A DNA stretch of 64,000 nt from Cyclobacterium sp. SYSU L10401 (lineage in GTDB: Bacteria > Bacteroidota > Bacteroidia > Cytophagales > Cyclobacteriaceae), in assembly GCF_010993705.1 (NCBI RefSeq), contig NZ_WOFO01000004.1, positions 62,001 through 126,000 of the forward strand, in the 5' to 3' direction. The position numbers and the translations under genes are program-made. This document shows, one piece after another, positions 1-64,000 of the stretch (its first letter is position 1; the number at the start of each line of letters is the position of its first letter). Under the pieces are notes generated by a model, which was not told the origin of the DNA, ran no database searches, and saw only the letters and a program-made list of their open reading frames with translations.

Positions 1-110
1 GATTTTTTGACACAAAGCGCACGAACGATGCACAAAGGACACGAAGCATTTTAAAATAAGCCTCTGTGCGCTTTGTGGTTCTTTGAGTCCTTTCGTGACA
101 AAAAACTGAA
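1..110. repeat. Imperfect inverted repeat of CACAAAG/CTTTGTG words
   Basis: The stretch at about 8-50 is rich in CACAAAG and CACGAA words. The stretch at about 65-108 carries their complements (CTTTGTG, CTTTCGTGACA), so the two can fold back on each other imperfectly. Repeats built from these words are scattered between genes in many bacterial genomes, but their function is not established. This one lies just downstream of the sigma factor gene and could act as a 3' structure of its transcript. Confidence 0.4.
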
Positions 111-160
111 ACGGGTATCTCGGTTTTAGGAGTCTTTTTAAAGGATCTGATCGAGAAAGA

Positions 161-772
161 TTACCGCAAGGTTTTCCGCAAAAAGGCCAGTGCCTTGTAC
201 ATCAGGTTACGGGTGGTATGGTCGCTGTCCATTCCCATCAATTCCCGGATCTCGGCATAGGAAAGATCCTCGTAAAAAAAATAATAGATGATTTCTTTCT
301 TTCTGGGACTTAGTTCGGCAATGGCCTGGTTGAGCTCTTCCATCCTCTCGGCATCCAGCTGCTGATCTATCAGTATCTGCTCGTGGGACAACTCAAACCC
401 GAACCCTTCCTTCTCCGACAAATCCGCCCGGCGTTGCTCCCATCTGCTCTGTTGCCGATAAAGCTTTCGTTTAAGGCATTTCAATAAATAAAACCGGATA
501 TGATCCGTAGGCCCCAACTTCTTTCGGAGGTTTTTTAAATCGAAAAACAACTCCTGAATGCCGTCTTTGCTCAGAGATTCATCTCCAGTCAATCGCATGC
601 CATAGGCAAAAAGTCTATCAAAATACTGTTCGTAAATCTCAATAAAAGCCGCATCGCTGCCATTCCGGAATTGATCCCAAAGGGTGGCATCCGGAATTTT
701 ATCCGCAGACCGGGTTTTGTTTCTTTCATCAGGGAACTGCTTCGAAACGTTGAATTGAGAGCGAGGCATCAT
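161..772 (-). CDS. FecI-like ECF RNA polymerase sigma factor
   Basis: The 203-aa protein has sigma region 2 at about residues 28-90 and a region 4 helix-turn-helix at about 148-203, with the segment LSYAEIRELMG followed by a helix ending in LRKTLR. This is the short two-domain plan of ECF sigma-70 factors of the Bacteroidota FecI class. Such factors normally sit next to a FecR anti-sigma factor and serve a SusC receptor with an STN domain. Here no FecR is adjacent. The only FecR in the window is about 18 kb away and in turn lacks an adjacent sigma, so the two may be partners. The first two codons both read Met, so the start is uncertain by one codon. Confidence 0.9.
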   Translation of the reverse strand: MMPRSQFNVSKQFPDERNKTRSADKIPDATLWDQFRNGSDAAFIEIYEQYFDRLFAYGMRLTGDESLSKDGIQELFFDLKNLRKKLGPTDHIRFYLLKCLKRKLYRQQSRWEQRRADLSEKEGFGFELSHEQILIDQQLDAERMEELNQAIAELSPRKKEIIYYFFYEDLSYAEIRELMGMDSDHTTRNLMYKALAFLRKTLR

Positions 773-904
773 AGGGTTTATTGGTAATTACAGGATAAAT
801 TTACCCATTAATAAGGCATTTCCTAATTTTTACCAATTAAAATAGCTCATTTTCCGATTTCAACCTATAACCTTATGTAACACGACATGCAAGCTTTTAA
901 AGGA

Positions 905-934
905 AGGCGATCACTTTCCGGAAAGTGATCGCCT
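905..934 (-). terminator. Perfect 30-bp palindrome, likely terminator
   Basis: Two 15-bp arms (AGGCGATCACTTTCC and its exact complement) meet without a spacer. The palindrome lies 27 bp past the stop codon of the small membrane protein gene. On the minus strand it is followed by a T-rich run (TTCCTTT), which fits an intrinsic terminator. Confidence 0.6.
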
Positions 935-960
935 ACTTTTACTATTGTTTGCCGCCTGAT

Positions 961-1161
961 CTATTCTTTCGGCTTATTCTGGAATTTTTTAACGGTCCAG
1001 GCAACGGAAAAGGAGACAAATAAACCCGTAAATAGAGCCCAATAGAACCCAAAACTAGTCGGATCCACAGACGCCAATGGATTAACTTTCATCAAGGTAA
1101 ATGCACCTAATAATCCGAAAATCAATGATATTGAATGTTCTTTCCACTTATTGGTTTTCAT
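961..1161 (-). CDS. Small two-helix membrane protein
   Basis: This 66-aa protein has two hydrophobic segments, at about residues 11-31 and 38-58, and charged ends (MKTNKWKEH at the start, KKFQNKPKE at the end). It is probably a small inner-membrane protein with two transmembrane helices. I do not recognise the family. A strong palindromic terminator lies directly downstream, which supports it as a real transcription unit. It stands alone between the sigma gene and the glycine-zipper lipoprotein gene, all on the minus strand. Confidence 0.6.
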   Translation of the reverse strand: MKTNKWKEHSISLIFGLLGAFTLMKVNPLASVDPTSFGFYWALFTGLFVSFSVAWTVKKFQNKPKE

Positions 1162-1190
1162 CTGTTTCTAATTGTTTTTTTAACGGTCAA

Positions 1191-1226
1191 ATAGCCTGTC
1201 CCGATATTAAATCGGGAGAATCTCGC
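1191..1226. repeat. Dispersed repeat with CCCGAT/ATCGGG hairpin, copy A
   Basis: This 36-bp core (ATAGCCTGTCCCGAT, short loop, ATCGGGAGAATCT) recurs at 39518-39553 with about five differences. Weaker similarity extends roughly 20 bp upstream and 50 bp downstream in both copies. CCCGAT and ATCGGG can form a small stem. It is a dispersed intergenic repeat; the mechanism of spread is unknown. Confidence 0.6.
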
Positions 1227-1281
1227 ATGGTTTATAATCATCCTTCTTTGTGTCGCTTGCGTGATGCTCGATTTCATTTGT

Positions 1282-2142
1282 TTACGCCCTCCAGCAAGAA
1301 TATAATAATGAACCGGCAACCCCAGCTATTGCTCCTTCGATAAAACCCACTGCTCCACCCATAACAGCACCTCCTACACAACCAGAGGCAGTCCCCAATA
1401 AAGGAAATACAACAGTGCCTCCTGCACATCCAATTAAGCCTCCCCGGACAGCCCCATAACCACCATTGATAACAGCACTTCCCCATACTGCCCTCATGTC
1501 TACTCTACAGCGTAAATTAGAAGAATACCCTGATCCTTTAGCCAGCACAGCCATTTGTTCTCCAAACCTGTCCATCCCTCCATTTTCCAAGAAGTCAGCC
1601 AGGGCATAAACTCCGGAACCTATGGCATGTAGTTCCAGCTTTTCCTCGATGGATAAATTACTATCGCTCAAATTATTATGAAAATTTTTAGCCAAAATTT
1701 TCGCCTCCATGTAATCATCTGTTAAAAATAATTCATCCAGAAAGCCCTTAAGGACCATCAATTGCGGGCCACTATACGCCTTTTCCAGGATTTCCACAAA
1801 TTCAGAGGTGTTAGGGTCAATAATAACATTTCTCCCACTGATGTCCTCCAGGTTTTCTGATAAAAACGCCTGGGCATCAAAACTTTCAGCGTAAAAAAAG
1901 TTGTTTCGCCAATGATGAAATGTATTCGCCTGCAAAGATGGTTTATCCAGAAATATACCATTACCCTCTTTCCTTAACGTTTCGTCTAAAGTCCGAATGG
2001 CAACATCCAGCCCCTCGGTGTACATTTGTTCGAATCGTTCAGAGGCATTCGAAAGATCCAAACCGGGACGATTTACATGCAGATCCTCTTGACAAGACAC
2101 GAGGATGCAAAACGCAAAAACAATTGAAATGTTGGTTTTCAT
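1282..2142 (-). CDS. Glycine-zipper lipoprotein of unknown function
   Basis: The 286-aa protein begins with a lipoprotein signal peptide (hydrophobic stretch then LVSC, lipid Cys about residue 17), so it is probably anchored to the envelope. Residues about 20-215 look soluble and helical and match no family I know. The last 70 residues are extremely rich in Gly and Ala, with GxxxG spacing and several Cys, typical of glycine-zipper membrane-inserting segments. Such tails occur in outer-membrane proteins and in pore-forming bacteriocins. The length, lipobox and uninterrupted frame make the gene real. Its role cannot be assigned. Confidence 0.7.
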   Translation of the reverse strand: MKTNISIVFAFCILVSCQEDLHVNRPGLDLSNASERFEQMYTEGLDVAIRTLDETLRKEGNGIFLDKPSLQANTFHHWRNNFFYAESFDAQAFLSENLEDISGRNVIIDPNTSEFVEILEKAYSGPQLMVLKGFLDELFLTDDYMEAKILAKNFHNNLSDSNLSIEEKLELHAIGSGVYALADFLENGGMDRFGEQMAVLAKGSGYSSNLRCRVDMRAVWGSAVINGGYGAVRGGLIGCAGGTVVFPLLGTASGCVGGAVMGGAVGFIEGAIAGVAGSLLYSCWRA

Positions 2143-2613
2143 AGGTGAAATAGTTAAAAGTTTTGCCTACTCTAGTGACATCTTTTAGGCATCCGATGAT
2201 AGCAATAGCAGGGTAGTTAAAAATAGAAGTTGAGTTTTATAGGAGTTAAATAAGATAATGATCTTATCAAAAACTGCAAAAGCTTGTATGAGCTTATAGG
2301 TTGCAGTACCTGCGACTATCAAAAAATACTAAAAGTGGATCTAAAATATCTTATTAATTTAATAAAAACAACTAATTATTCTAAATTTTAATATGAAAAA
2401 GTCATAACTTGAATATACACCCCGTTTGAAGCAGAAATATTGGGATATCATTGCGCATTTGATGCGACAATATCTCAATACATGTGACTTCTTTCCATTT
2501 TATCGTATAATTTTATTCGCTGAAACATTCCCAAATAGCAGACACAAAATCCATGCTGATTGAATTAAAACCATGGCATTTTAATTTGGAGAATATCTAG
2601 TTGCCCAAAGCCG
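2143..2613. other. Intergenic region, no gene seen
   Basis: The 471-bp AT-rich spacer lies between two minus-strand genes. Apart from the hairpin at 2439-2479 I see no coding region, RNA gene or repeat. It should hold the promoter of the glycine-zipper lipoprotein gene, but no clear TTTG/TAnnTTTG pair stands out. Confidence 0.5.
2439..2479 (-). terminator. Imperfect hairpin downstream of the rhamnosidase operon
   Basis: The arm ATTGGGATATCATTGCGCAT faces a near-complement ending in ATATCTCAAT, with a short loop. It lies about 135 bp past the rhamnosidase stop on the minus strand. No strong T-run follows, so a terminator role is tentative. Confidence 0.3.
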
Positions 2614-5328
2614 TCAAAACTCCAGCACATGCCTGCCACTAGCCACCAATAAACCGATGTAAGGTCCGGCAGTATCGGCCCCACTGACCAGATCGGTAGC
2701 GGCTACCTGTTTCCCGTTCAGTCGCAATTCATCTGTCAGCTCCGCCGGCAAACGAATTTCGGCCGATGAATTGCCCGGCACTTCTACTTCCCAACGGATG
2801 CGCTCCCCTTCCCTCTTCCAATGGGACCGGATCCAACCGTAGGGGGATTGATGCCCGGCTTCCACCCATTCCAGGTCATCGGGAAAAGATGGCTTTAGTA
2901 GTATCCGCTTGAATCCAGCCGCTTCATCCGTTGGCTGAATGCCGCCTAGCCCCTTGTAAAAGAAATCCCCTATCGTCCCAAACATGATGTGATTTCTGGA
3001 TTGGGATCCGTCCCAGTTCTGAAAAAGCGTGCTGGCTCCCAATTCATCCACCCAGTAGCCCCAGCCCGGATAGGTGCGTTTGTCGGCCATTTCATAAAGC
3101 AATTCGGAATGCCCGAAACGCATCAACACCTGAATCAGGGCCTTAGTACCCACTACCCCGGCATTGATATGCCCCTGTTTTTCCTGAATGGCTTCCAGAA
3201 GCGTGGCCAGTACCGCGGCTTCCTGATCTTTTACTACCAGGCCTACGAATAGGGGAACAGCCTGAGCAGTCTGCCCGCCGTGATCGAAAATACCACTTTG
3301 CGGATGATAGTACTTGATATGAAAGGCTTCTCTAATCTTGCTTGCCATATCGGAATAGGTCTGCCTGTCCTGTTCCTCTCCGGCAATCCCTGCCATTTGC
3401 GAAAGTATGTTGCTGAAATAGTAGAAAAAGGCGGATGCCAGGAAAGGTCCCTGCGTCTTGTTCTCCAGCTGTTTGTGGTCATCAATGCCAAAATTCAAGA
3501 GGTATCCATCGGCATGCGCATTCAGGTAATCCACATATTTTTTGAACGCCGGGTAGTAATTCCTGATTATGGTAGAATCGCCGGTAAACCGATAGAGTTG
3601 CCAGGGAACTTCCAGGAACGCCCCTTCCCACTGCGGTCCGTACCCACGTTCCGGATCTTCACCCTGGTTATAGGTATAGCCCCAGCCACTGGTGGGGATG
3701 ATACCGGGAAGATCTCCATTTGGCCGCTGCTCGTCCAGAAAGTCATCTATCCACTTCAGGTAAGCCCGGCTCAGGCCAAAATTATACAATCCGGTTTCAG
3801 CCACCAACAGGGCATCTCCGGACCATCCCATTTTCTCCCGGTGGGGACAATCGGTGGGATACCCATGATAATTACCCAAAAAAGACCAGCGAAAATTTTC
3901 CTGCAGCTGATTGAACATGTCATTCGAACTTCTGAAATAACCCCTTTCAGCAAGATCCGTGTGGACCACATCGGCCTGTATATCCAATAGTTCCACCTCC
4001 AGATCACTTTTTGTCACCTCCACATACTGAAAACCCTGGTAGGTAAATACGGGATGCCAGGATTCTTCCCCCTCTCCTTTGAGGTAGTACCTGTCGGTCT
4101 GGGTATCTCCGGTCCAGATAAAGCGGCTGAGTTCCTCCACATCCAGCGTGCTATCGGGATAGATGCGTTCGCCATACCGCATTTTCACACCTGAGCCTGC
4201 CGGTCCATCTACCCGGATATTGGCCCAGCCGGTAAGGTTTTGACCGAAATCCAGCATTAACGTGCTGTCGTTTACTTCCCAACTAGATTTGGGGTCCAGC
4301 CTGCCGGTCACCCGAATAGGAGGCATCACCTGAGCAGACATCTTACCTTGCGGACCGGAAATTTCTACGGCATCATTCCAGGAATCACCTGAAAATCCCG
4401 GGGCAGCCCATCCCTGCATTTCCTTTCGGGCATCATAGGATTCCCCATTGTGCACCCCGTCAAAGATTATGGGGCCATCCAGGCTGTATTTCCAGTCTCT
4501 GTTTGAGTAGATCCAGCGTTCTCTTCCTGCTGCATCCACCACTTTCAACTGCAGCCTGAGCGCGGGGGAGGCCCGCCAGGGTGCCTGATCAAAATCCCAG
4601 GCTTCCCGGGTGTGTTGGTTGTACCAACCATTTCCTAAAACCACTCCAATGGCATTTTCACCTTTTTGAAGTAAATGAGTGACATCATGGACCACATACT
4701 TCACCCTTTTATCATACCGTGTCAGGGCGGGATCCAGGACATGGTCACCCACTTTTTGCCCGTTGATCAGCGCCTCATGATATCCCAAACCAGCAATATA
4801 CAGCCTCGCTGATTGGATTTCTTCCGACAATTCAAAGGTTTTGCGAAAGTAAGGTGCTGGTGTGAGGGGCGGGACTTCCCTACCTTCCTCTACATGGGAA
4901 ATCCATGGTGCCTCCCAGTTGCTGTCCTCCGTCAAACCCATTTCAAACCAGGAAGACTGACTTTCTGCAAGCTGATCCTGGGGATTCCATACCATTACCT
5001 TCCAATAATACCTTACCCCTGGCTCCAGAGTTTTACCCTGATAAACCTGGCCCACAGATTGGGAAGCGTGGATTTTGCCGGAATCCCAAAGATCTGCCTT
5101 CCCCTCTTCCAGCTTATCGGTACTGCTACCCACCAAAATCCGGAAGGCATCCTGCCTGAAACCACTTTCTGCACTTATTTGCCAGCTAAAAACAGGCTTC
5201 TCTTCCAATCCCAAAGGCTTTTCCAGGTGATTGGTAGATAGTTGGTGAACTTCAAAGCTGCTATCCTTTTGACAGGCGTTCAGAAGTGTGAGAAACAGTA
5301 AGAATGGAATTAACTTAATCTTCATCAT
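2614..5328 (-). CDS. Alpha-L-rhamnosidase, GH78 family lipoprotein
   Basis: About 904 aa, with a lipoprotein signal peptide (LLNAC, Cys about 19), so probably an envelope-anchored or periplasmic enzyme. The layout matches GH78: N-terminal beta domains, a DFGQNLTGW segment near 361, then the helical catalytic barrel. That barrel contains DCPHREKMGWSGDA near 494-507, with the Asp/Arg/Glu cluster used by the family, and DELGASTLFQNWDG near 762-775. GH78 enzymes hydrolyse terminal alpha-L-rhamnosyl linkages. The start is the ATG at 5328, which overlaps the TGA of the upstream metallophosphoesterase by one base (TGATG), indicating translational coupling. It is the last gene of a sulfatase-phosphoesterase-rhamnosidase operon. 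Confidence 0.93.
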   Translation of the reverse strand: MMKIKLIPFLLFLTLLNACQKDSSFEVHQLSTNHLEKPLGLEEKPVFSWQISAESGFRQDAFRILVGSSTDKLEEGKADLWDSGKIHASQSVGQVYQGKTLEPGVRYYWKVMVWNPQDQLAESQSSWFEMGLTEDSNWEAPWISHVEEGREVPPLTPAPYFRKTFELSEEIQSARLYIAGLGYHEALINGQKVGDHVLDPALTRYDKRVKYVVHDVTHLLQKGENAIGVVLGNGWYNQHTREAWDFDQAPWRASPALRLQLKVVDAAGRERWIYSNRDWKYSLDGPIIFDGVHNGESYDARKEMQGWAAPGFSGDSWNDAVEISGPQGKMSAQVMPPIRVTGRLDPKSSWEVNDSTLMLDFGQNLTGWANIRVDGPAGSGVKMRYGERIYPDSTLDVEELSRFIWTGDTQTDRYYLKGEGEESWHPVFTYQGFQYVEVTKSDLEVELLDIQADVVHTDLAERGYFRSSNDMFNQLQENFRWSFLGNYHGYPTDCPHREKMGWSGDALLVAETGLYNFGLSRAYLKWIDDFLDEQRPNGDLPGIIPTSGWGYTYNQGEDPERGYGPQWEGAFLEVPWQLYRFTGDSTIIRNYYPAFKKYVDYLNAHADGYLLNFGIDDHKQLENKTQGPFLASAFFYYFSNILSQMAGIAGEEQDRQTYSDMASKIREAFHIKYYHPQSGIFDHGGQTAQAVPLFVGLVVKDQEAAVLATLLEAIQEKQGHINAGVVGTKALIQVLMRFGHSELLYEMADKRTYPGWGYWVDELGASTLFQNWDGSQSRNHIMFGTIGDFFYKGLGGIQPTDEAAGFKRILLKPSFPDDLEWVEAGHQSPYGWIRSHWKREGERIRWEVEVPGNSSAEIRLPAELTDELRLNGKQVAATDLVSGADTAGPYIGLLVASGRHVLEF

Positions 5329-7538
5329 CAATGCTTTTTACCTGTAGACATGATATACCGGTGCTCTCCCGCAATGTGAACAAATGGCTCGTACTTATTC
5401 ATCCACCACATTTTTTCATCGGGCATGGGTTTGATTCTTCTTTGATTGACGGTGGATTCCCGAACCTGTTTGGGTACCCTCACCTGGCTAAAGTAAATAC
5501 CGAAACCCGGGCTGTTGCCATCGTTTACATGCCAGGTACCCAGGTTGATCACCAACCGGTCCAATTGGGAAATGTCCAGCCCCTGATGCTGATAATCCGA
5601 AAACCAATTGAGCTGCACCTGCTGCCAATGCTCCATTTGGTCATCCAACTGAAAGTGAAGAAAGGGTATTTCCTTTTGATCGGTAAACCTGTCGATAAGC
5701 TGGGAGGTTCCCTTACCCACCCAATAAGCCATATTTAAAAGCTTGACACTTCCCTGGAATCCTTCCAGCCAGATATAGCCACCTGCCCAGGCATTTGTAA
5801 GGTTTACGGATTGCTTGTCCAGGCAATAATCCAGGGCGATCATCTTTGGCGCAGCATCCAGCAGCAGTCCCTGACAAACATGGTTAATGGTTTGGGGCAA
5901 CCTGTCCTGGCCGGGAATGTGGTATTTTCTTTTTTCGCTGCGCAGGTATAAGGCCTGGTAACCCTGGAATCTTTTCACCTCCATGCGATTGGAGGGATGG
6001 TCATCTTCCCTGTACACAAATCTAGGGTGCCAATGAGACAGCCCCTGAGCGAAATTTCCGTTTTTTATCTCTTCATCAGCGTCCAACTGCCACTTGTAAT
6101 TCAACCACAGGGGATAGGCCGATTCATTGAATTCCGGCAATTCCTCCGGATAGGGATAAACTTCTTCGGTCACCGTCTTGAAATAGGCTTTGGCTTCCTT
6201 ACCTTGAATTTCAAAAATCAAAACTCCCTGAGAAGGTCCTCCGTGCAGCTCTTCTTCCCCGAAGGCCCTTGGCCGGTAGCCGGCTGCGGGCAGGTTGATC
6301 ATTTTCATGCCCTTGTAGCTCACAGCTGTCTTAAAAGAGGCTTTAATGGGGATATTCACATGCCCGCTAAATATAAACCTGACATTACCATGAGTAGCCA
6401 ATCTGTCCAAAACCATGCGCTTCACAGCAACAGATTCTGCATAATTGATCAAAGGATCTATCCCTATGGGGTGGGCGGGCACATGTTGCAAGAACACAGT
6501 GGGTTTGTCCCGGTTTTCGTGCAGGTCCTCCTCCAGCCAATCAAAGTAATGGGGATGGGTTTCAAAAAAATCAGCGCGCAGGGGGTCCGGCCAAACAATA
6601 AAATGCCAGTCACCTAAATCAAAACTATAGAGCAACCATTCCATCCCATTCATGGCTTTTTGGGCACTGAAATAATGGTTGAATTCAGCCATGTGATAAC
6701 CTGGTTTAAATGTTGCCTGATAGCGGGTTTCGTGGTTACCTACTGCATAAAGGATGGGCGTTTGTATTTTTTTGAGGTAATCATGCATGGCCTTAAAATG
6801 AGATTTCTCTCCCTGATTATCCACAATATCTCCCAATACCAGGGAAAGTACCGGACTGGGATTCAGGTCATTTATTCTGTTGACGCTGTCTTCGATGAAT
6901 GCATTGTGGATTTTCATCCGCGTAGGATGGGCCTTTGGCGTGACAGGATTCCCTCCCTGAGGGTCGGCCAGAATGGCTATGGAAAACGAGTCGGTTGCGC
7001 CTGAAATTCCTATTTTTTCCAGATTCAGCTTGCCTATTTCTTTATCTAACAGGTAATTACAACTTACAGATATCCCCTGCTGCTGAAAGGAGAGCTCCTG
7101 CTCATCAAGCAGCTGTGCTAAAGTAAATTGTTCCACATTTCCATTGAATGAAAAAGAAAATAATGTGCTGGGCCTGGGCTCATTTAACCAAAAAGCAAAT
7201 ATATAAGGGAAAGCTTTTCCAACCTTCAATTCAAACCTACTGTTTTCTTGATCCACAATTGCACTTTCATTGGCAAATGGAAAATCACGTACTTTTCCAA
7301 TGTTGCCTCGGGGTATATGAAATTCCATTACTACCCTGGCAGGTTCCAAACTGTCTACGGCCTTTACCTCCAGCCGAAGCATGAATTCCCCCTTCTGGTT
7401 GAGAACATCATCAAATTGATCCGGACTCGGGTAAACATATGGCTCCATGGAATTCGGATCCATTTGGGTAGGACCTGCTCCAGCTAAAAAAACGGAAGCC
7501 CCAGTCCCTATTGTGGTAATGAATGACCTCCTTTTCAT
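5328..7538 (-). CDS. Calcineurin-like metallophosphoesterase with Tat-type signal
   Basis: The 736-aa protein begins MKRRSFITT followed by a hydrophobic stretch, which resembles a twin-arginine export signal. The metallophosphoesterase core lies at about residues 183-400. It shows ADPQGG (D192), LGDIVD (D237), GNHE (267-270), QHVPAH (H352) and SGH (392-393), which together form the two-metal site. The first motif is D-x-Q rather than the common D-x-H. The N-terminal 180 and C-terminal 330 residues are probably beta-rich domains that I cannot name. It lies 4 bp after an S1 sulfatase gene and overlaps the rhamnosidase gene, so it probably belongs to the same catabolic operon. The substrate is unknown; a phosphate or other ester on the polysaccharide is a guess. 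Confidence 0.85.
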   Translation of the reverse strand: MKRRSFITTIGTGASVFLAGAGPTQMDPNSMEPYVYPSPDQFDDVLNQKGEFMLRLEVKAVDSLEPARVVMEFHIPRGNIGKVRDFPFANESAIVDQENSRFELKVGKAFPYIFAFWLNEPRPSTLFSFSFNGNVEQFTLAQLLDEQELSFQQQGISVSCNYLLDKEIGKLNLEKIGISGATDSFSIAILADPQGGNPVTPKAHPTRMKIHNAFIEDSVNRINDLNPSPVLSLVLGDIVDNQGEKSHFKAMHDYLKKIQTPILYAVGNHETRYQATFKPGYHMAEFNHYFSAQKAMNGMEWLLYSFDLGDWHFIVWPDPLRADFFETHPHYFDWLEEDLHENRDKPTVFLQHVPAHPIGIDPLINYAESVAVKRMVLDRLATHGNVRFIFSGHVNIPIKASFKTAVSYKGMKMINLPAAGYRPRAFGEEELHGGPSQGVLIFEIQGKEAKAYFKTVTEEVYPYPEELPEFNESAYPLWLNYKWQLDADEEIKNGNFAQGLSHWHPRFVYREDDHPSNRMEVKRFQGYQALYLRSEKRKYHIPGQDRLPQTINHVCQGLLLDAAPKMIALDYCLDKQSVNLTNAWAGGYIWLEGFQGSVKLLNMAYWVGKGTSQLIDRFTDQKEIPFLHFQLDDQMEHWQQVQLNWFSDYQHQGLDISQLDRLVINLGTWHVNDGNSPGFGIYFSQVRVPKQVRESTVNQRRIKPMPDEKMWWMNKYEPFVHIAGEHRYIMSTGKKH

Positions 7539-7542
7539 CGCG

Positions 7543-9417
7543 CTACCAATTCATATCATAGCCATGGTCCATGGGATCTACGTTCCACTTGGTCAGCAAG
7601 CCCTTTGCTGCCCTGAGGTCATAATGTTGCCGGTTAAAATCCCCTACCATCCCAATCATATCCAGGACTGCCTGTTGGGTAGCAGCAGCCTCATCTTCTA
7701 TGCTGTCAATGGCATTCAATGCATGGGTCCTCGCAAAAGAATTGGGGGTCTCCAATACTTCATACAAGGCCCTGAGTCCCTCCTCCTCGTGCCCCAGCTG
7801 ATACAAGGCTTCTGCTGCCACCACCTTCACATTTGGGGAGGAATCTGCCAGGGCACTTTTCAAGGCTTCAACGGCTTCCTCAGCCTCCTGCCCCAGGATC
7901 AACAAGCCTGTGGCTCCCCAATACCGGATCGCAGCCTCATCCTCATTCAGCATCTCTTTAAGAAAGGGAATGTCTCCCCTTTGAGGATCTGAAGCCAGGT
8001 TTGCACCATCTATCAAATCGTTCAGCTCCAGACCGGATTCCCGCATGTAATCGTAGGTAGTAGTTCCTTCCGTCCGGTCTATCAATTCAGCCTCCGGAAT
8101 AAATCCGGAATCCTTTATTTCCAGCATCCAGTCTTTGGTAGCAGCACGCATTCTTTTAAGTACATCTTCGTACTGGGGATCATCTGCCAGGTTATTGACT
8201 TCCCAGGGGTCATTTTCCGTATCATAAAGCTCCTCTGCTGGCTTGGTATTCCAAAATATGGACTGGATCTCATTGCACTCTCCTGCTTTATAGGCAGCTT
8301 CCCAGGATTGAATGGAAGGAGCACGCCAGAGGTATTCCAAAAACTGTCCGTATACCCTGTAGGGAATATAGTTGCGTATATATCGGTATTGATTATCCCG
8401 GGCCGAACGGCTCATATCATAGCGTTCATCCATCCTTCCGCGGAACATAAAGGCATATTCGGGATCTTCTGTTTTTTGTTCTCCGAGAAAGGCTTTCCCT
8501 TGTAAGTATTCGGGTATTTCTTCTCCGATTAGACTCAACACGGTAGGCACCAGGTCCACAAAACTGATCAGGCGGTTGACTTCATTTCCCGGCTGTTCGG
8601 CAGGATAGAGGTGCTTGTATTTCTCTGGAATCCTGACAATGAAGGGTACACGGGTACCCGTCTCATACACATACCTTTTACTCCTTGCCAATACGCCCCC
8701 ATGGTCTCCATAATAAAATACGATGGTATTCTCTGCCTGTCCACTTTCCTCAAGCTCCTGGAGCAACTCCCCAATCCTTTTATCCATATCTTCGATTTTA
8801 TCGTAATACTGGGCCCAATCGTGGCGCATCTCCGGCGTATCCGGATGATAAGGAGGCAAAGTGACATCTTCCGGACGGTGGCGCAGCTCCTCAGTAGGAG
8901 TGGATTGATGAATGGAGCTTTCGTGGGAAATCGTGGTGTTGAAAACTGCGAAAAAGGGTTTGCCCTCAGGCCTGTTTTTATAATGGGCCTGATTACTGGA
9001 TTCATCCCAAAAATCCTGATTTTGGTCAGGGTTAATGTTATAATCTTCCTTGACGTTATTGGTACAATAATACCCTGCCCCACGCAACATCCTGGGGTAA
9101 GGTTGTATCAGGTCGGATTTATCATAATAACTCCTCATGTGCTGGTGACCACCCGCAGTAGCATAAATTCCTGTCAAAATGGTATTTCTGGCTGGGGCAC
9201 AAACCGGCACATTGGCATAGGCATGCGTATATAAAAATCCTTCAGCAGCCAGGGCATCCATATTGGGGGTAGTGGCAAACTCATCGCCATAACAGCCTGC
9301 AAACGGGCTATTGTCTTCGCTGGTAATCCATAAAATATTGGGAGGGGGAAGCTCTTCCTGGGTGGAATTACAAGAAATTAATACAAACAGGCCAAATACA
9401 ACGATTAGATTTTTCAT
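7543..9417 (-). CDS. S1 family sulfatase lipoprotein with C-terminal HEAT-like repeats
   Basis: About 624 aa from the ATG at 9417, chosen because a lipoprotein signal (LISC, Cys 16) starts there. The longer frame would add ten polar residues in front of it. The sulfatase core contains the maturation motif CAPAR (Cys 73), where Cys is converted to formylglycine, a SED metal-binding segment near the N-terminus (rather than the usual DD), and a YGDHGG motif. The last 110 residues read as HEAT-like helical repeats. Domain order and many local segments (RPEGKPFF, VPFIV, IPEKY) match the sulfatase gene at 61371-63290, so the two are paralogues. It is the first gene of an operon with the phosphoesterase and rhamnosidase genes. 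Confidence 0.93.
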   Translation of the reverse strand: MKNLIVVFGLFVLISCNSTQEELPPPNILWITSEDNSPFAGCYGDEFATTPNMDALAAEGFLYTHAYANVPVCAPARNTILTGIYATAGGHQHMRSYYDKSDLIQPYPRMLRGAGYYCTNNVKEDYNINPDQNQDFWDESSNQAHYKNRPEGKPFFAVFNTTISHESSIHQSTPTEELRHRPEDVTLPPYHPDTPEMRHDWAQYYDKIEDMDKRIGELLQELEESGQAENTIVFYYGDHGGVLARSKRYVYETGTRVPFIVRIPEKYKHLYPAEQPGNEVNRLISFVDLVPTVLSLIGEEIPEYLQGKAFLGEQKTEDPEYAFMFRGRMDERYDMSRSARDNQYRYIRNYIPYRVYGQFLEYLWRAPSIQSWEAAYKAGECNEIQSIFWNTKPAEELYDTENDPWEVNNLADDPQYEDVLKRMRAATKDWMLEIKDSGFIPEAELIDRTEGTTTYDYMRESGLELNDLIDGANLASDPQRGDIPFLKEMLNEDEAAIRYWGATGLLILGQEAEEAVEALKSALADSSPNVKVVAAEALYQLGHEEEGLRALYEVLETPNSFARTHALNAIDSIEDEAAATQQAVLDMIGMVGDFNRQHYDLRAAKGLLTKWNVDPMDHGYDMNW

Positions 9418-9499
9418 TTTGGGTTGGGGTAAATATTTTTTATTCAATTTCTAAAATAAACCAAAAAGTTGAATAATTAAATTTATTCGAATCCTGATT

Positions 9500-9524
9500 T
9501 TAATGTCACCTATGTTGACATTAA
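9500..9524. promoter_or_regulatory. TetR-type operator palindrome 1
   Basis: The perfect inverted repeat TTAATGTCA-N7-TGACATTAA lies directly upstream of the tetR gene. It overlaps the probable -33 region (GTTG at 9514-9517). Palindromes of this size upstream of their own gene are typical TetR binding sites, so autoregulation is likely. It may also affect the divergent sulfatase gene. Confidence 0.7.
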
Positions 9525-9545
9525 TTTATTTAATGTCTATATTCA
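9514..9545 (+). promoter_or_regulatory. Putative promoter of the tetR-glycosyltransferase unit
   Basis: GTTG (9514-9517), a 20-bp spacer and TATATTCA (9538-9545) approximate the Bacteroidota consensus TTTG-N19-TAnnTTTG. The two palindromes overlap both elements. Transcription would start near 9552, at or after the ATG at 9550, which favours the in-frame ATG at 9583 as the real tetR start. Confidence 0.4.
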
Positions 9546-9554
9546 TGACATGAA
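9530..9554. promoter_or_regulatory. TetR-type operator palindrome 2
   Basis: TTAATGTC-N9-GACATGAA is a second, imperfect copy of the palindrome at 9500-9524. It is centred 30 bp downstream of the first and covers the -7 region and start site. Two spaced copies suggest binding of two regulator dimers. Confidence 0.6.
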
Positions 9555-10155
9555 TAAGAAAAAACCCAAGCGAAACTACAATATGGATACCAGGACTAAA
9601 ATGGCATCCGCTAATGATAAACGCATCATGCAATCCATATTCGCACTTTGGGAGCAACTATCCATTCATGAAATCACACTGGATATGGTGGCCCGAGATG
9701 CCGGGGTTACCGTCAGAACCATCCTGCGGAAATTCGGATCTAAGGAAGGTTTGATTGAGGCGAGCATAGAAAAGGATGTATCCAACATTAAAAAAGAAAG
9801 GGAAACTGCGATTGAAGGAGATTACCTGCAGGCCCTGACCATTCTGGTCCGGGATTATGAGCGCATTGGCGATGCCGCTATCAGGACACTCGCCATTGAA
9901 CAAGAATTACCCATAGCCAAAAAAATACTGGATAGCGGAAGGGCTTATCACAGGGAATGGTGCGAAAAGATTTTTGCTCCTTTCCTGCCGGACCCTGAGA
10001 ACCCGGATTATGAACAAAAATTACTATCCTTTATTACCGCAACAGAATTTTACTTGTGGAAACTGCTCCGAAGAGATTTAAACAAAAGTCGGGAAGCCAC
10101 ATTTGTCGTTTTCAAATCCCTGGTTGAAGGATTAATTCAACAGGGAAAAACATAA
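9550..10155 (+). CDS. TetR/AcrR family transcriptional regulator
   Basis: The 201-aa protein has an N-terminal helix-turn-helix of TetR type at about residues 20-65 (ITLDMVARDAGVTVRTILRKFGSKEGL) and a helical ligand-binding domain after it. The start could be 9550, or 9583 (MDTRTKMAS), which better fits the predicted transcription start. Two tandem palindromes upstream are probable operators for this protein. The gene is followed 11 bp later by a glycosyltransferase gene on the same strand, so the pair probably forms one autoregulated unit. It sits as a plus-strand island inside minus-strand PUL genes. Confidence 0.88.
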   Translation: MNKKKPKRNYNMDTRTKMASANDKRIMQSIFALWEQLSIHEITLDMVARDAGVTVRTILRKFGSKEGLIEASIEKDVSNIKKERETAIEGDYLQALTILVRDYERIGDAAIRTLAIEQELPIAKKILDSGRAYHREWCEKIFAPFLPDPENPDYEQKLLSFITATEFYLWKLLRRDLNKSREATFVVFKSLVEGLIQQGKT

Positions 10156-10166
10156 ACTCCAGCATT

Positions 10167-11480
10167 ATGAAAGATAAAATTAATTTCCTTTTTCTCACTG
10201 TAGATGGAGGTGGTAATATTCCACCGGTTTTCGGACTTGCAAAAAGGCTTCAAAGCAGGGGCCATGAAGTAAATGTATTGACGGAACCCTGCCTGAAAAC
10301 GGCTGTAAAATTTTTGGGGTTCAATTTCATCCCATTTAAAGAACATTTTACAAGAGAAGACAGAAACGAAGATATTTGCCAGGATTGGAATGATTCCACC
10401 TTAAAAAAACCAACTGTATTTAAAAACATCATCTTCGGGCCTGCAAAAACTACGGTACAAGAAACCGTCGAAGCCCTGAAGCAAACAAAAGCAGATGTTT
10501 TGGTCGTGGATTGTTTATTGTTTCCTGCTTTGATAGCTGGAGAATGCCTGAATATCCCAGGGGTACTGTTATTTCACATGCCGGAATACCTTCCGGGAAA
10601 AAACCGTCCCCCGGGTGTAATGGGATTGATTCCGGGAAAAGGGACATTGGAAAAAATAAGGGACCGGTTACTGGGTAGGATTTTTTCAAAAGTATTTAAC
10701 AGTCACCTTTCCCAAATCAATGCTATCCGGCAGGATTTGGGGTTGAATAAGTTAGATGACCTTATTTCCATGATTCATCAGGCAGATCTGAGAATGATTC
10801 AAACGCTTAAAAGTTTTGATTTCCCATTGGATCCCGCTCCCACTAATGTGCGTTATACCGGCCCGGTTCTGGATGATCCGGATTGGGTGGAAGCATGGGA
10901 AACTCCATGGGAGCAGGGAGACAACAAGCCATTGGTAGTGGTCAGTTTTTCTACTACCTTCCAAAATCAGGCAGGTATTGTAAAGCGATGTATACAGGCT
11001 TTGGCCGAACTCCCGGTACGGGGATTGGTAACCATTGGATGGGCCATCGACCTGCATGACATCAGGGTACCTGAAAAAATTAAAGTTATTCGTTCAGCTC
11101 CCCATTCCCGGGTATTTCCTGAAGCCAATCTGGTTATTACCCATGGGGGTCATGGAACCATCATGAGGGCCCTGGCCAACGGATTACCCCTGATAGTGAT
11201 CCCCATGGGCCGGGACCAACATGACAATGCCGCAAAAATCGCTTATCATGGTTGTGGCATCAGGCTTTCAACCAAATCCGATAAGGGTACCATTCAAAGG
11301 GCCATCAAACAAATGCTTTCTACAAATACCTATACCGAAAAAACCAGGGCTTTTCAGGCTGAAATAGGGGCAACGGCATCCAGGGACATGGGAATTAGGG
11401 AATTGGAGCAACTGGCGAAGCCTTTCCAACAGAGATCGGCTAAAGCCAGTCAGCTATCCAATGTCCCGGGAAGTGGATAA
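10167..11480 (+). CDS. UGT-type (GT1-like) glycosyltransferase
   Basis: The 437-aa protein has a GT-B fold plan. The N-terminal acceptor domain begins FLFLTVDGGGNIPP. The C-terminal nucleotide-sugar domain contains ITHGGHGTIMRALANG followed by PLIVIPMGRDQHDNA, which is the donor-binding signature of macrolide/UDP-glycosyltransferases. There is no signal peptide, so it is cytosolic. Relatives glycosylate small hydrophobic molecules such as macrolides, flavonoids and pigments. Co-transcription with a TetR regulator suggests induction by a small molecule, perhaps to inactivate it. A role in polysaccharide breakdown is unlikely despite its position in the PUL. Confidence 0.88.
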   Translation: MKDKINFLFLTVDGGGNIPPVFGLAKRLQSRGHEVNVLTEPCLKTAVKFLGFNFIPFKEHFTREDRNEDICQDWNDSTLKKPTVFKNIIFGPAKTTVQETVEALKQTKADVLVVDCLLFPALIAGECLNIPGVLLFHMPEYLPGKNRPPGVMGLIPGKGTLEKIRDRLLGRIFSKVFNSHLSQINAIRQDLGLNKLDDLISMIHQADLRMIQTLKSFDFPLDPAPTNVRYTGPVLDDPDWVEAWETPWEQGDNKPLVVVSFSTTFQNQAGIVKRCIQALAELPVRGLVTIGWAIDLHDIRVPEKIKVIRSAPHSRVFPEANLVITHGGHGTIMRALANGLPLIVIPMGRDQHDNAAKIAYHGCGIRLSTKSDKGTIQRAIKQMLSTNTYTEKTRAFQAEIGATASRDMGIRELEQLAKPFQQRSAKASQLSNVPGSG

Positions 11481-11586
11481 AGTATTTTGGTTTTCAACCT
11501 CAGCAACGGGAGGAGGAATTCAGCCTGTTACCCAATACTCAGGATTAAGGCATTACCTATAAATTTCCAAGTGCCTGGAGATCCGA

Positions 11587-13179
11587 TCAATTCCCCACAT
11601 CACTGCCCCACCATTGATTGCCCGGATCAAAATCCCTGGACAGGAATTCCATCCGCTGCTTTTCCAGAGCGGGCATACGGACATTTCTTACCCTGTCCAG
11701 GTACTCTTGTTCCTTCGCCGGATCGTACATGGGGTCTTTTTTGGGGTATAAGGCCCCTACTTCGTCCAGGTAGGCAAATAGCTGTTCACTCAACCTACCG
11801 GCCAATTCGGAGTTTTCGGCAGCCACATCATGGTTTTCTTCCAAATCCTCCTCCAGGTTGTACAATTCTTCCCTTCCATCTTCATAATAATGGATCAGCT
11901 TCCATTCTCCCCGCCGGATAATGGAAGAGGGTTCCCCCCCCTGATTGCCATAATGGGGATAATGCCAGATCAGGGGTCTTTCCTCGATGGTTCCTCCGGT
12001 AAGCAGCGGAACCAGGCTGACCCCATCGGCATGTTCTTCAGGTTTTAATTCAGCACCTATCAATTCCAGCAGGGTAGGGTAAAAATCCGTTCCTGTCACC
12101 GGGGCATCTGACGTTTTTCCTGCATTGTCCAGAAAGGGGGTTTTGATAAAATAAGGCTCCAGAATACCCCCCTCATACTGATACCCTTTTCCGCCACGCA
12201 ACGGGAGATTGGAAGTGGCAAAGGCATCACCTGCTGAAACGCCTCCATTGTCAGAAGTGAAAATGACGATGGTATTGTCATCCAGGCCTAGTTCGTCAAG
12301 GGTTTGCAATACATGCCCAACGGCATCATCCATGGTTTCTACCAGTCCGGCGTAAACCGGATTGTCCTGCTCCTGCCGGATAGGAAGAAAGTGTGCCATT
12401 TTAAACCCCGTTTCTGCAATGCCTGCCTCTTCGGCCTTTTGCCGGTATTTGGACCATTTCTCTTTGGAGGTCTGAATGGGCGAATGCACCGCATAAAAGG
12501 ATAGATAGGCAAAAAAAGTGGTGTCTTTATTATCAGTGATAAATTTGGCCGTTTCCTTTGCCAGTTTCATGGACAGGCTCATTCCTACTTCATCTTCATG
12601 ATCCTCCATTTTGGGATTATTGAAAGGTGAATAATAGCCTCCTGTATAGGGGCCTCCTTGTTCAAATCCCCCCTGATTGATATCGAAACCGTGGTCTTCC
12701 GGGTACGAACCTTCCCCTCCCAGGTGCCATTTCCCGGCAAAAAAGGTCGTATAACCCGCTTCCTTCATGGCTTCAGGAAGGGTAGTGTATTCATGTTCCA
12801 AATGATCTTTATTTTCCGGGGGAAGTAATTTATTGAATCTCCCTGCTTCCCGCCAGGCTTCCCCGGTTTTGGCACCTATCCAATCCGTAATGCCATGCCT
12901 GGCTGGAAATTTTCCAGACATCAGGCTGGCCCGGGAGGGGCTGCAAACCTGGCAGGTGGCATAACCATTGGTGAATACCATACCTTCATTGGCTATCCTA
13001 TCGATATTTGGTGTCTCATAATAATCGCTGCCCATGCAGCTTAAATCGTGGTATCCCAGGTCATCGGCCAGGATAAACAGGATATTGGGTTTTTGTTTTT
13101 CAGCTTGCTCCGCCTGCTCCTGCTGACAGGAGACCATCAGCAAGGCAGCAAACAGGGGCAACATATTTTTAAATGTCAT
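11587..13179 (-). CDS. S1 family sulfatase lipoprotein
   Basis: About 530 aa from the ATG at 13179. The lipoprotein signal (LLMVSC, Cys 18) starts there, whereas the longer frame adds 16 residues of poor signal quality. The sulfatase core shows LADDLGYHD (metal-binding Asp pair), the maturation motif CSPSR (Cys 79) with RASLMSGK after it, FTSDNGG, and a C-terminal domain with WKLIHYYEDG and ELYNLEEDL. This is the arylsulfatase A-like plan and requires formylglycine maturation. It is convergent with the glycosyltransferase gene and lies downstream of the SusCD operon, from which a terminator separates it, so it has its own promoter. The sulfate-ester substrate is not predictable from the sequence. 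Confidence 0.92.
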   Translation of the reverse strand: MTFKNMLPLFAALLMVSCQQEQAEQAEKQKPNILFILADDLGYHDLSCMGSDYYETPNIDRIANEGMVFTNGYATCQVCSPSRASLMSGKFPARHGITDWIGAKTGEAWREAGRFNKLLPPENKDHLEHEYTTLPEAMKEAGYTTFFAGKWHLGGEGSYPEDHGFDINQGGFEQGGPYTGGYYSPFNNPKMEDHEDEVGMSLSMKLAKETAKFITDNKDTTFFAYLSFYAVHSPIQTSKEKWSKYRQKAEEAGIAETGFKMAHFLPIRQEQDNPVYAGLVETMDDAVGHVLQTLDELGLDDNTIVIFTSDNGGVSAGDAFATSNLPLRGGKGYQYEGGILEPYFIKTPFLDNAGKTSDAPVTGTDFYPTLLELIGAELKPEEHADGVSLVPLLTGGTIEERPLIWHYPHYGNQGGEPSSIIRRGEWKLIHYYEDGREELYNLEEDLEENHDVAAENSELAGRLSEQLFAYLDEVGALYPKKDPMYDPAKEQEYLDRVRNVRMPALEKQRMEFLSRDFDPGNQWWGSDVGN

Positions 13180-13227
13180 GGATATTGAATTAATGATTAT
13201 TAGTTCTGTCTGAAGGCAACAATTCAT

Positions 13228-13563
13228 ACAAATTAAACCTTAATGCATCAATAATTAAAATTTTTTAAGGAATTCATTGCTTTCTACCAGAAGATCGATC
13301 CCATATAATCACCAATGGGTTGCCAAAATGAATTATATAAAAATCAAATAACAGTTGGATCCAATTCCCTTACTATTTCGGGAATAAAATGAATGATTTG
13401 CTTTATGGGATTTTGATGGCCATTTTCACCTTCATTCATTGGACACACTTCCGCCTGTTTCAGAAAAGGCCAAAAAGAAAAACCCCGGTAAAAGAGGTGA
13501 TTATCACCTAATAATACCGGGATCTTTGCAATAATTTGATTCAATAGGTTTGATATTTATTTT
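13228..13563. other. Intergenic region between SusD and sulfatase genes
   Basis: The 336-bp spacer contains the SusCD terminator at 13471-13521 and presumably the promoter of the downstream sulfatase gene. A 66-codon open frame inside it has no family features and spans the terminator, so it is not called as a gene. Confidence 0.5.
13471..13521 (-). terminator. Intrinsic terminator of the SusC-SusD operon
   Basis: On the minus strand a long hairpin (CCCGGTA paired with TACCGGG, and inside it AGGTGA paired with TCACCT) is followed by GGTTTTTCTTTTTGG. It lies about 45 bp after the SusD stop. The stem plus T-tract is a standard Rho-independent terminator. Confidence 0.8.
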
Positions 13564-15096
13564 TTAATAACCGGCGTTTTGGTTCATGTTTTCGTTCTCG
13601 ATCACCTCAATTTCTGGTAAAGGAAAATTGACATGGAAATCTTCAAATTCAAGATCGATTCTTTTGCTGTCGAAATCCCAGGTTGTCAAATCAATTTCTC
13701 CAGCCAAATGCCTCCTTCTCAAATCATACCACCGGTGACCTTCCTCACAGGCGAGTTCCATCCTTCTTTCTTTGAATATCCATTCCAATACAGTGGCTTC
13801 AGTTTCTCCGGTAAGTGTATAATCTGAGGGTACTTCTGACATGTCAATTTCTCCTGACATCCTTGCCCTTTCCCTGATTTGATTCAAAAGGGCAACGGCT
13901 TCCGCCAAATTACCCCCAGAGCGAACGGTAGCCTCAGCCTTCAACAGCAATATGTCTGCATACCTTAGAATCCTTGGATTATTTCGACTGGAACCATTGG
14001 CTCCACCCGGATTGTTGGTCCAATTTCCATCCTTGATGTATTTAACTACATTGGTAACCAATCCGGGTTCCGGATCAAAAATGTAATTGATTCTGGGGTC
14101 TCCCGATTCAAACTCATCCATTAACGAGGAGGTTGCAGAATATACGGTATTTCCCACCCAGGTTGGTCTTCTGACAAAATGCCCGTAGTAGGCGCCAATG
14201 TCACCCACCACTGCAAAGCTATCATTATCCAAAAAAACATTGTTGATGCCAGCCTGATTATTGGCCTGAAATTCGAAAAGAGATTCCTCGTTGTTTTCCA
14301 TGGCCGCATTGAAATTATCTCCATAATTGGAAGTCAAAGAAACTCCGGAGATGGCATCAAAATCCTGAATCGCACTGGTAAAATCAGCATTGCTTCCTGT
14401 CACTGTACCCCTGAATACCAATGCTTTTCCCCTAAGCCCCAAGGCTGAATTGCGGGTCACTCTTCCCTTATTGGCATCATCCCAGGCCTCGGGTAAAATT
14501 TGCGCTGCTACCTCCAAATCCTGGATAGCCTGATCCAATAGCTCAGTGCCTTGAGAATTGGGAGGGAAAGCATTCTCTAACGCTACAATTCTTTCCCTAA
14601 CCAAAGGTGCTGTACCATAGGTATTCCAAAGCTTGAAATACATCCAGGCCCTTAAAAACAACACCTCTCCACGATGGTAATCCATCAGTTCGGGTTGATT
14701 TTCATAGGCAATCGATCCATTTTCTTCTATTTTTTGCATTAAAGTATTGGCGCGTGCTATCAATTGGTAAGAAAATCTATAAAAAGCATTTAATTGCCCG
14801 TTATTCCCATTGAGTCCGGAGAAAAACTCGTGAGGGTGGTTGGCTTCTGTAGTCAGATCGTCACCTGGCAGCTGCCATATGGCCTGCAAAAAGTTATTAG
14901 GGCCTCCCCTGAATGTATAAAAGAAAGTTAATTTTTGATAGGTTCCTAGTACAGCCTGGGTCATTTGGTCTTCCGTCTGGAAAAAACCAGCCTCAGTATC
15001 CCCAATGGGATCTAATTCTATGGTTGAATCATCACAGGAAAGAAATGCCAATCCCGTGATGATGAATAAACTGATGATATATTTTATCTTTTTCAT
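13564..15096 (-). CDS. SusD/RagB family glycan-binding lipoprotein
   Basis: The 510-aa protein has a lipoprotein signal (LAFLSC, Cys 21), giving outer-surface anchoring. It has the SusD layout: an N-terminal SusD-like helical region, TPR-like helices, and a RagB-type C-terminal region with ILRYADILLLKAEA and a LACEEGHRWYDLRR segment. SusD proteins form the lid over the SusC barrel and capture oligosaccharides. The gene starts 17 bp after the SusC stop and is followed by a strong terminator, so it closes the operon. Confidence 0.95.
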   Translation of the reverse strand: MKKIKYIISLFIITGLAFLSCDDSTIELDPIGDTEAGFFQTEDQMTQAVLGTYQKLTFFYTFRGGPNNFLQAIWQLPGDDLTTEANHPHEFFSGLNGNNGQLNAFYRFSYQLIARANTLMQKIEENGSIAYENQPELMDYHRGEVLFLRAWMYFKLWNTYGTAPLVRERIVALENAFPPNSQGTELLDQAIQDLEVAAQILPEAWDDANKGRVTRNSALGLRGKALVFRGTVTGSNADFTSAIQDFDAISGVSLTSNYGDNFNAAMENNEESLFEFQANNQAGINNVFLDNDSFAVVGDIGAYYGHFVRRPTWVGNTVYSATSSLMDEFESGDPRINYIFDPEPGLVTNVVKYIKDGNWTNNPGGANGSSRNNPRILRYADILLLKAEATVRSGGNLAEAVALLNQIRERARMSGEIDMSEVPSDYTLTGETEATVLEWIFKERRMELACEEGHRWYDLRRRHLAGEIDLTTWDFDSKRIDLEFEDFHVNFPLPEIEVIENENMNQNAGY

Positions 15097-15113
15097 TTTG
15101 ATTTCGGTTTTTA

Positions 15114-18100
15114 TTAAAATCCAAGGTTTACGCCCAAAATAAAAGTCGTCGGGGTGGTATCATTCTCGGGATCTAGTCCGGGAAAAGGACTGAATACGAG
15201 AAGGTTCTGCCCCATCAGGTAAGCTCTAAGATTGCTCACTCCAAGCCTTGACAACAAGTTTCCCGAAACATTATAACCCAATTGAAAATTTTGAAATCTA
15301 AAAAATCCGGCATTGGCTACATGTCGGTCTGCAATTCTATTGTTTCCGGACGGATCTTCGGTAATTGCCCTTGGAATCGTATTCGATGGGTTGGTAGCTG
15401 TCCAACGATCCAGGTAATCTACCAGGTAATTTCCTCCTCCGGCACCTACACTCTGCAGTCCGTTGGTGAATATTCGCTGCATATCACCCAAACCCCTAAA
15501 GTCAATGCTAAAATCGAAGTTTTTATAATTGAGTCCCAGGTTGATTCCATAATAATATCCAGGAATTGACTTTCCAATATAGGTTTGGTCAAAGGCGTCA
15601 ATCCTGCCATCGGGATTTGGGCTAAAAAAAGCATTTTCCCCATCTTCCTCACCAGGAGGTCCCTGAATATCTACAAATCGAATATCACCGGGAGATTTTT
15701 GTGCCTGATATCCCGGATCTTCATTTTCTTCCAACCAGGATTCTACCTGTTCTTCGGTTTGAAATATTCCATCAGTCCGGTAACCCCACAAAAAATTAAT
15801 CGGCCTGCCTTCTTCAATTCGATTGGAATTTCCTCCAGAGGGTCTGCCCTGGTAGAGGTTGGAAACCCTGTTTCTTACGGTAGTGAGGTTGGCTCCTATT
15901 GAATAACTAATATCCCCTACCTTATCCTGAAAATTTCCCTGGAGTTCAAAACCTCGATTATCCACATTTGCAAGATTGACAACCGGCTGAGACAGTGCGC
16001 CAATTACCTGTGGGATATTGATGGCCTGGAGGATTCCATCTGTGTATCTTTGGTAATATTCAACAGTAAGGGAGAGCCTGTTGCTCAACAACATGGCATC
16101 CAATCCTATATTGGTTGTCGTGACGGTCTCCCAACTCATATCTACAATAGGAAAGTCACCCAAGGCGGCGGCGGATTGTATAATCCCATCGCCGGCAGCA
16201 CTTCCGCCTGAGCCCAGGGCATAGACCGGGTTGAAATTTACCAGGGACAAAAAGGCAAAATCACGTGTTTCCTGATTTCCGGTCTGACCCCATCCCACAC
16301 GAAGTTTAAGGTCATCAATGAAACCCTGGTTCATAAAGTTTTCTGATGACAATCTCCAGGCAGCGCCGAAACTGGGAAACGTTCCCCATTTGTAACCAGG
16401 GCCAAATTTGGAAGTACCATCTTTTCTTACAGTAGCGTCCAGGTAGTATTTGCTTGCGAAACTATAGCTTAGCCTTCCCATGTATCCTTGTAGACCAGAT
16501 GGAGAACGCTCATAAAGCACGGCTTTGTTTTCCCTTGCCCATCCTTCTTCGATCCGGCGCTGATCCCAACCTGGAAGAGGTGAATTCTGATCAGCCGCCA
16601 ACTGCGTATTATTCCATTGTACCTGCTGGTCCATAGCATTAAGAATCAAATCTATACGGTGTTCGCCAAAACTTTTGTTGTATCCGATCAAAAATTCTTT
16701 TACAATATTGATATTCTCGTTAATTCTCCTGCGATAGGTATTTCCTTCTCCCGAATAGGGTGTCCCCTGGTTTGCCTCAAAAATCCCCCTTCTCTGGTCA
16801 AAAAACCGCTGCTGTGTATTGGTAAATTGGTCAAAGCTAAACGTGCCCCGCAATCGTAGGCCATCGATGGGACTGGCTTCCGCATAAAACGATCCAATAT
16901 TTCGTATCATGTCTCTTTGCACGGTATTCAAATCTGCTATGGCCAGGAAATTATTTCTGGTGGCACCGCCATACCCGTTACTTAAAAAAGAATCTCCTAC
17001 AATCCGGCCTGGGGCGGCATATCCCCTAAATCCGGAAGGATCATACAATGGTTGCCATGGAGCAGAAAAAGCGGTATTTAAGCCTGCCCCTCCATCCTCT
17101 GCTGTTTGAGAATAGACAAAACGAAAAGATTCACCAACTTTTAACCAGCTGGCTACCTGGTGATCAGAATTGACATAGGCTGAGTACCTGTTGAAGGTGC
17201 TGGTATACATGGCATTTTCCTGCCCCGAAAACCCAGCCCCTACGGCATAATTGGACATCTCATTGCCTCCGGTAATGGATACATTGTGGTCTTGAATCAC
17301 TGCGTTTTTTACCCGTGTTGCCTCAAGCCATTGATCGGTATAATAGGGGCTATTCCCCAGATATTCTGGTGAACTGCTATCATAAAATTGGAAAAAATTA
17401 GGATCAGGTGAAGCTGCCGGGTTATTGTTTAAAGCCTCCAGATAGGTGTCGACGTAATCATTGGTATTCATTACCTCCCAATCATTCCTGACATTTTGAA
17501 CCCCATATCTAGACGAAATGCTGACTTTGGGTTTCCCTTTTGCCCCCCTCTTGGTGGTAATTAGAATGACCCCATTTGACGCCCGAACACCATAAATGGC
17601 AGTGGCCGAAGCATCCTTTAATACCGAAATGGATTCGATGTCATTGGGGTTGATAAGATTAAAAACATTGACATCTCCTCTTTGGTCTTGCGACCGTGCA
17701 TCTCCGGATGCAGCCCCGCCCTCTACCAAAGGAACACCGTCAATTACATAAAGAGGGTCATTATAACCCAGGGTACTTACTCCCCGAATCCGAATGGAGG
17801 GCCGTGCATTGGGGTCTGAACCGGGATTCGAAACAAATACTCCTGCCATTTTTCCCTGCATCGCCAGTTCAGGTGTCATGCTTGCTGTTTTCGTGATTTC
17901 CTCAGAATCGATCTGCGTGACTGCTCCGGTCAAATCTTTCTTCTCCCGGGTACCATAACCAATTACAACCACCTCTTCCAGAGAAGATTCGTCCTGAACC
18001 ATTTGTACGTCAATTGTGGTTTGGTTTTCAATGGTATAACTCTGGGATTGGTATCCGATAAAGGAAAAAACAATGGTTGCACCTTCCGGTACATTTAATG

Positions 18101-18632
18101 AATAAGTACCATCCAGATCCGTAACGGTACCGGTAGAACTACCCTGGACTGATATAGTTGCTCCAGGCAGAGGTTCCCCATTTTCATCGGTTACTGTTCC
18201 GGAAATGGTTACCTCATCCTCGTCTGCTTCATTTTCTCCTTCCTCTATCATCACTTCCGAGGGGCCTGAAGATTTATCTCCTGGTGCTACGTATATTGTT
18301 TTGTTTAACCTTTTGAATTCAAAATCCGTAATTTGTGCCAAATGTTGAAGTACCTCCTTTACATTACTGTCTTGGTAATTAAAAGAAATTCGTTTATTGT
18401 GCCTGGCTACTTTTTGGTTATAGGTAAAGCTAAAGACTGTCTTTTCTTCTATAACTTCTAAGATTTCCTTCAGACTCTGGGAATTGGCCTGAATACTTAT
18501 CCCGACATCCTCCAGATTTTGACTATTAGAAGGTGTGGCCAGTATAAATTGCATGGCAATCACCTGAATCAGGAAGGCATACAATAGCTTCTTTGATGCC
18601 ATGATCAATAGTTTAAGTAAATTAATTTGCAT
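15114..18632 (-). CDS. SusC/RagA family TonB-dependent receptor with STN signalling domain
   Basis: The 1172-aa protein is longer than plain SusC because it carries an N-terminal STN (secretin/TonB short) domain at about residues 45-115. A carboxypeptidase-regulatory-like beta domain (VTISGTVTDENGEPLPGA, about 142-225), the plug (VVVIGYGTREKKDLTG onwards) and the C-terminal 22-strand barrel follow. The STN domain in this family contacts a FecR anti-sigma factor in the periplasm, and a fecR gene lies directly upstream. Together with SusD it imports oligosaccharides across the outer membrane using TonB energy. The start is taken at 18632; an internal ATG at 18602 is also possible before the signal peptide. 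Confidence 0.96.
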   Translation of the reverse strand: MQINLLKLLIMASKKLLYAFLIQVIAMQFILATPSNSQNLEDVGISIQANSQSLKEILEVIEEKTVFSFTYNQKVARHNKRISFNYQDSNVKEVLQHLAQITDFEFKRLNKTIYVAPGDKSSGPSEVMIEEGENEADEDEVTISGTVTDENGEPLPGATISVQGSSTGTVTDLDGTYSLNVPEGATIVFSFIGYQSQSYTIENQTTIDVQMVQDESSLEEVVVIGYGTREKKDLTGAVTQIDSEEITKTASMTPELAMQGKMAGVFVSNPGSDPNARPSIRIRGVSTLGYNDPLYVIDGVPLVEGGAASGDARSQDQRGDVNVFNLINPNDIESISVLKDASATAIYGVRASNGVILITTKRGAKGKPKVSISSRYGVQNVRNDWEVMNTNDYVDTYLEALNNNPAASPDPNFFQFYDSSSPEYLGNSPYYTDQWLEATRVKNAVIQDHNVSITGGNEMSNYAVGAGFSGQENAMYTSTFNRYSAYVNSDHQVASWLKVGESFRFVYSQTAEDGGAGLNTAFSAPWQPLYDPSGFRGYAAPGRIVGDSFLSNGYGGATRNNFLAIADLNTVQRDMIRNIGSFYAEASPIDGLRLRGTFSFDQFTNTQQRFFDQRRGIFEANQGTPYSGEGNTYRRRINENINIVKEFLIGYNKSFGEHRIDLILNAMDQQVQWNNTQLAADQNSPLPGWDQRRIEEGWARENKAVLYERSPSGLQGYMGRLSYSFASKYYLDATVRKDGTSKFGPGYKWGTFPSFGAAWRLSSENFMNQGFIDDLKLRVGWGQTGNQETRDFAFLSLVNFNPVYALGSGGSAAGDGIIQSAAALGDFPIVDMSWETVTTTNIGLDAMLLSNRLSLTVEYYQRYTDGILQAINIPQVIGALSQPVVNLANVDNRGFELQGNFQDKVGDISYSIGANLTTVRNRVSNLYQGRPSGGNSNRIEEGRPINFLWGYRTDGIFQTEEQVESWLEENEDPGYQAQKSPGDIRFVDIQGPPGEEDGENAFFSPNPDGRIDAFDQTYIGKSIPGYYYGINLGLNYKNFDFSIDFRGLGDMQRIFTNGLQSVGAGGGNYLVDYLDRWTATNPSNTIPRAITEDPSGNNRIADRHVANAGFFRFQNFQLGYNVSGNLLSRLGVSNLRAYLMGQNLLVFSPFPGLDPENDTTPTTFILGVNLGF

Positions 18633-18687
18633 AATTTTAAGTGCTTTAAATTCTTTTGAGTTTGTTAATTTGATTGGAATTTGAGCC

Positions 18688-18720
18688 TGATCCGGTACTG
18701 TTGCCGCAGTGGCCGGATCA
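18688..18720 (-). promoter_or_regulatory. Hairpin in the fecR-susC intergenic leader
   Basis: TGATCCGG and CCGGATCA flank an inner ACTG/CAGT stem, giving a bulged hairpin in the 125-bp gap between the fecR stop and the susC start. On the minus strand an A-run precedes it and no T-run follows, so it is not a classical terminator for these genes. It may be an mRNA-stabilising or processing structure in the susC leader. Confidence 0.45.
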
Positions 18721-18757
18721 TTTTTTGCTTATTTCGTCTTTCTCATAGGCATGGATT

Positions 18758-19708
18758 TTATTTGCATTGAATAATGTTAATCGATATGGTTTTTGTACGG
18801 ATATCCGTTTGATAATCAAATTCAAGTAGGTGCTTCATTCCCCTCAAAATAGTCTCAATCCTTTCACCTTCATAGGTCCCTGTTATCAGGCATTGGGGTC
18901 TTTTGCCTGAAAATGTAGTGTTAATCTCTACCCCATAGGCTCTTTCCAGAATTTCAAATACTTTTTCCACCGGTTCTTCCTCGAAGGACAAACTCCGGGT
19001 ATGCCAACCGATAAAATATTCCGGGTTTACCTCATGGATGGCAATGGCTTTACCGTCTACAACTGCCTGCTGCCCCGGGTGTAGGAAAGCCTGCTCCAGG
19101 GAATGCCTGTCGGCTACTTTTACCTTTCCACTGGTCACGGTAACCTCTGTAGCCTGATCGGTATTGATGTTAAAGGAAGTTCCCAAAACTTCAATTTCAG
19201 CATTTCCGGTTTGAACTATAAATGGCTTATCGGGATTTGGTGTAATATCAAAAAATGCCTCTCCCTCCAATTTGACCAATCTCTGGTCTCCTGAAAAAGT
19301 CTCTGGAAACTCGAATTCACTGTTTTCATTTAACCTGACCCTGCTCCCATCACTTAGCGTAATGGTAGAACGCATGCCCTCCAGGGTTTGCTTGGTCTTC
19401 ATTGCAGGCGAATCAACAGAAGAAAAAGCCAGCTGCCAGTAAATCCAACCCGAAAGCCCCAAAAGCAAAAATACAGCGGCATATTTGCTAAATCCTTGAA
19501 GCCAGTAGGTGTTTCTCAGTTGCCTTGCCCTGCGCTCCTCCAAACCCTTCCAGACGCTGAGCTTTGACTGACGAATGGCTTCCGCATCAGGGTCCTTTCC
19601 CAATCTGGCCAGCTTATCAAACAACTGCCGCGAATCATGCCGACCCTTTTTCCCCGTTTTCTCCTTTAGCCAGGATTCAAAATACCGTTTTATTTGACTT
19701 GATTTCAT
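18758..19708 (-). CDS. FecR family anti-sigma factor
   Basis: The 316-aa protein has a cytoplasmic N-terminal sigma-binding region (about 1-70), one transmembrane helix (about 73-91, AAVFLLLGLSGWIYW) and a periplasmic FecR domain (about 105-205, with TLSDGSRVRLNENSEFEFP and VLGTSFNI). A C-terminal DUF4974-like region follows. Such proteins hold an ECF sigma factor until the STN domain of a liganded SusC releases it. The usual adjacent sigma gene is missing. The nearest candidate is the FecI-like gene at 161-772. Confidence 0.94.
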   Translation of the reverse strand: MKSSQIKRYFESWLKEKTGKKGRHDSRQLFDKLARLGKDPDAEAIRQSKLSVWKGLEERRARQLRNTYWLQGFSKYAAVFLLLGLSGWIYWQLAFSSVDSPAMKTKQTLEGMRSTITLSDGSRVRLNENSEFEFPETFSGDQRLVKLEGEAFFDITPNPDKPFIVQTGNAEIEVLGTSFNINTDQATEVTVTSGKVKVADRHSLEQAFLHPGQQAVVDGKAIAIHEVNPEYFIGWHTRSLSFEEEPVEKVFEILERAYGVEINTTFSGKRPQCLITGTYEGERIETILRGMKHLLEFDYQTDIRTKTISINIIQCK

Positions 19709-19842
19709 TTCAGGTTTTTGCCTTTACTCCTCTAAGTACCCCAAGCCAATAGGATCAGCTATTTTTGGTTGAAAAAAATTATTTTTTTTTAAAATAATCA
19801 TAGCGTATTGGTAGGTATTAACAAAGAAATTTATCCTATGGG

Positions 19843-19875
19843 GTTGCGAATGGCAGACAAAATTTTTTATATTGA
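19843..19875 (+). promoter_or_regulatory. Putative promoter of the DyP-catalase gene group
   Basis: GTTG (19843-19846), a 21-bp spacer and TATATTGA (19868-19875) approximate the Bacteroidota promoter. The first gene starts at 19895, giving a leader of roughly a dozen bases. Confidence 0.35.
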
Positions 19876-19894
19876 GTAAAAGTTTTATCAGCCT

Positions 19895-21214
19895 ATGTCC
19901 ACTGTCCATAAAGGCCTTACCGTAACCGTTACCCTGAATGAGGAAAAAATACCTTATGTAAATGGTTTGCTTTTTGAGTACCGGAAGGACCTCAACATTT
20001 ATCAGGAAAAATACAATAAGTCTTTGCCCGGTACTTTTTTTATCAGTTGGCTGACTTTACCTGTCCAAACCTATGCAGGTAGAGAAAAACTTCCTGCCCG
20101 GATCATCCTGATGAGCAGTTATGTGGGAAGCAAATCGAAGCACATACGGGAATTGGCCACCTTTCTGGCGCCTCAGATCAAACAGGTGTTTAGCCAAAGC
20201 CCGGAATACCCCAAAAATGAGCTGGATGAATCGGGATTGGTTGCTTTTTTGAAACGCAAAAGCATTCCCAATACCTTTTATTCGGGTTTCAAATTTATCA
20301 GTACCCGGGAGGTAGTCAGGGAAAAGCAACTCAAAGCTGAGGTTTGGAAATATACCAGAGAATTGGCTGATGAAGCTCAACCTGCCTCCCCAAAAGAAGT
20401 AAAAGACAACATCGAATCCTTTGTCCGGAAACATCCTCAGTTGTCCTGGGCTGGCAAAAAAATCCCCTACACCCTGAGGAATAAAATCCAGATGCTGTGG
20501 CCGCTTGGCTTATTTGGTTTGGTGATGTTGAGCTCCCTGGTTTCCCTGGTACTTTGTATTTTTCTGGATGTACTGGTATTGAAAATCCTGGCTTGTATCT
20601 TTCCCTTATTCCTCCTGCTGCTGCTTTTGCTGTTTTTGCTTTTGCGCCTCAACGAAAATATACCCCATGAACCCAGCCAGGAACTATCGGATGAAAAGGT
20701 GCGGGAAATAGTGGCGCTCGAAACCAATCCGGTAATCAATGAAATGACGGTAATCGCTCCATTAAAACGCGGCTGGATACGCCGTGTTTTTCTTGGGATT
20801 ACCTTAAAACTCGTGGGATTGGTGGCTTACTTTGCCTATATCCCCACAGTACATACCGCAAGATGGCTTCAGATGGACAAGGGCAAAAGGTTGGTATTCA
20901 TCGCCAATTTTGATAACCTCTCCGAGGCATACGCCCATGACTTTGTAGACAGCGAAAGGAGGTCCATGAACATGGCCGTTATTTTCAGCCATGCTTTTGG
21001 TTTCCCGGCAACCCGTTGGCTGGTACACAAGCAATACAACCACCGCAGCAACTACATGAAGGGAGTAAGAGCGCACCAAAAGGTGACCCAATTCTGGTAT
21101 GCCTCCCAACATGACCTGAGTGTGGAAAATTTAAAAAGAAACAGGGCTTTTCGGGAGGGCCTGAACAAAAAAATGGATGATGCAGCAATCAAGGACTGGC
21201 TGCTAACTTTATAA
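19895..21214 (+). CDS. Membrane protein of unknown function, linked to DyP peroxidase
   Basis: The 439-aa protein has no recognisable family. It has a soluble N-terminal half (1-190), then two or three closely spaced hydrophobic helices at about 203-252, including a run of Leu and Phe. A further hydrophobic stretch lies near 300-320, and the C-terminal part is basic and rich in His, Arg and aromatic residues. It is probably an inner-membrane protein. The stop codon is two bases before the DyP-type peroxidase start, and the catalase-like gene overlaps the end of that one, so the three genes are one operon. It may anchor or serve the two heme proteins, but that is inference from position only. 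Confidence 0.7.
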   Translation: MSTVHKGLTVTVTLNEEKIPYVNGLLFEYRKDLNIYQEKYNKSLPGTFFISWLTLPVQTYAGREKLPARIILMSSYVGSKSKHIRELATFLAPQIKQVFSQSPEYPKNELDESGLVAFLKRKSIPNTFYSGFKFISTREVVREKQLKAEVWKYTRELADEAQPASPKEVKDNIESFVRKHPQLSWAGKKIPYTLRNKIQMLWPLGLFGLVMLSSLVSLVLCIFLDVLVLKILACIFPLFLLLLLLLFLLLRLNENIPHEPSQELSDEKVREIVALETNPVINEMTVIAPLKRGWIRRVFLGITLKLVGLVAYFAYIPTVHTARWLQMDKGKRLVFIANFDNLSEAYAHDFVDSERRSMNMAVIFSHAFGFPATRWLVHKQYNHRSNYMKGVRAHQKVTQFWYASQHDLSVENLKRNRAFREGLNKKMDDAAIKDWLLTL

Positions 21215-21216
21215 AA

Positions 21217-22629
21217 ATGACGATACTCGAAAAGGAAGACATTCAGGGATTATTGATCAGGGGACATGGCAACCTCAGCAGCGCCAGCTACCTGCTGTAT
21301 AGCTTTACCGACCCTGCCCAAGCAGGTAATTTTTTAAAAGAAATCCTTCCCAAAATCACAGCTGCCACCGAAAAACCTGAGGAGCAGGCCCTGCAAATCG
21401 CCTTTACCTACGAAGGCATGGCTTTTTTGAATCTTCCTGGTCCTGTTCTGGATAGTTTCTGCAGGGAATTCAAAGAAGGAATGACGGAAAAACAGCGGCA
21501 GTTTATCCTGGGAGACACCGGTGAAAATGCTCCCCACAACTGGTCCTGGGGTGAAAACAACCTGCACTTCATGTTGATGGTCTTCGGTAAAGACCTGGAA
21601 AAACTGGATCGAACCTTGTCCGAAATCAAGGTATTGACGGACTCCTGCGGTATAGTCATGTTGCATGCCTTACCCACCGGAATGCTGCATGGTCAGAAAG
21701 AACATTTTGGCTTCCGGGATGATATCTCCAGACCCTTAATCTGGGAATTGTTACATAAAGAACCGGATGAACAGGCAGTCACCTTTCCGGCAGGAGAATT
21801 TATCATGGGTTATAAAAACCTTTATGAGGAATATGCCCCAAGCCCTACGGTACCGCAGGCATTGGACAAACAGGATAGGCTACCCTATCATCCTGATAAT
21901 GAATCTCTAAAAGATCTGGGAAAAAACGGCACCTACCTTGTTTTCAGACAAATGGAACAAAAAGTACATGTATTCTGGCAATACATGAAAGCGCAAAGCA
22001 AGGATAAAATTTCTGCCATTGCCCTTGCCAGCAAAATGGTGGGCAGGTGGCCTGATGGCTCTCCTTTGACCCTATGTCCCGTGCAGCCGGACCCCAACCT
22101 TTCCGAAACAAATGATTTTGGGTTTTGGCAGGCAGATAAAGACGGATTAAAATGTCCCATCGGCTCCCATATCCGGAGAACCAATCCAAGGGATCACTTG
22201 GTTACCGAAAAAAGTCAGAAAGACTCCACTGAAATGGCTGCCAAACACCGCATGATCAGAAAAGGAAGGCCCTATGGACCACCGGTTACCCCGGAATTAA
22301 ATCCTGAAGACATGCTGGATAGTATAGCCGATACCCAGGAGCGTGGACTCCATTTTATATGCCTGGTAACTGATATTCGCAGACAATTTGAATTTGTACA
22401 AAACAACTGGGTGAACTTTCACAAATTCGGAGGCCTGGAGAATGATGCTGATCCCATCATTGGCAACCATTACCAGAGTGAATCCCGGAAAACGGACGAA
22501 TTCAGTATTCCCGCCTACCCGGTAAGGAGAAAACTGGACAAATTACCAAATTTTACCACCATAAAAGGCGGTGCCTATTTCTTTTTACCCGGCATCAGGG
22601 CACTCCAATACATTGCTGACCATGAATGA
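21217..22629 (+). CDS. DyP-type heme peroxidase-like protein
   Basis: The 470-aa protein has the dye-decolorizing peroxidase plan. GFRDDISRP (165-173) replaces the family GxxDG motif; the catalytic Asp (168) is kept but the following Gly is Asp. CPIGSHIRRTNPRD (313-326) carries the probable proximal heme-ligand His 318. HRMIRKGRPYG (344-354) carries the distal Arg region. It has no evident signal peptide. DyP enzymes use H2O2 to oxidise dyes, phenols and other substrates. It lies between a membrane protein gene and a catalase-like gene in one operon, opposite an FAD-linked oxidase gene that could supply H2O2. The Gly-to-Asp change may alter the heme pocket. Confidence 0.85.
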   Translation: MTILEKEDIQGLLIRGHGNLSSASYLLYSFTDPAQAGNFLKEILPKITAATEKPEEQALQIAFTYEGMAFLNLPGPVLDSFCREFKEGMTEKQRQFILGDTGENAPHNWSWGENNLHFMLMVFGKDLEKLDRTLSEIKVLTDSCGIVMLHALPTGMLHGQKEHFGFRDDISRPLIWELLHKEPDEQAVTFPAGEFIMGYKNLYEEYAPSPTVPQALDKQDRLPYHPDNESLKDLGKNGTYLVFRQMEQKVHVFWQYMKAQSKDKISAIALASKMVGRWPDGSPLTLCPVQPDPNLSETNDFGFWQADKDGLKCPIGSHIRRTNPRDHLVTEKSQKDSTEMAAKHRMIRKGRPYGPPVTPELNPEDMLDSIADTQERGLHFICLVTDIRRQFEFVQNNWVNFHKFGGLENDADPIIGNHYQSESRKTDEFSIPAYPVRRKLDKLPNFTTIKGGAYFFLPGIRALQYIADHE

Positions 22630-23578
22630 CACCTATACACCAAGAGAAGAAAAAGACATTCAGGAATTGATCCGGGTGATGAAAGCATACCTGAGCCGAC
22701 AGTATCCGGATGGAAAAATACTGAGAAATTTTCACCCCAAAATGCATGGCCTCCTCAAGGGAACACTTACGATTTACAATGATATTCCCCAGGCACTGCA
22801 GGTAGGTCTCTTCAAAGAAGCCAAACAATATGATGTCTGGATCCGGCTTTCCAATGCCCCTCCAAAAATACAATCTGACAAACCAGCGTCTGGCAGAGGA
22901 TTGGCCATAAAAATACTGCAGGTGGAAGGGGAAATGATAGAGGAAGACCCTATCGGATTTGCCACTCAAAATATTTTAATGACCACAAGCCCCATCCTTT
23001 CTACATGGACCATCCGCTTGTATAGAAAGGCTATCCGTGCAGTACTATTTGGCCTTTGGGAGCAGCTGCGCTTTGCCATTAACCCCGCACATTGGCGCAG
23101 TATTTTTCTTACCCTTAAATATGCGGCCAAACACGATAACCTGCTTTCCCAGACCTATTTCTCCGGTGGTGCTTTCAAACACGGGCCGGACCATTTTGTG
23201 AAATTTGTTTTGACCCCTAACAATCCGGCTTTGGGTTACAGCCTGGAAGAGCCCCGTTCGGAGGATTTTCTCAAGGAGCAGCTCAGGGAAGATTGCCAAA
23301 AAAGGGAACATGCCTTTACCCTGAATGTACAAATCCACAAAAACGAAAAAGATCAGCCCCTGGAGAATACCTCCAAAGTCTGGAAAGCCGACCTGGTCCC
23401 GGTTGCCAGCCTGAACATTCCAAAGCAGGATTTTGATACCGAAGAAAGGGTACACCTGGGTGAAAAAATGGAATTTTCTCCCTGGATAGGACTAAAAGCC
23501 CATGCGCCAGTGGGCGGCATCAACCGGGCCAGAAGAAGGGTTTACAAGGAATTGGCCGCTTTTCGGAAATCACTATGA
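22622..23578 (+). CDS. Catalase-like heme protein
   Basis: The 318-aa protein starts at the ATG at 22622, which overlaps the end of the DyP gene by 8 bp. It has the reduced catalase fold seen in short catalase-like families (y4iL-like). FHPKMHGLLKGTLTI holds the probable distal His (about 42), and DVWIRLSNAPPK, SGRGLAIKIL and a FATQNILMTTSP region follow. It lacks the C-terminal flavodoxin-like domain of large catalases and is shorter than typical clade 3 enzymes. It probably decomposes or uses peroxides, perhaps organic ones. The stop codon abuts that of the convergent FAD oxidase gene, so the two 3' ends face each other directly. Confidence 0.82.
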   Translation: MNDTYTPREEKDIQELIRVMKAYLSRQYPDGKILRNFHPKMHGLLKGTLTIYNDIPQALQVGLFKEAKQYDVWIRLSNAPPKIQSDKPASGRGLAIKILQVEGEMIEEDPIGFATQNILMTTSPILSTWTIRLYRKAIRAVLFGLWEQLRFAINPAHWRSIFLTLKYAAKHDNLLSQTYFSGGAFKHGPDHFVKFVLTPNNPALGYSLEEPRSEDFLKEQLREDCQKREHAFTLNVQIHKNEKDQPLENTSKVWKADLVPVASLNIPKQDFDTEERVHLGEKMEFSPWIGLKAHAPVGGINRARRRVYKELAAFRKSL

Positions 23579-25492
23579 GTGCTGAATCCTGTCCAGAAAG
23601 GCATTACAAAAAGTACTGCCTCCAAAAAACTCCTGCTCCTTTTCCCAATCCCTGAACCTGGGAAAGGCTTTTTCAACCATTTGACGGTGCCAGGGCTCCA
23701 CGGAAAGCCCCCAGTGAGGAACTGCACCCAACTCCAGCAATGCCCTTTCCAAACGCATAAACAAGGGATAACTACCGGTAACATCCTTGACACTGACCAG
23801 TTCGATCATGCACATGTCCGATTGGTTCATCATGGATAAATGGGCAGGACACTTCTTGACAAATCTCAAAGCAAAAGGGGCAGCCAATAATTGATCGTAT
23901 TCCTGAGAAGCTTCACAATTTTTAATGATCAAATCTACTGCTTCAAACACCTTGTCCAGAGGAAATCCAAATTCTATGGCATACCCATAAAACTTTAATT
24001 CACCCAGCCCCTGGTCCAATACATTTCTGGCCTGGTCTTCAAACCCTCCACCGGCATCATCCTTGTGATCCACCAGCCTTTTAAGGGAGTTATTCGTCAT
24101 TCTCGGTATAGATAGGTGGTTTTTATTAAACACCCAGGGAGAAAGCCTGCCGGAAATGGCTATGCCGGAAATAAAAGAAGATATGTAATTCCTTTCCCTC
24201 CCGGCATGGTGACCACCCGGTTCTTTTTCACTGTAATTTCGGGTAGTGACCAGACATTTTCTCTTTTTACCATCTTCCGTAGGAGATTCCATATCCCGGT
24301 AGGGGTTGATCAGTACCTCAAAATGCCGGTGAGCATTGATATAGTGGTACATGCCTTCCTGCATCATCTCTTTTTTGACATCTTCCCAATTCCGCAAAAT
24401 CCTTTCTTCGAAAAGCCGGTAATCCGGCTGGGCTTCCAATATCATAGAAAAAACAATCCCTACAGATCCAATGCCCACCATTACCGCATTGAATTTTTCA
24501 TCATCCTGTATCAGTGTGATTCCATGCTTTTTATTCCTTTCGTCCTTTTGAAATGCCTCTGGATCAGTGATGCCATCCCGGGGCTCTACACGGTACACTT
24601 TCCCCCCCTTACCTACTATGGTCATGGACTTGGCAAAGGCAGAAACCGGACCTATACCAATGCCGGAACCATGGGTAGAAGTGGCAATGGCTCCGGTAAT
24701 GGATTGAATACTGGAGCCCCCCTGGTTGATCAAAGCCAGTTGGTGATGGGTAAGGGCCTGAATCAAATGCCTGATCTTGGTGCCGCCACCGGTCTCAAAC
24801 AAATAGTGGGTTTCCGTATTTTTTTGATTGCCAAAGTTCACCTCTACCTCAAATCCATCCCGAAATGCTTCCTTGATCCATTCCCTGGCCGGCCTTTGGG
24901 TCATGTTCATGTCCTGGGTGCAAACCAAATAGTCTTCACATTGGGCAACAGCAGTCAGGGCATGCCCGGAACCTATGGCCCGGATCTTACGGCCATTTTT
25001 TTCGGCCAACCTGACCAAAGAACAAACCTCTTCGAGGCCGGAATAATCGTAGGTGCCGCACCTGGGATCCTGAGGTGAAAAGTTCTTATATTCTCCATTT
25101 CCTGGTACAAAAAATTGCAGGGGTTCTGAAAAGTGGTTACCAAACCAGTTGGCCCATTTCCTTCTTTTATTCTTTTCTTTTGGAAAAAAATCTTCACGGG
25201 TCAACTCCTTATCCAAAGACAATACCACCTTTTCATGACTGTCCATGTTCCTGTTAAGACGGTTTTCCACCAGCCTGCGCACAAATCTGGGCCGTATCAT
25301 GAAATTAATAACGCTTACCCAACGGTTTCTTTTGATCCTGGAGCAATGATCTGTCAAGGTATCATCCAACAATTCTATGTGCCTGGGCACATTTTCCCGG
25401 TTAAAAATAACCTGAAACACCAATCGGATAAGGACCCATGAGACAATGGTATTCCCTTTTTTCCAGGATATAAATTTTGATAGGGCAGTCAT
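23573..25492 (-). CDS. FAD-linked oxidase, aldonolactone-oxidase-like
   Basis: The 639-aa protein contains a PCMH-type FAD-binding domain at about residues 140-340, with IGSGHALTAV (His 177, where aldonolactone oxidases attach FAD covalently) and ATSTHGSGIGIGPVSA. It also has a C-terminal ALO-like region ending near PHWGLSVEPW and FPRFRDWEKEQEFFGG. This plan fits L-gulono/D-arabinono-lactone oxidases and alditol oxidases, which pass electrons to O2 and make H2O2. The first 130 residues, partly hydrophobic (about 18-32), are an unusual N-terminal extension. The gene converges on the catalase-like gene with the stop codons side by side. A functional link (peroxide producer next to peroxide consumers) is inferred. 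Confidence 0.82.
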   Translation of the reverse strand: MTALSKFISWKKGNTIVSWVLIRLVFQVIFNRENVPRHIELLDDTLTDHCSRIKRNRWVSVINFMIRPRFVRRLVENRLNRNMDSHEKVVLSLDKELTREDFFPKEKNKRRKWANWFGNHFSEPLQFFVPGNGEYKNFSPQDPRCGTYDYSGLEEVCSLVRLAEKNGRKIRAIGSGHALTAVAQCEDYLVCTQDMNMTQRPAREWIKEAFRDGFEVEVNFGNQKNTETHYLFETGGGTKIRHLIQALTHHQLALINQGGSSIQSITGAIATSTHGSGIGIGPVSAFAKSMTIVGKGGKVYRVEPRDGITDPEAFQKDERNKKHGITLIQDDEKFNAVMVGIGSVGIVFSMILEAQPDYRLFEERILRNWEDVKKEMMQEGMYHYINAHRHFEVLINPYRDMESPTEDGKKRKCLVTTRNYSEKEPGGHHAGRERNYISSFISGIAISGRLSPWVFNKNHLSIPRMTNNSLKRLVDHKDDAGGGFEDQARNVLDQGLGELKFYGYAIEFGFPLDKVFEAVDLIIKNCEASQEYDQLLAAPFALRFVKKCPAHLSMMNQSDMCMIELVSVKDVTGSYPLFMRLERALLELGAVPHWGLSVEPWHRQMVEKAFPRFRDWEKEQEFFGGSTFCNAFLDRIQHS

Positions 25493-25614
25493 GAAGTTAA
25501 TGGTTTTTATTTCAACAAGTTATGAATATATGGGAATTTTTTGAAAACATTAAAATTAATTTGGTGATCTTTTCTGAGGTCTGTCCTGACATATAGGGCG
25601 GAAAGGCTTGCTTT

Positions 25615-25645
25615 TTTGAATTGATGGAAGAATTGAATACATTTG
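25615..25645 (+). promoter_or_regulatory. Promoter of the TPP-riboswitch operon
   Basis: TTTG (25615-25618), exactly 19 bp, then TACATTTG (25638-25645) is a perfect match to the Bacteroidota housekeeping promoter TTTG-N19-TAnnTTTG. Transcription should start near 25652, just before the riboswitch. Confidence 0.8.
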
Positions 25646-25654
25646 ACCAAAGAA

Positions 25655-25740
25655 ATAAACGCACGGGGTGCTGGAATTTATTCCGGCTGAGATCAAACCC
25701 GAAACCTGATTTGGATAATGCCAACGTAGGGATGCAAGCC
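25655..25740 (+). ncRNA. TPP riboswitch (THI box)
   Basis: The hallmark elements occur in order: CGGGGTGC (25664-25671), a P3 hairpin CTGGAA/TTCCGG, GGCTGAGA (25685-25692), ACCC, ACCTGATTTGGATAATGCC (25704-25722) and CGTAGGGA. GCA and TGC at the two ends can close P1. This is the thiamine pyrophosphate aptamer, matching the family consensus at nearly every invariant position. A perfect promoter starts just upstream, and an attenuator-like hairpin and a four-gene operon follow. High TPP should therefore turn the operon down. Confidence 0.96.
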
Positions 25741-25764
25741 AGAATTCCAATTGTAATTTGTAGC

Positions 25765-25800
25765 TCCATTCCCTGGTATTGCCGAGAATGGAATTTTTAT
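25765..25800 (+). terminator. Riboswitch expression platform (attenuator hairpin)
   Basis: TCCATTC (25765-25771) pairs with GAATGGA (25786-25792) and is followed by ATTTTTATTT. An upstream AATTCC (25743-25748) can pair with GGAATT (25790-25795) instead, giving a mutually exclusive antiterminator. This layout fits TPP-controlled transcription termination just before the first gene at 25818. Confidence 0.6.
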
Positions 25801-25817
25801 TTACAGACAAAGACAAT

Positions 25818-26540
25818 ATGGAACTTGAAAAAACGACTGGCGGACTGATACCTCAAAACAAGCAAAACTGGCAAAACCGGCCGGAATGGTTTTTTAACCG
25901 CAAGCACACCGATACCTATGAATTGTGGTACGAAGGGCGGTACAAAAGGGCGGAAATCTGGCAGAAAAAGGTTATGGAACAGTTGGTATCCAAAGACAGC
26001 AGAATCAAAACCCTCTTGGAATTCGGATGTGGTACCACCCGGTTTACCCGATGGTGGCAAGAAATTGGTATTGAAGCCTCCGGTGGAGACATCTCTCCCC
26101 TGATGCTTTCCCAGGCAATCCACCTTTTTGAGGGAGACCTGGTGATGGCAGATTCCCACCACATGCCCTTTAAAGACCATACGTTCGATGCCCTTGCTTT
26201 TATTACTACTTTTGAATACTACAAGGACCCTGTAAAGGTAATCAGGGAAGCGGCCCGGGTGGGCAAATACGGAATCGCCATGGGCATGATGAACAGAAAC
26301 TCCCCCAAAGTGCTGCGCAGGAGGGTTCAGCAGCTATTCGGAAAAAACCCCTTTTATGTGACAGCTACCTTTTATACCCCGGACAAACTTATACAAATCA
26401 TCCAGGAGGCCTTAAAGGGAAGAACTTATTCCATAGAATGGTCCTGCACCGGCTTGCCCAAATGGTTTCCGGTCCAGCAATGGGGGCTGCCCTACGGGGA
26501 TTTTTTTGGTTTATATGTTCAACTTCATGATGTCGAATAA
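25818..26540 (+). CDS. Class I SAM-dependent methyltransferase, TPP-riboswitch-controlled
   Basis: The protein has about 240 aa from the ATG at 25818; an upstream frame extension would run into the attenuator. It has the Rossmann methyltransferase core: motif I LLEFGCGTTRF (66-76), GGDISPLMLSQA (acidic loop), VMADSHHMPFKDHTFDAL (motif II region), and a UbiE-like order throughout. The N-terminal 60 residues are rich in Trp, Arg and Lys. It is the first gene of an operon under a TPP riboswitch; the next gene begins within a base or two of its stop. The substrate is unknown. A thiamine precursor or a thiamine-like product is a reasonable guess from the regulation. The Trm112-like protein encoded at the operon end could be its partner. 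Confidence 0.88.
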   Translation: MELEKTTGGLIPQNKQNWQNRPEWFFNRKHTDTYELWYEGRYKRAEIWQKKVMEQLVSKDSRIKTLLEFGCGTTRFTRWWQEIGIEASGGDISPLMLSQAIHLFEGDLVMADSHHMPFKDHTFDALAFITTFEYYKDPVKVIREAARVGKYGIAMGMMNRNSPKVLRRRVQQLFGKNPFYVTATFYTPDKLIQIIQEALKGRTYSIEWSCTGLPKWFPVQQWGLPYGDFFGLYVQLHDVE

Positions 26541-26541
26541 A

Positions 26542-27597
26542 ATGGCTGATCAACTGGGTAAAATAGATGAGTCTTTGTTGGAAGACTTTATCGCCTCACG
26601 ATGTGGGGCCTACAGGGAAGAGGTTTTGGTAAAACCCGGCTTTGGCAGGGACGTATCCCTTGTGGAACTACCGGGACAACAGGTCATGGCATTGACCAGC
26701 GATCCCTTGTCCTTGATTCCAACGCTTGGATTACAGGAATCGGCCTGGCTGTCTGTGCAATTAATGGCCAATGACATGGCCACCACAGGTTTTGCGCCGC
26801 AATATGGCCAGTTTGTACTGAATTTGCCAGCTGGTTTCTCCAGGGATGATTTCAAAATTTACTGGGAGCATATCCATCATTACTGCCAGAACATTGGCAT
26901 GGCCATCACTGGTGGACATACCGGTTTTGTTGAGGGGCAAAACTCGACCATAGCCGGAGGGGGAACTTTCATAAGCATCCTCCCCAAAGACCAGGCCCTG
27001 ACGGCCAACCAAGCCCGCCCTGGAGATGTGCTCCTGGTTACCAAAACCGCCGCTTTGTCCTCCTCAGCTATCCTGGCCATGAGTTTTCCGAAAACCATCA
27101 AGGATAAACTGGGAAATGAAACTTACCAAAAAGCCTGTGCATCCTTTTATAACACCTCCTCTCTGGAGGAGGCCCTGGCTGCTGCAGGCAGCCCTGGGGA
27201 AAAGGTAGTGACTGCCATGCATGATGTAACGGAAGGAGGCATATCAGGAGCTATCTATGAGCTGGCTGCTGCTTCAGGCTGTGGGGTACGCCTGGAGAAA
27301 GATAAGGTCCCGGTAGGTCCGGTCCAACAAGCCATTTGCAACCTATTTGATCTCGACCCCATGCGATGTATCGGTGCGGGTTCTATGATCATCAGCTGTG
27401 ATAAATCCAGGGTTCGGCTTATTCATGACCGGATAAGAGCAAAAGGAATCCGCTGTACTGTTGTAGGTGAATTAACCGAAAACTCCGGGGGGATGGTGCT
27501 GCTGGAGGATGATGGCTCATCCCGGCCACTTGATTACCAAAAAACCGATCCTTACTGGGCCGCTTTTTCGAACGCATACAAACAAGGCTGGAAATGA
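26542..27597 (+). CDS. PurM/HypE-fold (AIR synthase-related) ATP-dependent protein
   Basis: The protein has about 351 aa from the ATG at 26542, one base after the methyltransferase stop; in-frame ATGs at 26527 and 26530 are possible. It has the two-domain AIRS fold: an N-terminal half with TSDPLSLIPTLGLQE and ANDMATTGFAPQYG, GGHTGFVEGQ, then a C-terminal half with MHDVTEGGISGAIYELA and GAGSMIIS. The superfamily contains PurM, PurL, ThiL, SelD and HypE and catalyses ATP-dependent activation. It reads closest to HypE but lacks the C-terminal Cys that HypE needs, and it lacks ThiL-type motifs. Under TPP control, it may phosphorylate or activate a thiamine-related substrate. It overlaps the ThiE-like gene through ATGA. 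Confidence 0.87.
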   Translation: MADQLGKIDESLLEDFIASRCGAYREEVLVKPGFGRDVSLVELPGQQVMALTSDPLSLIPTLGLQESAWLSVQLMANDMATTGFAPQYGQFVLNLPAGFSRDDFKIYWEHIHHYCQNIGMAITGGHTGFVEGQNSTIAGGGTFISILPKDQALTANQARPGDVLLVTKTAALSSSAILAMSFPKTIKDKLGNETYQKACASFYNTSSLEEALAAAGSPGEKVVTAMHDVTEGGISGAIYELAAASGCGVRLEKDKVPVGPVQQAICNLFDLDPMRCIGAGSMIISCDKSRVRLIHDRIRAKGIRCTVVGELTENSGGMVLLEDDGSSRPLDYQKTDPYWAAFSNAYKQGWK

Positions 27598-28262
27598 AAA
27601 AACTAAACCTTCAAACAGAAAAAGGGATTTACCTGATAATCGATCCCGCATCAAAGCCGGAAAACGAACTTTTCGATGTACTGGAAAAGATCGGGCGGTA
27701 CCCCATCATTGCTCTTCAGGTATGGGACCATTTCAGACCATCCCAGGATGGCCAAAAGTTTATCCGGAAGGTCTGTCGGCTGGTTCGCCCACACCCTTTT
27801 CCCGTATTGGTCAATAACCGTTGGAAATGGATAAAGGATACGGGTTCAGATGGGGTGCATTTTGATCAAATCCCGGAAAACCTGGAGGCCATCAGAAAGA
27901 ATCTGCCTGAAGACACCCTTTTCGGAATCACCTGTAACAATGACCAGGACCTCATTAACCAGGCAGAAGAAAAAGGCTTTGATTACCTTTCCTTTTGCTC
28001 TGTTTTTCCCTCAGCTACTGCCAATAGTTGTGATTTGGTTTCCTTTGAAACAATACGGAAAACCCAAAAATCCAGCAAGCTCCCCCTTTTTCTGGCCGGT
28101 GGAATCAACCTGCATAACTTGTCAAAACTAAATGAGCTATCCCATTCAGGAGTAGCTGTCATTTCAGGCATCATGCAGGCAGCCGATCCCTGCAAGGCCA
28201 TAGAAGCCTATTTACTTAAATTACAAAACACTCCATTTAATGAAAATAGCCACCATCAATAA
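27594..28262 (+). CDS. ThiE/TenI-like thiamine phosphate synthase family protein
   Basis: The 222-aa TIM-barrel protein aligns with ThiE/TenI. VLVNNRWKWI (71-80) corresponds to the family INDR segment, SDGVHFDQIP (85-94) to GADGVHLGQ, SVFPSATANS (136-145) to the GPVFPTxTK phosphate loop, and LAGGIN (167-172) to ALGGI. ThiE joins HMP-pyrophosphate and thiazole phosphate to give thiamine phosphate. Here the phosphate loop lacks the TK and several substrate residues differ, so the substrate may be different. The TPP riboswitch upstream supports a thiamine-related role. The gene overlaps its neighbours at both ends. Confidence 0.85.
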   Translation: MKKLNLQTEKGIYLIIDPASKPENELFDVLEKIGRYPIIALQVWDHFRPSQDGQKFIRKVCRLVRPHPFPVLVNNRWKWIKDTGSDGVHFDQIPENLEAIRKNLPEDTLFGITCNNDQDLINQAEEKGFDYLSFCSVFPSATANSCDLVSFETIRKTQKSSKLPLFLAGGINLHNLSKLNELSHSGVAVISGIMQAADPCKAIEAYLLKLQNTPFNENSHHQ

Positions 28263-28506
28263 ATTGTGTTGCCCATTTGACCATTCAGATTTGACACTGA
28301 CCCGGGTTTCTGAAGATACAGAAGGAAAAATCCTGGAGGGCTGGTTGCATTGCCCCCATTGCACACGGATATATCCCATTGTCAAAGGTATTCCGATCAT
28401 GAGCCCGGATGCGTACAGGGAGATGGACATGGAGAAGCCCTTGTTCGAAAAATGGCAAAAGAACCTTGAGGGCAAGAAGGTAAAGGATTTCAGGTTAATT
28501 GAATAG
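28240..28506 (+). CDS. Trm112-like zinc-binding protein
   Basis: The 88-aa protein has CC at 10-11 and CPHC at 38-41, the four-Cys zinc site of the Trm112/YcaR family, then YPIVKGIPIMSP, the conserved strand after it. Trm112 proteins bind and stabilise SAM methyltransferases. A methyltransferase is encoded three genes upstream in the same operon, so this is its likely partner. It overlaps the ThiE-like gene by 23 bp. The C-terminal 35 residues are charged and helical. Confidence 0.85.
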   Translation: MKIATINKLCCPFDHSDLTLTRVSEDTEGKILEGWLHCPHCTRIYPIVKGIPIMSPDAYREMDMEKPLFEKWQKNLEGKKVKDFRLIE

Positions 28507-28526
28507 AACCTGATTCGTAATGCTCT

Positions 28527-28548
28527 ATTTCACCTGTGAAATTTTCTA
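28527..28548 (+). terminator. Weak terminator after the TPP operon
   Basis: ATTTCAC and GTGAAAT form a short stem with a tight loop, followed by TTTTCT, about 20 bp after the Trm112-like stop. The stem is AT-rich and termination may be partial, leaving read-through into the channel gene possible. Confidence 0.35.
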
Positions 28549-28712
28549 CCCGAACCTACCGGTAAGTACATGGGGCAAAATCAGGTCAACAGCAAGTGAT
28601 TTTTCAGTTCCATCATCAGCTTATCATTTACTCCCTGAAGGAATGAAAAAATCCTTAGCTAATTCTATTGAAATGGCTAAATTGGGAAAGTTTTGCTTTT
28701 TAAAAAACCAGC

Positions 28713-30674
28713 ATGCATATAAAAAGACCCAGGATCCGGCAGAAAATTATCTTCACCCTGGAAAGGCAATTGGTAAAGGGAGCCCATTTTCAGTTATTGC
28801 TGGTGGCAGCACTGATCGGACTGATATCCATCATAGGGGGAATATTGGTCATGCCATCGGGGGCACCCACGGCTACTTTTGGTGAATCCGTATGGTGGGC
28901 TTTTTTACGGCTTAGTGACCCCGGGTACCTGGGCGACGATGAAGGCAATTGGCGAAGATTTATTTCAACCCTGATAACGGTAGCCGGCTATGTGGTCTTT
29001 CTGGGCTCACTGGTGGCAGTTATCACCACCTGGATGAATCGGAAAATCAGGCATTTGGAACAGGGTCTGACTCCGGTAACAGCCAACAACCACATTTTAA
29101 TTCTGGGTTGGTCAAACAGGACCATTCACATTGCAGCTGAAATTTTCCAGTCTGTGGGTAGAATCAGGCGGTTTCTGGAAAAATACGATACCAAAAAGTT
29201 ACGGTTGATCATCCTCTCAGAAGAGGTCAGTCCTTTTCAAATGCAGGAACTAAAAGACCATCCCATGATCGGAAGCCGGGCCCATGAAATTGTATTGCGA
29301 ACCGGGCTGGCCATAGACCGGGAACACCTGCGCCGGGTGGATAGCCTGAATGCGTCTTGTATCATTATCCCCAGTTTGGCATATGGAAGAAAGGAACTGA
29401 TCAATCCTGATATAGAAACCATCAAATGCCTGCTTTCATTAAATGCTGAGGCCAATGCCCAAAACTACCACAAGCTGCCTTATGTAGTAGCAGAAATACA
29501 AGACGAAAACAAGATCAATGCCGCCCGCAGGTCCTACACAGGTCCGCTGGAAGTCGTGGGCAGTAACACCATCATCAGCAGGCTAATGGCCCAAAACATC
29601 CGGCATCCGGGGCTTTCGGAAGTCTACAATGAAATCCTCTCACAGGTGGATGATAGCAATTTGTTTTCACAGGCATTTCCTGAATTAATTGGCCAACCCA
29701 TAGGTCTTTTAAAAAAAGCATTTACCAAAGCGGTGGTGTTGGGCATAATCAAAACAGATGGGGACAATTTTGCTCCTCACCTAAACCTGCCTGATGAAAA
29801 GGTACTGGAAGATGGAGATCTTCTGGTCCTGCTAGCCAGAAGTTCTACAGATTTGGTTTGGCGAAGGGATAGGGTTGCAACAAAGGAAGCGCCTGCCCCG
29901 TTTGTCGGCCTGCTGCCTGTGGAAGAACAGCAAAGCCCCAACCGGATTTTGATTTTGGGATGGAATGAACATGTACCTTCCCTTATCAGGGAATTGGGTA
30001 CCTATGAAGATGAGAATTATTTTATCCGACTTATCACCCTGCGTCCCGTATCAGAAAGGGAAAAGGACCTGGCATTCTTAGAAGAGGACAACAACCGGGT
30101 AAGGGTGGAACATGTGGTAGCAGATTTTATCCGGGAATCTGAAATCAGAAAAATTGAAGCTGAAACCTTTGACCACATACTGCTGGTAAGTAGTGACCGA
30201 CTTGAAGAGGAAGAGGAGGCAGATGCCAGGACCATGGTAGGCTATGTATTACTCGAAGAGGTGCTGGAGAAAGCCAATAAAAGACCGTCTGTGTTGATTG
30301 AATTGTCAGACCCCAGCAACGAATCGCTCATCAAACGTTTTCAGAGTGAAGTCATCATCAGTCCCATGGTATTGAGCCATTTGCTGGCAGGAATTGCCCT
30401 GCAGCAGGAACTCAATAGTATCTACAATGAACTTTTCACTGTTGGAGGGGCAGAAATTATTTTCCGGGACCTCATGGAATACGGGGTTTCTCTTGGGAAA
30501 ATACGCTTTTTTGAACTCGAATCACTGGCTAGCGCTCATGGGGAAACCGTGCTGGGCGTCTACCTGGATCGGGAAGACGAAGCAGGAAACCACCTGTTGT
30601 TAAACCCGGCCAAAGGTCATGAAATAAATCTCTCAGAAAAAGACCGGCTGGTAGTACTGACTACCTTTTATTGA
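28713..30674 (+). CDS. CASTOR/POLLUX-like ion channel with TrkA/RCK domains
   Basis: The 653-aa protein has two transmembrane helices near residues 26-48 and 85-108. Between them is a pore loop containing RLSDPGYLGDDEGN. Two Rossmann-type RCK domains follow, one starting NHILILGWSNRTIHIAAEI (about 126) and one starting NRILILGWNEHVPSLIREL (about 410). This is the plan of plant CASTOR/POLLUX nuclear-envelope channels and their bacterial relatives, not of classical KcsA channels, because no TVGYG filter is present. It probably conducts K+ or Ca2+ under ligand control. It starts about 200 bp after the TPP operon, and I see no direct functional link to it. Confidence 0.88.
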   Translation: MHIKRPRIRQKIIFTLERQLVKGAHFQLLLVAALIGLISIIGGILVMPSGAPTATFGESVWWAFLRLSDPGYLGDDEGNWRRFISTLITVAGYVVFLGSLVAVITTWMNRKIRHLEQGLTPVTANNHILILGWSNRTIHIAAEIFQSVGRIRRFLEKYDTKKLRLIILSEEVSPFQMQELKDHPMIGSRAHEIVLRTGLAIDREHLRRVDSLNASCIIIPSLAYGRKELINPDIETIKCLLSLNAEANAQNYHKLPYVVAEIQDENKINAARRSYTGPLEVVGSNTIISRLMAQNIRHPGLSEVYNEILSQVDDSNLFSQAFPELIGQPIGLLKKAFTKAVVLGIIKTDGDNFAPHLNLPDEKVLEDGDLLVLLARSSTDLVWRRDRVATKEAPAPFVGLLPVEEQQSPNRILILGWNEHVPSLIRELGTYEDENYFIRLITLRPVSEREKDLAFLEEDNNRVRVEHVVADFIRESEIRKIEAETFDHILLVSSDRLEEEEEADARTMVGYVLLEEVLEKANKRPSVLIELSDPSNESLIKRFQSEVIISPMVLSHLLAGIALQQELNSIYNELFTVGGAEIIFRDLMEYGVSLGKIRFFELESLASAHGETVLGVYLDREDEAGNHLLLNPAKGHEINLSEKDRLVVLTTFY

Positions 30675-30800
30675 TTTACAGCGGTATTTTTTGCTCCCCA
30701 AAAAAAGAAAAAGCCTTCCATTTGGCAAGATATGGTCGGTATTAACATTTTATACCCTTATTGGTTACATATGCGTACCTTCTTTTAGAAAGGAAGACGA

Positions 30801-30903
30801 TACATTTGACACAAGAAAGTGAGGAAAATAAAAATTTTATCTTATCCTTACCTATTGAACCTAACTCAACTACCGGTCCTCTCATATACCGGTAGTTTTT
30901 TTT
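30801..30903 (+). ncRNA. Candidate small RNA ending at a strong terminator
   Basis: TACATTTG at 30801-30808 matches the Bacteroidota -7 element exactly, but no good TTTG lies at the right distance. A dyad (CTTCTTT/AAAGGAAG) occupies the -33 area instead. About 90 bp downstream, AACTACCGGT and ACCGGTAGTT form a perfect 10-bp stem with a 10-nt loop followed by eight T. There is no reading frame between. Either this is a roughly 90-nt RNA gene, or only the terminator of the channel gene is real. Confidence 0.4.
30868..30903 (+). terminator. Strong intrinsic terminator
   Basis: A perfect 10-bp stem (AACTACCGGT/ACCGGTAGTT), a 10-nt loop and TTTTTTTT lie about 195 bp after the channel gene stop and just before the convergent crotonase gene. 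It ends plus-strand transcription here. Confidence 0.85.
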
Positions 30904-30948
30904 ACCGCACAGCAAAAAAAACCTATCCCTTCCTGCTACATCAAAAGC

Positions 30949-31668
30949 TTACTCCTTCGATCGGGAATAGAGCGTACTGAGCACATCGTACCAAATGCTT
31001 TGATCTCCTGTTTTGGTATGGGTAGAAAACACTGCCTTGGCCATTTTAAATGCATCAGGGTCCAACTGATTCAGTTTTGCTAACCATGCAGTGGTTTCTT
31101 CCTGCCACCTTTCCTTTGGAAAAACCCTGTTGACAAGACCCAGGTTCAAGGCTGCATCAGCATCCAGTTTTTCTGCCAAAAAAACCAGCTCTTTTGCATT
31201 GGCTTCGCCTATCAGTTGGTTTAACCGGTGAATCCCTCCCCATCCCGGCAGCCAACCGTGCCGAAGCTCCGGACTTCCAAACACAGCCCCGGGACCAGCC
31301 AGTCTGAAATCGCAGGCAAGCGCAAGTTCCAATCCTCCCCCAAGGGCATAGCCCTGTATCAGCGCCAGGGTAGGTTTTGGGAAAGCTGCCACCGCATTGA
31401 ATACTTCATGCCCGGTTTTAATCCAATGGATCAAGCCTTTTTGATCCAAAGCGGTAAACTGGTTGAGGTCTGCTCCGGTCGAAAAGGCTTTGTCCCCCTT
31501 TCCCCTAAATGCTACTGACCTGATTTCTTCATCATTCTCGGCACGCTTTAGGATTTGTTGAATGGCATCCAGTTCCGGCAGGCCAAAACAGTTATATTTT
31601 TCCGGCCGGTTAAACACAATAAATTGGGTTTGCCCTTCTTTGTAATTTTCTATGCTAGCAGTTTTCAT
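30949..31668 (-). CDS. Enoyl-CoA hydratase/isomerase (crotonase) family protein
   Basis: The protein has about 239 aa from the ATG at 31668, which lies 7 bp after the CoA-transferase stop; a longer frame would overlap that gene and adds non-homologous residues. Crotonase fold motifs are FRGKGDKAFSTGADLNQF (first oxyanion-hole strand) and ALGGGLELALACDFRLAG, then SPELRHGWLPGWGG. It acts on acyl-CoA thioesters in the cytosol. The Glu pair of classic hydratases is not obvious, so isomerase or another crotonase activity is possible. It is co-transcribed with the CoA-transferase, suggesting a short acyl-CoA pathway. Confidence 0.88.
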   Translation of the reverse strand: MKTASIENYKEGQTQFIVFNRPEKYNCFGLPELDAIQQILKRAENDEEIRSVAFRGKGDKAFSTGADLNQFTALDQKGLIHWIKTGHEVFNAVAAFPKPTLALIQGYALGGGLELALACDFRLAGPGAVFGSPELRHGWLPGWGGIHRLNQLIGEANAKELVFLAEKLDADAALNLGLVNRVFPKERWQEETTAWLAKLNQLDPDAFKMAKAVFSTHTKTGDQSIWYDVLSTLYSRSKE

Positions 31669-31675
31669 GGTCAGT

Positions 31676-33235
31676 TTAAGTTGTAAAACCAGGTAAATGG
31701 AGCCTGTCCTCTTCGAAAATACTCTGGTCCATGGTTTTAAGGTTTTCAGCAATGGCAGGCACGAAATCCATCATGTCAAGGATATCTGCTTCCAGCCTTG
31801 CTCCCGGTGCAATTTCCGTTAGTAACAAGCCATCCGCCGTCAATTTGAATACGGCTCTTTCTGTCAGGTAATAGACCTCCTGCCCCTTTTCAAAGGCATA
31901 TTTTCCACTAAAGGTTACCTGCTCCACCTCAGGGACAAATTTCTTGAATTTACCGGGGTCCCTGATTTTAATGCCTTCTTCACTCCACTCCACATCGGCT
32001 TTGGCGGCAAAGCTTCCACAAAACACTACCTTTTTGCTGTGTTGGGAAATGTCTATAAATCCCCCACATCCTGTAATTTTATCTCCAAACTTGCTGGAAT
32101 TCACATTACCCGATTGATCCACCTGTGCAAAGCCTAAAAAGGCCATGTCCAATCCACCACCATGAAAAAAATCGAATTGGTAACCATCATCCAATATGGC
32201 ATCCGGCTGGTACATGGCACCAAAATTCAAGCCTGTAGTAGGGATACCTCCCAAAGGACCTTGTTCAATCATAAAGGTAAGTTGATCAAATATACCTTCC
32301 TGCCTGGCAACTATGGGTATACCGTCAGACATGCCATACCCCAGATTGACAAAAGCACCCGGGAACAATTCCCTGGCCCCCCTCCTGCTGATAATCCTTT
32401 TAATACCGGACAGCCGCAAACTTTCCTCTTCGGTAACGGGTGCATCCTTGCGAATAAGTGAGGCATCATAAGTGGTCAGGTAGGTCATGGGCTGATCAGG
32501 TACTTCCACCACATAATCAATCCATGCACCCGGGACTTTGACCTGCATGGCAGGTGTACAGTGGTCCCTGCGGATGGATTTTACCTGGGCAATCACAATC
32601 CCCTTGTTGACCTTAGCCGCCTGAGCTTCGGAAAGCATGGCAAAACTACCCACTTCCCCTTCCATGGACAGGTTGCCATTTTGGTCCAGGCTGGTTCCCC
32701 GAATCAAGGCCACATCAATGGGATGCGCCCGGTAAAAAAGGTAAAAGTCACCCGAAATCTCCACCAATTCCACTAGCTCCTCACCGGCTCTGGTATTGAT
32801 CTTACCTCCATCCAACCTGGGATCCACAAAGGTATGTAGACCGGTCTTGGTCAGCAATCCTTTTTCTCCTCCTGCGGTAGTCCGCATCAGGTGACTCAAT
32901 ACCCCCTGGGGAAAATTATAAGCTTCGATGTCATTGTTCCGGGTCAGACTTACCATTTTGGGCGCATTGCCGAAAAATCCGCCGATTACCCTTTTAGGCA
33001 AACCTACATGGGCCAAATGATTCAGTCCCAACTGATCCGAATCCCCCAGACCACAAGGGTGGATGATGGTCAGGTTTGAGGGAGATTGCGATTGCAGGTA
33101 ACGACGGCCAATGGCCTTTAGTAATTCATCGGGAATATTGTGCCCGGCACCTCCTCCGCCTATGCAAATGGTCTGCCCATCCTTAATCAATTGAGCGGCC
33201 GCATCGGCAGAGATGATTTGTGGAAATCGATTCAT
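31676..33235 (-). CDS. Acyl-CoA:acetate/3-ketoacid CoA-transferase (propionate CoA-transferase type)
   Basis: The protein has about 519 aa from the ATG at 33235, where MNRFPQIISADAAAQLI begins; the longer frame has an untypical leader. It is a single-chain family I CoA-transferase with fused alpha and beta subunits. The N-terminal GGGGAGHNIPDELL is the CoA-binding glycine loop. FMIEQGPLGGIP in the second half carries the catalytic Glu, which forms the glutamyl-CoA intermediate. It moves CoA between short-chain acids such as acetate, propionate or acetoacetate. The crotonase gene follows after 7 bp. Confidence 0.9.
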   Translation of the reverse strand: MNRFPQIISADAAAQLIKDGQTICIGGGGAGHNIPDELLKAIGRRYLQSQSPSNLTIIHPCGLGDSDQLGLNHLAHVGLPKRVIGGFFGNAPKMVSLTRNNDIEAYNFPQGVLSHLMRTTAGGEKGLLTKTGLHTFVDPRLDGGKINTRAGEELVELVEISGDFYLFYRAHPIDVALIRGTSLDQNGNLSMEGEVGSFAMLSEAQAAKVNKGIVIAQVKSIRRDHCTPAMQVKVPGAWIDYVVEVPDQPMTYLTTYDASLIRKDAPVTEEESLRLSGIKRIISRRGARELFPGAFVNLGYGMSDGIPIVARQEGIFDQLTFMIEQGPLGGIPTTGLNFGAMYQPDAILDDGYQFDFFHGGGLDMAFLGFAQVDQSGNVNSSKFGDKITGCGGFIDISQHSKKVVFCGSFAAKADVEWSEEGIKIRDPGKFKKFVPEVEQVTFSGKYAFEKGQEVYYLTERAVFKLTADGLLLTEIAPGARLEADILDMMDFVPAIAENLKTMDQSIFEEDRLHLPGFTT

Positions 33236-33353
33236 ATCATTTGGGTATATTGAAGCTTTAATATAACAGAAAAGCGAAGGAAGGACAGCCCTTTCCTCCT
33301 GTTTTTTTACATTCCAGGTCATTGCACCTCCCTACCGTTGCTGCCATCCTCTG

Positions 33354-34748
33354 TCAGGCTTTTGCGAATTTCCAGTTTCCCTTTCTGAAAAACCACAAGG
33401 CAATCATGGCATGGAGTGAATGGCAAATGGCTATACTGATAAATATGCCTTTGGTTTCCAGACCATAAGTGATGGCCAGGGCATATGCCAGTGGAATTTC
33501 CAACAGCCAAAACACGCCGATATTGATGTAGGCGGGTGTTTTGGTATCTCCTGCCCCGTTAAAGGCCTGCACCATCACCATGCCTACGGCATAAAAAATA
33601 TATCCCAGTACCGTGATTTTTAACCCTGAGGCTGCAACGTTACGGACCTCCTCTTCCAGGGCAAAAAATCCTGCCAGGTTATCTGCAAACAAAAGGTAAA
33701 CCAAGGTGACTGCTGCCAGAAAGATAAAGTTATACCGGGCTGTCAGGAATGTAGAAATCTCGGCCCGAAAGGCTTTTCCTGCTCCCAGGTTCTGTCCTAC
33801 CAGGGTAGCAGCAGCAGCTGAAAGGCCCCAGGCCGGCATCAGACTAAACAAGAGGACCCGAAAAGCAATGGTATAGCCCGCTACTGCTGCACTCCCAAAT
33901 TCAGACGCAATCCTTGTGAGTACTATCCAGGCTGCTGAATCCACTAAAAATTGCCCCATTCCTCCGGCAGAAATGTGAATGATTTTTTTCAGGGTCTCCC
34001 ATCGAACCCGCAGGTTTGTCCGGTTTATGACCAGCCGGTGCCTGCCATTGAACAAATGATACAATTGGTACACAACCCCGACACTTCGTCCAAGGGTGGT
34101 GGCCCAGGCAGCTCCCACCAGTCCAAAACCTTCAAAAGAACCCAATCCGAAAATCAACAGCGGATCCAATACAATATTCAACCCATTGGATATCCACAGG
34201 GCCCTCATGGCCAGATGGGCTGCTCCGGCACCCCTGAATATGCCATTGATCAGAAAAAGCAGCATGATGGCCGTATTGCCCAGGAAAATGATTTCCGTAT
34301 AGGTCTTTCCCGTTTCCAGAACCTGGTCCTCTGCACCCATCAGCGAAAGGATCTCCCCGGCATAGATAAAGCCCCCTGCTCCCAGGAGTAGAGATGCCAA
34401 TATACCTACCAGGAGCAACTGGAAGGCAACGGTACCTGCCCGCTGGAATTTTTTTTCTCCGAATCTCCTCGCCACCATGGCCGTACCGGCCATGCTGATC
34501 CCGACCCCCAATGAATAAATGATCGTCAGCACAGCCTCTGTCAACCCCACCGTGGCGACGGCATGTTCCCCAAGCCGACCCACAAAAAATATATCCACCA
34601 CAGCAAATAGGGACTCCATGATCATTTCCAGGATCATGGGAACGGCCAACAGGACGATCCCCGATTTGATAGGGATCCTTGTGTAGTCCTGCTCATTGCC
34701 GCGGATAGATTCCGATAATAATTGCCAAAATGGAGTGCGCTTCTTCAT
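33354..34748 (-). CDS. MATE family multidrug/sodium exporter
   Basis: The 464-aa protein has 12 predicted hydrophobic helices arranged as two six-helix bundles. The first repeat has VDIFFVGRLGEHAVATVGLTE and the second has AAATLVGQNLGAGKAFRAE, the two conserved MATE signatures. It is an inner-membrane antiporter using Na+ or H+ to expel cationic compounds. It lies on the minus strand with over 100 bp on either side, and a pair of palindromes lies upstream, so it is probably a separate unit. Confidence 0.93.
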   Translation of the reverse strand: MKKRTPFWQLLSESIRGNEQDYTRIPIKSGIVLLAVPMILEMIMESLFAVVDIFFVGRLGEHAVATVGLTEAVLTIIYSLGVGISMAGTAMVARRFGEKKFQRAGTVAFQLLLVGILASLLLGAGGFIYAGEILSLMGAEDQVLETGKTYTEIIFLGNTAIMLLFLINGIFRGAGAAHLAMRALWISNGLNIVLDPLLIFGLGSFEGFGLVGAAWATTLGRSVGVVYQLYHLFNGRHRLVINRTNLRVRWETLKKIIHISAGGMGQFLVDSAAWIVLTRIASEFGSAAVAGYTIAFRVLLFSLMPAWGLSAAAATLVGQNLGAGKAFRAEISTFLTARYNFIFLAAVTLVYLLFADNLAGFFALEEEVRNVAASGLKITVLGYIFYAVGMVMVQAFNGAGDTKTPAYINIGVFWLLEIPLAYALAITYGLETKGIFISIAICHSLHAMIALWFFRKGNWKFAKA

Positions 34749-34798
34749 CAGGAAAAATCAAACTGCAAATATCGGAAAAATGCGGACAATAATTTCTT

Positions 34799-34814
34799 TT
34801 TCCCGTACGGGAAA
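34799..34814. repeat. Perfect 16-bp palindrome TTTCCCGTACGGGAAA
   Basis: An uninterrupted 16-bp dyad flanked by T and A runs lies about 50 bp upstream of the MATE gene start. It may be an operator or part of the terminator region of the ureohydrolase gene. Confidence 0.5.
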
Positions 34815-34830
34815 TTTTTCAGGTAAACCG

Positions 34831-34865
34831 AAACTTTTCCAAAGTTTCAAACTTTGGAAAAGTTT
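34831..34865 (-). terminator. 35-bp near-perfect palindrome after the ureohydrolase gene
   Basis: Two perfect 17-bp arms (AAACTTTTCCAAAGTTT and its complement) flank a single C. It starts 12 bp after the ureohydrolase stop on the minus strand and lies upstream of the MATE gene. It would fold into a long hairpin and probably ends or stabilises the upstream transcript, although no T-tract follows directly. Confidence 0.5.
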
Positions 34866-34876
34866 GATTAGAAAAC

Positions 34877-35950
34877 CTACAACCAGTTTAACTTGCCCTG
34901 AGAAACGGCCGCCAGGTTGACCATGCGGTAAAGTACCCTGGCCCCAACATTCGCATCCCAATCACTTTTTTCCGGCCCGGGAGCTACCTCTACCAGATCG
35001 AAACCAATCACTTGCCTCCCGGATTTCACCAATGTTTTGAGTAGGTAATCCAGCTGCTGAAAATCCAGGCCTCCGGGAACAGGAGTGCCCGTATGGGGGC
35101 AAAGGGCGGGGTTTAACCCATCAATGTCAATGGTCAAGTAAACCTTTTCGGGTAAATTGGCCACCATCTCCTGGCAAATGGATATCCAGGTTCTGCCTTC
35201 AAACAATTGCGCTTTCAATTGGCTATCGGAAAATAGCCGAATCCTTTCATCTGAATGGATCACCGTCCATTCTTCCTCGCAATAATCCCGGATACCTACC
35301 TGAACCAAACGGTCTACCTGGGGGATTTTCAGAAAATTATGGGCTATGGAGGCGTGTGAATAGTCAAATCCCTCGTAAGCCGATCGCAAGTCTGCATGGG
35401 CATCTATTTGCAGTATTCCGAAAGTGGAATGATGGTCAGCCAAGGCACGGATAGCTCCCAAAGGGGTGCTGTGGTCTCCTCCCAAAAGTCCAAAAACCTT
35501 TCCTTCTTTCAGGTAGTTGCGGGCCTGTTGGTATACCCAATCGTTCATTTCTTCACAAGCCCTGTTGATGATATCCGGAACGGCCGCAAATCGCTCCCCA
35601 TGAATTTCCAAAGCTCCTTCCGCCAGCCATTGAATATAATTGCCCGCAAGCAGGCGGTACTTGTTATTGTCTGCCTGCAGGTTTTCATCAATTGGCAATA
35701 GGCAGACACCCAGCTTCCATGCATCTTTGATGTCTTCCTGAAAAAGATCCACCTGTTGGGAGGCTGCCAGAATGGCTTCCGGGCCCTGGGCCGTTCCTGA
35801 ATGATAGGAAACCGTCACTTCCCAGGGAACGGGAAGAATGACCACCTCACTGTTTACCGGTTCAAAGGGAAGTCCAAATAATTTACCGGAAATCCCTATG
35901 CCATTGGGATCAAAATCCGTGAATGGGTCATTTTTTTGTTTATTACTCAT
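34877..35950 (-). CDS. Arginase/agmatinase family ureohydrolase
   Basis: The 357-aa protein has the binuclear manganese site of ureohydrolases in order: GLLGGDHSTPLG, LQIDAHADLRSAYEG (DxHxD), then LTIDIDGLNPALCPHTGTPVPGG (DxD). It hydrolyses a guanidino group to urea. Agmatinase, formimidoylglutamase and guanidinobutyrase share the motifs and cannot be separated here; the agmatinase-like GTPVPGG context slightly favours agmatinase. It is cytosolic. A SixA-like phosphatase gene lies upstream on the same strand after about 50 bp, so they may be co-transcribed. Confidence 0.9.
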   Translation of the reverse strand: MSNKQKNDPFTDFDPNGIGISGKLFGLPFEPVNSEVVILPVPWEVTVSYHSGTAQGPEAILAASQQVDLFQEDIKDAWKLGVCLLPIDENLQADNNKYRLLAGNYIQWLAEGALEIHGERFAAVPDIINRACEEMNDWVYQQARNYLKEGKVFGLLGGDHSTPLGAIRALADHHSTFGILQIDAHADLRSAYEGFDYSHASIAHNFLKIPQVDRLVQVGIRDYCEEEWTVIHSDERIRLFSDSQLKAQLFEGRTWISICQEMVANLPEKVYLTIDIDGLNPALCPHTGTPVPGGLDFQQLDYLLKTLVKSGRQVIGFDLVEVAPGPEKSDWDANVGARVLYRMVNLAAVSQGKLNWL

Positions 35951-36002
35951 GTCTTGATTGAATTGGTGAAATGTAAAATAAAAGCTGTAGGATAAAGCCA
36001 GA

Positions 36003-36479
36003 CTACTGAAGTATCTCCTCCAGGGTACCGGTATTTCCTGACAACATATCCCATCCCATATCTTGAAAATGAAGCCGGGCCATCATGCCCGGAGAAAACA
36101 TTAGATGTCCCTCTCCTGTTAGATAGGAAGCAATCATGCTGATAGCCGGGTTATGTCCTACGAGCAACACATGATCTGATGTTTTAGAAAACGCATTGAT
36201 AATAGCAAGTAATTCGTCCCGCCCGGCCCGGTAAATAGAAGGTATGACCAGCCGGTTGGCTGGCTTCAGGTACTTGCCAAGTATTTCAGCTGTCAGGCGG
36301 CATCGCAAGGCAGGGCTATGCACCAGCAATTGACATTTCTGTCCATTGATACCCAGCATGTGTCCAAGCCTTTCCACTTGTTGGATTCCCGATGGTGTCA
36401 GTTTCCGATCTGCATCGATAGCACTGATGTCGGGAGAGGTGGCTGCACCATGTCGGGCGAGTAAAAGTTCCTTTACCAT
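36003..36479 (-). CDS. SixA-like histidine phosphatase
   Basis: The 158-aa protein has the histidine phosphatase core: LLARHGAAT near the N-terminus (catalytic RHG), a second Arg in SPALRCRLTAE, and VLLVGHNPAIS (second catalytic His) near residue 108. Length and order match SixA, which dephosphorylates phosphohistidine on signalling proteins or acts on small phosphoesters. The gene is divergent from topA, with about 168 bp between them. Confidence 0.87.
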   Translation of the reverse strand: MVKELLLARHGAATSPDISAIDADRKLTPSGIQQVERLGHMLGINGQKCQLLVHSPALRCRLTAEILGKYLKPANRLVIPSIYRAGRDELLAIINAFSKTSDHVLLVGHNPAISMIASYLTGEGHLMFSPGMMARLHFQDMGWDMLSGNTGTLEEILQ

Positions 36480-36647
36480 AAACCAAAATTGATATCTGAA
36501 ATGAAAATTAAATATCTTGAAATTATGCCGGCAAAAAAAATTGCTTTGGTTGAATATTTGGAAGAGAATTATATGACATCTATTTTTAGGCCATAATAAG
36601 GGGATAATTCCTGCTCCTTAGTATTTTTATCTCTAAACAAGCAAACC

Positions 36648-38993
36648 ATGCCAAAGAATTTAGTCATTGTCGAGTCACCAGCAAAAGCCAAGACCATAGA
36701 AGGTTACCTGGGAAAAGACTTCAAGGTCACTTCCAGCTACGGGCATGTGCGGGACCTGCCCAAAGGGGAAAATGCCATCGACATTAAAAATAAATTCAAA
36801 CCTACCTATGAGGTCAGCCCAGATAAAAAGGAAGTAATCAGGGAATTAAAAAAACTGGTAAAGGAGGCTGAGACCATCTTCCTGGCAAGTGACGATGACC
36901 GGGAGGGAGAAGCCATTTCCTGGCATTTAAAGGAAGTGCTTGACCTTAAAGATGAAAATACCAAAAGAATAGTATTCCGGGAAATCACCAAATCTGCCAT
37001 TATCAAAGCCCTGGAATCACCCAGAAAAATAGACCTGGACCTCGTCAACGCCCAGCAGGCAAGGCGGATTTTGGATCGCCTGGTGGGATTTGAGCTATCC
37101 CCTGTACTGTGGAAAAAAATCAAAGCAGGTCTATCTGCCGGAAGGGTGCAGTCTGTTGCCGTCCGCTTTATTGTAGATCGGGAAAGGGAAATAGAAAAAT
37201 TCAAAGCTACTTCTTCCTTTAAGATCACCGCCCTTTTCGATGTGGAAGGGAAACAATTGCAAGCAGAATTACCGAAAAAATTTGATAGTAAAGAGGAAGC
37301 CGAAATTTTTCTTAAAAAGTGCCTGGAAGCAGAATTTTCCATTAAATCTTTGGAAACCAAGCCGGCGAAGAAAAGCCCTGCTGCTCCCTTTACCACTTCC
37401 ACCCTTCAGCAGGAAGCCAGTAGGAAGCTTTATTTTTCGGTGGCACAGACCATGAACATCGCCCAGAAACTTTACGAGTCCGGAAAGATCACCTATATGC
37501 GTACCGACAGTGTAAACCTGTCCGAAGATGCGCTCACAAGTGCAGAAAAAGAAATCAAAGGAGCCTTTGGGAAGGAATACCACCACAAAAGAAAATTCAC
37601 TTCCAAATCTGAAGGGGCCCAGGAAGCTCACGAAGCCATTCGCCCCACTGACTTTTCAGTGACTGAAGCCGGGAAAGACCGAAATGAACAGCGCTTATAC
37701 GAACTCATCTGGAAGCGGGCCATAGCCTCCCAGATGGCAGACGCCCAGCTGGAAAAAACAAATGTTTCCATTGCCATTTCCAATGCAGACCAAACCCTGA
37801 GTGCCAGCGGGGAAGTGATCAAATTTCAGGGGTTTCTGAAAGTCTATCTGGAAAGCACAGATGAAGAAGAGGAAGAAGAATCAACTGCCAAAGGCCTGCT
37901 TCCTCCATTAAAGGAAGGGCAAGTTCTGGACCTGATCGAAATGAAAGGCAGACAATCTTTCACCCGTCCTGCTGCCCGGTATACCGAAGCATCGCTGGTA
38001 AAAAAACTGGAGGAAATGGGCATAGGACGACCGTCCACCTATGCGCCAACCATCTCTACCATTCAGAAGCGTAACTATGTGCTCAAGGAATCCAGAGAGG
38101 GAACGCCAAGAAAATATATGGAAATGCGTATCCAAGATGGCCATTTCGAAGAAGCAGAAAAAACCGAAACTACCGGCACGGAAAAAAATAAACTTTTCCC
38201 CACCAATATTGCCATGGTGGTCAATGATTTTCTGGTAGAGCACTTCCCCAACGTGATTGACTTTTCCTTTACCGCCAAGGTGGAAAAAGAATTTGACCAC
38301 ATCGCCCAGGGGGGACAGGCCTGGGAAGAAATGATCCAGAATTTTTACGGAGCCTTCCACTCCAAGGTGGAGCAGACCGAAAATATCAAACGCACAGATG
38401 TGAATAGCTCCAAGGAGCTCGGAGTAGATCCCAAAACGGGCAAAACGGTTATCGCCCGGCTGGGAAAATTCGGACCATTGGTACAAATCGGTGAACAGGA
38501 AGATGAAGAAAAGCAATTTGCCAGCCTGCGCAAAGGGCAGTTTATCGAAAGCATTACGCTGGAAGATGCCCTGGAACTCTTCAAGCTGCCCAGAGATGTG
38601 GGCTTTTTTGAGGATAAAAAAATTGTGGCAGCCATAGGCCGTTTTGGACCCTATATCCGGCATGACGGCAAATTTGTATCTCTGGGCAAGGAATATGATC
38701 CTCATTCCGTCAATGAAGAAGAAGCCATAGCCTTGATCAAAGCCAAACGGGAGGCCGATGCCAAGAAGCACATCAAGTCCTTCGACGAAGATCCGGAGGT
38801 CCAAGTCCTGCTTGGTCGCTGGGGACCCTATATCAAAAAAGGCAGGGACAATTATAAGATCCCCAAAGACAAGGAAGCAGAGAAGCTTACCTTTTCCGAG
38901 GTTGCAGAGATTATAGAAAGTCAGGGTGATGCTAAAAAGGGCAAAGCCAAACCCAAAAAAGCTGCTACCGGGAAGAAGAAGGCGAAGAAGTGA
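36648..38993 (+). CDS. topA: DNA topoisomerase I
   Basis: The 781-aa protein starts MPKNLVIVESPAKAKTIEGY, the Toprim motif of type IA topoisomerases. It shows the acidic metal site DDDREGEAISWH and ITYMRTDSVNLS with the catalytic Tyr, then the conserved GIGRPSTYAPTISTIQKR. After the catalytic core come short repeated C-terminal TopA domains (LGKFGPLVQIG, IGRFGPYIRHDGKF, LGRWGPYIKKG) in place of zinc ribbons, then a Lys/Ala-rich tail, as is usual for Bacteroidota. It relaxes negatively supercoiled DNA and is an essential housekeeping enzyme. Confidence 0.98.
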   Translation: MPKNLVIVESPAKAKTIEGYLGKDFKVTSSYGHVRDLPKGENAIDIKNKFKPTYEVSPDKKEVIRELKKLVKEAETIFLASDDDREGEAISWHLKEVLDLKDENTKRIVFREITKSAIIKALESPRKIDLDLVNAQQARRILDRLVGFELSPVLWKKIKAGLSAGRVQSVAVRFIVDREREIEKFKATSSFKITALFDVEGKQLQAELPKKFDSKEEAEIFLKKCLEAEFSIKSLETKPAKKSPAAPFTTSTLQQEASRKLYFSVAQTMNIAQKLYESGKITYMRTDSVNLSEDALTSAEKEIKGAFGKEYHHKRKFTSKSEGAQEAHEAIRPTDFSVTEAGKDRNEQRLYELIWKRAIASQMADAQLEKTNVSIAISNADQTLSASGEVIKFQGFLKVYLESTDEEEEEESTAKGLLPPLKEGQVLDLIEMKGRQSFTRPAARYTEASLVKKLEEMGIGRPSTYAPTISTIQKRNYVLKESREGTPRKYMEMRIQDGHFEEAEKTETTGTEKNKLFPTNIAMVVNDFLVEHFPNVIDFSFTAKVEKEFDHIAQGGQAWEEMIQNFYGAFHSKVEQTENIKRTDVNSSKELGVDPKTGKTVIARLGKFGPLVQIGEQEDEEKQFASLRKGQFIESITLEDALELFKLPRDVGFFEDKKIVAAIGRFGPYIRHDGKFVSLGKEYDPHSVNEEEAIALIKAKREADAKKHIKSFDEDPEVQVLLGRWGPYIKKGRDNYKIPKDKEAEKLTFSEVAEIIESQGDAKKGKAKPKKAATGKKKAKK

Positions 38994-38996
38994 TAT

Positions 38997-39665
38997 TAGG
39001 ACGATGCAGGTAATTAATGTGGAAGAAGGGAAACTATACCCAGCTTCACTTCTTCCATTTTATCGCCAAAATGATTCAAAGGATTTATTTTTTAACGATC
39101 CACCACTTTCACTGGATTTTGAGATGCGGTCTCAACGCTACCACTCCAAACCAGCTCTTTGGAAAATGGGAGGGAATTACGACTTGCCAATGCCTCCTGC
39201 CTGTGCCGACGAAGTCTTGATGCACCCAAGGGAACAAAAATCAAGGACAATCGACCGACATACCTGGGACTAGGATTTAACCTATTGGAACGATCATAAT
39301 TTTTATGTATATTCATTCTCTACAGCACTACATTTGCTATGAAACAATTGGACTAACACTGTTCCAGTCTGGGTTGGGCCTGCTACATTTGGCCAAGGAT
39401 AAAAGTTATTTTCTTTGGATTTACGCTACAATTTATTGCATTAGGGCTTTGGATAATTAGTATTTGAGCTTAAAAATTTAACATACATTTGTTCATAATT
39501 TGTTTTTAAATGGCTGCATAGCCTGTCCCGATCCTTAATCGGGAGAATCTTGCCACGACAATCATCCCAGTGCGTGAGGTTTTCTTCATCCTCGATTCCT
39601 TGTATCGGCTTAGAAAATCATTTCATAATTTTGGACGTTAAAAGAGGTAACAGATTAAATAAAAT
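38997..39665. other. Intergenic region with dispersed-repeat remnants
   Basis: This is a 669-bp non-coding stretch. About 39090-39270 has higher GC than the rest and could be a remnant of a dispersed element; its minus-strand frame reads like a short repeated non-gene peptide. The 36-bp repeat copy at 39518-39553 is the only firm feature. I call no gene here. Confidence 0.4.
39518..39553. repeat. Dispersed repeat with CCCGAT/ATCGGG hairpin, copy B
   Basis: Second copy of the repeat at 1191-1226: ATAGCCTGTCCCGAT, three to four loop bases, ATCGGGAGAATCT. It lies about 110 bp upstream of a glycine-zipper protein gene; copy A lies just downstream of another glycine-zipper gene. Confidence 0.6.
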
Positions 39666-39908
39666 ATGAGTGATGTCAACGAACATATTAACCACATGAA
39701 TACAACGGGAAGTGCAATTTCCGGGGCAACGGGAGGTGCAGTTGTTGGAAGTTTCTTTGGACCCATTGGCACTTTAATAGGAGCGTCAATTGGGGGGATA
39801 ATTGGAGGTGTTGTTTCCTATAACACCGGAAGTCATGATAACCCTCGAAAACACCAAAAACAAACACCTGGTTCCAAACAACAAAATCAAGTTGAACGAA
39901 ACTGGTGA
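39666..39908 (+). CDS. Small glycine-zipper protein
   Basis: The 80-aa protein has a central hydrophobic block (residues about 16-55) dense in Gly with GxxxG spacing (GGAVVGSFFGPIGTLIGA and GGIIGGVVS), flanked by polar ends. The GSFFGPIGTLIG pattern is typical of glycine-zipper domains that insert into or oligomerise at membranes. There is no signal peptide. It is followed 16 bp later by the chimeric SRPBCC-like gene, probably in one transcript. Function is unknown. Confidence 0.65.
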   Translation: MSDVNEHINHMNTTGSAISGATGGAVVGSFFGPIGTLIGASIGGIIGGVVSYNTGSHDNPRKHQKQTPGSKQQNQVERNW

Positions 39909-39924
39909 TTAATAGAAATAAGGT

Positions 39925-40383
39925 TTGGATATCGAAATACTCATTTCTTATGCAAAATATGGGGGATTAGTCCTGGGAGGGATTTTCCTTTTAATTTATC
40001 TATTCAAACATAGACGTAAAGCCAATCTTGGTCAGGGTGTGTCAACAATACTGTTCGGTAATGGGATAGCAGCTGGAATTGCAGTAGGTTCTCAAGTTGC
40101 CTTTGTGGCGCATTTCTTAGGAAGAAAACTTACATACACGTATGAATTTACTGAGTTAATTCCTGGAAATAAATTGGTCATGCGGACAACAGAGGGACCA
40201 TTTCCAATGCAGACCACATACACCTGGACCTCCATTGATGACAAGGCAACAAAAATGAGCCTGCGCAACCAGGGTAATCCAACTGGTTTTTCAAAAATTT
40301 TTGCTCCACTTATGGCAACAAAGATGAAGAAAGCCAATACAAAAGACTTGATAAACATCAAAAAAATACTTGAAAGTAAATGA
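39925..40383 (+). CDS. Chimeric protein: membrane segment fused to a truncated SRPBCC domain
   Basis: The 152-aa frame has only a TTG start (39925). The first 40 residues hold one transmembrane helix ([15 protein letters not shown]) and read like the start of a small membrane protein. From about residue 57 ([16 protein letters not shown]) to the end it matches the C-terminal two thirds of an SRPBCC/polyketide-cyclase domain ([28 protein letters not shown]). The first strand and helices of that fold are missing. The simplest reading is a deletion that fused two genes. The product may be non-functional. Confidence 0.6.
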
Positions 40384-40599
40384 TGGGATGTAATTATGAT
40401 TAATACCTATGATTTACACATCAGTCATCCGGAAAGCTTCAATCAGCTTGAGTGATGGATATGCGTCTTGTGTACTATCTTTGTCCACAGGTAAAAAGAC
40501 AAATACAACTGTTTACACAATCCAATGAAATAGCCTATACGCTATCCGGTAAAAAATAATTTATCAGGTAGGAAAATCTGACCGCCTGGCAAATAGGAA

Positions 40600-40638
40600 A
40601 AAGGGGAGAACTGCGGAATTTGATTTTGTCCGCAGTTC
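40600..40638 (-). terminator. Intrinsic terminator after the ThuA-like gene
   Basis: GAACTGCGGA and TCCGCAGTTC form a perfect 10-bp stem. On the minus strand it is followed by CTCCCCTTTTTCC. It lies 26 bp past the ThuA-like stop. Confidence 0.75.
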
Positions 40639-40663
40639 AGTTTGTCATAGATAAAGCTAAAAC

Positions 40664-41584
40664 CTATTCTGGTTTATCCATCGGACTATCATCTGCCGGC
40701 AAGTCACCCACTACGTATTGGAGGCCATCCAGGAAAAACTGAAGCAGCTCCGGTTGGTCCATACTTTGGGCGTTGTGGGAAGGAGAACTGTAAAAGACCC
40801 GGCCTTTACCATGCCTTTTGATCCAGGCAACATAAATGGTATTGTTATCTACTTCCGCTCTCTTACCTTCCAGCTTATCGGCTTCGATGTACAATAGCGG
40901 ACGAAAATTGTAGTCAAAATAAGCATTTTTAAAAAAGTAGGGTTCATCTATATGGGTAAAACCCTCTCCGTTGAAGGCCTGGACTAGGGGATGACCTGAG
41001 TCAACCTCTTTCAGGTGCATTTCCTGCTGCTTGGGATGATAGTCAAAGCTACCGCCTACCATGGCACTGAACTTTTGGGAATTGTTTTGTACGGTGATCG
41101 CTCCATGCATGATGAACAAACCCCCACCTTTGGCCACATAGTCCATCAAGTTGCCTTCATATGCTGCGGATAACTCAGCTATACGGGCCTCTCCCAAACT
41201 GGAATTTTTCTTCAAAAGGTCTGCGAAAAGATCCCGGTCGGGGCCGGATGGATTGGAGTTATTCAGGATTACCGCATCGTACTGCTTCAGGTTTTTCTTA
41301 TCGAAACTATCAATGTCCCGGGCAATGGTAATCTCAAAAGCACCTGTTTTCTTTGCCAGGATTTTCAGCATTTCATCATTGTGGGGAATGATCCAATGGT
41401 AAAATCCGGTGTGTTGGGAAAAAACCATGATTTTCCTTACCGGTGCCTGCACCCTTGGTTCAGAAGGCACCAGCGCTTCTATTTTTTCCAGCCATTCCTC
41501 CGTTACCGGGAAATCTTTTTGGCTCTGAGCGAACATACTGCCTGTAAAAAGAAAGAAAAGTAAGGTGTAAATAATTTTTTTCAT
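40664..41584 (-). CDS. ThuA-like domain protein, exported
   Basis: The protein has about 306 aa from the ATG at 41584, where a signal peptide starts (MKKIIYTLLFFLFTGSMFAQ); the longer frame adds 59 unlikely residues. The ThuA-like class I glutamine-amidotransferase-type fold is seen in KIMVFSQHTGFYHW, YDAVILNNSN, GGGLFIMHGAI and GKGRVFYSSPSHN. ThuA-like proteins are common in sugar catabolic loci of Bacteroidota and planctomycetes and are linked to keto-sugar or trehalose metabolism; a precise activity is not established. It is periplasmic and has its own terminator. Confidence 0.85.
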   Translation of the reverse strand: MKKIIYTLLFFLFTGSMFAQSQKDFPVTEEWLEKIEALVPSEPRVQAPVRKIMVFSQHTGFYHWIIPHNDEMLKILAKKTGAFEITIARDIDSFDKKNLKQYDAVILNNSNPSGPDRDLFADLLKKNSSLGEARIAELSAAYEGNLMDYVAKGGGLFIMHGAITVQNNSQKFSAMVGGSFDYHPKQQEMHLKEVDSGHPLVQAFNGEGFTHIDEPYFFKNAYFDYNFRPLLYIEADKLEGKRAEVDNNTIYVAWIKRHGKGRVFYSSPSHNAQSMDQPELLQFFLDGLQYVVGDLPADDSPMDKPE

Positions 41585-42138
41585 TGCTATTGATTGGTTA
41601 ATCAGTATATATTCTGTTAGTAATTCATGTCTGAAGGTGATGGAATGAAAAGACAGGTGAATTTTGTCCGAAAACTTATCAGCAAGCCTCTCAACGCCGT
41701 TTTTATTCTCACCAGGCATCACTTGAAAAGTGAAGATAGGGTAAAAAATTGACCGTTCCAATGAATAAAAGCCGGTTCCGGCATTATTTTAATTTCAACG
41801 GTCAAAAACCATGGCTTGGCCTCCTGTCCGGCGAGCCGGGCCTATTTAGATGCCTTTATATTTAGTATTCATCTATTCCCTGCAAATTCAAGATTACAAA
41901 CAAAATTAAACCGACTGCCATTCAACACAGGGTTAGAAGAAAAATAGGTAAATATATGACCCATCCGGCTAATACCTGTATCTCTTCTTTTTTCAAAGTC
42001 AGCCCATTTTTAAAAACCAATTTATTAGGTATATAAATCCATAGAAAAAATCAATCTGGATTTAATCTAAATAATTTTTACTTTTTTGAATTAAGTTACA
42101 AATTTGCTATTATTTTAAATTAATCTAAATAAATCAAA
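41585..42138. promoter_or_regulatory. Divergent regulatory region with a repeated 13-bp word
   Basis: This spacer of about 550 bp separates the divergent ThuA-like and TonB-receptor genes. TTAATCTAAATAA occurs twice (42062-42074 and 42120-42132), flanking a possible promoter TTTG (42085-42088)-N19-TATTATTT. The placement fits repressor sites for an iron regulator such as Fur controlling the receptor, but the word is not a full classical Fur box. Confidence 0.4.
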
Positions 42139-44604
42139 ATGATGAAACATATACTCCTGCTATTTACTATTCAGTTAATGTTGGCATCAAATGCCTTATT
42201 GGCGCAGACAGGAACCATTACCGGTGTGGTCACCAATACCGCCGGCAATCCGGTGGAATTTGTTACTGTCGCCATGGAAGGCACGGCCCAGGGTGGCATC
42301 ACGGATGCAGCAGGGAGATTTGCCATTGACAATCTGGCCCCACGCCGCTACAACCTGCTGTTTTCCTCTCTAGGCTATGAAACCGAAAGCAGACAAGTTA
42401 CCCTTGCTGCCGGCCAGGAATTAAGCCTGAATGTGGTGTTATCGGAAGGACTATTTGGGCTACAAACTGTCGAGATCACAGGTAGACGGGAAATAAGCTA
42501 CGACAATAAGGAAACTTTTTCTGCCACCAAAACAGCATCACTCATCAAAGATGTCCCCTCCTCGATCAACTTTGTCACTAAGGAACTAATGCTGGACCAG
42601 GTGGCATTTACGGTAAATGATGTGGTCAAAAATGTGGCAGGGGTAAATCAATTCTCTTTCTACAATGATATTTCCATTCGGGGGTTCAGGGTACAGGGTC
42701 AGCGAAATTTTGGAACCCTATTGAATGGCATGCGCACTTTTACCAGTTTTTGGAAACCACAGCTGGTTCCTCATATTGAACGGGTGGAAGTGATCAAAGG
42801 ACCTGCATCGGCATTATTCGGAAATGCATCTCCGGGAGGATCCATTAACCGGGTAACCAAAAAGCCCCTGGCAGAATCCAGGAAATCCATATCTACTACC
42901 GTGGGCAGCTTCAATACCCTCAGAACCCTGGCAGATTTCACCGGGACCATGACTGAGGACAAGAAATTACTTTACCGGCTTAACCTTGGATTTGAAAATT
43001 CAGATGGCTTCAGGGACCTGCAGTTCAGCAGAAACCTGGTGATAGCTCCCTCCTTTGCCTTTTTACCTACTGATCATACCAGCCTGAATTTTGACATTGT
43101 CTATCAGGATTCGAAAGGGCGTCTGGACAGAGGTCAGGCTGCCTTTGGTAACAGAAATCTTTTTTCCACACCCATTACCACGTCATTGAGTGCTATCAAT
43201 GATTACCTGGATGAGACCACTATAAATGCTACCCTTTCCCTGCGGCACCAATTTTCTGACCGGGTGAGTTTTAACAGTACTTACCAATTGTCCAGCTACA
43301 ATGAGGACCTGCTGGAGCACCGGACATCCAACCGTTTTGCTTCCCTGGGGGACGGCTCATTTGATGAGACCCAGGTTGCCATGCGGGTTTTTATCCGTAA
43401 AAGATCCTGGAACAACAACTCTATCAACAATTACCTGAATGTGGATTATAATGCTGGCGCTGTACAAAACACCTTGCTTGTAGGACACGATTACTTCCGG
43501 CAGGAACAACTTCCTGGAGGATCACAGCTGGAGGCACGCTCCTACCTGATGCAGGATGGCACAGCATCCAATGTGTACAACCCGGCTAATGCTGCCAATT
43601 TTGTTCTCGATAACAACGGCAATCCCGTCACCAACGTAGCTCATTTTGACCTCACCTCCCCCATTGCCAACGGCATGCGGGACATGAGCAAATACATTTA
43701 TAATCAGGTAACATACAATCAGTTTATGCAGGAATCCCATGGACTTTACCTGCAGAATCAATCGGAAATAGGTCCATTGAAGGTTCTGCTCGGTTTACGT
43801 CAGGAATATTTCACCGATTACCTGAATTACAACAGCCCGGGAGAACAGGTGGTGGATCAGCAGGCTTTGCTTCCCAGGGTAGGTTTGGTTTACAGCCTCC
43901 ATCCCAGTACCAACCTGTATGGAACCTGGGTGCAGGGCTACCAGCCACAATCTGCAGCTTCCTTTATTAACCCGGAGGCAGGAGGCCCCTTTGACCCCCT
44001 TACCAGCGAAATGATGGAAATAGGAACCAAATCAGAGTGGTTCAACAAGCGTTTGAGTGCCACCTTATCCCTTTATCAAATTGTGGAAAGAGGAGGACTT
44101 TACAATGCAAATGATCCCAATAATCCTGAAAGATTGGAACAAATTGGAGAAGAACAGTCCCGGGGAGTTGAATTGAATGTAAGCGGTAATATCCTGCCCA
44201 ACTGGTCCATCGTCGCAGGCTATGCCTTTAACGATGCCAAAATCACTGAAGCAGACATAGAGGGAGTGATCGGTAGACAAAAACCCAATGCTCCCCGAAA
44301 TACTGCAAACCTCTGGACCAAATACATCTTTGAAAAGGGCTCCTTTAAAGACCTGGGTATTGGTCTGGGTTATAACCATGTGTCCGAACGGTATGGATCT
44401 ATTGTATCGGCTTCCGAACCGGATGTTTTCCCATCCTACGAAATTTTTGACACCGCCTTATACTACAAATTAAACAAAGTCCAATTCCAGATCAATGTCA
44501 ATAACCTGTTCAATGAGACCCATTGGGTGGGCGGTTATGATGTAATTCGTGCCTTTCCCGGAAGTCCCAGGAATATCATGACTACCGTCTCTTATACCTT
44601 TTAA
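42139..44604 (+). CDS. TonB-dependent siderophore-type receptor
   Basis: The 821-aa protein has a signal peptide (MLASNALLAQ), a carboxypeptidase-regulatory-like beta domain (ITGVVTNTAGNPVEFV, about 25-105), a plug with IRGFRVQG and RVEVIKGPASALFGNASPGG, and a C-terminal barrel ending VSYTF. The plug and barrel read as FhuA/FecA-type siderophore receptors, not SusC. It imports ferric siderophores with TonB energy. The PepSY protein gene follows after 13 bp, a common iron-uptake pair. Two copies of a 13-bp word around its promoter suggest iron regulation. Confidence 0.93.
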   Translation: MMKHILLLFTIQLMLASNALLAQTGTITGVVTNTAGNPVEFVTVAMEGTAQGGITDAAGRFAIDNLAPRRYNLLFSSLGYETESRQVTLAAGQELSLNVVLSEGLFGLQTVEITGRREISYDNKETFSATKTASLIKDVPSSINFVTKELMLDQVAFTVNDVVKNVAGVNQFSFYNDISIRGFRVQGQRNFGTLLNGMRTFTSFWKPQLVPHIERVEVIKGPASALFGNASPGGSINRVTKKPLAESRKSISTTVGSFNTLRTLADFTGTMTEDKKLLYRLNLGFENSDGFRDLQFSRNLVIAPSFAFLPTDHTSLNFDIVYQDSKGRLDRGQAAFGNRNLFSTPITTSLSAINDYLDETTINATLSLRHQFSDRVSFNSTYQLSSYNEDLLEHRTSNRFASLGDGSFDETQVAMRVFIRKRSWNNNSINNYLNVDYNAGAVQNTLLVGHDYFRQEQLPGGSQLEARSYLMQDGTASNVYNPANAANFVLDNNGNPVTNVAHFDLTSPIANGMRDMSKYIYNQVTYNQFMQESHGLYLQNQSEIGPLKVLLGLRQEYFTDYLNYNSPGEQVVDQQALLPRVGLVYSLHPSTNLYGTWVQGYQPQSAASFINPEAGGPFDPLTSEMMEIGTKSEWFNKRLSATLSLYQIVERGGLYNANDPNNPERLEQIGEEQSRGVELNVSGNILPNWSIVAGYAFNDAKITEADIEGVIGRQKPNAPRNTANLWTKYIFEKGSFKDLGIGLGYNHVSERYGSIVSASEPDVFPSYEIFDTALYYKLNKVQFQINVNNLFNETHWVGGYDVIRAFPGSPRNIMTTVSYTF

Positions 44605-44617
44605 TAAACAGCAGCTA

Positions 44618-45904
44618 TTGGTGAAACTGAATAAAAAAACGCTTTTTCAGATCCATAGCTGGATAGGGATCAAGTTAAGCATACTATTCTTTATAGTATG
44701 CTTTTCCGGTACCCTGGCCACCCTGAGCAATGAGATGGACTGGCTGTTTTACCCTGGCATGCGTGCCACAGGCAATGGGGAAAGGGTGTCTTATAATCAG
44801 CTGGTGGATGCTGTGCAAAAGGCCTATCCCGATGGGGCCATCAGCTATTGGGTAATGCCCAAAGAACCGTATTTGAATGACATTGTCTATGTAAACAAGC
44901 AGGGGCAGCGCCACTATGTTTTTGTGGATGCACATACTGGAGAGGTCAGGGGGGATACTACCGTTACCTTTCAGCGTTTTTTTCGTGATTTCCACTATTA
45001 CCTCTTCATGCCCTTTTACCAGATAGGCTATTTCATGGTGTTGGTATTTGCCTTTTTCCTGGCCATCTCCCTTATAACCGCACTCATGTTTTACAAAAAA
45101 TGGTGGAATAAACTTTTTGAGTTGAAGTCCGGAAATGGAAAACTGATGTTCTTTCGCAGCCTGCACAGATTGGTTGGTCTTTGGTCGGTGCCCTTTGCCA
45201 TCCTGTTTTCCCTTACGGGTATTTGGTATTTTGTAGAAAGAACCAACCTGGGCAAAGTATCCGAAATATCCAATCCAATTCCGCCAAAATTAGAAAATGA
45301 GCTGCCAGACCCTTCCGGTCCGGTCGCTTTTTCCTATCAGCTGGATTACGACAAGGCAGCGCAGATCGCTCAGGAGTCCATTCCTGGTTTACAAATCAGG
45401 GGCATTGTGCCTACCAATGAGGTTAGCAAGCCTATTTATTTTCGGGGAACAAGTCATGTGCCCCTAGTCAGAAACAGGGCCAACCGGGTATACCTGGACC
45501 CTCTATCCTATCAGCCCGTAATGGTACAGAAAGCTGAGGAAATCCCCACCGTAATGTACCTGAATGATATCGCAGATCCCCTTCATTTTGGTGATTGGGG
45601 AGGTTTAACCACCAAAATCCTCTGGTTTTTTGCCGGCCTTTCCCTTTCCTCTCTGGTACTCACAGGCATTTGGATTGCCTTGAAACGGCAAGTAAAAAAG
45701 ACAAACGTCAAACCCATGGGCAGCTGGAAATACATCAACTTGGGCCTTGCCCTGATTGTAAGCGGCTTCATGTATTCCTTTATGATTTTACGCTACTCCC
45801 TTTCCTGGCAACCACTGGTGTTTGTCGGTCTGCTGCTGGGATTGATCAGTTGGCTTACCTGGTACATTTTTGTTTTCAGGCTGCGGAAAACATCTCAGAA
45901 ATAG
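44618..45904 (+). CDS. PepSY-associated membrane protein (iron-uptake reductase-like)
   Basis: The protein has about 428 aa; the start is the TTG at 44618 or the GTG at 44621. It has four to five transmembrane helices, with LFQIHSWIGIKLSILFFIVCFSGTLATL at the start (given here for its His and Gly pattern: first helix about residues 10-32), a periplasmic PepSY-like region, FFRSLHRLVGLWSVPFAILFSLTGIWYF near 180-205, and a C-terminal helix pair. PepSY_TM proteins accompany siderophore receptors and are thought to reduce or release iron from siderophores in the periplasm. The gene is coupled to the receptor gene upstream. Confidence 0.88.
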   Translation: MVKLNKKTLFQIHSWIGIKLSILFFIVCFSGTLATLSNEMDWLFYPGMRATGNGERVSYNQLVDAVQKAYPDGAISYWVMPKEPYLNDIVYVNKQGQRHYVFVDAHTGEVRGDTTVTFQRFFRDFHYYLFMPFYQIGYFMVLVFAFFLAISLITALMFYKKWWNKLFELKSGNGKLMFFRSLHRLVGLWSVPFAILFSLTGIWYFVERTNLGKVSEISNPIPPKLENELPDPSGPVAFSYQLDYDKAAQIAQESIPGLQIRGIVPTNEVSKPIYFRGTSHVPLVRNRANRVYLDPLSYQPVMVQKAEEIPTVMYLNDIADPLHFGDWGGLTTKILWFFAGLSLSSLVLTGIWIALKRQVKKTNVKPMGSWKYINLGLALIVSGFMYSFMILRYSLSWQPLVFVGLLLGLISWLTWYIFVFRLRKTSQK

Positions 45905-46112
45905 GATATGGGGCGGTGGGTTTATTAATATGGCGTTTTATGGTACAAGATAAACCATTTAGTTCAATTAAATACCTATATATATACATTGCAGGGATGA
46001 TCTAAAGAACAGTTTAATTTAGTTTAATTATAAACTATAGCATTTTTTTTAATAAAGGAAACATTTAATTATCGTTGTAGTATATATAGTGTAACCAAAA
46101 AATATACATGTT

Positions 46113-46340
46113 ATGGATCAAGTTTGTTCAAATTGTAACCACTGGGAACCCAAGGCTCCTGTGGTCGCCAACAAAGAAAATTATGGTGAATGCAATAAAT
46201 TAAGTCACCTGGAGTCAAAAATGGATCCGGATTACATCATTCCGGTATTAAATGATGGAAAACCTATCGATCAAAATACCAAATCAATAGAATTTATTAC
46301 AGGCGCAGGATTTGGATGCAATCAGTTTGCAAACGCATAA
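46113..46340 (+). CDS. Small four-cysteine protein
   Basis: This 75-aa protein has CSNC at 5-8, a third Cys near 28 (GECNKL) and a fourth near 70 (GFGCNQF), an arrangement that could bind a zinc ion or an iron-sulfur cluster. There is no signal peptide or membrane segment. A hairpin terminator follows at once, so it is a short monocistronic unit. I do not recognise the family. Confidence 0.7.
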   Translation: MDQVCSNCNHWEPKAPVVANKENYGECNKLSHLESKMDPDYIIPVLNDGKPIDQNTKSIEFITGAGFGCNQFANA

Positions 46341-46347
46341 GTAGTAA

Positions 46348-46387
46348 AAAACTCTGTGGTTGAACTTTCACTACGGAGTTTATTTTT
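46348..46387 (+). terminator. Intrinsic terminator of the four-Cys gene
   Basis: AAACTCTGTGGT pairs imperfectly with ACTACGGAGTTT and is followed by ATTTTTGC, 8 bp after the stop codon. Confidence 0.7.
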
Positions 46388-46519
46388 GCATGTATATTTA
46401 GATTTGATCTATATATAACTTAATGTTTTTTAAACGGATAAAATTGACCTGACTTTTTTATAAAAATTTATATTGTATTGATCCATGCTACAAAAACCTT
46501 TTAATTAAAATAAAAACCC

Positions 46520-47446
46520 ATGGAATCAAAAGATATATCCCTACCCTGGCCTGAATTGGAATTCGGAAAAATACAGGACACCCTGGAAACCCTCCACCAG
46601 TGGATTCAGATTGTAGGCAAAATCCGGCTGCGAACCATGCCCTGGCAAAACCATTCCTGGCATACCACCCTGTACCTGAGTCCCCATGGATTAACTACCC
46701 AAGGCATTCCCTACCAGGGCGGCTTTTTTCAGATCGATTTTGATTTTATGCAACATAAACTTTACGTTTCCTGTGCTCATGGAGCCAGTTTGAGTCTGGA
46801 TCTCCGCCCCATAACGGTAGCTGACTTTTACGAGGAACTATTCCAGAAACTTTCCAATCTGGGAATCCATGTAGCCATCCATGGAAGTCCCAATGAACTG
46901 GAGACCGCCATTCCCTTCAAAGAAAATACCATTAACAAATCCTATGATCCCAAGGCTGCCCGGACGCTCTGGCAGGCCATGGCCAAAGTACAGGCTGTTT
47001 TTAGCCGATTCAGAAGTGAGTTTATCGGTAAATGCAGTCCGGTCCACCTGTTTTGGGGAGCCTTTGATCTGGCTGTTACCCGTTTTTCCGGAAGTCCTGC
47101 ACCGCTACACCCGGGAGGAGCGCCCAACATGCCATTAGAGGTCATGCAGGAAGCCTATTCCAAAGAAGTAAGTAGTGCTGGCTTTTGGCCGGGATCAAAA
47201 GATTTTCCCTCGGCCATCTTTTATTCCTATGCCTATCCGGCAGGTCCCCGTTTTGCGGAACAGGAGGTACTTCCCAAAGAAGCTTTTTATAGTGCTGAGA
47301 TGGGGGAATTTATGCTGAAGTACGATGACGTGCAACAATCGAAAGATCCGGAGGGAATGCTCTGGGATTTTCTGCAAAGTACTTACCAGGCAGCCGCTGT
47401 CACCTCAGGGTGGAACCGAGCTGAGCTGGAAAGGTATCCGGGCTGA
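46520..47446 (+). CDS. DUF5996 family protein
   Basis: The 308-aa soluble protein begins with the family pattern LPWPELEFGKIQDTLETLHQWIQIVGKIRL. Further family segments are PWQNHSWHTTLYLSPHGLTT, FDLAVTRFSGSPAPLHPG and FWPGSKDFPSAIFYSYAYPAGP. DUF5996 proteins are widespread in bacteria and have no established function. There is no signal peptide, so it is probably cytosolic. It stands alone on the plus strand. Confidence 0.88.
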   Translation: MESKDISLPWPELEFGKIQDTLETLHQWIQIVGKIRLRTMPWQNHSWHTTLYLSPHGLTTQGIPYQGGFFQIDFDFMQHKLYVSCAHGASLSLDLRPITVADFYEELFQKLSNLGIHVAIHGSPNELETAIPFKENTINKSYDPKAARTLWQAMAKVQAVFSRFRSEFIGKCSPVHLFWGAFDLAVTRFSGSPAPLHPGGAPNMPLEVMQEAYSKEVSSAGFWPGSKDFPSAIFYSYAYPAGPRFAEQEVLPKEAFYSAEMGEFMLKYDDVQQSKDPEGMLWDFLQSTYQAAAVTSGWNRAELERYPG

Positions 47447-47580
47447 TACATGATTATGGACTGGGTTCGATGATAAATTATCACCAATGGCTGGGACTAA
47501 TCCTCCTGAAAGACAAATTCAATTAGATTGTGTTTTTTGGTTTAGCCCGCCATTTCCGGGATCATCTCAAACGAGTTGAA

Positions 47581-47736
47581 CCCGAATATGCATTAGGAAT
47601 TCCATTGCAAACTGAAATTCCTTCAAAATCAGTCAATCGTTGCAGTTTTCAACCCCACCATAGCGGTGCTAGTTTCCAAACTGCCAGATTTTCTTGCAAT
47701 TTCAGCCTTTACAACGAAACCTAATACATAATCCGG
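47581..47736. repeat. MITE-like 156-bp imperfect palindrome
   Basis: The ends CCCGAATATGCATTAGG (47581-47597) and CCTAATACATAATCCGG (47720-47736) are inverted repeats (14 of 17 matching). The similarity continues inward, including GAAATT against AATTTC, to a central CACC/GGTG loop near 47662. The whole unit can fold into one long hairpin. It lies in the convergent gap between the DUF5996 and propeller genes and encodes nothing. It resembles a non-autonomous mobile element. Confidence 0.6.
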
Positions 47737-47836
47737 ATTGAAAACCTCCCGGGGAAAGGTCGGAAAGTACCTGATGATTTTACTTTGATCAATCGGATAA
47801 ACCATCAAAATACAAATGTAAAACCAGCCATATCCA

Positions 47837-49879
47837 TTATTTGATAACCCTCATCACTCCCTGCATAACATAGGCGTGCCCCGGGAAAGTACACACATAA
47901 GCATACTCACCGGGTTCAGCCGGAGCTTCAAAATAGATGGTTTCTGAAGTTTCCGGAGAGAGGATATTGGTATGGAATAGCACCTTGTCGGAGTCGGGTA
48001 TGTAGTTTTTTTGAGAGCCTTCCAAGCCCATCTCTAAGGCCGCCTCTCCCACTTCTATGGCCGTGCCTGGCATGGCAAACACCAGGTTATGCAACATATC
48101 GTCGTTGTTATTGAAGGTGACCTTGACCTTGCTGCCTGCCTTTATTTCGATAAGTTCCACATCATATTTCAAGCCGGGCAAAGTGCCCATCACGATACTT
48201 TGGTCTGGCCCATTGGTCCAGGTATCAGGCATTTCCGTCATTCTTTTTGAAGTATTGGTGGCTGCTCCAGTTGTGCCGGCGGTATTGGAGGCTGCCACGG
48301 CGGTATTCTGATGAGCAGCATGTGGATTGGCAGCAGCCTTCCTTATCTCCGAAAGATTCGCTTTCTCCCCTGAAGGAATTTGATTCAGGGTGTAATACCC
48401 AACGTCATGCAATAGATCCATTTTCTCCCCTGATTTGATTCCTGAAGCATTGATTTCATGGATATATCCTTCCTTCAGGCCATCCACCACCAATCTCACT
48501 TTCAGCCTGTCCTCAGAGACCAGAGCTGCCTTTAGCGCCAACTCCTCCAGCTCGATTACCGGACTTCCGTAATTGTGGTGATACTTGTAATTGAAACTGG
48601 AAAGTTGATAGGAATCTGTACTTCCTGCTGCATCAGCATCCACGGGAAGGGTGAATTCCAATTCAAATCCATCCGGTTGGGCTTTTACGGTTTTTATTTC
48701 AAAAGGTACTCTCCCTGTCCATACCAATCTTTGCAAACCAAATGGTTCCTTTCCGGTAGAACTCCAGCCCCTGCTGGTCATTCCCACAAACATGGAGGCA
48801 TCATTTCCCCATACCATGCGCAATATACCGGAAGAAAAACCTTCTCTAAAAGGGAAGGCTACGCCTTGATAGACTCCATTGACCTTTTCCAGGTAAACCC
48901 TCACAATCTTGCTATGGCCCTGGTCACCGACAAATAGTTGATCGGTAAACGGCCCAAAGTTGCCACCTGTTTGATCCAAAAGAATATCAGAGGTAGAAAT
49001 CCCCATCAGCCCGTGTGGCAACCAAACTGCCGGCGTTTTGAAACCAGGAATCTCTGCAGCGACTTTTGACATGGGATCTCCGGTATCGGGTATGTCTTCG
49101 GGCTTCAGTTTCACAGGAGATCCTTCCAAATGACTCCATACCAGCCCTTCGGGGTTCCCTACAAAATCACCGGTTTCCACATGGGTGATCCTTCCTGACC
49201 CAACCCAATCTCCCTGGTTTTCGGCATAAAAAACATCCCCAGCTGCATTATATCCCATACCCGCAGGAGACCTCATGCCTGAAGCCAGCGGTACCATGTT
49301 ACCCTCTGGTGACACCTTCATCATCCAGCCCCTCCATTTTGCCAGGCTGGCGCCATGTCCTATCCAACCCAAATTCAGGTTTACAAGCATGTCCCCCTCA
49401 GGGGTGAACAAGGGACCATAGGAATATTCGTGATAGTTGCCCGAAAGGGGCCAGGATACGACCGTCTCATAGGCATCAGCTTGCCGGTCTCCATTCTTAT
49501 CCGTCAGTTTGGTAAGTTCTGAGCGTTGGCTGGCGTATAAGCTTCCATCATGGTAGGCCAGGCCCAGGGGTTCATGTAATCCGGTAGCAAAACGGTCAAA
49601 CCGGGGAGTCCTCGTTCCAGTCATATACGGATTCTCTATTAACCAAATTTCTCCCCTACGGGTGGCCACTCCCAGGCTTCCATCAGGAATTACAGCCAAT
49701 CCACCCACCTCCAGCTCTATCCCATCTGGAATGGGAATATCTACAATGGTGTAATAAACCTGCTCCCTGGGAGCAGGATCCGACTGTTCTGTCGCTTGCT
49801 GAGCTGCTACAGGAAGTGACAGCCATAGTAAAGAAGCAACTGTTAAAATGTTCAAAAATCTATAACTATATATTTTCAT
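47837..49879 (-). CDS. Beta-propeller (sorbosone dehydrogenase-like) protein with C-terminal cupredoxin domain
   Basis: About 680 aa from the ATG at 49879, where a signal peptide begins (MKIYSYRFLNILTVASLL). The N-terminal 400 residues form a six-bladed propeller of the NHL/glucose-sorbosone dehydrogenase kind (IPDGSLGVATRRGEIWLIENP, GLHEPLGLAYHDGSLYAS). The last 130 residues are an azurin/plastocyanin-type domain with all four type 1 copper ligands: His 597 (MLHNLVF), Cys 663 and His 668 (VCTFPGH), and Met 672. It is probably a periplasmic dehydrogenase-like protein that transfers electrons through copper. The gene follows the DUF1080 gene after 50 bp at the end of the sulfatase-rhamnosidase operon. 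Confidence 0.85.
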   Translation of the reverse strand: MKIYSYRFLNILTVASLLWLSLPVAAQQATEQSDPAPREQVYYTIVDIPIPDGIELEVGGLAVIPDGSLGVATRRGEIWLIENPYMTGTRTPRFDRFATGLHEPLGLAYHDGSLYASQRSELTKLTDKNGDRQADAYETVVSWPLSGNYHEYSYGPLFTPEGDMLVNLNLGWIGHGASLAKWRGWMMKVSPEGNMVPLASGMRSPAGMGYNAAGDVFYAENQGDWVGSGRITHVETGDFVGNPEGLVWSHLEGSPVKLKPEDIPDTGDPMSKVAAEIPGFKTPAVWLPHGLMGISTSDILLDQTGGNFGPFTDQLFVGDQGHSKIVRVYLEKVNGVYQGVAFPFREGFSSGILRMVWGNDASMFVGMTSRGWSSTGKEPFGLQRLVWTGRVPFEIKTVKAQPDGFELEFTLPVDADAAGSTDSYQLSSFNYKYHHNYGSPVIELEELALKAALVSEDRLKVRLVVDGLKEGYIHEINASGIKSGEKMDLLHDVGYYTLNQIPSGEKANLSEIRKAAANPHAAHQNTAVAASNTAGTTGAATNTSKRMTEMPDTWTNGPDQSIVMGTLPGLKYDVELIEIKAGSKVKVTFNNNDDMLHNLVFAMPGTAIEVGEAALEMGLEGSQKNYIPDSDKVLFHTNILSPETSETIYFEAPAEPGEYAYVCTFPGHAYVMQGVMRVIK

Positions 49880-49928
49880 ACCCTTATTTTTCGATAATTT
49901 CGTCTTGGTAACTACCTGTAGGATTTCC

Positions 49929-51803
49929 CTACCAAATGATACTGTATTTGATTTCACCATTCTCCTGGCTGGTGGAAAAGGGAACCAATAGTTCCTTTCC
50001 CGAGGAAGTCGCTCTTAAATGCGCTTTTTGTTGGTTGGTATCAGGCAATTTGACATAAAACTGGCCCTCATTGATCAGGTAAATACCATCTCCTCTATCC
50101 TCAATGGTTTCCGCAGCAATTACCTTTGCCCATACTCCAGGAGTTTTTTGGGGCTGACTATACCTGATCGTGCGGGTCAAAGCTTTGCCATTCATTTCCG
50201 GTACCACCAGGTCTTCCACGGCTATTTCCCCAAATACATACTTGAAAGTGGGCCTTCGGTCCCGATTTAAATCGTAGCCCTTAATCAGGAACAACTCACT
50301 GCTGAGGGAATCCGGCCAGGGACTGTTGTCCTGATCAAGTCTGGCAATGGAAGGGCCTCCTTCCAATTCGACCAACGCTCCATTTGGCACCATCAATTGG
50401 GTTTGCCCTCTCTGCCGCCACATGGGCGCAGTATCCAGAAAACCACCCTTCCAAACACTTAATAGTGATCCTTGCTGCAGGTCATAAGTAAAATTTGGTC
50501 CGGCCGGCTCTCCCACACTTACCGTGTGCGTTCTTACTCCCTCTCCATGCTGAAAAAATCCTCTTTGAATCAAAGGCTCGGTGGTCGGCTCCAGATAAAA
50601 TGGTTTTTGGATCTGGTGATCCAGGTAGGAATTAGGCTCGTGCAAAGGACTACTTTTGATACCTGGTCCTGCCATAAAAAAACCAAGTTGGGGTCTTCTT
50701 CCCGGATAATTATTCTTATAAAAAACCAGTTTAAAGGGAATGGAACCCTGCTCCAAGCTTACTGTTTTGCTCCTGGGGCCATCGCCGGGAAATTGCACTT
50801 CATCCGGAAGAATATTTTCTCCGTTTACCTCCAGGCTGGTTTTGCCAAAGGCGTTCAGTGAAAAAGTATAATTTCCGGACTCCGGAATTTCCAGATTTCC
50901 GGAGTATTCATAAGCAAAATCAAGAATTCCATGGCCCAGGTCCCAGGTGATTTGATTCAATGGACCAGTTCGGTCCGGAGTATTGTCCTGAAATTCCTCC
51001 ACAGATTGAAATTTACCTTTGTAGTAAGCATATTGCAGGTCTTTAATGGGTGGAACCGGTTTTCCAAAAATCTCATACCGGATATTTCTGATGGCTACCG
51101 GACCATGGTCTCCCTGTATCATGATGGGGCCCAGTGGTTTTTCATCCTCAAACAGTGCAGATCGGGTAGGTCCGGTCACTTCCACATTTTCATGGATCAA
51201 TACCCCGTTCAAATACACCTGGTTAAACTTTGCGTTTTTAATTTTTTTGCCTGAAGCATCAAATCTTGGCGCTTCAAAATCGATTTTTACCTGCTGCCAC
51301 AAACCAGGTGCTTTACTCGCATTGGTACGGGGCGGTTTTCCTTCAAAGCCCTGCTTTTTTTCTTCATCCCAGCGCTGGTAAATCCCTCCGGCATCTCCGG
51401 AATTGGGATTGATTTTTCCCCAACTATCAAAAATCTGTATTTCATAACGCCCCTGGAGGTAAATTCCTGAATTGGATCCCTTGGGCACCATAAACTCAAG
51501 CTCCAATTCCATATCCCCATGTTCAAATCCTGAAATCAAATGTGGACCGTTTTTCGGTTTTGGCGGATTCACCAGAATACCCGTACCAGGACTTGTTGAC
51601 AAAAAATCCTCCTGCTCCCAATCAGCCGTCACCCCTCCTACCAATTCCCAGGTTGCGGGGATGTCCCCAAATTGGTTCCAATCATTGATCACAATAACCT
51701 CTTGTGCAGAAAGGTTACCCAAAAAAACAAAGCACAGGGGTAAAAGAAGTTTTCTAAATTTTAAGCTACAGATCATATTAAGTAAATTGTTCGTATTTCT
51801 CAT
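49929..51803 (-). CDS. DUF1080 (3-keto-disaccharide hydrolase-like) protein with PA14-like domain
   Basis: About 624 aa from the ATG at 51803; an ATG at 51776 is also possible. A signal peptide ends near NLSAQ. A DUF1080 lectin-like domain covers about residues 40-240 (GFEHGDMELELEFMVPKGS, GIYLQGRYEIQIFDSWG). A PA14-like beta domain follows (YYKGKFQSVEEF to LGFFMAGPG). DUF1080 members are linked to hydrolysis of 3-keto-glycosides and bind carbohydrates. The product is periplasmic or surface-located. It lies between three sulfatase genes and the propeller-cupredoxin gene, which supports a carbohydrate oxidation step in this operon. Confidence 0.85.
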   Translation of the reverse strand: MRNTNNLLNMICSLKFRKLLLPLCFVFLGNLSAQEVIVINDWNQFGDIPATWELVGGVTADWEQEDFLSTSPGTGILVNPPKPKNGPHLISGFEHGDMELELEFMVPKGSNSGIYLQGRYEIQIFDSWGKINPNSGDAGGIYQRWDEEKKQGFEGKPPRTNASKAPGLWQQVKIDFEAPRFDASGKKIKNAKFNQVYLNGVLIHENVEVTGPTRSALFEDEKPLGPIMIQGDHGPVAIRNIRYEIFGKPVPPIKDLQYAYYKGKFQSVEEFQDNTPDRTGPLNQITWDLGHGILDFAYEYSGNLEIPESGNYTFSLNAFGKTSLEVNGENILPDEVQFPGDGPRSKTVSLEQGSIPFKLVFYKNNYPGRRPQLGFFMAGPGIKSSPLHEPNSYLDHQIQKPFYLEPTTEPLIQRGFFQHGEGVRTHTVSVGEPAGPNFTYDLQQGSLLSVWKGGFLDTAPMWRQRGQTQLMVPNGALVELEGGPSIARLDQDNSPWPDSLSSELFLIKGYDLNRDRRPTFKYVFGEIAVEDLVVPEMNGKALTRTIRYSQPQKTPGVWAKVIAAETIEDRGDGIYLINEGQFYVKLPDTNQQKAHLRATSSGKELLVPFSTSQENGEIKYSIIW

Positions 51804-51918
51804 TTGGAATAATTGGGAACCTGGTATCAAGGAAAGGTAAAATATAAAAAGAAGGGTTTATTACCTGCTTGCTGACCGGTCCATTTTAACCCGAGCTTGC
51901 CGATTTTAGATGCTGGTT

Positions 51919-53352
51919 TCATTGATTCGTTACCCTTTGCTGTAGTAATTCATGGATAGCGGAATCACACTTGTCTGAATAATAGGCCACTTTTTCAGTA
52001 TACCTGGCATCCAGGGCCAGGTTATTGACCTCATTAAAATCGGTCTTATGGTGGTATAATTCTATCAAATCACTATCGTCATACCGGATAAATTTATATT
52101 CATCATCCCTGTACCCCTCTGTTTTCAACAGTTTTTCATTGTTTTCCAGCCGATGTTCCAGGAATACACCGGATCGCCAATCCCCTGGTGTCCCCTCATA
52201 AAAGTTGGTCAGACTTTTACCCGAATAGCTTTCGGGGATATCTATTCCAGCCAGTGATAATATGGTGGCGGATACATCCAGATTGGTTACCATTTCCGAA
52301 TGGGTCTTTTTCCGGTTTTCTTCCGGCTGCCGGGGATCGTAAATCATCAAGGGAACCCGGATGGAATGTTCATGCAACAACCATTTTCCGGCATAGCCCC
52401 TTTCACCCGTAAAATAGCCATTGTCGCCCATAAAAATGATGACCGTATTATCGGCCATTCCTTCCTCTTCCAGCGAGACCCTGATTCGTGACAAAACGCT
52501 GTCCACGGTACTGATCATCCGGTAATAGCCCTTTACCATTTTCTGGTGCTTTTCCGGGGTATCATAGCGCCAATACCACCTTTCCCTGTTCATGGTATTT
52601 TGTAGGAAATCAGGTAGGCTATCATAAAAGGAAGGATCGGCGGTTGCCGGCACCGGAATGTCCACATCCCGGTATAAGTCATCCGTGTAGGCCGGCCAAA
52701 AATATTGTTCTTCCGCCCCATCATCTGCATGTGGGGACCAAAAGGAGAGAGAAAGACAGAAGGGTTGATCCCCGGATGACCGGATAAAATCAATGGCCAG
52801 GTCGCCGTTGGTATCGGCAAGGTGTACCTCTTTGCCATCTACTTCTTTCAAATAGGGCCAAAAAGTTTTATCCCAATGGCTAAAAAGGGAATCCTCCATG
52901 CCCTCACTTACCTTTACCCCAAACTTGCCCACAAAGCCGGTACGGTAACCGGCATCTTTGAGCAACTTTGGATAGCTATTGTCCATGTAGGCATCCTGTA
53001 GCGGTGGCTTGCCAAACGTAAAATCATGGGTCCGCTCATATAATCCCGTAAAGAGAGAAGCCCGGCTGGCGGCACAAATGGGCGTGGTGACAAAAGCATT
53101 TTCAAAATACAACCCTTCGCCTGCCAGCTTATCCATATGAGGCGTATGGATGATCTCATTCCCAGCAAAACCCAGGGCATCCCAACGCTGGTCATCGGTC
53201 AGGATAAAGATAATATTTGGTGGTTCACTTGCTATAGCTTTTTCTTTTTCCGGAGCCTGGCAACTCCAACCAACTGCACCCAGAAAAAGGACTGCTACTG
53301 CTTTTAAATACCAAAAAGAAACACCGTGCTTTTTATCAAAATGCATCCTCAT
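51919..53352 (-). CDS. S1 family sulfatase lipoprotein (CAASR type)
   Basis: The protein has about 477 aa from the ATG at 53352, five bases after the stop of the upstream sulfatase. It has a lipoprotein signal (VGWSC). The core shows ILTDDQRWDALG (metal Asp pair), the maturation motif CAASR (Cys 93) with Ala instead of the usual Pro at the third position, and IFMGDNGYFTGERG. The C-terminal part has YRDDEYKFIRYDD and ELYHHKTDFNEVNNLA. It needs formylglycine conversion to be active. It is the third of three consecutive sulfatase genes transcribed after the GH106 gene. Confidence 0.9.
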   Translation of the reverse strand: MRMHFDKKHGVSFWYLKAVAVLFLGAVGWSCQAPEKEKAIASEPPNIIFILTDDQRWDALGFAGNEIIHTPHMDKLAGEGLYFENAFVTTPICAASRASLFTGLYERTHDFTFGKPPLQDAYMDNSYPKLLKDAGYRTGFVGKFGVKVSEGMEDSLFSHWDKTFWPYLKEVDGKEVHLADTNGDLAIDFIRSSGDQPFCLSLSFWSPHADDGAEEQYFWPAYTDDLYRDVDIPVPATADPSFYDSLPDFLQNTMNRERWYWRYDTPEKHQKMVKGYYRMISTVDSVLSRIRVSLEEEGMADNTVIIFMGDNGYFTGERGYAGKWLLHEHSIRVPLMIYDPRQPEENRKKTHSEMVTNLDVSATILSLAGIDIPESYSGKSLTNFYEGTPGDWRSGVFLEHRLENNEKLLKTEGYRDDEYKFIRYDDSDLIELYHHKTDFNEVNNLALDARYTEKVAYYSDKCDSAIHELLQQRVTNQ

Positions 53353-53356
53353 GTCT

Positions 53357-54961
53357 TTAATTTCTGGACAAACTTCGGTCAATAAATTGCTGATTCAATG
53401 CATCCGAGTCTCCATATTGCTCCCGAAGTTCCTCCAGTCGGCTATGAAGCATTTCCTGAACCTCCGCATATTCCGGATCATCATAGATACTATTCATTTC
53501 GTCAGGATCATTTTCCAGGTCATACATTTCCCATTCATCAATGTCATGGTAAAAATGAATCAACTTATACCTGTCGGTCCTGACGCCATAATGCCTTTTT
53601 ACATTGTGAGGTCCCGGATACTCATAATAGTGGTAATAAATGGCATCCCGCCAGGGAATATCCTTTCCGGCTGCAATGGATCTCCAGGATTCTCCCTGCA
53701 TGTCATTGGGTTTTTCAAGACCGGCATAGTCCAGGATGGTAGGCGCATGGTCCAGGTTCAATACCATCTCATCCACTACTGTACCGGGTTCAATTTCTTT
53801 TGGATACCTCACCATCAAAGGGGTACTCAAGGAGGGTTCATACATGAATCGCTTGTCATACCAGCCATGCTCTCCCAGATAAAAACCCTGGTCTGAGGTA
53901 TACACCACTACTGTGTTGTCCAAAATACCCTGCTCTTCCAGGTAGTCCAGCACCTCACCTATGCCATCATCCACCGACTTGACTACTTTCAGGTAATCCC
54001 TGAGGTATCTGTGAAACATAAATTTGGCAAGTCCTTCTCTATCGGGAACCTCCGTGATGCGTTCATCACCAGGGGCAAATTCTTTTAGGAATTTTTCATT
54101 TGCCGGCCCATATACTTCATTCCAGGCTGCCATTTGTTCCTCCGTCATGCGGGCAAAGGGCGCTGCCAGGCGGCTGGGTTCTCCGGTGAAGGGATTTGCT
54201 TCAAATTTCATATCCCAACCCCAATACATGTTATCGACAATTTCCATTTCCTGCTCCCGGGCAGCAGTCCCCCTGCCTTCATAATCGTCAAAGAAATTAT
54301 CGGGAAAGTCAAATTCCTTATCCTCCAGGTAGGACAGGTATTTTTCTTCCGGCATCCAGTCCCGGTGTGGGGCTTTGGTGTGGTAGTTGATGGCAAAAGG
54401 TTTGCTCCTGTCCCAATCATTTTCTATCCAATCCACTACAAATTGAGGAATCAGGGCCTCGCAGTGGCCTTCAAATTTCACTTCTTCCTCACCGTTTTTG
54501 ATAAATTCCGGATTGTAGTAACTTCCCTGACCTGGCAGGGTCATGGAAAAATTATAGCCTTGTGGCTTTCCACCCAGGTGGATCTTCCCAATCAATGCGG
54601 TCTCATAGCCTGCTTCCTGTAATAGTTTGGGATATATCCTCTGGTCCCAGTCAAAAGGACCCACATTATCCACTTTTCCGTTCAAGTGGCTGTATTTTCC
54701 TGTCAACAATACTGCCCTGCTGGGGGCACATATGGAATTGGTAACAAAACTGTTTTTGAAGATTGCCCCTTCTTTGACCAGGCGGTCCATATTGGGAAAA
54801 TAAACACTATCCAACAAGCCTTTTTCGTAGGCATGAATGGCCTGCTGGGTATGGTCATCGGTCATGATAAAAAGAATATTGGGTTGTTGTTCGGTTTCAT
54901 CTTCCTGGCAGGAAAACATCAGCCAGCTTAAAACAAATACAGGTAAGAGCAATTTTTTCAT
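53357..54961 (-). CDS. S1 family sulfatase lipoprotein (CAPSR type)
   Basis: The 534-aa protein has a lipoprotein signal (LMFSC, Cys 18). The core contains LFIMTDDHTQQA (Asp 35-36), the maturation motif CAPSR (Cys 78) with AVLLTGKYSH after it, VYTSDQGFYLGEHGWYDKRFMYE and a C-terminal YKLIHFYHDIDEWEMYDLENDP. The FYLGEHGWYDKR segment is shared with N-acetylglucosamine-6-sulfatase- and iduronate-2-sulfatase-like enzymes. The gene is followed within 4 bp by the CAASR sulfatase gene, so both are co-translated. Confidence 0.93.
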   Translation of the reverse strand: MKKLLLPVFVLSWLMFSCQEDETEQQPNILFIMTDDHTQQAIHAYEKGLLDSVYFPNMDRLVKEGAIFKNSFVTNSICAPSRAVLLTGKYSHLNGKVDNVGPFDWDQRIYPKLLQEAGYETALIGKIHLGGKPQGYNFSMTLPGQGSYYNPEFIKNGEEEVKFEGHCEALIPQFVVDWIENDWDRSKPFAINYHTKAPHRDWMPEEKYLSYLEDKEFDFPDNFFDDYEGRGTAAREQEMEIVDNMYWGWDMKFEANPFTGEPSRLAAPFARMTEEQMAAWNEVYGPANEKFLKEFAPGDERITEVPDREGLAKFMFHRYLRDYLKVVKSVDDGIGEVLDYLEEQGILDNTVVVYTSDQGFYLGEHGWYDKRFMYEPSLSTPLMVRYPKEIEPGTVVDEMVLNLDHAPTILDYAGLEKPNDMQGESWRSIAAGKDIPWRDAIYYHYYEYPGPHNVKRHYGVRTDRYKLIHFYHDIDEWEMYDLENDPDEMNSIYDDPEYAEVQEMLHSRLEELREQYGDSDALNQQFIDRSLSRN

Positions 54962-55039
54962 GGATTATTCAGTTTTTTCTATCATGTCAATTTAGCAAAG
55001 GAATTTAACCCTGCCTACTATTTTGATTTAAAAAGCAGC

Positions 55040-56518
55040 TCAATGCGTTACCTTAGTCAGACTGGGAGATTGCGGGTTTTCCTGGTCCTGGCCGTCATTG
55101 CTGTAAGGAATACTTCCGTGTGCTGCCGGCTCAAGATTCCACCTATCTATGTACCATTGGGCAGGTTTAAATTCATCCCCAATCTTACCCAGTAATTTCC
55201 AGAGTTGCTGATCCAGTTTATCCACTAAAGCTTTGTGGGATGGATCCCCTGCAAGGTTGTGCATCTGCAACGGATCCTTTGTATCATCAAATAATAACCA
55301 GGGCCCGTCCAGATCGCGGGCATAGGTATAGCGGGAGGTTTTGACGGCCCTGTATTCCTTGTCATACTCCCCTCCTACTCCCCAGGGAGACAGCTTCATG
55401 TACAGCACTGCATGGTCTTTGATTTCCGTATTTTCGGTAATTAGCTCAGAGAGATCGTCTCCTTCATAGGAAGAAGGAATGGGCAGATCCAGCATACCAA
55501 AGATGGTAGGGAAAATATCCGGGGTGGTAATGGGGGTTTCTACTGTTCTTCCGGTTTTACCATGCAAGTCAGGGTACCGAATTAAAAAGGGTACCCTGGA
55601 TGCTTCCGCCAGTGCCACCTGTTTGGCCTTTGCCCGTACCCCGTGAGCCCCCATCATTTCACCATGGTCTGAAGTAAATACGATCAGGGTATTTTCGCTG
55701 ACTCCCAATTCTTCCAGGCTGGAAAGTAATTTCCCAATGCTGATATCCAAAGCCTCACAATGGGCATAATAACCCTGTGCTTCAATTTTAAGGTCCTCCA
55801 CCATAGATGCTGGTACGTTGTCCGGAAGGACGATATCCTCCAGGGGATAGTTTTTCTTCAACTCCTCCGGAGCGGTATGGTGCGGAAAGTGAGGGGTGCC
55901 ATAGGAAATAAACAAGGCAAAGGGTTTTTCTTTTCCCACCTGATTTGCTATGTATTGCTGCGCATCCCTGGTTTGGGCATAGGTATCATAGCCCTCCCAA
56001 TAAAGCTTTTCATCGGAATTTCCCGCATAATAATGAGAGTGATTGTAATTATGGTCGCATTCAGCCACTTTCCAGTACTCAAATCCCCTGCGCCTGTTGG
56101 GAGGGATAAATGAATGCCTGCCATGGCCGTCCAGGTGCCATTTACCGATATATCCAGTGATGTATCCCCGATCTGCCAGGGCATCCCCTAATCCGTATTC
56201 TGACAGGGGCAGGTGCAGGTCATTTAAAAACATTCCGGTGGTGGTGGGGTACTTGCCGGTCATCAGAGCTGCCCGGTAAGGTGTGCACACCGGCATCACG
56301 GATACGGCATTGCGAAAATTATAGCTCTCCTGAGCCAGTTTGTCCAGGTTAGGGGTATTTACATTGGCGTCGCCAGCATAGCCCGGAGCCGATGCCCGCA
56401 TTTGATCCGCTAAAATATAAATGATATTTGGCTTTTTTTGCTGCGCTGCAATAGTGCCGCAAAAAGCGATACATACAAAAATGGGGAAAAGGATTTTCTG
56501 GTACGTGCGTAAATTCAT
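55040..56518 (-). CDS. S1 family sulfatase (CTPYR type)
   Basis: The 492-aa protein has a Sec signal ending at AAQQ without a clear lipobox Cys, so it is probably periplasmic and soluble. The core has YILADQMRASAPGY (the second metal Asp is Gln), maturation motif CTPYR (Cys 78), FTSDHGEMMGAHG, and a C-terminal YTYARDLDGPWLLFDDTKDP. The motif differs from CxPSR by Tyr at the fourth position, a variant known among planctomycete and Bacteroidota sulfatases. It follows the GH106 gene after 10 bp. Confidence 0.92.
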   Translation of the reverse strand: MNLRTYQKILFPIFVCIAFCGTIAAQQKKPNIIYILADQMRASAPGYAGDANVNTPNLDKLAQESYNFRNAVSVMPVCTPYRAALMTGKYPTTTGMFLNDLHLPLSEYGLGDALADRGYITGYIGKWHLDGHGRHSFIPPNRRRGFEYWKVAECDHNYNHSHYYAGNSDEKLYWEGYDTYAQTRDAQQYIANQVGKEKPFALFISYGTPHFPHHTAPEELKKNYPLEDIVLPDNVPASMVEDLKIEAQGYYAHCEALDISIGKLLSSLEELGVSENTLIVFTSDHGEMMGAHGVRAKAKQVALAEASRVPFLIRYPDLHGKTGRTVETPITTPDIFPTIFGMLDLPIPSSYEGDDLSELITENTEIKDHAVLYMKLSPWGVGGEYDKEYRAVKTSRYTYARDLDGPWLLFDDTKDPLQMHNLAGDPSHKALVDKLDQQLWKLLGKIGDEFKPAQWYIDRWNLEPAAHGSIPYSNDGQDQENPQSPSLTKVTH

Positions 56519-56528
56519 GTGCCTGTCT

Positions 56529-59405
56529 TTAATTAATGAAAATAATCTCTGATTTGCCCATCAAGCCGGAAGGCAATAAGGGGGAATCCTGATTGAATTT
56601 TACTTTTGCGTTAGTTTGGGTATAGGGCTTTTTATCTGAATTCCTGACATCTCCCACAATCCGATTGTTCCAGGCATTGCAGACTCGAACGGTGATGGTA
56701 TTGGATCCGGTTTTCAGGAAAGGAGTAATGCGGACGGTATAGGGAGGTAACCAGGCTATGCCACAATCATTGCCATTTACAACCACCTGGGCCATTTCCT
56801 GAACGGCTTCAAAAGCGACAAAAGCTTCTGTATCGGCAGACAGCATTTCGTCATCCACCGTAAAATCCCTGGAGTAAGTGGCTGTTCCGGAATAAAATTG
56901 TGCCCCTTCCTCCTCCAACTCAGTCCAACTGACGAGTTTCTCCATTTGCAAAACCTCAGGACCACCCCAATCAGGATTAAAACCAAGGGACCACTGCGTA
57001 GAAATATCCATGGTCCCGGCTGTTTCATTTCCAATTCCTTTGGTAAAACCAAATTGCAAGTCGGTAGAAATGCCCGTATCTTTTCCTTTGCTTGCAGTTT
57101 GCCGGAACACCACAAACCTTGATGCCAGTGGATCCAGAACCAATTCAACTTGTATACCTCCTGTCACTTTTGAAAATTTTATATCTCTTTGCACCATTCC
57201 TGATGCAGGACCCCATATTTCAGGTACACTGTTTCCATCGACCCGGAATTTGATGTTGATTTTTTCCTGCTTTTCACTGCTATTGGAAACGAAGTAAATG
57301 TCTTCCTTTTTCGTTTGCCTGTGCACAAAATCAATGTGCAGGTCGTGGTTATCAATTCCTTTCACCTCAAAGTCAGGAGTAATAGAAAGCTCCTCCAGCA
57401 CTTCTTTAGCTGATTTCCCCCAGTAGACAGTGCCTTTTCCGTAGGTATTCGAAAAAACGGACTCCCCATCTATGCCTCCCCAAATCTTATCGGCCATTTC
57501 CTTTACCTCATCATCACAATCCGGATAGCCCTTCAGGGATGTAGCTCTTTCAGGCTTTCTGCCAACAACTACCGCTCCACTGGAAATCAGTTGCTCCAGC
57601 CGCTTCAATACCTCGAGGGAAATGTCCTTGCGGTCAGGAAGCACCAATAGCTTGTAGGTCTGCCCTTCCGGCAACACCAGTTGCCCGTTCTCAGTATTCA
57701 GTCTGGTTCGGATCACTTCTTCATTGATGTAATCGTACTCATAGCCCGGTAATTTCCCGGGATGAACGGGCTTTGTTCTTCCACAATGCGGACATTTGGT
57801 GTCATCGTCAAAATAATCCGGAAACAGGCCGGGCATATCCGGGGTATAGTTGGGGTCCAGCCGTTTGGGAGGCACCAGGTTGGGAGCATCATCACCGTAA
57901 TACAAAAGCACATCTGCCACAAAATTACCTTGTCGCAACAAATAAGAGCTTCTGGCAATATAATCCATAAATGGCTTCGCCATCTCCCACCAGGTAGCAT
58001 TGACATTGACATGTTCTCCGGCATGATATACAAATCCGGGCTTACCGGCTATTTCCGGGTTATGGGAGAAGGTGTGAAATACGATCTGGTTCAGCCCCTC
58101 ACAAAAAGCTATATCGATTAGTTGCTTAAAATCGGTGGGTCCGTGTTGCCAGTGATTCCAGCCTGTAAGTGACTCTGCAGCCACTACCTCCTTTCCATAA
58201 ATATGGGCAGCACTGGCAGCTTCTTTGGTTACCCAGTGCCGCTGCCGGTTCCAGAATTCCCCCATGGGGATATGGGAATGCCCCAGGGCTTTTAATGGCT
58301 CTACCCTTGGACTTCCCCCGTGGCCAGCCTCTGTGAGCGTTTGCATACCCTTTTCATCGGCTATTTCTACCGTTTGAGCATAGTGATTCTCGATCAGCAA
58401 ATCACTTACCATGCGCCTGTAATCGGCTTCAAACCTGACCTGAATCAGGGAATCGGCATGATGAAATCCGTGAAGTAATGGAAGAAAAGGCCTGGGATCA
58501 TAACCGTACCTGTTTTCAAATTCCTGCAAAAACCCCGGTGTCCAGTCCAGCATTTGCCAGACCTCATAGCTGTCAAGAAAAATAAACTTCATTTGTTTTT
58601 CCTCGGTACTGATCTGGTCTAGCCTGGAAAAAAATGCATCAAAATGATTTTCCGTGGCCTGCCTGCTCAAATGGTCAATAATTAAACCCTTTGAGTTTGG
58701 ACTAGGGACCACCAAAGGCTGCATGGTGTTGCAACTAAAAAAAGTAAGTATTTCCCAACGGCCTTCCGGCACAGTGAATTCCACTGCTTCGCCATCCTGC
58801 TCCATTTCTGAAAATAGAATGATTTCTTCCGGAACATACTTCTTTTCCGGATTTTGAGGTATAGCCACTACCGTAACCTTATCACAATTTTCAGCTGGAC
58901 CACTGGGTAATTCCGGCTTTTGAACAGCCAATCTGATTTTGGAGGGCCCTTCTACCGATTCAGATGAACTTAATAGTGATTTACTCCCATCCGATGTGGC
59001 TACCCATTCTCCGCCGGAGTTCCAGCTACTGGCGGAACTGATACCCAGGTCGAGGCCCAGTGAATGGCTTTTGTCTAAAGCCAGGGATAGGTAATGGAGT
59101 GATTCAGGGCCCAGAAAGGCAGGGCCTTCAGGAATCATATCATCCGGGTTGATAAGCGAACCAATATCCCAGATAATAGCTCCCCTCAAACCTTTATCTT
59201 TTATTTCTTCTAATTCGTAACCTAGTTTTACTGTGTCGATATGCCCATTCATCCAGGTCCACAAGGCAAGAGGTCTGTATTCATTAGGCGGACTAAGGAA
59301 GGTCTCTTCCATAAGAAGGGTTTCCGGCTTTGTTTCGGCCGGTGAACAGGCCAAAAATGAAAAATGAAAAATTAATACTAACAGAAAGAACAGCATCACG
59401 ACCAT
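56529..59405 (-). CDS. Alpha-L-rhamnosidase, GH106 family lipoprotein
   Basis: About 958 aa from the ATG at 59405, where a lipoprotein signal (SFLAC) begins. GH106 features are an N-terminal barrel with RPLALWTWMNGHID and LRGAIIWDIGS, IFLDSYEVWQMLDWTPGF, MQTLTEAGHGGSPRVEPL, and KEVVAAESLTGWNHWQHGP, followed by beta domains and a C-terminal jelly roll (VVNGNDCGIAWLPPY). GH106 hydrolyses alpha-L-rhamnosides by inversion. Within the barrel-to-beta linker the segment KCPHCGRTKPVHPGKL resembles half of a zinc ribbon. It is the first gene of the operon with three sulfatases. Confidence 0.88.
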   Translation of the reverse strand: MVVMLFFLLVLIFHFSFLACSPAETKPETLLMEETFLSPPNEYRPLALWTWMNGHIDTVKLGYELEEIKDKGLRGAIIWDIGSLINPDDMIPEGPAFLGPESLHYLSLALDKSHSLGLDLGISSASSWNSGGEWVATSDGSKSLLSSSESVEGPSKIRLAVQKPELPSGPAENCDKVTVVAIPQNPEKKYVPEEIILFSEMEQDGEAVEFTVPEGRWEILTFFSCNTMQPLVVPSPNSKGLIIDHLSRQATENHFDAFFSRLDQISTEEKQMKFIFLDSYEVWQMLDWTPGFLQEFENRYGYDPRPFLPLLHGFHHADSLIQVRFEADYRRMVSDLLIENHYAQTVEIADEKGMQTLTEAGHGGSPRVEPLKALGHSHIPMGEFWNRQRHWVTKEAASAAHIYGKEVVAAESLTGWNHWQHGPTDFKQLIDIAFCEGLNQIVFHTFSHNPEIAGKPGFVYHAGEHVNVNATWWEMAKPFMDYIARSSYLLRQGNFVADVLLYYGDDAPNLVPPKRLDPNYTPDMPGLFPDYFDDDTKCPHCGRTKPVHPGKLPGYEYDYINEEVIRTRLNTENGQLVLPEGQTYKLLVLPDRKDISLEVLKRLEQLISSGAVVVGRKPERATSLKGYPDCDDEVKEMADKIWGGIDGESVFSNTYGKGTVYWGKSAKEVLEELSITPDFEVKGIDNHDLHIDFVHRQTKKEDIYFVSNSSEKQEKINIKFRVDGNSVPEIWGPASGMVQRDIKFSKVTGGIQVELVLDPLASRFVVFRQTASKGKDTGISTDLQFGFTKGIGNETAGTMDISTQWSLGFNPDWGGPEVLQMEKLVSWTELEEEGAQFYSGTATYSRDFTVDDEMLSADTEAFVAFEAVQEMAQVVVNGNDCGIAWLPPYTVRITPFLKTGSNTITVRVCNAWNNRIVGDVRNSDKKPYTQTNAKVKFNQDSPLLPSGLMGKSEIIFIN

Positions 59406-59874
59406 TTTCCTGCCGGTTAATTCAATTTTGAACAAGTTTGAAATTTTTGGACCCAAGGGATTGAAGTAAATGATCTTAGAACGGTAAAAGTAAGCTGAAG
59501 TACCTGATTAATCTTCCACCATCTTAGCAAATAAGCATGGTATTTTAACACGTTTTCAAGACTGGAATCAACTAAAAAAATTTAACCATTGAGCGTACAT
59601 CAAAGCACAAATGCGCATTGCGGGAGGTCAACAATGTATCCATTGGATGAGAATAAGGACAAATCGAAACCGAAGGGTTGGCAGGGCAAAATCGAAATAT
59701 GACTGCGTAAAACCGAAGGGTGACTGACCTAAGTCGAAAGGTGGCTGACCGGAGTCGAAGCGTGGCTAAGTGGAGTCCAAAGGTGGCTGAGCGGAGTCGA
59801 AAGGTAGCTGAGCGGAGTCGAAGCCATCTTCCCCCAAATAGTAATTACCAGTTACCTGGTGGGTTTATATTGGA
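59406..59874. other. Intergenic region upstream of the GH106 operon
   Basis: The stretch of about 470 bp holds the 21-bp tandem repeats at 59674-59823 and presumably the promoter of the GH106-sulfatase operon. An open frame through the repeats encodes a low-complexity Arg/Ser peptide and is not a gene. Confidence 0.5.
59674..59823. repeat. 21-bp tandem repeat array
   Basis: Five clear 21-bp units at 59719-59823 follow the pattern GGTGGCTGAGCGGAGTCGAAA. One or two decayed units lie before them, to about 59674. Each unit contains TGGCT, and the last unit is followed by AGCCA, so small hairpins can form. Words like GAGCGGAGTCGAAG are widespread intergenic repeats in Bacteroidota. Confidence 0.75.
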
Positions 59875-60975
59875 TTACTTCCTGAAAGTAATAATAAATC
59901 TTGTGCCATTATTGGGTTCACTTTCAATATCGATTTTCCCACCCAGGGAGGTGACATGGTTATGGACCAAATATAAACCTATACCTTTGCTGTCTGCATT
60001 GTTATGGAAGGTTTCCCTGAAACCGAAAATCTTATCGCCTATGCGCTCCATATCGAAACCTATGCCATTATCCTCAAAAACCAACTGTGTGGAACCATTG
60101 CTAATCCTAGTCGAAACCATGATAATGGCATGGCTGCCAGGCTTGGCATATTTAATGGAGTTGGTAAACATATTCAAGAATATACTTTCCAAATAGGCTC
60201 CATTGAATTTCACCTGATCCGTTGCAGAAAAATCAGCCATTATTTTGGTGTTGGAGATTTCAATCAGTGATTTAATGGAGTTTTTTACCTTGCCCATGAC
60301 TTCATGGAGATCGAGCTGTTCAACCAGTACAGTCAGGACGTCCTTCTGACTCAGGTTGTCCACATAGGTGTCGAGGGTGTTTTTCAGGCCCGCAGTAGAA
60401 TGCTTCATCAATTCAATAAACTCAAGTATTTCAGAAGGCTCCATCCTTGATTCTTCTAAAATACTGAAAATGGAAAGCAGGTTATTGACCGGTGACCGCA
60501 AATCATGAGAGGTCGTGAAAGTAAGTTCTTTCAATTTTTCATTGGACTGGGTGAGTTTGGCAATGAGCGCATTTCTATCCGCCTCCAGTTTCTTTTTATG
60601 GGTAATGTTTTTGGCTACCGCATAGATTAGCCCTTCTTCCTTGGCTGGTACAGAGGTCCAGGACAGCCAAATGATATCGCCTGAATGGGTAATGTACCTG
60701 TTTTCAAAATTTAGCAGGGGAGTTCCATCTGATATGATATAATTCCGGGTTTCCACCGTAGCCTCCAAATCCTCCTGATGAACAAATGAATTGATGGGCC
60801 TGCCGTATAAGATTTCATCCGGATACCCCAGTACTTTTTTTAGTGCCGGATTGATGCGCTTAAAATAACCATCAAAACCTGCCACACCAAATAAGTCCAG
60901 TGACAATTCAAAAAACAACTCCATGTTAAACGAAGTCGTTTCATAGATATTCCCATTTTTTGAGTGACAATCCAT
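59875..60975 (-). CDS. PAS domain sensor histidine kinase
   Basis: The 366-aa cytosolic protein has a PAS domain (about 15-130, FKRINPALKKVLGY and a PAC-type IIWLSWTSVPAKEEG), a coiled linker, a HisKA-like dimerisation helix with TTSHDLRSPVNNLLS (phospho-acceptor His), and a HATPase domain with FLNMFTNSIKYAKPG (N box), VFEDNGIGFDME (G1) and KGIGLYLV (G2). It has no membrane helix and no adjacent response regulator, so its partner is unknown. It lies between the two parts of the second catabolic block, but a link to it is not shown. Confidence 0.92.
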   Translation of the reverse strand: MDCHSKNGNIYETTSFNMELFFELSLDLFGVAGFDGYFKRINPALKKVLGYPDEILYGRPINSFVHQEDLEATVETRNYIISDGTPLLNFENRYITHSGDIIWLSWTSVPAKEEGLIYAVAKNITHKKKLEADRNALIAKLTQSNEKLKELTFTTSHDLRSPVNNLLSIFSILEESRMEPSEILEFIELMKHSTAGLKNTLDTYVDNLSQKDVLTVLVEQLDLHEVMGKVKNSIKSLIEISNTKIMADFSATDQVKFNGAYLESIFLNMFTNSIKYAKPGSHAIIMVSTRISNGSTQLVFEDNGIGFDMERIGDKIFGFRETFHNNADSKGIGLYLVHNHVTSLGGKIDIESEPNNGTRFIITFRK

Positions 60976-61370
60976 AGCTGATTAAAAATTGAACCGGAAA
61001 AAATATTTTTGAAATAAATGCAAAAACACTTTTGTTTCAAATACATGCTGTTTCCGGCAATAAAAATATCAAATAATTTAAGCAATCTGTTATATTACGT
61101 GTTAAATTTGATAAAAGGCCATTATAAAAGATCAACTTTTTTAAAATAAAAAACCACTTTTCGCTTATCTATGTGGTATAATTCAATTTTTTAGGTTTAA
61201 AATGATTTTTTTACCCTATTAATTCATAAGCAAGAGCCCGAGCTTTAAGAAGTCCCAATTTTAAAATCAAAACCAATTCTTTTTCTTTTACAAGCTACGG
61301 ACTTCGTACTGCTTTTATAATTTCCAATAAATGGGGTCTGACCAACTGATGTATGCCTTATATTAAACCA
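60976..61370. other. Intergenic region, nothing recognised
   Basis: 395 bp, strongly AT-rich. It should contain the promoter of the histidine kinase gene and the 3' end of the sulfatase transcript. I see no gene, repeat or clear terminator. Confidence 0.5.
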
Positions 61371-63290
61371 TCACTTGTGTGTATCTATGCCAATACCACA
61401 AATGATCTGGGTTTGATCCAGGGCCATTCCGATAAACATGGGATAACTCCAGCTTTTGTACCTTCCCCAAATATCTCCTGCATATTTGGGAAATATTTCA
61501 TTCTGAATAACCGGTAAAAGTGGAGCTGCCTTCTCCCCTAACTGCCGCACGCTAATGGCCGCCTGCAGGACCTGAACTTCATCAGGTAATTTTAGCATGT
61601 TTTCCAAAACGGTAAAGGCAAGGGGATCATTTCCCCGCTTCACCATTACCTCAGCTGCTTTAATGGCAACTGCAGGTACTTCGTCCTGCATCAATTCCTT
61701 CAATTCCGGCATCACGGGTTCAATGGTACCCTCATAGGCATCCAATGCGATCAAGGACCAAAATCTTTGGGCAGCATCCCCGGCTTTAAAATAAGGTTCC
61801 AGTTCTTCTAATCCTGACACTTTTCCTACCATTTTAGCTGCTTCCAGTATCTTCTCAAATTCTTCTTTGGAGTAAGAGCGGGCCACTTCATACACACTAC
61901 TATTTTTGGTTCTGGCCTCCTGCATCATTATTCCTTCCGTGATCAGGCCGGTATCCCGGTTCCGTATCATCCACTCATCCAATTCACCGGTGAGCTTTTG
62001 AATCAAGCCGGCAAACTCAGGTCTGTCAATCAGGTTGGTTTGTTCCATTGGATCATTTTCCAAATCATAAAGCAGTTCTACTTCCTTGGCTGCAAACATC
62101 CTTTGTGCCGCATCCGGCAACTGTCCCCGATCCCTGATCCGGTTGATTTCTTCATAACTCCCGCCTTTATTAAAGATCAAAGCATTTTGGTAGTAAGGCA
62201 ACTGTGGCATAAAATGTCTGATATACAAATACCGGCCGTCATATACGGAACGGGAAACCTCATAACAATCATCAGCCCTGTCCCGGTAACCGAAAACATA
62301 TTCCTTTTCCACCGCCTCTTGGCCTAAAAATGGCTTCCCTTCCATCATTTCAGGCACCTTAGCTCCTGCCAGACTAATCACCGTGGGCGCAAAATCCACA
62401 AAGCCCACCTTGATATCGGTTTCAGCTCCGCGGATATGACTGACCAAATGCTGGTACTTTTCGGGTACGTGCAGGACAAAAGGGACCTGTAATCCGGCAT
62501 TATTCAGCCAGCGTTTGTGCCCTGGCAGCCCATGTCCATGATCTGAAAAAACGAAAATGATGGTTTCTTCCAACAGGCCGTCTTCTTCCAATTGAGACAG
62601 TAGCCTTGCCACTCCCCGATCAAAGACAGCGAGTAAATCATACATATGTGCCCAGATCTCTCTCATTTTAGGACTGTCTGGCAAATACGGAGGAAGCCTT
62701 ACCCGATCAGGGTCTGTAAACGCTGTCAATGATTCGGTATCTGATTTCCTTAAGGCATTGGTGGGGCCTTCATGGGTGATCATAAAGTTAAAAACACTGA
62801 AAAAGGGCTTGCCTTCCGGCCGGTTTCTCCAGTGGGCGGTACTGCTGCTTTCGTCCCATCTTCCCTCATGACTGAAATTATAATCCGTTTTCACATTGTT
62901 GCTGGTGTAATAGCCTGACTCCCGCATTACCTCAGGCAAAATTTTCATGGATTCGGGTACAGGGGTCTCGGATCGCAGGTGCTGGGAGCCCAGAGAAATG
63001 GCATACATGCCCGTAATCAACGTAGATCGGGCCGGGGCACAAATGGGTGCATTGGAAAAAGCCTTGTTGAACCTGATACTTCTTTCTGCCAACTGATCAA
63101 TGGCAGGGGTCCTGGCCAGGCTATCCCCATAGCAACCATAAATAGGACTCAGGTCTTCATGAGAAATCCATAGTATATTTGGCCGGTCCTGAGCATTTAC
63201 ATCATGCCCACAATTAAATACCCCAAGAATAAAGACCAGTAATAAAGGGTAGAAAAAACCGCATTTTCCAAAAATTTTATACCTGTTCAT
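61371..63290 (-). CDS. S1 family sulfatase lipoprotein with C-terminal HEAT-like repeats, paralogue
   Basis: The 639-aa protein has a lipoprotein signal (GVFNC). Its core contains LWISHEDLSPIYGCYGD (Glu-Asp at the metal site), the maturation motif CAPAR (Cys 84) with STLITGMY after it, and FSDHGHGLPGHKR. The C-terminal about 140 residues form HEAT-like helical repeats (QDEVPAVAIKAAEVMVKRG). Layout and many segments match the gene at 7543-9417. The partial glycoside hydrolase-like gene lies 67 bp upstream, so they are probably co-transcribed. Confidence 0.93.
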   Translation of the reverse strand: MNRYKIFGKCGFFYPLLLVFILGVFNCGHDVNAQDRPNILWISHEDLSPIYGCYGDSLARTPAIDQLAERSIRFNKAFSNAPICAPARSTLITGMYAISLGSQHLRSETPVPESMKILPEVMRESGYYTSNNVKTDYNFSHEGRWDESSSTAHWRNRPEGKPFFSVFNFMITHEGPTNALRKSDTESLTAFTDPDRVRLPPYLPDSPKMREIWAHMYDLLAVFDRGVARLLSQLEEDGLLEETIIFVFSDHGHGLPGHKRWLNNAGLQVPFVLHVPEKYQHLVSHIRGAETDIKVGFVDFAPTVISLAGAKVPEMMEGKPFLGQEAVEKEYVFGYRDRADDCYEVSRSVYDGRYLYIRHFMPQLPYYQNALIFNKGGSYEEINRIRDRGQLPDAAQRMFAAKEVELLYDLENDPMEQTNLIDRPEFAGLIQKLTGELDEWMIRNRDTGLITEGIMMQEARTKNSSVYEVARSYSKEEFEKILEAAKMVGKVSGLEELEPYFKAGDAAQRFWSLIALDAYEGTIEPVMPELKELMQDEVPAVAIKAAEVMVKRGNDPLAFTVLENMLKLPDEVQVLQAAISVRQLGEKAAPLLPVIQNEIFPKYAGDIWGRYKSWSYPMFIGMALDQTQIICGIGIDTHK

Positions 63291-63357
63291 TTCCTGTATT
63301 TATTATAGTCAATTTGTTATGGTTTTGTCTTTGACTGGATAAACCAACCATACCGTT

Positions 63358-64000
63358 TTACTCTTTCACCAATACGGCAATGGCCCCTGTATCCACCGGA
63401 CTGCGTAACTGTATTGCTTCACCACCTGAAACTTCCGATGCTGAGAGCCATTCCGCACCAGTAACAGAAAGCCACTGAAGGGAAGCATTACCTGTCAAAC
63501 TGCTTAAATCCAACATTACCTCTCCTCCCTGAGGAAAGTAAACCAGGTATTTTTCTCCTTCTTTTGCTGCGCAATACGCTTCATTTTCTTCTTTTTCGGA
63601 CAGTAAATCCATGCGGGGACTCAACTCCCAAAACTTCAGTTTTTCCTCTACTTTTCTCAAAGCCTTTAATGCATCAATAGAGGAAGCACTCAGGCCCAAA
63701 CCTGCTGGAGGCCGGTGAAACCTGCTGGAAGCAAAACCACCAATGATGTTTCTGAAAAAGGTTTCTACCGCGTGCTGCTCATCGATTTCTCTATTGGTCC
63801 AGGGGCTGGTCTCGCTGCCATAAATCTTGGTGCTATTGACCGGCCTGGGATTGGATTGGATGTAGTCAAAAATAAAGCGGGCATTGTCCCAGTTGAGCTG
63901 CCCTGTATTGTGACTGTTTTGGGACATGTCAATGTAGTCATAGCGTTCGGGGTGGTCAAGGGTTCGCCTGTGCATGTCGGATTTGATATCCCAGTCATCC
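63358..64000 (-). CDS. C-terminal part of a glycoside-hydrolase-like protein, truncated by the window edge
   Basis: The frame is open to the last base of the window, so only the C-terminal 214 residues are seen. The first part (ERYDYIDMSQNSHNTGQL, then PRPVNSTKIYGSETSPW and AVETFFRNIIGGFASSRFHRPP) matches the end of a DUF4038-type TIM barrel. The rest (SPRMDLLSEKEENEAYCAA, KYLVYFPQGGEVMLDL) matches the beta domain labelled collagen-binding, which often follows it. Related proteins include GH140 apiosidases. The exact family cannot be decided without the N-terminal part. Confidence 0.75.
   Translation of the reverse strand, partial: DDWDIKSDMHRRTLDHPERYDYIDMSQNSHNTGQLNWDNARFIFDYIQSNPRPVNSTKIYGSETSPWTNREIDEQHAVETFFRNIIGGFASSRFHRPPAGLGLSASSIDALKALRKVEEKLKFWELSPRMDLLSEKEENEAYCAAKEGEKYLVYFPQGGEVMLDLSSLTGNASLQWLSVTGAEWLSASEVSGGEAIQLRSPVDTGAIAVLVKE

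Follow-up and report, generated by a model that had tools for sequence, protein, structure and literature searches.

A conserved four-gene operon behind a TPP riboswitch in Bacteroidota and its possible role in thiamine supply

The locus and its control region

In the window, by which we mean the whole 64-kb stretch of Cyclobacterium DNA that was analyzed, four closely coupled genes lie on one strand behind a TPP riboswitch, in the order MT, PURM, THIE and T112. The features of the locus are the following.

25615–25645, + strand: Bacteroidota-type promoter, exact match to TTTG-N19-TACATTTG
25654–25749, + strand: TPP riboswitch aptamer (THI element, RF00059), 64.7 bits versus a gathering score of 54.3
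25764–25798, + strand: putative intrinsic terminator, 7-bp outer stem TCCATTC/GAATGGA and then a T run, dG -11.0
25818–26540, + strand: MT, class I SAM-dependent methyltransferase, 240 aa, PF08241 (Methyltransf_11)
26542–27597, + strand: PURM, PurM-superfamily (AIRS/AIRS_C) protein, 351 aa, matching both Pfam halves
27594–28262, + strand: THIE, divergent TMP-TENI TIM-barrel protein, 222 aa, PF02581, 103 bits
28240–28506, + strand: T112, Trm112-like protein, 88 aa, PF03966 (Trm112p)

MT ends at 26540, directly before the PURM start at 26542; PURM and THIE overlap by 4 nt (27594–27597), and THIE and T112 by 23 nt (28240–28262). The overlapping or abutting arrangement described in an initial annotation of this DNA was borne out, with agreement of the Pfam families and with small corrections such as the start of MT, which is better placed at ATG 25818 because TTG 25779 falls within the terminator hairpin and several orthologues begin at the ATG.

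The THI box, located by the initial annotation at 25655–25740, was confirmed as an above-cut-off RF00059 match at 25654–25749 (E 2e-10, with the model covered over its full length). It is the only Rfam match at gathering level within the window, and was recovered in a whole-genome search as well. The expression platform is putatively a terminator hairpin for TPP-dependent attenuation. Taken alone, the leader in the window is unexceptional (fold z-score -1.55, with 16 of 200 shuffles equally good), and a pattern-based terminator scan allowing loops of 3–8 did not report the hairpin at 25764–25798. A hairpin with a dG of -10 or lower adjoining at least four T was found in 42 of 65 leaders tested versus 4 of 195 shuffles, the 65 being drawn from 81 leaders by omission mostly of close relatives. 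Leaders L106 and L111 (both Chryseobacterium), L107 and L145 are without the T run and may use another mode of control.

The motif TTTG-N19-TACATTTG, which we take to be the Bacteroidota promoter consensus, occurs three times in the window versus 3.08 expected, so that the "perfect promoter" of the initial annotation is an exact match that shows no excess by count alone, and a sigma-70 scan found no promoter at 25615–25645. What makes the promoter credible is its position just before the aptamer, which starts 9 nt after the promoter ends, together with partial conservation: TANNTTTG lies no more than 60 nt upstream of the aptamer in 47/80 orthologous loci versus 3.7 in shuffles, and the full two-part pattern is found there in only 6/80 loci versus 0.1 in shuffles.

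Recurrence of the operon

In 16/16 relatives with PURM, the four genes are neighbours on the same strand, and a TPP aptamer with the same arrangement was found in all 15 relatives of this group other than the Cyclobacterium genome itself. A species-wide scan started from 217 MT relatives, of which 80 loci were kept, representing at most 78 genomes, as two Arenibacter genomes supply two loci each. The aptamer precedes MT in 80/80 of these loci, and all four genes occur in order in 78, the other two being contig ends. Co-occurrence of the four families next to a THI box is therefore recurrent, and its repetition in the 15 other relatives and the 78 scan loci argues against a chance arrangement. 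Aptamer model matches in the scan loci numbered 82; two were set aside, namely a weak match on the minus strand of L130 (40.2 bits) with no visible gene downstream, and one in L087 (19.4 bits).

Clustering of neighbours within the fetched flanks yielded no fifth conserved gene, in that no further family was present in more than 11 of the 80 loci, and membership in a larger cluster was rejected on this ground. A plasmid-borne operon was likewise rejected, with no MT homologue at E 1e-30 among 72,556 plasmids. These data bear on the proposal that a modified thiamine is produced or eliminated by the operon, through synthesis or detoxification of an analogue or antivitamin. The bacimethrin cluster is TPP-controlled and provides a precedent for a thiamine antivitamin operon, and a methyltransferase under a TPP riboswitch would suit such a function; however, the high conservation across many genera, and the lack of a conserved neighbour gene that might encode a transporter, a toxin component or a self-protection factor, make this proposal improbable.

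The four proteins

Wide protein alignments of 50, 50, 51 and 40 hand-picked sequences were used to characterize the families. The predicted model of THIE (pLDDT 93.5) has ThiE structures as its closest structural neighbours. THIE scored 99.3 bits with TIGR00693 (ThiE; cut-off of 145.1 missed) and 43.8 bits with NF005819 (TenI; cut-off of 251 missed). ThiE residues R59, K61, D93, D112 and K159 (B. subtilis numbering), which we take to form the Mg/pyrophosphate site, are not kept in any of 50 THIE sequences: R59 is replaced by W, K61 by N, H or C, D93 by N or E, and K159 by A, S, V, T, D or N, and D112 is lost. At the Q57, H107 and S130/T positions and the GG phosphate loop, Q, H, T and G are found in 50/50 sequences, and D91, N116, C135 and C146 are new invariant residues. 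THIE thus has in common with ThiE (1xi3, 2tps) the PF02581 family, the TIM barrel, the Gln/Asn/His/Thr positions and the GG phosphate loop, whereas ThiE has the Mg/pyrophosphate residues and belongs to a separate clade. TenI (1yad, 3qh2) is of the same superfamily, and the five TenI proteins compared are, like THIE, without K61, D93 and D112; unlike THIE, they keep R59 and K159, carry His at the Gln and Asn positions of THIE, and again form a separate clade. In a tree of 17 of the 50 THIE rows, with long branches left in, THIE separated from both ThiE and TenI as a third clade of its own, with 100% support over 200 bootstrap replicates. With the Mg/pyrophosphate-binding residues lost, THIE probably does not act as a thiamine phosphate synthase, and none of the four proteins would then be a known thiamine enzyme in the strict sense. 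The initial placement of this ThiE-like gene in a known thiamine family is to be corrected accordingly.

PURM orthologues match both AIRS and AIRS_C in all 50 aligned sequences, and share with the ThiL/HypE/SelD/PurM superfamily these two halves, conserved acidic positions and a DVTEGG-type motif. The curated cut-offs of ThiL (TIGR01379, 84.5 bits versus 184.15) and HypE (TIGR02124, 92.8 bits versus 251.6) were both missed. Where ThiL has GGDT and an EGVHF segment, PURM has GGHT (50/50 sequences), and the segment is absent from three PURM proteins aligned. HypE has a cysteine near its C-terminus, which presumably carries the thiocarboxamide; the window's PURM has no Cys in its last 46 residues, and a HypE function for hydrogenase was rejected on this absence and the missed cut-off. 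A canonical ThiL (TIGR01379, 323.5 bits) is encoded separately in the same genome, and since PURM is also without ThiL signatures, the operon is unlikely to complement a thiL mutant. In 3/3 cases, the nearest plasmid relatives of PURM, from Haloarcula at about 30% identity, are divergently oriented from genes for two proteins, one thiamine-binding and the other a thiamine ABC binding protein, which speaks for a role in thiamine supply; relatives in Halobacterium, Haloferax and Acaryochloris records do not have adjacent thiamine genes, which speaks against it.

An ordinary thiamine operon, with THIE as a working ThiE and PURM as a second ThiL, would account for the best family names (ThiE and HypE/ThiL) and for the closeness of the THIE fold to ThiE. 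Nevertheless, we regard this reading as very improbable, and rejected it in its canonical form, on the basis of the scores below curated cut-offs, the ThiL encoded elsewhere, and the ThiE site residues, which occur in 0/50 THIE sequences and yet are all retained by the canonical ThiE of seven operon genomes. Moreover, 15/16 operon relatives lack ThiD, which would supply ThiE with its substrate.

Among the four proteins, conservation is highest in MT (mean pairwise identity of 81% over 51 sequences), and PF08241 was matched by 51/51 aligned orthologues. The predicted model of MT (pLDDT 75) resembles 1vlm, Hvo_0019-Trm112 (6f5z) and Bud23-Trm112 (4qtt), and at the sequence level MT gives a modest match to 6f5z_A (E 0.0011). 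T112 met the cut-off of Pfam Trm112p (33.5 bits versus 22) and missed that of the NCBIfam archaeal Trm112 model NF038101 (54.3 bits versus 77); its profile matches include 6zxw_H, 6f5z_C and eukaryotic TRM112 chains. MT and T112 therefore match both chains of one solved methyltransferase-Trm112 complex, 6f5z. By analogy with such heterodimers (6f5z, 4qtt), in which the catalytic chain is similar to MT and the activator to T112, T112 is most simply understood as the partner of MT, so that the operon probably encodes three activities rather than four; unlike in those systems, the pairing is deduced from likeness and the genes sit under a TPP riboswitch. It is not obvious where a methyltransferase would act in known thiamine salvage, and this counts against a thiamine-supply function.

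RNA or proteins are the substrates of characterized methyltransferase-Trm112 pairs, Bud23 among them. The resemblance of MT and T112 to such pairs would be compatible with a response to low TPP without thiamine synthesis, namely a TPP-sparing program in which the pair methylates a metabolite, a protein or an RNA. Against this possibility, which we consider to have only a slim chance of being correct, stands the fact that the pair is strictly linked to a barrel of the TMP-TENI type and to a member of the ThiL superfamily.

Thiamine genes of operon-bearing genomes and a possible supply module

ThiC was absent from 56/63 operon genomes checked, comprising 15/16 relatives and 41/47 scan genomes, the latter taken from 47 of the 80 loci, chosen for spread, and with some absences that may reflect gaps; operon and ThiC occurred together in the other 7/63. 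ThiG, searched at E <= 1e-20 to keep out weak barrel matches, was absent from 58/63, and strong ThiG was found in 53/148 genomes drawn from the phylum at large. In searches covering the 59 relatives, strong ThiD was found in 1/16 operon relatives, as was thiamine pyrophosphokinase (TPK); the absence of TPK is not special to operon genomes, because it is nearly as rare in relatives without the operon (1/43). ThiC loss does not require the operon, since 31/59 relatives have neither, and the ThiC counts among relatives (1/16 with the operon versus 12/43 without; p = 0.09, kinship ignored) amount to only a weak mutual exclusion. In the window's own genome, THIE is the sole TMP-TENI protein, and the second of two TPP riboswitches precedes a TonB receptor gene, homologues of which were found in 9/29 further aptamer loci.

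Gut Bacteroidetes TPP-riboswitch operons described in PMC5613172 include thiSEGCHF-tenI, OMthi and, in B. thetaiotaomicron, pnuT-tnr3. As in the Cyclobacterium genome, RF00059 lies directly upstream and a TonB receptor is under another TPP riboswitch; in contrast, none of the biosynthesis genes is present in the four-gene operon, and searches for ThiC, ThiG and TPK found none in its genome. No publication on the four-gene cluster was found among the matches listed from the open PMC literature (titles and starts of abstracts), and that literature yielded no growth or expression record of operon-bearing strains. Under Bacteroidota, PMC3766115 appears to include only Bacteroidaceae, and could therefore have missed the operon.

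The claim that a TPP riboswitch drives four genes other than the known thiamine genes is upheld by the strictly conserved set and the invariable aptamer, and it is fair to infer from this combination a process related to thiamine that has yet to be described. The undescribed pathway of the initial annotation stands to that extent, with its four genes probably amounting to three activities and its one known thiamine enzyme probably to none. The recurrence of the riboswitch operon in genomes where textbook vitamin B1 synthesis genes are mostly missing points to an undescribed supply of the vitamin. With moderate confidence, we suggest that the operon is a Bacteroidota thiamine-supply module, switched off by TPP and yielding thiamine monophosphate or a direct precursor, and that its chemistry is most likely non-canonical. 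When TPP is scarce, the terminator would not form and the four proteins would be made. The MT-T112 heterodimer would methylate an intermediate; PURM, as in its superfamily, would carry out ATP-dependent activation or phosphorylation of a substrate oxygen, for example in ring closure; and THIE, with Gln/His/Thr and the GG loop kept and the Mg/pyrophosphate site gone, would catalyze a different, perhaps cysteine-dependent, step. The product, thiamine monophosphate or its direct precursor, would be converted to TPP by the genome's own canonical ThiL, and the TonB receptor under the second riboswitch would import thiamine or a vitamer.

Such a supply module may take two forms. In the first, imported degraded, modified or partial thiamine would be salvaged to thiamine monophosphate and finished by ThiL. 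We know of no thiamine breakdown product that requires SAM-dependent methylation to become thiamine again, and ThiD, which would phosphorylate HMP, is missing in 15/16 operon relatives, both of which count against salvage; the TPP-controlled TonB receptor and its homologues, and the general lack of ThiC, ThiG and ThiD, speak in its favor, and salvage fits the 7/63 genomes with both operon and ThiC better than two de novo routes would. In addition, ThiC and ThiG are present in 21/21 thiamine-prototrophic leaf strains reported in PMC9666465, a set that may include no operon strains. On balance, salvage is tentatively put forward as a real possibility. The second form, a ThiC/ThiG-independent de novo synthesis of the pyrimidine and/or thiazole ring with a SAM-derived methyl group and PurM-type closure, appears somewhat unlikely. 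It would explain the absence of both ring synthases from most operon genomes checked, the TPP control of a methyltransferase together with an enzyme of the PurM superfamily, which includes a heterocycle-forming synthase, and the position of MT as the most constrained protein; however, four proteins are few for two rings and their coupling, and a co-regulated importer is present. The fully specified version, a thiamine phosphate biosynthesis independent of ThiC, ThiG and ThiE with a SAM-derived ring methyl via MT-Trm112, PurM ring closure and a cysteine-dependent barrel, is unlikely.

The biosynthesis of thiamine is generally held to be well mapped. The supply module, built of four uncharacterized proteins behind a TPP riboswitch, would extend the known uses of the TMP-TENI fold, of PurM-family chemistry and of a bacterial Trm112-type partnership. 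Vitamin B1 makers and auxotrophs are sorted by ThiC, ThiG and their partners in PMC9666465 and PMC5613172, and an operon of this kind in many Bacteroidota genera could change such genome-based predictions.

Architecture and predicted riboswitch control of the operon

In a genome of 5.9-Mb, four genes encoding a methyltransferase (MT), a PurM-superfamily protein (PURM), a TMP-TENI protein (THIE) and a Trm112-like protein (T112) follow a TPP riboswitch in the arrangement listed below.

Features of the operon and its leader (window positions, forward strand)
25615-25645, promoter-type motif TTTG-N19-TACATTTG, exact match, ending 9 nt 5' of the aptamer
25654-25749, TPP aptamer RF00059, 64.7 bits, whole model covered
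25764-25798, hairpin and T run, about 15 nt 3' of the aptamer
25818-26540, MT, Pfam Methyltransf_11
26542-27597, PURM, Pfam AIRS/AIRS_C
27594-28262, THIE, Pfam TMP-TENI
28240-28506, T112, Pfam Trm112p

The THI box proposed in the initial annotation was confirmed by the RF00059 match, which is the sole Rfam gathering-level match within 64 kb. The motif at 25615-25645 is of what we take to be the Bacteroidota promoter type; the TTTG-N19-TACATTTG pattern occurs 3 times in the window against 3.08 expected, i.e., no more rarely than by chance, and a sigma-70 scan gave no promoter at this place. Downstream, at 28713-30674, lies a gene for a Castor/Pollux-type ion-channel protein, and upstream, divergently, at 23573-25492, a gene for a 639-aa FAD-linked oxidoreductase related to sugar 1,4-lactone oxidases. 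Both adjoin the operon in 11 same-genus relatives and are missing from the stretches of the other four; the oxidoreductase gene appears as two ORFs in one locus (L029).

Of the 65 leaders tested, 42 have, 3' of the aptamer, a hairpin with dG <= -10 kcal/mol immediately next to four or more T, compared with 4 of 195 shuffled ones, and the stem sequences differ between leaders. This recurrence supports transcription attenuation, in which bound TPP would allow the terminator to form and turn the operon off. Taken alone, the leader in the window is unexceptional (z -1.55; 16 of 200 shuffles fold equally well). A T run is missing from some leaders, including those of two Chryseobacterium loci; these leaders may work at the level of translation.

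Each of the 52 operon genomes searched has one or more RF00059 matches above the cut-off. The one further TPP riboswitch detected in the window's own genome lies ahead of a TonB-dependent receptor. Among 29 additional aptamers in operon genomes (loci L160-L188), a setting was assigned for 27: 12 stand ahead of the operon, nine adjoin a homologue of this receptor, five lie at thiamine biosynthesis genes and one is located before a gene for NAD(P)HX repair. In Parapedobacter sp. SGR-10 (L196:3144-4863; G218:C1:81143 onward), the target is unusual: a TPP riboswitch scoring above the Rfam cut-off lies directly 5' of a gene for a bifunctional NAD(P)H-hydrate epimerase/dehydratase (YjeF_N and Carb_kinase).

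Conservation and spread

PURM (E <= 1e-20) was detected in 16 of 59 related genomes, the own genome counted; all 16 carry the four genes in the same order, and RF00059 was matched at gathering level ahead of the operon in the other 15. A scan with the MT alignment over 84,980 species genomes gave 217 relatives, of which 80 loci were examined. By their genus names we take all 80 to be Bacteroidota, including Cyclobacterium, Algoriphagus, Rufibacter, Pontibacter, Sphingobacterium, Pedobacter, Chryseobacterium, Arenibacter, Salegentibacter, Flavobacterium, Runella and Mariniphaga, among others. The expected co-occurrence of the four families beside THI boxes was borne out: the genes keep their order on one strand in 78/80 loci, the two exceptions (L136 and L142) stopping at a contig end, and an aptamer precedes MT in 80/80 (covariance model from 17 aptamers, E <= 2.2e-15), although the nine Cyclobacterium loci are not independent of this model because 13 of its 17 members come from that genus. 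No fifth conserved gene family was found around the operon; the next commonest occurs in 11 of the 80 loci. Since MT at E <= 1e-40 is present in only 4 of 148 genomes drawn evenly from the phylum, own genome included, the operon is broadly but unevenly distributed. Arenibacter sp. F26102 and A. arenosicollis each contain two complete operon copies (L096 and L100; L102 and L125), every copy with its own TPP riboswitch.

Relationships of the four proteins

Of the four proteins, MT shows much the strongest conservation, with a mean pairwise identity of 81% (51 sequences) compared with 58% for PURM, 45% for THIE and 58% for T112. Its profile has its best match in 1vlm and weaker ones in Bud23-type chains (E 1.1e-5) and 6f5z_A (E 0.0011); the predicted model, with a pLDDT of only 75, resembles 1vlm, Bud23-Trm112 and the Hvo_0019-Trm112 complex of Haloferax (6f5z). 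T112, in turn, matches 6f5z_C and TRM112 chains of eukaryotes by profile. Because both proteins match chains of methyltransferase-Trm112 complexes, a putative MT-Trm112 heterodimer is the natural reading.

Both AIRS halves were matched by 50/50 aligned PURM sequences, which places the protein in the PurM superfamily. The window's PURM scores well below the HypE, ThiL and SelD cut-offs. It has GGHT where ThiL has GGDT, the H being present in 50/50, and lacks ThiL's EGVHF segment. Among plasmid records, PURM comes closest to Haloarcula 'AIR synthase family' proteins, at about 30% identity, and on 3/3 Haloarcula plasmids (L205:4499-7020, L210:4499-7020 and L211:4495-7020) the gene is divergent from those for a thiamine-binding protein and a thiamine ABC binding protein. 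No RNA family was found in the one Haloarcula stretch scanned. PURM relatives in a Halobacterium record, two Haloferax records and Acaryochloris had no thiamine-gene neighbours, and an Acetoanaerobium record has no annotation at that place.

THIE aligns with B. subtilis ThiE across most of its length, and its predicted model (pLDDT 93.5) is nearest to ThiE structures, with TenI slightly behind. The ThiE positions Q57, H107 and S130 are Q, H and T in 50/50 THIE sequences, and N92 is N in 48. In contrast, R59 is replaced by W in 50/50, K61 by N, H or C, and D93 by N or E, and the 50 sequences never have D at D112 or K at K159, a residue for which a K159A mutant structure is available (3o16); these residues, in B. 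subtilis numbering, have roles in pyrophosphate and Mg binding. Canonical ThiE proteins of seven operon-bearing genomes retain Q, R, K, N, D, H, D and K at the corresponding places. With R59, K61, D93, D112 and K159 replaced, THIE is not a canonical ThiE. New invariant residues are D91, N116, C135 and C146. THIE formed one clade in 100% and ThiE in 90% of 200 bootstrap trees (17 THIE, 7 ThiE and 5 TenI rows), which contain several long branches that may join falsely.

Thiamine genes and the role of the operon

ThiC is missing from 15/16 operon relatives and 41/47 further operon genomes chosen among the scan loci (56/63 together), and ThiG (E <= 1e-20) from 58 of the same 63, a few of these absences possibly being gaps since some of the 47 are small assemblies of unstated completeness; strong ThiG was found in 53 of the 148 phylum genomes. 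Strong ThiD (E <= 1e-48) occurs in 1/16 operon relatives, as does thiamine pyrophosphokinase (TPK), which is also in just 1/43 relatives without the operon. Canonical ThiL is over its cut-off in 56/59 relatives (323.5 bits in the own genome), and THIE is the single TMP-TENI protein of the own genome. Against a simple story count the 31/59 relatives with neither operon nor ThiC and the 7/63 operon genomes with both; among relatives, ThiC presence in 1/16 with versus 12/43 without the operon is a weak association (p = 0.09, kinship ignored). Five relatives (G012, G014, G022, G025 and G028) have canonical ThiL without ThiC, strong ThiD, TPK or operon, which suggests an unrecognised thiamine kinase or TMP uptake. 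In the operon genome of Bacteroidales MAG SKW298 (L195:434-4008), a Thi4-family gene stands beside ThiE and ThiC genes in a group that lies behind a TPP riboswitch and also includes a gene resembling ThiD by eye.

Because riboswitch, attenuator hairpins, strict linkage, TMP-TENI fold and missing canonical genes combine, we lean slightly towards the view that the operon provides thiamine phosphate under TPP shortage. Two routes fit: conversion of an imported vitamer, favoured by the TonB receptor under a TPP riboswitch and by the operon genomes that also carry ThiC, and de novo formation of one or both rings, favoured by the lack of both ring synthases and by the operon's methyltransferase and PurM-type enzyme.

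Among leaf bacteria, Table 1 of PMC9666465 gives ThiC and ThiG in 21/21 thiamine-prototrophic strains, which may include no operon-bearing ones. The TPP regulons in the relevant portions of surveys of gut Bacteroidetes (PMC5613172) and Bacteroidaceae (PMC3766115) have gene sets other than the operon's. Nothing recognisable as the four-gene cluster was found in the open-access PMC literature, and a description in subscription papers or preprints is possible. The operon belongs to a known kind, TPP-riboswitch operons, with a gene set not found described in that literature; it would count as a new category only on proof of an undescribed thiamine pathway.
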